From positions 1 through 16,209 of the forward strand of contig RFHZ01000302.1 in NCBI GenBank assembly GCA_003696125.1: DNA of 16,209 nt, in the 5' to 3' direction. This document shows, one piece after another, positions 1 through 16,209 of the stretch. The translations under genes were made by a program, and so were the position numbers. The notes beneath the pieces were generated by a model. It made no database searches, was not told the DNA's origin, and saw only the letters and a program-made list of their open reading frames with translations. This stretch comes from Nitrospinota bacterium (GTDB lineage Bacteria > Tectomicrobia > Entotheonellia > J063). Every line of letters begins with the position of its first letter. The stretch's first letter is position 1.

Positions 1-1086
1 CTCCTGGCCTCCCTCCCTAACGCTGCTGTCCTCCTCTCCTGGGCGCTAGTCTATTGGCTCTTCGGTTTCGGTACCTACGGCTCAGGGGTGTATATCGATC
101 CTCTACGGAATCCTGCCACCTTCCTGGTCTCCTTCTTCCACCGGGCCCCCCTCCTCCTTTTAGGACAGTGGTCACCGATCCCGGCAGAGGCGGCTGGGCT
201 CACGCCAGAAAAATGGAACGAGGTCTTCTGGGGGCTGGGGGTGGGATGTATCCTCCTCCTGGTCTTCCTCTTTATCCCTCTGCTGCGACGGGACCGCGTG
301 GCACGCTTCTGGGGATTGGGCATGATACTCTCCCTGTTCCCGGTGACGGCTGTTTTTCCCTCCAACCGGCTGCTCTTCTTCGTCGGCCTGGGAGCGATGG
401 GCTTGCTGGCCCAGTTTTTAGAGTATCTGTTTCTCCGGAGGGAAGGCCTCCCTGCGGCCAGAATCTGGCAGGTCCCGGCACGGGGCATGGCGGTGTTTTT
501 CCTGGGGGTACACCTGATCTTTGCCCCGCTCTTCATGCCTATCAATGTCTATGCGGTAAGGCTTTTCGGCGAACCGATAACCAGAGCGATCGCCAGTGTC
601 CCGACCGATCCCGCCATCACCCGGCAGGACCTGATCATCGTCAATCCTCCCGACTACCTGATGTTTGTGAGCCTCATTCCTACCCTGCGAACCTTGCAAG
701 GAAAACCGCTACCCAGAAGGGTCCGGGCACTGGTGGCCGGTCCGGTACCGCTGGAAATGACCCGACTGGATGATCGCACGCTGCGTGTGAGATTACACGG
801 GAGGTTCTTCACCGGGATTTTGGGACGGATGTTTCGGGGAAAGGATCAACCCTTAAAGGTGGGAGAGGAGATCCGCCTGAGCGGCCTCACCGTCCAGGTG
901 ACCGCACTGGCCCCGACCGGTGATCCACAGGAGATCGTCTATCGCTTCTCTGCCCCCCTTGAAGACCCGTCTCTACGCTGGTTACGCTGGGAGGCAGGGG
1001 TCTATGTCCCCTTTACCCCACCGCTGCCGGGGGAGACCATAACCCTCCCTGCCCCCCTGGGACCCTTCGAGTTCTTTTACCGGTAA
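1..1086 (+). CDS. Multi-pass membrane protein of unknown function, 5'-truncated
   Basis: The reading frame is open from the first base of the window to TAA at 1084-1086 (361 codons seen), so the true start lies upstream. A GTG at 88 is only an internal valine, because the preceding codons encode a hydrophobic helix in the same frame. I count about six hydrophobic segments, near codons 3-25, 40-57, 75-96, 103-120, 123-145 and 161-188. A C-terminal part of about 165 residues follows that lacks long hydrophobic stretches and looks beta-rich. It resembles uncharacterised bacterial inner-membrane proteins; I see no catalytic motif and assign no function. It converges on the hydantoinase operon, with 27 nt between the two stop codons and no clear terminator there. 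The reading frame is certain; the function is unknown. Confidence 0.85.
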   Translation, partial: LLASLPNAAVLLSWALVYWLFGFGTYGSGVYIDPLRNPATFLVSFFHRAPLLLLGQWSPIPAEAAGLTPEKWNEVFWGLGVGCILLLVFLFIPLLRRDRVARFWGLGMILSLFPVTAVFPSNRLLFFVGLGAMGLLAQFLEYLFLRREGLPAARIWQVPARGMAVFFLGVHLIFAPLFMPINVYAVRLFGEPITRAIASVPTDPAITRQDLIIVNPPDYLMFVSLIPTLRTLQGKPLPRRVRALVAGPVPLEMTRLDDRTLRVRLHGRFFTGILGRMFRGKDQPLKVGEEIRLSGLTVQVTALAPTGDPQEIVYRFSAPLEDPSLRWLRWEAGVYVPFTPPLPGETITLPAPLGPFEFFYR

Positions 1087-1113
1087 GGGACCGGCTTTCT
1101 CCGAGTCCAGTGT

Positions 1114-2808
1114 TTACGCTTTTTTCCGTCGCTGTGCCGTCTTTTCCTCATCCACGGTGAGGGTGACCGGGTCGAGGACCACCCCGTACTCCTGCTCGGC
1201 AGCGGCTACTGAGACCAGACCGTTGCGCACATCCTCGACCACCCGCTCGATCTCCCGTTCGGTAGGAGGATAGAATCCCCCTCCTCCCGGCAACTCCAGG
1301 GTCACCTCCTGGCCAGGCATGAGGAGGTATTTCTTCTTGGGATGGGGACGGGTACCGTCAGAGAGGTAGAGGTCTCCTCTTCTCCCCTCCTTCCCTCCGC
1401 AAAAGCCGAGGGCCGGGAACTTGATCCGGTCGTACATGCAGGAGTGGACAATCGGTTTTCGGCTACGCACCTTGAGGGTCATCCGCTGCCCGCATCCCCC
1501 CCGGAACTTTCCCGGCCCCCCCGAATCCTGGATCAGTTCCCGGCAGAGCATGACCAGGGGGGAGACGTTCTCGATGATCTCGGCCGGCACCCCATGGATG
1601 CCGCTGGGAAAGGCGGTGGCCGAGAGTCCATCCGCGGTGGGGCGTGCCCCCATGCCACCGGCCGAGAAGAAGACGTAGACGAACGGTTTCCCGTTTTCAT
1701 CCTCACCGTGTACCTGTGTGTTCCAGAGCCCGGCCGAACCGTCGGCGATGACCCGTTCAGGGATAACCTGGGAGAGGGCCCCAAATACGGCGCAGGAGAG
1801 GAAATGGCCGATGATATGCCGTGCCCCGACCGCGGCTGGTCGCTGGGCATTGAGGATACACCCTTCCGGAGCGGTCACCTTGACCGGACGGAAGCTCCCC
1901 TCGTTATTCGGTACATGGGGGCTGACCGCACACTTGACCGGATAGGTGGTATAGGCATGGGTATAGTTGAAGACCACGTTGATCCCCCGATCGCACTGGG
2001 GTGAGGTGCCGGCATAGTCGATCAGCATCTCGTCCCCCTGAACGGTGATGGCGATCTGAATCCGGATCGGATCATCGAATCCATCCACCATGATCTGGTG
2101 ACGGTAGGTACCGTCAGGGATCTCTCGAATGGCTGCTCGCATCGCGGCTTCCGAGGTCTCAATGATGGCCCGGGACAGGGGGGCCAGGGAGGTAAACTTG
2201 TACTCCTCCATGAACTCGATCAGCTTCTGTCCCCCCACCTCGTTCCCGGCCACCTGGGCGATGATATCCCCGATAACCGGTTCTGGGACCCGCACATTCT
2301 CCCGAATGATGGCCAAAAGATCGGCATTCGGTTTGCCCCGATCGTAGAGCTTCATGATCGGGATGGCCAGCCCCTCTTCGTAGACCTCTCGTGCATCTGC
2401 CCCCAGGGTTCGCCCCCCGATGTCCATGGCATGGCAGGTGTTGGCAAAGAGCCCGATCGGTTCCTCCTGGTAAAAGATCGGGGTCACCACGGTCAGGTCG
2501 TGCAGGTGACCAGAGGTCAGCCAGGGGTTGTTGGTGATCAGGCTGTCCCCGGGATGCAGGGTCTCCAGCGGGTACGCCTTGAGGAAGTGGCGAACCGCCG
2601 TGGCCATGGTGTTGATATGCCCCGGAGTTCCGGTTACGGCCTGGGCCAGCATGTTCCCTTCCGTATCAAACACCCCGGCCGAGAGGTCACCCGCCTCCCG
2701 CACCACGGTGGTAAAGGAGGCGTTCATCAGCGCGGTTGCCTGTTCGTTGACAATGGAGATCAATCGATTCCAGAGGACTTCGAGAAGAATCGGATCAAAG
2801 TCGTGCAT
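1114..2808 (-). CDS. hyuB: Hydantoinase B/oxoprolinase family protein (HyuB-type subunit)
   Basis: A 564-residue protein, the usual length for the B subunit of the hydantoinase/5-oxoprolinase/acetone-carboxylase superfamily. The N-terminus (FDPILLEVLWNRL) and the NNPW segment at 93-96 are typical. The HLHD motif (101-104) and the CHAMDIGG motif (125-132) hold the His and Asp residues expected to bind metal. A Gly-rich C-terminal part carries PGGGGFY. In this family the A subunit activates the substrate with ATP and the B subunit completes ring opening or carboxylation. It is the last gene of the CoA-transferase > hyuA > hyuB operon and starts 81 nt after hyuA. No small third subunit of the acetone-carboxylase gamma type is present. 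The substrate could be a hydantoin, a lactam, 5-oxoproline or a ketone; the sequence does not decide. Family call sure, substrate open. Confidence 0.92.
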   Translation of the reverse strand: MHDFDPILLEVLWNRLISIVNEQATALMNASFTTVVREAGDLSAGVFDTEGNMLAQAVTGTPGHINTMATAVRHFLKAYPLETLHPGDSLITNNPWLTSGHLHDLTVVTPIFYQEEPIGLFANTCHAMDIGGRTLGADAREVYEEGLAIPIMKLYDRGKPNADLLAIIRENVRVPEPVIGDIIAQVAGNEVGGQKLIEFMEEYKFTSLAPLSRAIIETSEAAMRAAIREIPDGTYRHQIMVDGFDDPIRIQIAITVQGDEMLIDYAGTSPQCDRGINVVFNYTHAYTTYPVKCAVSPHVPNNEGSFRPVKVTAPEGCILNAQRPAAVGARHIIGHFLSCAVFGALSQVIPERVIADGSAGLWNTQVHGEDENGKPFVYVFFSAGGMGARPTADGLSATAFPSGIHGVPAEIIENVSPLVMLCRELIQDSGGPGKFRGGCGQRMTLKVRSRKPIVHSCMYDRIKFPALGFCGGKEGRRGDLYLSDGTRPHPKKKYLLMPGQEVTLELPGGGGFYPPTEREIERVVEDVRNGLVSVAAAEQEYGVVLDPVTLTVDEEKTAQRRKKA

Positions 2809-2847
2809 ACCTTCCTCCTGTTTCGGCTGGGGAAACGGTCAGCAAGG

Positions 2848-2876
2848 ATCACAGATATGGTTACCTGTCCTGTGAT
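2848..2876. repeat. 7-bp inverted repeat in the hyuA-hyuB gap
   Basis: ATCACAG (2848-2854) and CTGTGAT (2870-2876) are perfect inverted arms 15 nt apart. They lie in the 81-nt gap between the stop of hyuA and the start of hyuB. On the hyuB mRNA this could form a small hairpin that sets the ratio of the two subunits, or act as a protein site. The arms are short and no T-tract follows, so it is not a terminator. The evidence is weak. Confidence 0.25.
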
Positions 2877-2889
2877 ATTCTCCGGCCGG

Positions 2890-4971
2890 TTATAGATCAA
2901 CGATCACATTGTTATACTGATCTACCCGCACCGTGGCATGGGGACCGATCACGGCGGTCGATTCCCGCTCCTCGATGATGGCCGGTCCCTGCAGGCTTAC
3001 CCCGGCGGAGAGCCTGTACCGGTCATAGACCGGGCAGTCGATATAGTCTTCCATTTCGGGGAAGTAGGCCTTACGTTTTCCCTTTACCGCTTCTGACAGC
3101 GGGATATCCTGGGGAACAGCAGTCTTCAGGGCTATGGTCGGCTTGGGACCCAGGGCCCGGACCCGCCAGTTCAGCACCTCGACCTCTACATCCGGGTTCA
3201 GGCGATGGTAGAGGTTCTCGTATACCCGGTCAAAGGCCTCGCGCAGGACCGGGAGGTCCTGGGAAGAGAGGGAACGGCTGGGGATAGGGACCACGATTTC
3301 ATACCCCTGACCAACGTAGCGCATATCGGCTGTCCGCAGGAGTTGAATATCCTCCTCTGCCACCCCTGCTTCCTGCAGCAACGCCCTTCCCTGCTGCTCC
3401 ATCTCGGCAAAGATGGCGTTCACCACCGAAAAATCGAGCCCAGAGAGGGAACTCATGTAGGTGCGGACAAAGTCAAAAGCCGGAGGGGCAACCAGAAGCC
3501 CCAGGGCCGAGGTGGCACCGGCGGCATAGGGGAGGATCACCCGCTTGATGCGGAGCTTTTCTGCGACCCGAAAGGCGTGAACCGGTCCGGCCCCACCAAA
3601 GGCGATCAGGGTATAGGTACGCGGGTCTTTTCCCCGCTCAATGGCATGAATACGGGCGGCATTGGCCATGTTCTCGTTCACCACCTGGTGGATCCCCCAG
3701 GCGGCCCGGGTCAGATCGACTCCCAGGGGAGAGGCGATCTTCTTCTCTATCGCTTCCCGGGCTTTTTCCAGGTTGAGCCGCATCTTTCCCCCCAGGAAAT
3801 AGTCGGGATCGAGGTACCCGAGAATCAGGTCAGCATCGGTGACGGTCGGCTCCTCCCCTCCCTGATCGTAGCAGACAGGACCGGGTGAGGCTCCGGCACT
3901 CTCCGGGCCGACCTTCAAAAGCCCAAGCTTGTCGATGTGGGCGATGCTCCCCCCTCCGGCCCCGATCTCGATCATCTCGATCACCGGCACCTTGATCGGG
4001 AGCCCGCTCCCCTTCTTGAAACGGTAGACCCGTGCCGTTTCGAACTCGGTGGTGGTCATCGGCTGTCCGTGATCGATCAGGCAGGTCTTGGCCGTTGTCC
4101 CCCCCATATCAAAGGACATGACATGCTCGGTACCGGTGAGTTCCCCGTAAAAGGCGGCAGCCAGAGCCCCGGCCGAAGGGCCTGATTCGATGAGGCGGAT
4201 AGGAAATTCGCCGGCCGTCTTGCAGGTGGTGATGCCACCGTTGGAGAGCATGATATAGAGGTTGGTACGCAATCCCAGCTCCTGCAACTCCTGGAGGAGC
4301 TTCTCCAGGTAGCGCTGCATCAGCGGCTGGACATAGACATTAGCTACCGTGGTCGAGGTGCGCTCATACTCCCGGATTTCTGGAACCACATCGGAAGAAA
4401 GAGAGACATAGAGGGCAGGATCGACCGAGGAGATGACCTCTCTGACCAGGCGCTCGTGCGCCGGATTGCGGAAAGAGTGGAGGAGGGAGACGGCGATCGC
4501 TTCCACCCCTTCACGCCTCAACTCCTCTACCACGGCAGTGATCTCCTCACGTCGGGGGGAAATGACCACGCTGCCGTCATGGTTCAACCGCTCTGTGATC
4601 TCCTTACGAAGGTAGCGGGGTACCAGCGGCTTGGGGAGTTCGAGAAAGATGTCGTAGATATCGTAGCGCATCTCTCGACCGATCTCCAGGGCGTCGCGGA
4701 ACCCCCTGGTCGTAATCAGCCCGGTTTTGGCCCCTTTACGTTCGATGATGGCATTGGTCACCAGCGTGGTACCGTGGATGGCGGTGCCGATGGCAGCAGG
4801 AGGAATTCCCAGCTCCTGCAACAGGGTCGATAACCCCTCAACGACCGCCTTAGAGGGATCCTGGGGGGTGGTCAACACCTTCCCGATGCAGAGTGCGCCA
4901 TCCGGTTGGATCAGCATCACATCTGTAAACGTCCCGCCGATATCGACTCCCAGTTTAAGTCTTCCTTCCAT
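2890..4971 (-). CDS. hyuA: Hydantoinase A/oxoprolinase family protein (HyuA-type ATP-binding subunit)
   Basis: A 693-residue protein, full length for the A subunit. The first ASKHA-type phosphate loop, GVDIGGTFTDV, is at 8-18 and the second, FDMGGTTAK, at 287-295; both bind ATP in this superfamily. Further family signatures are HGTTLVTNAI near 66-75, IESGPSAGA (261-269), a GAGGGS motif near 340 and FGGAGPVHA in the middle of the chain. In characterised relatives (N-methylhydantoinase, 5-oxoprolinase, acetone and acetophenone carboxylases) this subunit phosphorylates the carbonyl of the substrate. The ATG is preceded by a purine-rich AGGAGTGGT. The gene sits 39 nt after the CoA-transferase and 81 nt before hyuB, so the three are probably one transcript. 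The substrate cannot be named from sequence. Confidence 0.93.
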   Translation of the reverse strand: MEGRLKLGVDIGGTFTDVMLIQPDGALCIGKVLTTPQDPSKAVVEGLSTLLQELGIPPAAIGTAIHGTTLVTNAIIERKGAKTGLITTRGFRDALEIGREMRYDIYDIFLELPKPLVPRYLRKEITERLNHDGSVVISPRREEITAVVEELRREGVEAIAVSLLHSFRNPAHERLVREVISSVDPALYVSLSSDVVPEIREYERTSTTVANVYVQPLMQRYLEKLLQELQELGLRTNLYIMLSNGGITTCKTAGEFPIRLIESGPSAGALAAAFYGELTGTEHVMSFDMGGTTAKTCLIDHGQPMTTTEFETARVYRFKKGSGLPIKVPVIEMIEIGAGGGSIAHIDKLGLLKVGPESAGASPGPVCYDQGGEEPTVTDADLILGYLDPDYFLGGKMRLNLEKAREAIEKKIASPLGVDLTRAAWGIHQVVNENMANAARIHAIERGKDPRTYTLIAFGGAGPVHAFRVAEKLRIKRVILPYAAGATSALGLLVAPPAFDFVRTYMSSLSGLDFSVVNAIFAEMEQQGRALLQEAGVAEEDIQLLRTADMRYVGQGYEIVVPIPSRSLSSQDLPVLREAFDRVYENLYHRLNPDVEVEVLNWRVRALGPKPTIALKTAVPQDIPLSEAVKGKRKAYFPEMEDYIDCPVYDRYRLSAGVSLQGPAIIEERESTAVIGPHATVRVDQYNNVIVDL

Positions 4972-5010
4972 ACCACTCCTCTCTTCTTGGCTTTTTCCTG
5001 CTGTGCGCTG

Positions 5011-6219
5011 CTATCTCTGGTGTCGTTTCCCGATAACCCCTTGTTGACGAAGCTCGGCGATCTCTTCCTCGCGCAAACCCAGGTACTTCTGCAGCACCTC
5101 ATCGGTGTGTTGTCCGAGCAGGGGAGCCGGTTCCCGCACCTCTCCCGGGGTTGCGGAGAGCTTGACCGGTACCCCCACCATCTTCACCTTGCCGGCCACC
5201 GGATGTTCCTGCTCCACAATCATCTCCCGGGCAGCGGTCTGGGGATGGGTGACGACCTGATCGATGGTATTGATCGCCCCTACCGGGATGCCATGCTGGA
5301 GGAAGAGGGCCTCCCACTCCTCATAAGTCCTGGTCAGGAAGATCTCCTGCAGCCTGGCGCAGAGCTCCTCCCGATGCTTCACCCGGGCCTGGTTGGTGGC
5401 AAAACGGGGATCATCCATCATCTCCTCGATCCCCATCAGCGGGCAGAAGATGCGCCAGAGTTTGTCACTACCGACCGCCAGGGCCAGATCGCGGGTCTTG
5501 GTGCGGAAGGTCTGATAAGGGGTCAGGGCCTTGTACGCCGTCCCCATCGGTTGTGGTACGATCCCATCGGCCAGGTACGCCCCGATGGTCCCGTGCAGGA
5601 TACTCAACTGGCCATCGAACATGGAAACATCGACGTACTGGCCTTTACCCGTCTTCTCTTTGACCCGGAGGGCGGCCATGATCCCGAAGGTCGCGTACAT
5701 GCCGGCGACAAGATCGGCAATGGAGACCCCACAGCGGACCCCCCGGCTCCCCGGCTCCCCGGTGATGCTGATGATCCCGCTCTCTGCCTGCACAATCAGA
5801 TCGAGTGCTGCCCGGTCGCGATACGGGCCGGTCTGACCAAAACCGGAGATGGAGCAGTAAATGATACCCGGATTGCGCTCCCGCGCCTTTTCATAAGAAA
5901 GGCCGAGCTTGTCCAGGGCACCGACCCGGTAATTTTCCAGCACCACATCGAAGACTTCAACCAGGCGGAAGAAGAGTTCCCTGCCCGCCTCGCTCTTCAG
6001 GTTGAGCTCGATGCTCTTCTTGTTGCGGTGGAGACTGACAAAGTAGGCGGTCTCACTCTGGTAAAAAGGGGGTCCCCAGGCCCGGGCGATATCCCCCTTT
6101 TCCGGCACCTCTACCTTGACCACCTCGGCACCATAGTCGCCGAGCAGGGTTGAGCAAAAGGGCCCGGCAAGGGCATGGGAAAGATCGAGAATCTTGACAT
6201 CCTCCAGTGGCATCTTCAT
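5011..6219 (-). CDS. CaiB/BaiF (family III) CoA-transferase
   Basis: A 402-residue protein, the normal length for family III CoA-transferases (formyl-CoA:oxalate, carnitine and succinyl-CoA-dependent types). These move CoA between carboxylic acids through an aspartyl-CoA thioester. The start MPLEDVKILDLSHALAGPF and the segment GDYGAEVVKVE are classic N-terminal signatures. RNKKSIELNLK (66-76) and ISGFGQTGPY (124-133) follow, and Asp140 in ALDLIVQ aligns with the family's catalytic Asp. The ATG at 6219 has GAGGAGAGG about 7 nt upstream; a second ATG two codons later is possible. As first gene of the operon with hyuA and hyuB, it probably converts the acid made by HyuAB, or an upstream acid, to its CoA ester. 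That pairing is inference from the neighbourhood. Confidence 0.92.
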   Translation of the reverse strand: MKMPLEDVKILDLSHALAGPFCSTLLGDYGAEVVKVEVPEKGDIARAWGPPFYQSETAYFVSLHRNKKSIELNLKSEAGRELFFRLVEVFDVVLENYRVGALDKLGLSYEKARERNPGIIYCSISGFGQTGPYRDRAALDLIVQAESGIISITGEPGSRGVRCGVSIADLVAGMYATFGIMAALRVKEKTGKGQYVDVSMFDGQLSILHGTIGAYLADGIVPQPMGTAYKALTPYQTFRTKTRDLALAVGSDKLWRIFCPLMGIEEMMDDPRFATNQARVKHREELCARLQEIFLTRTYEEWEALFLQHGIPVGAINTIDQVVTHPQTAAREMIVEQEHPVAGKVKMVGVPVKLSATPGEVREPAPLLGQHTDEVLQKYLGLREEEIAELRQQGVIGKRHQR

Positions 6220-6309
6220 GCGAGTGCCTCTCCTCTTCCTGACCGCATAATGATGAGCAATAACAGACGACTATTGTCCCTCTATTCTGCCCTGCCCACC
6301 GCAAAAATG

Positions 6310-6353
6310 CAAGGGAATTTGTAGGGCAGCAGAAACGAAGAAAAATTCCCTTG
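6310..6353. repeat. 11-bp perfect inverted repeat, possible operator or hairpin
   Basis: CAAGGGAATTT (6310-6320) is the exact reverse complement of AAATTCCCTTG (6343-6353), with 22 nt between the arms. The right arm overlaps the first three bases of the -35 hexamer of the rightward promoter. No gene end lies nearby, so a terminator is unlikely. A dimeric regulator binding both arms, spaced about three helical turns centre to centre, would occlude RNA polymerase. Confidence 0.5.
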
Positions 6354-6380
6354 TCAGGGGGAGAAGGGAGGTGTTATGAT
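6351..6380 (+). promoter_or_regulatory. Sigma70-type promoter for the Lon-like protease gene
   Basis: TTGTCA (6351-6356) matches the -35 consensus at 5 of 6 positions. TATGAT (6375-6380) matches the -10 consensus at 5 of 6, with an 18-nt spacer. Transcription would start near 6387 and give a leader of about 88 nt before the ATG at 6475. The -10 box overlaps the earlier in-frame ATGs at 6376 and 6379, which argues against those being used. Confidence 0.6.
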
Positions 6381-6474
6381 GGCACCTGAGTCTCTCTGGA
6401 GGCCTGGCGAGACCTATACCGTGCCACCCGGAGGGCATAAGTGTTCCACGCACCCTAGTCAGAGGAGAGGAAAG

Positions 6475-8787
6475 ATGAAAGCGTATACGCGTTACCTTCC
6501 CGTGCTGTTCATTATCCTTTTTATCTGGCCTTCGTTGGCTTTGGCCCTGGCGACCAAAGAGGTGGCGGTCGATGCCCTCTGGTTCGCCTCACGAGGCAAG
6601 GAGGTGATGGGAGGGACCAGCCAGGTCATTGTCGAGGTCGAGCCGAATCCCCGCCAGGGGATCCGGGTAGGGTTCTTTGAAGAGGTGGCCGGAGGGAGCG
6701 GCCCTTCCTGGCGAGCGGCCGGCTGGATGGCTTCGGTCCTCTCTTCTCAGCTCCTGGGAGTCGATCTCACCCATTATAAGATCTCCTTTGATGTCGGCGG
6801 ACGCATCGACGGTCCCAGTGCCGGTGGGTTGATGACCGCTGCCCTTACCGCGGCTTTTCTAGGGGATCAGGTCAAACCAGAAGTCTCCATGACCGGTATC
6901 ATCAACCCGGACGGGACCATCGGGCCGGTGGGCGGCATTCCTCAGAAGCTGGAGGGGGCGGCCAAGCGAGGGAAAAAGCTGATTTTGATCCCGTATGGAC
7001 AACGCTTTTCCATGGATCAGCGCCTCAAAAAGCTGGTCGATGTGGTGGAGCGAGGCAAATCCCTGGGGGTAGAGGTCCGGGAAGTGAGCGATATCTCCCA
7101 GGCCTATCAGCTCTTGACCGGCAAACCACTTCCGCAGGCGCGTCCGGCCAATGATCAGCCTCCCGAGATCCCGGGAGCGGTGCAGGCCAAGATCCGTAAC
7201 CGCACCCAGGTCCTGTTCAGTAAATACCGGGAGCTCATCTCCAAGGTGAAGATGGCCGGCCAGCTCCCTCCTGAACTGGGACAAATCGTCACCCAGGCGG
7301 AGAGTGCATATTCCCTGGCCCAGGATGCGGCTGCGCAGGGACTCTTTACCGTGGCCTATGATCGTATGTTCACCGCGGTCCTGATGGCCCAGGCAGCCCT
7401 GGTGGCCACGGATATCATCCAGACGGCGCAAAGCGGAGGGGGACAGGCTCTACAGAATTACTTCGACTCCCTAAAGGCGGTCAGGGGGAAGCTCGACGCC
7501 TTCCTCAATCGCCTGGACATGGAGACACCGCGCACGCTCAGCGATGTGGCGGCCCTGTCCGAAGCGTACGGGCTGACCATCCAGGCCTGGGGGAGCATCC
7601 TCCTGGGAGAGATTCGAGAAGGAGAGATGGAGAAGTTGCTGAAACAGGCGCAGGAGAAAGCCGAAAAGAGGCGAGGATCGGCACCGAGAGGAACGACACA
7701 GACGAGGCGACCTCAACTCGGTATTCAGGTCTCCGACTCTCCTTACGGTGTGATGGTGAACCAGGTGGCCCCGGGGAGTCCGGCAGAACGAGCCGGTCTT
7801 CTGGCCGGAGACATCATCCTCCAGTACAACGGCATTCCGGTCATGGATACGGCCACCCTCCTCCAACTGGTCAGTGCGACGCAACCGGGAGAGTTCATCA
7901 ACCTCCTGGTCTCGCGGGGAGGGATGCAGTTGTTCCTGACCGCCATGCTGGAGAGTGGTCCGCCGCCTCCTCCTCCACCTCAGACCCCAGCGAGTGAGCA
8001 GGAGTGGGAACGGATCGGACAGAAGCTTTACGAGGCGGCTTTCTTCTACAAGATGGCTGACCTTTTACATACCCTGGCCGAGGACCGCCTGCTCATCGGG
8101 TTAGGCTTTAGCGGTACCCCTGCCCCGGCAGTAGAGGTGATCGATAAGGCGGCGCGACTGTTCCAGACCACGGCAGAGGCGGGGATGAACTACCTGGACA
8201 GCATCGTCTTGCAAAACCAGGCTGAGGAGGCGGGTCTGACCCTTTCCGCTTACCGGTGGGCCTTTATGAGCAAGGATCCATCTTATGCCCTGGCCTACGC
8301 TACCTATCTGGCCCTGGGGGCAGGGATCAGTGCTTCCCCCTACGCCCGTCTGGGAGCATCCATGGCTCTGTACTACGGGACCGCTTCCCTGATCACCAAG
8401 TACTATTCCCTGGGGGCAGAGATCGGGAAAGGGGGTAGGGTACAGAAGGTGCGCTTTGAGAAGGCGTTGATCAACATGCTGGAACGCGCCTTCCGGAACG
8501 CCAGAGACGGGATCAATCTGGCCAGGGAGGCGGGGATAGAGCCGATCTTTTCCGCCTTCTTCTATGAGGCGGCCAAGTTTTTGCGGGAGCAGGATCTCGA
8601 GGGCAAGCTCTCTGCCCTGGCCTATCTCTGGTATGCGACGGCCGAAGCCCGGATGCTCGCCTTCCTGGGAGGAGGCCTGCGTCTGGAGCGTCCCCTCCCT
8701 GTTCAGCAACCCGCGCCCCAACCCGGGCAGCCGTCTTCCCCTCCTCCAGGGGGATCGGAAGCACCGAAGTCTCAGAAATCGTTATAA
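6475..8787 (+). CDS. Exported Lon-type (S16) serine protease with PDZ domain, no ATPase domain
   Basis: I take ATG 6475 as the start because AGAGGAGAGG precedes it and a signal peptide follows at once (KAYTRY, a hydrophobic core, then ALALA near 20-26). In-frame ATGs at 6376/6379 fall in the promoter. The 770-residue product has a Lon proteolytic domain at about 30-200. The Ser115 motif DGPSAGG and Lys158 in GGIPQKLEGA are 43 residues apart, the same spacing as Ser679/Lys722 of E. coli Lon. A helical stretch follows, then a PDZ domain at about 412-485 (RPQLGIQV, PGSPAERAGLLAGDIIL). After it come a proline run near 497, a long Ala/Tyr-rich helical domain and a Pro-rich tail. No AAA+ module is present, so proteolysis is probably ATP-independent and outside the cytoplasm. 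It recalls the archaeal-type secreted Lon-like group, with a PDZ added. Targets are unknown. Confidence 0.88.
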   Translation: MKAYTRYLPVLFIILFIWPSLALALATKEVAVDALWFASRGKEVMGGTSQVIVEVEPNPRQGIRVGFFEEVAGGSGPSWRAAGWMASVLSSQLLGVDLTHYKISFDVGGRIDGPSAGGLMTAALTAAFLGDQVKPEVSMTGIINPDGTIGPVGGIPQKLEGAAKRGKKLILIPYGQRFSMDQRLKKLVDVVERGKSLGVEVREVSDISQAYQLLTGKPLPQARPANDQPPEIPGAVQAKIRNRTQVLFSKYRELISKVKMAGQLPPELGQIVTQAESAYSLAQDAAAQGLFTVAYDRMFTAVLMAQAALVATDIIQTAQSGGGQALQNYFDSLKAVRGKLDAFLNRLDMETPRTLSDVAALSEAYGLTIQAWGSILLGEIREGEMEKLLKQAQEKAEKRRGSAPRGTTQTRRPQLGIQVSDSPYGVMVNQVAPGSPAERAGLLAGDIILQYNGIPVMDTATLLQLVSATQPGEFINLLVSRGGMQLFLTAMLESGPPPPPPPQTPASEQEWERIGQKLYEAAFFYKMADLLHTLAEDRLLIGLGFSGTPAPAVEVIDKAARLFQTTAEAGMNYLDSIVLQNQAEEAGLTLSAYRWAFMSKDPSYALAYATYLALGAGISASPYARLGASMALYYGTASLITKYYSLGAEIGKGGRVQKVRFEKALINMLERAFRNARDGINLAREAGIEPIFSAFFYEAAKFLREQDLEGKLSALAYLWYATAEARMLAFLGGGLRLERPLPVQQPAPQPGQPSSPPPGGSEAPKSQKSL

Positions 8788-8802
8788 GCGGAGGGAAAGC
8801 GC

Positions 8803-8831
8803 TTGCACCGGGGAGCGGCTTTTGCTATACA
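8803..8831 (+). promoter_or_regulatory. Possible promoter upstream of the molybdenum hydroxylase gene
   Basis: TTGCAC (8803-8808) and TATACA (8826-8831) are exactly 17 nt apart, and the -10 is preceded by an extended TGC (8823-8825). The hexamers match the consensus only moderately. A start near 8838 would give a leader of about 145 nt before the ATG at 8983, enough for the folded element described next. No clear terminator separates it from the protease gene, so read-through is also possible. Confidence 0.3.
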
Positions 8832-8887
8832 TGTCTCTACTATGTGAAGCTGTTTATCTGGTAATCAACCCGCTATCTGCCAGGGGG

Positions 8888-8980
8888 ATAATCCGTACTC
8901 CCTGAGAAAGGGTGGAGGGATCCCCGCTATGCGGAGTGCAGGCAGAGGTGTGAAACGTGTCCCAGGACAAGGAGGGTTAT
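8888..8980 (+). promoter_or_regulatory. Structured 5' leader, candidate riboswitch (possibly Moco type)
   Basis: The leader before the Mo-hydroxylase gene can fold so that a closing helix pairs ATAATCC (8888-8894) with GGGTTAT (8974-8980), seven pairs with one G-U. The 3' strand overlaps the end of the ribosome binding site AAGGAGGG (8969-8976). Inside are a hairpin CCCT (8900-8903)/AGGG (8909-8912) with a GAGAA loop, a hairpin CCGC/GCGG (8924-8927/8931-8934), and the short inverted repeat GTCC/GGAC (8959-8968). A multi-helix leader masking the ribosome binding site of a molybdoenzyme gene is what a molybdenum-cofactor riboswitch would look like. I cannot run the covariance model, so the class is a guess; the helices themselves are visible. 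Confidence 0.35.
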
Positions 8981-8982
8981 AG

Positions 8983-11214
8983 ATGGCGTCGCATACCGCT
9001 GTAGGGCAAAGGGTAACCCGCATCGATGCCGCGGATCGTGTGACAGGACGGGCCCGTTATGCCGATGATTTCCGTCTTCCGGGCATGCTGTACGGGAAAC
9101 TCCTCTTGAGTCCCCTTCCCCATGCCAGGATCCGTCGTATCGATACCAGCAGAGCGGAACGCCTGGCCGGTGTCAAGGCGGTAATCACGGCCCAAGATGC
9201 CCCTGAACATCGCTTTGGTGGCTTGATCAAAGACCGGCTGATCTTTGCGCGTGAGAAGGTCCGCTATGCCGGGGAGCCGATCGCAGCCGTGGCGGCGGTG
9301 GATGAAGCCACGGCCGAAGAGGCGATTCACCTCATTGCAGTGGAGTACGAAGAGCTCCCGGTGATCCTGGATCCCCAGAAGGCTGCCGCTCCGGATGCCC
9401 TTCTGGTTCATGAAGAGTGGGAGACCTACCTGGCCGATCCTGATCTCCCGCGGCGAGGGAACATCTGTAACGGGGGAGAGGTGCGGTTCGGCGATGTGGA
9501 ACAGGGGTTCCGGGAAGCGGATCTGATCGTGGAAGAACGCTACGAAACCCAGATGGCGCATCAGGCCTATATCGAACCTCATGCGGCCATGGCTGCTGTG
9601 GATCCCTCGGGAAAGATCACGGTCTGGAGTACCACACAGGGACAGTTTCCGCTGCGCGATGCCCTGGCCGAGATCTTTGCTCTCCCCCACACCCGGATCA
9701 AGGTCATCGGGACCGAAATCGGTGGGGGGTTTGGGGGAAAGATCGCTCCCACCATCGAACCGGTGTGTATCCTGCTCTCGCAAAAGACCGGCCGTCCGGT
9801 CAAGATCACCATGGACCGCGAGGAAGACTTTCTCGATACCACCCCTCGTCGTCCCTGCATCGTAGAGCTCAAAACCGGGGTAAAGAGGGATGGGACGCTG
9901 CTTGCCCGGGAGGCGAGAATCTACTTTGCCACCGGGGCTTATGCCATCGGCCGCTATAACTTTGCCGGCAACGTGTGCCGACGGCTCTCCGGTCCCTATT
10001 ACATTCCCAACGTCCACTTTTCCGGCTATTCGGTCTATACCAACCAGCAGCCCTGTGGAGCCTTCCGGGCACCGGGAAGCCCCCAGGTCACCTTTGCCTG
10101 TGAGTCACACATGGAGAGTATCGCCGCCCACCTGGGGATGGACCCGATCCAGTTGCGCAAGAAGAATGCGTTGCGGAAGGGGCAACAGACCGCCATCGGG
10201 TCACTCGACGATTCGGCAGACCTGGTGGCCTTGATCGATCGAGCTGTGGAGGAGAGCGGCTGGTATAGCAAACCGCTTGCTCCCAACCAGGGTCGAGGAA
10301 TTGCCTGTAGCTTCTGGACTTCCAGTGCCCAGGCCGGGAGCAACACGGTCAAGCTGAACCAGGATGGCACGGTGGCCGTGACCACCGGTTCTATCGACCT
10401 CACCGGGACCCACACCACCCTGGCCCAGATCGTCTCCGAGGAGGTCGGGGTCGATCTCCAACAGGTGAGTGTCACCACGGCAGATACCGATGTGGCTCCT
10501 GTTGCCCCGGTCAGTGCCGGGAGCAACATCACCCGGAGCATGGGTGCGAGCGTCAAGCTCGCTGCAGAAACCCTCCGGCAGAAGCTCTTAGAACTTGCCG
10601 CCGATCACCTGGAAGCGAATGTCCACGATCTGGAGATCCGCAAGGGCGAGGTCTATGTGAAAGGGGTACCGGAGAGGGGAGTCTCCTTTAAGACCCTCTA
10701 TAACCTGGCAGCCACGAGCAGGGGGGGACCCCCGGTGGTCACCGCCTCCACCACCCCGCAGGCCCCTACGGTGAATTTCACCATTCAGGTGGCCACCGTG
10801 GAGGTCGATCCAGAGACCGGTGCGGTCAAGGTGCTCGATCTAGTCGTGGTGCAGGATGTTGGCTTTGCCATCAATCCCCTGTCGGTGCAGGGGCAGATGG
10901 AAGGAGGAGCGACGCAGGGTCTGGGCTATGGGCTGATGGAGCAGATGATCTTTCTGAATGGGAAGCTGAGCAATCCCCACCTGCTCGATTATAAGATCCC
11001 CAGTGCCCTTGATGTTCCCCCAATAAAGACGGTCATGGTGGAAGAACCGGCTTCCAGGAGTCCTTATGGAGCCAAGGGGGTGGGAGAGCCACCCATCGTG
11101 GCCACGGCTGCTGCGCTCGCTAATGCCATCTATCAGGCAACAGGCGTGCGTATCTCCTCACTCCCCCTGACCCCGGAAAAGATTCTCCAGGCCTTACAGG
11201 CCCGGAAGGAGTAG
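8983..11214 (+). CDS. Xanthine dehydrogenase family molybdopterin-binding (large) subunit
   Basis: A 743-residue molybdenum hydroxylase large subunit of the CoxL/XdhA/nicotinate-dehydrogenase superfamily. AAGGAGGG lies 6 nt before the ATG. The N-terminal alpha/beta hammerhead spans about 10-120 (VTGRARYADDF, VRYAGEPIAAVAA). The first Mo-cofactor domain carries GGGFGGK (247-253) and the active-site loop GAFRAPG (359-365). The second carries INPLSVQGQMEGG and the catalytic base Glu702 in GVGEPP. The loop is of the aldehyde/xanthine type, not the Cys-bearing loop of form I CO dehydrogenase. The FAD and 2Fe-2S partner subunits normally encoded beside it are absent from the window, so they must lie elsewhere or be replaced. 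It is followed after 38 nt by the rhodanese, probably on one transcript. The substrate cannot be read from the sequence. Confidence 0.92.
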   Translation: MASHTAVGQRVTRIDAADRVTGRARYADDFRLPGMLYGKLLLSPLPHARIRRIDTSRAERLAGVKAVITAQDAPEHRFGGLIKDRLIFAREKVRYAGEPIAAVAAVDEATAEEAIHLIAVEYEELPVILDPQKAAAPDALLVHEEWETYLADPDLPRRGNICNGGEVRFGDVEQGFREADLIVEERYETQMAHQAYIEPHAAMAAVDPSGKITVWSTTQGQFPLRDALAEIFALPHTRIKVIGTEIGGGFGGKIAPTIEPVCILLSQKTGRPVKITMDREEDFLDTTPRRPCIVELKTGVKRDGTLLAREARIYFATGAYAIGRYNFAGNVCRRLSGPYYIPNVHFSGYSVYTNQQPCGAFRAPGSPQVTFACESHMESIAAHLGMDPIQLRKKNALRKGQQTAIGSLDDSADLVALIDRAVEESGWYSKPLAPNQGRGIACSFWTSSAQAGSNTVKLNQDGTVAVTTGSIDLTGTHTTLAQIVSEEVGVDLQQVSVTTADTDVAPVAPVSAGSNITRSMGASVKLAAETLRQKLLELAADHLEANVHDLEIRKGEVYVKGVPERGVSFKTLYNLAATSRGGPPVVTASTTPQAPTVNFTIQVATVEVDPETGAVKVLDLVVVQDVGFAINPLSVQGQMEGGATQGLGYGLMEQMIFLNGKLSNPHLLDYKIPSALDVPPIKTVMVEEPASRSPYGAKGVGEPPIVATAAALANAIYQATGVRISSLPLTPEKILQALQARKE

Positions 11215-11252
11215 TGAGAAGAGTTATTTAAATAAGAGAAAAGGAGGGAGGT

Positions 11253-12086
11253 ATGGTAGACAAAGGGTATGCCAACCCACAGCTCCTCTGGTCTCCTGAG
11301 GAGCTGTATGCCCGTCTCCAGGATCCCAGGCTGGTCCTGATCGATGTCCGGACCACGCACACCTTTGTGAAGGGATGGATCCCTGGAGCGGTGCATTTTG
11401 ACCTGTACGGGATCAGCCTCAACAACACCAATCCGGAGCCGATGGCGAGCTTTATGTGGATGATGGAGTACCTGTTCGGGTTGCGTGGGGTCGATCATGA
11501 CAAGACGGTCGTCTTCTACGAAGGGATCGCCGGGATGCGGGCGGCCCGTGGTTTCTGGTTCCTCGAGTATATGGGACACGAGGATGTGCATATCCTCGAT
11601 GGAGGTTTCAAGGCCTGGGTGGCCGCCGGGTACCCGGTCTCGACCGAACCGACCATCCCGCAGCAGACGCATTTCCAGGCCAGGTATCGGCCGGAGTTGC
11701 ATCGCAACGCCGATGCCATCCGGGATATGCTCTCTGCTCCGGATGTGGTGATTCTGGATACGCGGACAGACGACGAGTACTACGGCCGGAATGTCCGTGC
11801 TGCCCGTGGAGGTACCATCCCGGGAGCGGTACATCTGGAGTGGGTGAACAACCTCAACCCGGATGGAACCTTCAAGTCTGGTGACGAACTGCGGGCCATG
11901 TACGAGGCGTGCGGTATCACACGTGATAAAGCTGTGGTCCCCTTCTGACAAGGAGGGTACCGCTCCTCCCATGCCTACTTTACGTTGCGGCTCCTCGGGT
12001 ATCCCCGGGTCCACAACTACATCGGTTCATGGAAGGAGTGGGGGGATAGGCTGGATCTGCCTATCGAACAACCCAAAGAAGCGTAA
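11253..12086 (+). CDS. Two-domain rhodanese (sulfurtransferase), probable selenoprotein with Sec232
   Basis: The frame runs from ATG 11253 (AGGAGG 5 nt upstream) through an in-frame TGA at 11946-11948 to TAA at 12084-12086, 277 residues. The N-terminal rhodanese domain (about 10-130: [30 protein letters not shown]) has Glu where a catalytic Cys would sit ([10 protein letters not shown]), as in the inactive half of thiosulfate sulfurtransferases. The C-terminal domain (about 145-277) has [12 protein letters not shown] and [10 protein letters not shown]. It then reads VVPF-[TGA][10 protein letters not shown] and continues with [16 protein letters not shown], the normal end of the fold. The TGA replaces exactly the catalytic Cys of the CQGGYR loop. 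Rhodaneses carry sulfane sulfur on this residue; Sec would form a selenosulfide or perselenide. If UGA were a plain stop, the product would lack its only active site. It ends 5 nt before a terminator and follows the Mo-hydroxylase gene, suggesting S or Se supply to it (inference). Confidence 0.8.
11946..11948 (+). other. In-frame UGA, probable selenocysteine codon at the rhodanese active site
   Basis: The codon lies between VVPF and QGGYRS, where the family has cysteine (TGC or TGT, one base from TGA). Forty-five sense codons in the same frame complete the domain, without any shift. UGA ends pilB, kdsA and pyrG in this window, so it is a stop elsewhere in this genome. A nonsense mutation or base-call error at precisely this codon is possible but would be a coincidence. 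Confidence 0.72.
11951..11967 (+). promoter_or_regulatory. Candidate SECIS-like hairpin just after the UGA
   Basis: AGGAG (11951-11955) pairs with CTCCT (11963-11967) around a 7-nt loop GGTACCG that begins with GGU, the kind of loop SelB favours. A competing register pairs GGAGG (11952-11956) with CCTCC (11965-11969). The loop starts only 8 nt after the UGA, nearer than in the E. coli fdhF element, so the match is imperfect. A larger fold using CCGC (11960-11963) and GCGG (11987-11990) leaves a long loop. Treat as a candidate only. Confidence 0.3.
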
Positions 12087-12091
12087 GATGC

Positions 12092-12119
12092 GGCAGGGAC
12101 GTCCTTTGACGTTCCTGCC
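12092..12119 (+). terminator. Strong hairpin terminator after the rhodanese
   Basis: GGCAGGGACGTC (12092-12103) pairs with GACGTTCCTGCC (12108-12119) over 12 bp, with one G-U pair and a CTTT loop. A pyrimidine-rich tail with TTT and TTTT tracts follows. It begins 5 nt after the TAA at 12086 and 143 nt after the internal TGA, which supports TAA as the true gene end and closes the Mo-hydroxylase/rhodanese unit. Confidence 0.8.
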
Positions 12120-12235
12120 TTCCTCCTTTGTTTTCCTTCCCCTTCTCTTTGCCCCCCTCCAGAATCGGGCTTAAGTCTTACCCCTTTTTTACCGAATAGA
12201 GAAAGGAGAAGACCTCCTCTCGTCCACTGAACAAG

Positions 12236-12266
12236 TTGAAGCAGGTTAGGTTTTCACCTTCTTCAA
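12236..12266 (+). repeat. Imperfect hairpin in the pilB leader
   Basis: TTGAAG (12236-12241) and AGGT (12243-12246) pair with ACCT (12256-12259) and CTTCAA (12261-12266). One C/T mismatch interrupts the stem, and the loop is 9 nt. It ends 22 nt before the ATG of the PilB-like gene, just upstream of its ribosome binding site AAAGGA. No T-tract follows, so a leader structure or protein site fits better than a terminator. The rest of the 202-nt gap is pyrimidine-rich, and I see no confident promoter. Confidence 0.35.
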
Positions 12267-12288
12267 TCACGCAGCAAAGGAATCTCTG

Positions 12289-14014
12289 ATGGCCCAGACA
12301 CCCAGTCCACAGCAGGTCAATCGTGAAAAGTACCGGCACATGCGTCTCGGTGACCTCCTGGTCGAAACCGGTCTTCTGACTCCTGAGGAGTTAAAGGCAG
12401 CGCTGGAGGAGCAGCGGAAACGGCGGGGAAAGAAATTGGGGGAGATCCTGATCAGCATGGGATTGGCCTCAGAAGAGGCCATCTTTTCTACCCTGGCCCT
12501 CAAGTTCCGCATGCCCTTTGTCAATCTGGAGAAATACCCGATCAACCCGGCAGCGGTAGAAGAAATCCCCCGCTCCCTGATCCAGCGGTATCACTTTCTC
12601 CCCATCAACACGGATGAGAGGACCTTAACCGTTGCCATCTCCAATCCCACCAACACCGAGATCTACGACCTGCTCCGTTTTCAGGTCCAGAAGACGATCA
12701 AAGAGGTCCTGGTCACCCCGTCTCAGTTGGCCAGGGGGATCGAACAGGTCCTGGGCGAGGGAGACAGTGAGCTGGGAATACTCACCGAAGATCTGGGGGG
12801 TGAGCTGGAGGAGAAGGAAGAGGAGCAGATCAACGAGGACCTCCTCAAACGAGAAGCGGATGAAGCCCCTATCGTCCGGCTCGTCAATCGCATTATTCTA
12901 CAGGGGGATTCAGAAGGGGGCGTCAGACATCCATCTCTTGCCGCAGGCCCATGGACTGGTGCTGGCCTTTCGGGTGGATGGGGATCTGCGGGAGGCCAAT
13001 GTACTGGATCGACGGCTCCAGCGTCGCATCATCTCGCGCATAAAGCTCCTCGCCGGGATGGATATCGCCGAGCATCGCTTGCCCCAGGATGGCCGCATCT
13101 GGCTTCGTCGGGCCGAGAAAGAAGTAGAGATCCGTATTTCGGTCATCCCCAATATCTTTGGGGAATCGGTGGTCATGCGGATCCTGGATAAAGACGTGGC
13201 CATCGATTTGCGCTCCCTCGGCTTTCGACCGGCCGATTACCGCCGGCTGCTGTTGCTGACCCAGCGCTCCTACGGCCTGATCCTGGTCACCGGTCCCACC
13301 GGATCGGGAAAATCGACCACCCTCTTTGCCCTGCTCAAGGAGATGATCCATCGCCCCCTGCACATCATCACCATCGAGGACCCGGTGGAATCAAAGATCC
13401 CCGGAGTCAACCAGATCCAGGTCAATGCCAAGATCGGCCTGACCTTTGCCCGGGTCCTGCGCAACATCTTACGGCATGACCCGGATGTGATCATGGTCGG
13501 TGAGATGCGGGATCTGGAGACCGCCTCTATCGGAATCGAAGCCGCCCTGACCGGCCATCTGATGCTCTCCACCCTTCACACCAACAGCGCAACCGATACG
13601 GTTACCCGTCTGACCGATATCGGGATCCCCTCCTATCTGCTGGCCCCTGCGCTGCTGGGAATCGTCAGTCAAAACCTGGTGAAACGCCTCTGCCCGGCAT
13701 GTCGCAGAGAGATCTCCCGCGATGCCGAGATCTACTCCCTCCTGCAAGAGGCCGGGCTATCGACGGAGGGACCGTTATATGAAGCGGTCGGCTGTCAGCA
13801 GTGTCAGGAGACCGGATACCTCGGCCGGGTGATGCTCTACGAGTTCCTGGAGGTCAACGACCAGCTCCGCACCGCCATCTACAAGGGCCTGGGCGGCTCC
13901 GCCTTGCGTGAGGTGGCGGTTGCCCAAGGGATGATTCCCAAGATGCAGCATGCCTTAGAGCTGGCCACCCAGGGAATCATCAGCCATGAAGACCTCATCC
14001 GGGTCCTCATCTGA
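12289..14014 (+). CDS. pilB: PilB/GspE-type secretion or pilus assembly ATPase, apparent frameshift
   Basis: Two adjacent frames together give one intact family member of about 574 residues. The first (from ATG 12289) encodes an MshEN-type N-domain at about 19-72 (RLGDLLVETGLLTPEEL, then KKLGEILISMGL), of the kind that can bind cyclic di-GMP. The GspE N2 domain follows to APIVRLVNRIILQ. The frame shifts at five Gs (12903-12907); removing one G restores GIQKGASDIH. The second part holds Walker A GPTGSGKST (335-343), an Asp box ending in EDP, Walker B DPDVIMVGEMRD and a His box HLMLSTLHTN. It also has a zinc-type CPAC/CQQC pair (468-471 and 502-505), and ends with TGA at 14012-14014. The family powers type IV pilus extension or type II secretion at the inner membrane. 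Every motif is intact, so a sequencing error or recent indel is likelier than old decay. Neighbouring pilC or gsp genes are absent. Confidence 0.85.
12903..12907 (+). other. Frameshift site in pilB (run of five G)
   Basis: The upstream frame reads CAG GGG GAT; the downstream frame needs ATT (12908-12910) as the next codon. One G too many in the run accounts for the change exactly. Homopolymer miscount, a true indel or phase variation are the alternatives; I see no known +1 frameshift signal. Confidence 0.8.
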
Positions 14015-14055
14015 GCGACTGGTATGACCAGAGGCCAGAGGTTTTCGTGTCAGGG

Positions 14056-14868
14056 TTACCCTTCTACCGAAGTCACCAGGGTGCGGCGAAACATCATCCC
14101 GAGCACCAGATCGACGAGGGAGGGGCAGAAGACATTGAGCCAGATGAGGAGTTTGCCGGAGAAGGTGAGGTTTACCTCTCGTTTGCGTTTGAGGCAGGCA
14201 CGCAGGATATGGCGTGCCACCGCTTCAGGAGACATGCCCCGCTGGCGAGGGAAAGGCTTTATCCCCTTGCTGGCACGGGCATTTTCAAAGAAAGGGGTAT
14301 CGGTACGGCCAGGAGCGACCAGGGTTACCCAGATCCCCTTCTTGCGCACCTCGACCCGCAGCGCTTCGGTCAGGGCGTTCAAGGCAAACTTGGTTGCGCA
14401 GTACGCCCCCATGAAGGGAATAGCCCGCCTGCCCACCACAGAGGAGATGTTCACGATGTGTCCGCGTCCCTGGCGCTCCATATGCGGCAGTACCGCCTGG
14501 ATGGCATTCAGGGCCCCGTAGAGGTTAATGGCCATCAACTGCTCGAAATCTTTAGGGTGAATATCCTGCACCGCCGCGTAGTAGCCCTGGCCGGCGTTGT
14601 TGATGAGGATATCGATCCGCTGCCAGCGTTTGAGGATCTCTTCCACCGCCATCTGTACCGCTTCCCGATCGGCCACATCGGTCGGCAGGGGGAGTGCCTC
14701 CCCTCCCTCCTGCCTGATCTCGTCGGCCAGGCGGCGTAGTCGCTCCTGGGAGCGCGCCATCAGGGCGACACGGGCGCCTTCCTGGGCCAGGAGCTTCGCC
14801 GTGGCCCAGCCGATGCCGCTCGATGCTCCGGTAATCATCACCACCGTTCCCTGCAGCCCTTGCCCCAT
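14056..14868 (-). CDS. Short-chain dehydrogenase/reductase (SDR), classical type
   Basis: I choose ATG 14868 (270 residues) because AGAGGAGAG lies about 10 nt upstream. A GTG at 14895 overlapping the kdsA stop (GTGA) is the longer alternative, with no visible ribosome binding site. The cofactor loop TGASSGIG is at 13-20 and NNAG near 90-93. The catalytic Ser143, Tyr156 and Lys160 sit in ISSVVG and the YCATK motif. Ala-Arg-Ser after the second strand suggests NADP(H). The C-terminal region has a hydrophobic stretch (LLIWLNVFCP to VLGMMF) that may attach the enzyme to the membrane or form its substrate pocket, as in DltE-like or DHRS7-like SDRs. It is the third gene after pyrG and kdsA, 23 nt behind kdsA, where other Gram-negatives often have Kdo-pathway or lipopolysaccharide transport genes. 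The substrate is unknown. Confidence 0.88.
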   Translation of the reverse strand: MGQGLQGTVVMITGASSGIGWATAKLLAQEGARVALMARSQERLRRLADEIRQEGGEALPLPTDVADREAVQMAVEEILKRWQRIDILINNAGQGYYAAVQDIHPKDFEQLMAINLYGALNAIQAVLPHMERQGRGHIVNISSVVGRRAIPFMGAYCATKFALNALTEALRVEVRKKGIWVTLVAPGRTDTPFFENARASKGIKPFPRQRGMSPEAVARHILRACLKRKREVNLTFSGKLLIWLNVFCPSLVDLVLGMMFRRTLVTSVEG

Positions 14869-14891
14869 CTTCTTTCTCTCTCCTCTATGCC

Positions 14892-15737
14892 TCACTGCGC
14901 TGATAGGATTTCTTTTCTCCGTACAATACGATCAATGGCGATCAGTTGCGGCAACAATGCGGGCAGATCCTCGAGCCGGAGCATGTTGGGACCATCACAC
15001 GGTGCGGTTTCCGGGGAGGGATGCACCTCCATGAAGATCGCATCGCATCCGGTGGCCACCCCGGCCCGGGCCAGGTGAGGGATAAAGGCCCGATCCCCTC
15101 CTGAAGAGGTACCGGCCCCCCCAGGACGCTGAAGGCTGTGGGTGGCATCAAAGACGACCGGATAGCCCAGATCCCGCAGGATGATCAGGGAGCGCATGTC
15201 TGCCACCAGGTTGTTATAGCCGAAGGTCACTCCCCGCTCGGTAAGCAGCAGTTGCCTGTTCCCGGTCGAAATCGCCTTCTCCACAACATTCTGCATGTCC
15301 CAGGGAGCGAGGAACTGGCCCTTCTTGATGTTCAGCACCCGACCCGTGGCTGCTGCCGCCACCACCAGATCGGTTTGACGGCAGAGAAAGGCAGGAATCT
15401 GGAGCACATCGAGTACCCCGGCAGCGATCTTTGCTTCTTCTACGCTATGCACATCGGAGAGTACCGGCAGCTCCAGGTCCCTTTTGACCCGCTCCAGGAT
15501 GCGGAGACCAGTCTCTAACCCAGGCCCGCGATAGGCGGTGAGGGCAGAGCGATTGGCCTTATCGTAAGAGGATTTGAAGATCAGCCCGATCCCTGCCGTC
15601 TCCGCCATACGCTTGAGCCGTTCCGCCACCCGCAGGGTAAAGGCTTCGCCCTCAATCACGCAGGGACCGGCGATCAGGACCAGGGGATGCTCTTCCCCGA
15701 TCCTGATGTCCCCCACCCGCACCGTCACCCTCTCCAC
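14892..15737 (-). CDS. kdsA: 3-deoxy-8-phosphooctulonate (Kdo-8-P) synthase, metal-dependent class
   Basis: This enzyme condenses phosphoenolpyruvate with arabinose-5-phosphate to make Kdo-8-phosphate for lipopolysaccharide. The GTG at 15737 is the likely start: AAAGGAG lies 6 nt upstream, inside the end of pyrG, and the 281-residue product has the family length. A longer frame to 15866 only overlaps pyrG. Visible motifs are LIAGPCVIEGE, KSSYDKANRSA, FGYNNLVADMR, FDATHSLQRPGG and EVHPSPETAPCDGPNML. Cys26, His200, Glu237 and Asp248 match the four metal ligands of the Aquifex-type enzyme; the E. coli type has Asn instead of that Cys. FDATHS separates it from DAHP synthase. The one-base gap to pyrG suggests translational coupling. 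Confidence 0.93.
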   Translation of the reverse strand: MERVTVRVGDIRIGEEHPLVLIAGPCVIEGEAFTLRVAERLKRMAETAGIGLIFKSSYDKANRSALTAYRGPGLETGLRILERVKRDLELPVLSDVHSVEEAKIAAGVLDVLQIPAFLCRQTDLVVAAAATGRVLNIKKGQFLAPWDMQNVVEKAISTGNRQLLLTERGVTFGYNNLVADMRSLIILRDLGYPVVFDATHSLQRPGGAGTSSGGDRAFIPHLARAGVATGCDAIFMEVHPSPETAPCDGPNMLRLEDLPALLPQLIAIDRIVRRKEILSAQ

Positions 15738-15738
15738 C

Positions 15739-16209
15739 TCAGGCTCCTTTGTGCTTGAGTGCTGCCCGGATGAAATCGCGGAAGAGGGGATGAGGGTCAC
15801 GGGGAGTCGATTTAAATTCGGGATGGAATTGTCCAGCCACAAACCAGGGGTGATCGGCCAGCTCAACGATCTCCACCAGTTGCCCGTCAGGGGAGAGACC
15901 GGTTATGCGCATGCCGGCCTTCTCCAGTTGTTCGCGATAGGCATTATTCACCTCATAGCGGTGCCGGTGCCGTTCAGAGATACACTCGCTGCCGTACGCC
16001 GTATAGGCGAGGGAATCGACTCGCAGGTGGCAGGGATAGGCTCCCAGGCGCATGGTTCCTCCCTTGGCTTCAATCCCGACCTGGTCTGGCATCAGATCGA
16101 TGACCGGATGGGGGGTATCCGGATCAAATTCCGAGCTGTTGGCATCGGCCAGCCCACAGACGTTCCGGGCCAGTTCGATCACCGCACACTGCATGCCGAG
16201 ACAGATCCC
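15739..16209 (-). CDS. pyrG: CTP synthase, C-terminal glutaminase part (5'-truncated by window edge)
   Basis: The frame is open to the window edge and covers the last 156 residues of a protein normally about 540 long. CTP synthase makes CTP from UTP, ATP and glutamine. The visible part is the class I glutamine amidotransferase domain: GICLGMQ at the very edge carries the nucleophile Cys, and GQFHPEFKS near the end carries the His and Glu of the triad. [14 protein letters not shown] is a strong CTP-synthase signature. It ends with TGA at 15741-15739, one base before the kdsA start. CTP is used to activate Kdo, so the pyrG-kdsA pairing, common in Gram-negatives, makes metabolic sense. The promoter lies outside the window. 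Confidence 0.95.

Follow-up and report, generated by a model that had tools for sequence, protein, structure and literature searches.

Computational evidence for a selenocysteine-containing two-domain rhodanese in a Tectomicrobia genome

Known selenocysteine rhodaneses and the gene in the window

Selenocysteine (Sec) forms of rhodaneses have been catalogued in metagenomic data. Three Sec forms of the rhodanese-related sulfurtransferase COG2897 were described from the Sargasso Sea in 2005 (PMC1088965), and the GOS data contained Sec forms in cd01449 (eight sequences) and in COG2897 (one sequence) (PMC2398784). A 2026 review lists a "rhodanese-like domain-containing protein form 4", which has the motif UxxG and is represented by MCY3690685.1 (PMC13188914). 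A preliminary description of the DNA studied here, made from the sequence alone, had noted that rhodanese-like Sec proteins appear in selenoproteome surveys; all three papers confirm this. We found no biochemical characterisation of the COG2897 Sec rhodanese family in the literature, and a literature search for selenoproteins and Poribacteria returned nothing.

The window (the whole stretch of 16,209 nucleotides that was analysed) contains a rhodanese gene with a single TGA in its frame. Direct reading placed this TGA at residue 232 and found 45 sense codons between it and a TAA (Table 1). The preliminary description had claimed that an in-frame TGA replaces the catalytic Cys codon of a rhodanese with two domains and that 45 further codons lead to TAA; the position of the TGA was exact and the TAA was found where expected. 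It had also predicted that standard gene callers would report a truncated protein of 231 residues. Indeed, the open reading frame under translation table 11 is 231 amino acids, whereas the read-through frame is 277 amino acids. Standard annotation stops the rhodanese just short of the active site, and the protein reported would be a dead one.

The read-through protein has two Rhodanese (PF00581) domains (whole-protein E value, 6.9e-40), and the match of the second domain runs across the one TGA. When the proteins are aligned, residue 232 occupies the column of the catalytic Cys, which is invariant in the C-Q-G-G-Y-R loop. Because the equivalent loop of the N-terminal domain is without Cys, this domain is presumed to be inactive, and residue 232 would be the only candidate for a rhodanese-type nucleophile. 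The layout is that of the COG2897 type, with PF00581 twice and the catalytic residue in the C-terminal domain. An AlphaFold model of the 277-amino-acid rhodanese had a pLDDT of 95.2, and its best PDB matches, 1uar and 1e0c, were full length. Because UQGG at residues 232-235 fits the form 4 motif UxxG (motif and COG were taken from PMC13188914 and PMC9312934), we assign the window gene, by motif and COG, as a predicted new member of the known COG2897 / form 4 selenoprotein family.

Table 1 Features of the predicted Sec rhodanese gene and its upstream neighbour in the window
Feature	Position	Strand	Remark
Molybdenum hydroxylase large subunit (xanthine dehydrogenase/aldehyde oxidase family)	8983..11214	+	38 nt upstream of the rhodanese gene
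Shine-Dalgarno-like GGAGGGAGG before ATG 11253	11243..11251	+	Direct reading
Predicted Sec-containing two-domain rhodanese (sulfurtransferase) CDS	11253..12086	+	277 aa if UGA is Sec
N-terminal rhodanese domain	11292..11624	+	Catalytic-Cys position in loop YEGIAGMR, without Cys
C-terminal catalytic rhodanese domain, UGA inside	11709..12044	+	E 9.9e-16 across the TGA
In-frame TGA, putative Sec232, at the catalytic Cys position (U-Q-G-G-Y-R loop)	11946..11948	+	Homologues have TGA, TGC or TGT only
UGA-proximal RNA hairpin (GGAGGG/UCCUCC), weak SECIS candidate	11952..11969	+	Loop about 8-9 nt after the UGA
ACGUUGCGG stretch	Codons 244-246 of the Sec rhodanese gene		
TAA, true end of the read-through frame	12084..12086	+	Direct reading

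In rhodaneses, thiosulfate or mercaptopyruvate donates sulfane sulfur to the catalytic residue, which carries it as a persulfide and passes it to a thiophilic acceptor. We consider it very probable that the window gene encodes a selenoprotein, namely a tandem-domain rhodanese of the thiosulfate/3-mercaptopyruvate type whose sole catalytic nucleophile is Sec232. SelB with GTP and Sec-tRNA(Sec) would decode the UGA, aided by a downstream RNA structure, and yield the 277-amino-acid enzyme; a failure of recoding would leave an inactive fragment of 231 amino acids. The selenolate of Sec would then accept sulfane sulfur from the donor as Sec-Se-S and hand it to a thiol acceptor. The position and conservation of the UGA, the purifying selection on the codons that follow it, the Sec machinery and the fold were obtained by computation; we infer that the UGA is recoded, and likewise the chemistry and substrate of the Sec rhodanese.

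Codon 232 and the codons after it in homologues

We searched 193 genomes for homologues, scanned named genomes as well, and read out the codon at the position of residue 232. Among 80 named loci, this codon was TGA in 31, TGC or TGT in 49 and any other codon in none. When the homologues were aligned, the TGA forms had no further stops inside the match. The preliminary description had proposed this comparison and had regarded scattered nonsense mutations in relatives as evidence against Sec; at this codon, relatives have exclusively Cys or UGA, and the UGA forms carry no such mutations. Most UGA forms come from Poribacteria, and the others from Gemmatimonadota, Latescibacterota and Tectomicrobia. 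Beyond the 80 named loci, UGA forms were found in genomes G043, G141, G052, G001 and G002.

In the maximum-likelihood tree, the window gene falls into a clade of 32 rows (31 UGA forms including the window gene, and one Cys form) with support of 100/98, which spans Poribacteria, Gemmatimonadota and Latescibacterota. Overall, the tree needs at least three switches between Cys and Sec. The UGA forms fall into one large clade that includes the window gene, and others have separate origins. The nearest relative, L058, is 68% identical to the window gene and has Cys (TGC) at position 232. L058 may have lost Sec or may have diverged first: the branch that unites the window gene with the other UGA genes and leaves L058 out is weak (88/30) and fits both. 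The window gene and L058 form a natural Sec/Cys pair with which the benefit of selenium for sulfur transfer could be studied. In two genomes of the window's class, G001 and G002, distant rhodaneses (L043 and L045; 35% identity) have UGA at the same codon, and this is probably a further separate Sec/Cys switch. Because the genome from which the window derives has further Cys rhodaneses (for example, on contigs C814 and C176), the Sec enzyme is likely to be specialised.

Homologues align with the 45 codons that follow the TGA, and these codons belong to the best-conserved parts of the rhodanese. Because of this, the domain match across the TGA is judged to be no coincidence. When codons 233-275 were compared with seven homologues, pN was 0.08-0.17 and pS was 0.54-0.81. 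Non-synonymous differences are rare and synonymous ones abundant; therefore, the stretch that follows the UGA is under purifying selection and behaves like translated sequence. Synonymous constraint in the UGA group has its maximum at codons 231-245 (top of 257 codon windows; mean excess, 0.18) and in the Cys group is much weaker at these codons, with all codon windows at 0.064 or below; because many of the UGA genes are closely related, this constraint and the folding signal described below are group signals from few independent events.

Selenocysteine machinery, downstream RNA and gene neighbourhood

The source genome, G000, is a metagenome-assembled genome (MAG) of 4.18 Mb in 990 contigs, with 94.8% completeness and 8% contamination. 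It contains a tRNA-Sec with the anticodon TCA (74 bits), and its contig C102 carries selB (386 bits) together with most of selA (560 bits). Contig ends cut off part of selA and of the best selD match. The selD fragment (L025:3-320, minus strand, at the end of contig C684) has an in-frame UGA of its own at residue 18 (CAGU), followed by a textbook bSECIS with a 7-bp stem, a GGU loop and a spacing of 20 nt. Because tRNA-Sec, selA, selB and a UGA-containing selD with a bSECIS are present, G000 is equipped to decode UGA as Sec. The preliminary description had suggested a search for selA, selB, selD and tRNA-Sec in this genome, and all four were found. Furthermore, selB and tRNA-Sec scored above the curated cut-offs in six of the six UGA-form genomes tested (G000 and the five genomes named above), and neither did so in G061, in which only a Cys form was found. 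In G077, where only Cys rhodaneses were found, there was a strong tRNA-Sec match (77.6 bits) and no selB above the cut-off. UGA is also a normal stop here: pilB, kdsA and, at the right edge, the pyrG-like gene all end in UGA, just as had been claimed, and the other genes of the window end in TAA or TAG.

The published bSECIS model has a loop of 3-9 nt with G in the first two places, lies 16-37 nt after the UGA and has an MFE of -7.5 or lower, and a subset of bacterial SECIS elements falls outside this model (PMC13188914). Downstream of the UGA in the window gene, no element that clearly matches the model was found. The hairpin close to the UGA has a spacing of about 8-9 nt, in contrast to the 16-37 nt of the model. 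Hairpins like it also form in Cys homologues. As a Sec-specific element this hairpin was rejected, since Cys homologues are equally stable in raw stability (p 0.48); it is no proof of Sec insertion because of this equal stability and because the codons for Q-G-G-Y-R-S favour such a stem. Only a codon-normalised folding test, in which the MFE of the 54 nt after the codon was compared with synonymous recodings of the same protein, separated UGA from Cys genes in this region: 35 UGA genes had a mean z of -1.62, compared with -0.12 for 47 Cys genes, and z was near zero in other parts of the genes. The window gene itself had a z of +0.28 for the 54 nt and of -1.22 for the first 24 nt. In an RNAalifold consensus over the UGA sequences, no stem at the expected spacing resembled a SECIS convincingly. 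A rule-based bSECIS scan, which enforced the closing pair only loosely, did not separate UGA from Cys genes and, because of both points, was used neither for nor against the window gene.

In three other UGA rhodaneses (L048, L118 and L049), a strong hairpin with a GGC loop lies 17 nt after the UGA. This hairpin, unlike the RNA of the clade of Poribacteria and the window gene, suggests independently acquired SECIS elements. In one speculative scheme, a non-standard SECIS serves the window gene and perhaps its whole UGA clade (the UGA-proximal hairpin at about 8-9 nt, or a bipartite element) and is read by the same SelB as the canonical selD SECIS, and the Sec rhodanese may supply sulfur or selenium to the molybdenum cofactor of the adjacent Mo-hydroxylase; we regard this scheme as unlikely. 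Because the window gene fits the SECIS model poorly, it can serve as a concrete test case for the coverage of bacteria by current SECIS rules.

The Mo-hydroxylase and rhodanese genes are possibly co-transcribed, and the upstream Mo-hydroxylase invites a link to cofactor sulfuration. As a functional link, this operon was rejected because neighbours are not conserved across the UGA clade. The neighbours differed in each of the other genomes examined, where the rhodanese lies beside a MATE transporter, serS, an ankyrin protein and an RNA methyltransferase, a ceramidase-like gene or an NAD-dependent dehydrogenase, and a Mo-hydroxylase was found nearby only at L118 and L128. Elsewhere in the window, positions 6376-8787 (+) encode a Lon-type protease C-terminal domain and a PDZ domain, with a long C-terminal region without Pfam match. 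A PilB/GspE-like ATPase gene at 12289-14014 (+) is frameshifted near 12900, where the open reading frame 12289-13191 continues in the frame of 12632-14014; the frameshift is either an indel in the contig or a true pseudogene.

Readings of the UGA and comparison with known systems

The misfit of the window RNA to the SECIS model, the Cys of the nearest relative and the weak 88/30 branch count against Sec. The first and second of these would suit an error of sequencing or assembly, in which the real codon is TGC or TGT and the gene encodes an ordinary Cys rhodanese. The contig belongs to a fragmented MAG with some contamination, and base errors in it are possible because the adjacent pilB is frameshifted. 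However, such an error must strike exactly one codon of 277 in a genome with Sec machinery, the frame has no other premature stop, and the gene groups with 30 UGA homologues; we therefore consider an error quite improbable.

A real nonsense mutation, which would leave a decaying pseudogene or a truncated protein, agrees with the 231 amino acids of the standard translation, and the loss would be tolerable given the further Cys rhodaneses of the genome. The gene has no other lesion, however, its downstream codons are under purifying selection and this UGA has become fixed in 30 related genes from several phyla, which makes this reading very hard to accept. Although the frame is open under several codes, insertion of Trp, Cys or Gly through a reassigned UGA or generic read-through is opposed by the genes that terminate at UGA in the window, by the Sec pathway and the UGA-containing selD of the genome, and by the restriction of UGA to the catalytic Cys column in all UGA homologues; we give it almost no weight. 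Sec232, as claimed in the preliminary description, is thus supported by the Sec machinery of its own genome, by homologues with only Cys or UGA and by the UGA clade.

Among known proteins, the Thermus thermophilus rhodanese 1uar and Azotobacter vinelandii RhdA (1e0c) share the full-length tandem fold with the window protein at 35-36% identity, and their catalytic Cys corresponds to residue 232; unlike the window protein, they have Cys rather than Sec. Likewise, E. coli 3-mercaptopyruvate sulfurtransferase SseA (NF008557, 1urh) belongs to the same family and has the same domain layout, but uses Cys. The window protein scores 112 bits, below the curated equivalog cut-off of 250 bits, and therefore the substrate preference of SseA is not implied. 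TsoB (NF045694) and the rhodanese LYCAU (NF041203) combine a rhodanese domain with Sec, as predicted here. Their layouts differ, since TsoB is a DsbD fusion and LYCAU is a short single domain, and the window protein lies far under both cut-offs.

The Sec rhodanese genes of COG2897 are the closest systems. Like them, the window gene is bacterial, is SseA-type, would have Sec in place of the catalytic Cys within U-x-x-G and has many Cys homologues. In contrast to the Sargasso genes, it comes from another organism and its downstream RNA has no visible fit to their SECIS model. The window gene would extend this catalogued selenoprotein family and points to a clade in Poribacteria, Gemmatimonadota and Latescibacterota that has conserved the UGA, with Cys and Sec having been exchanged separately several times.
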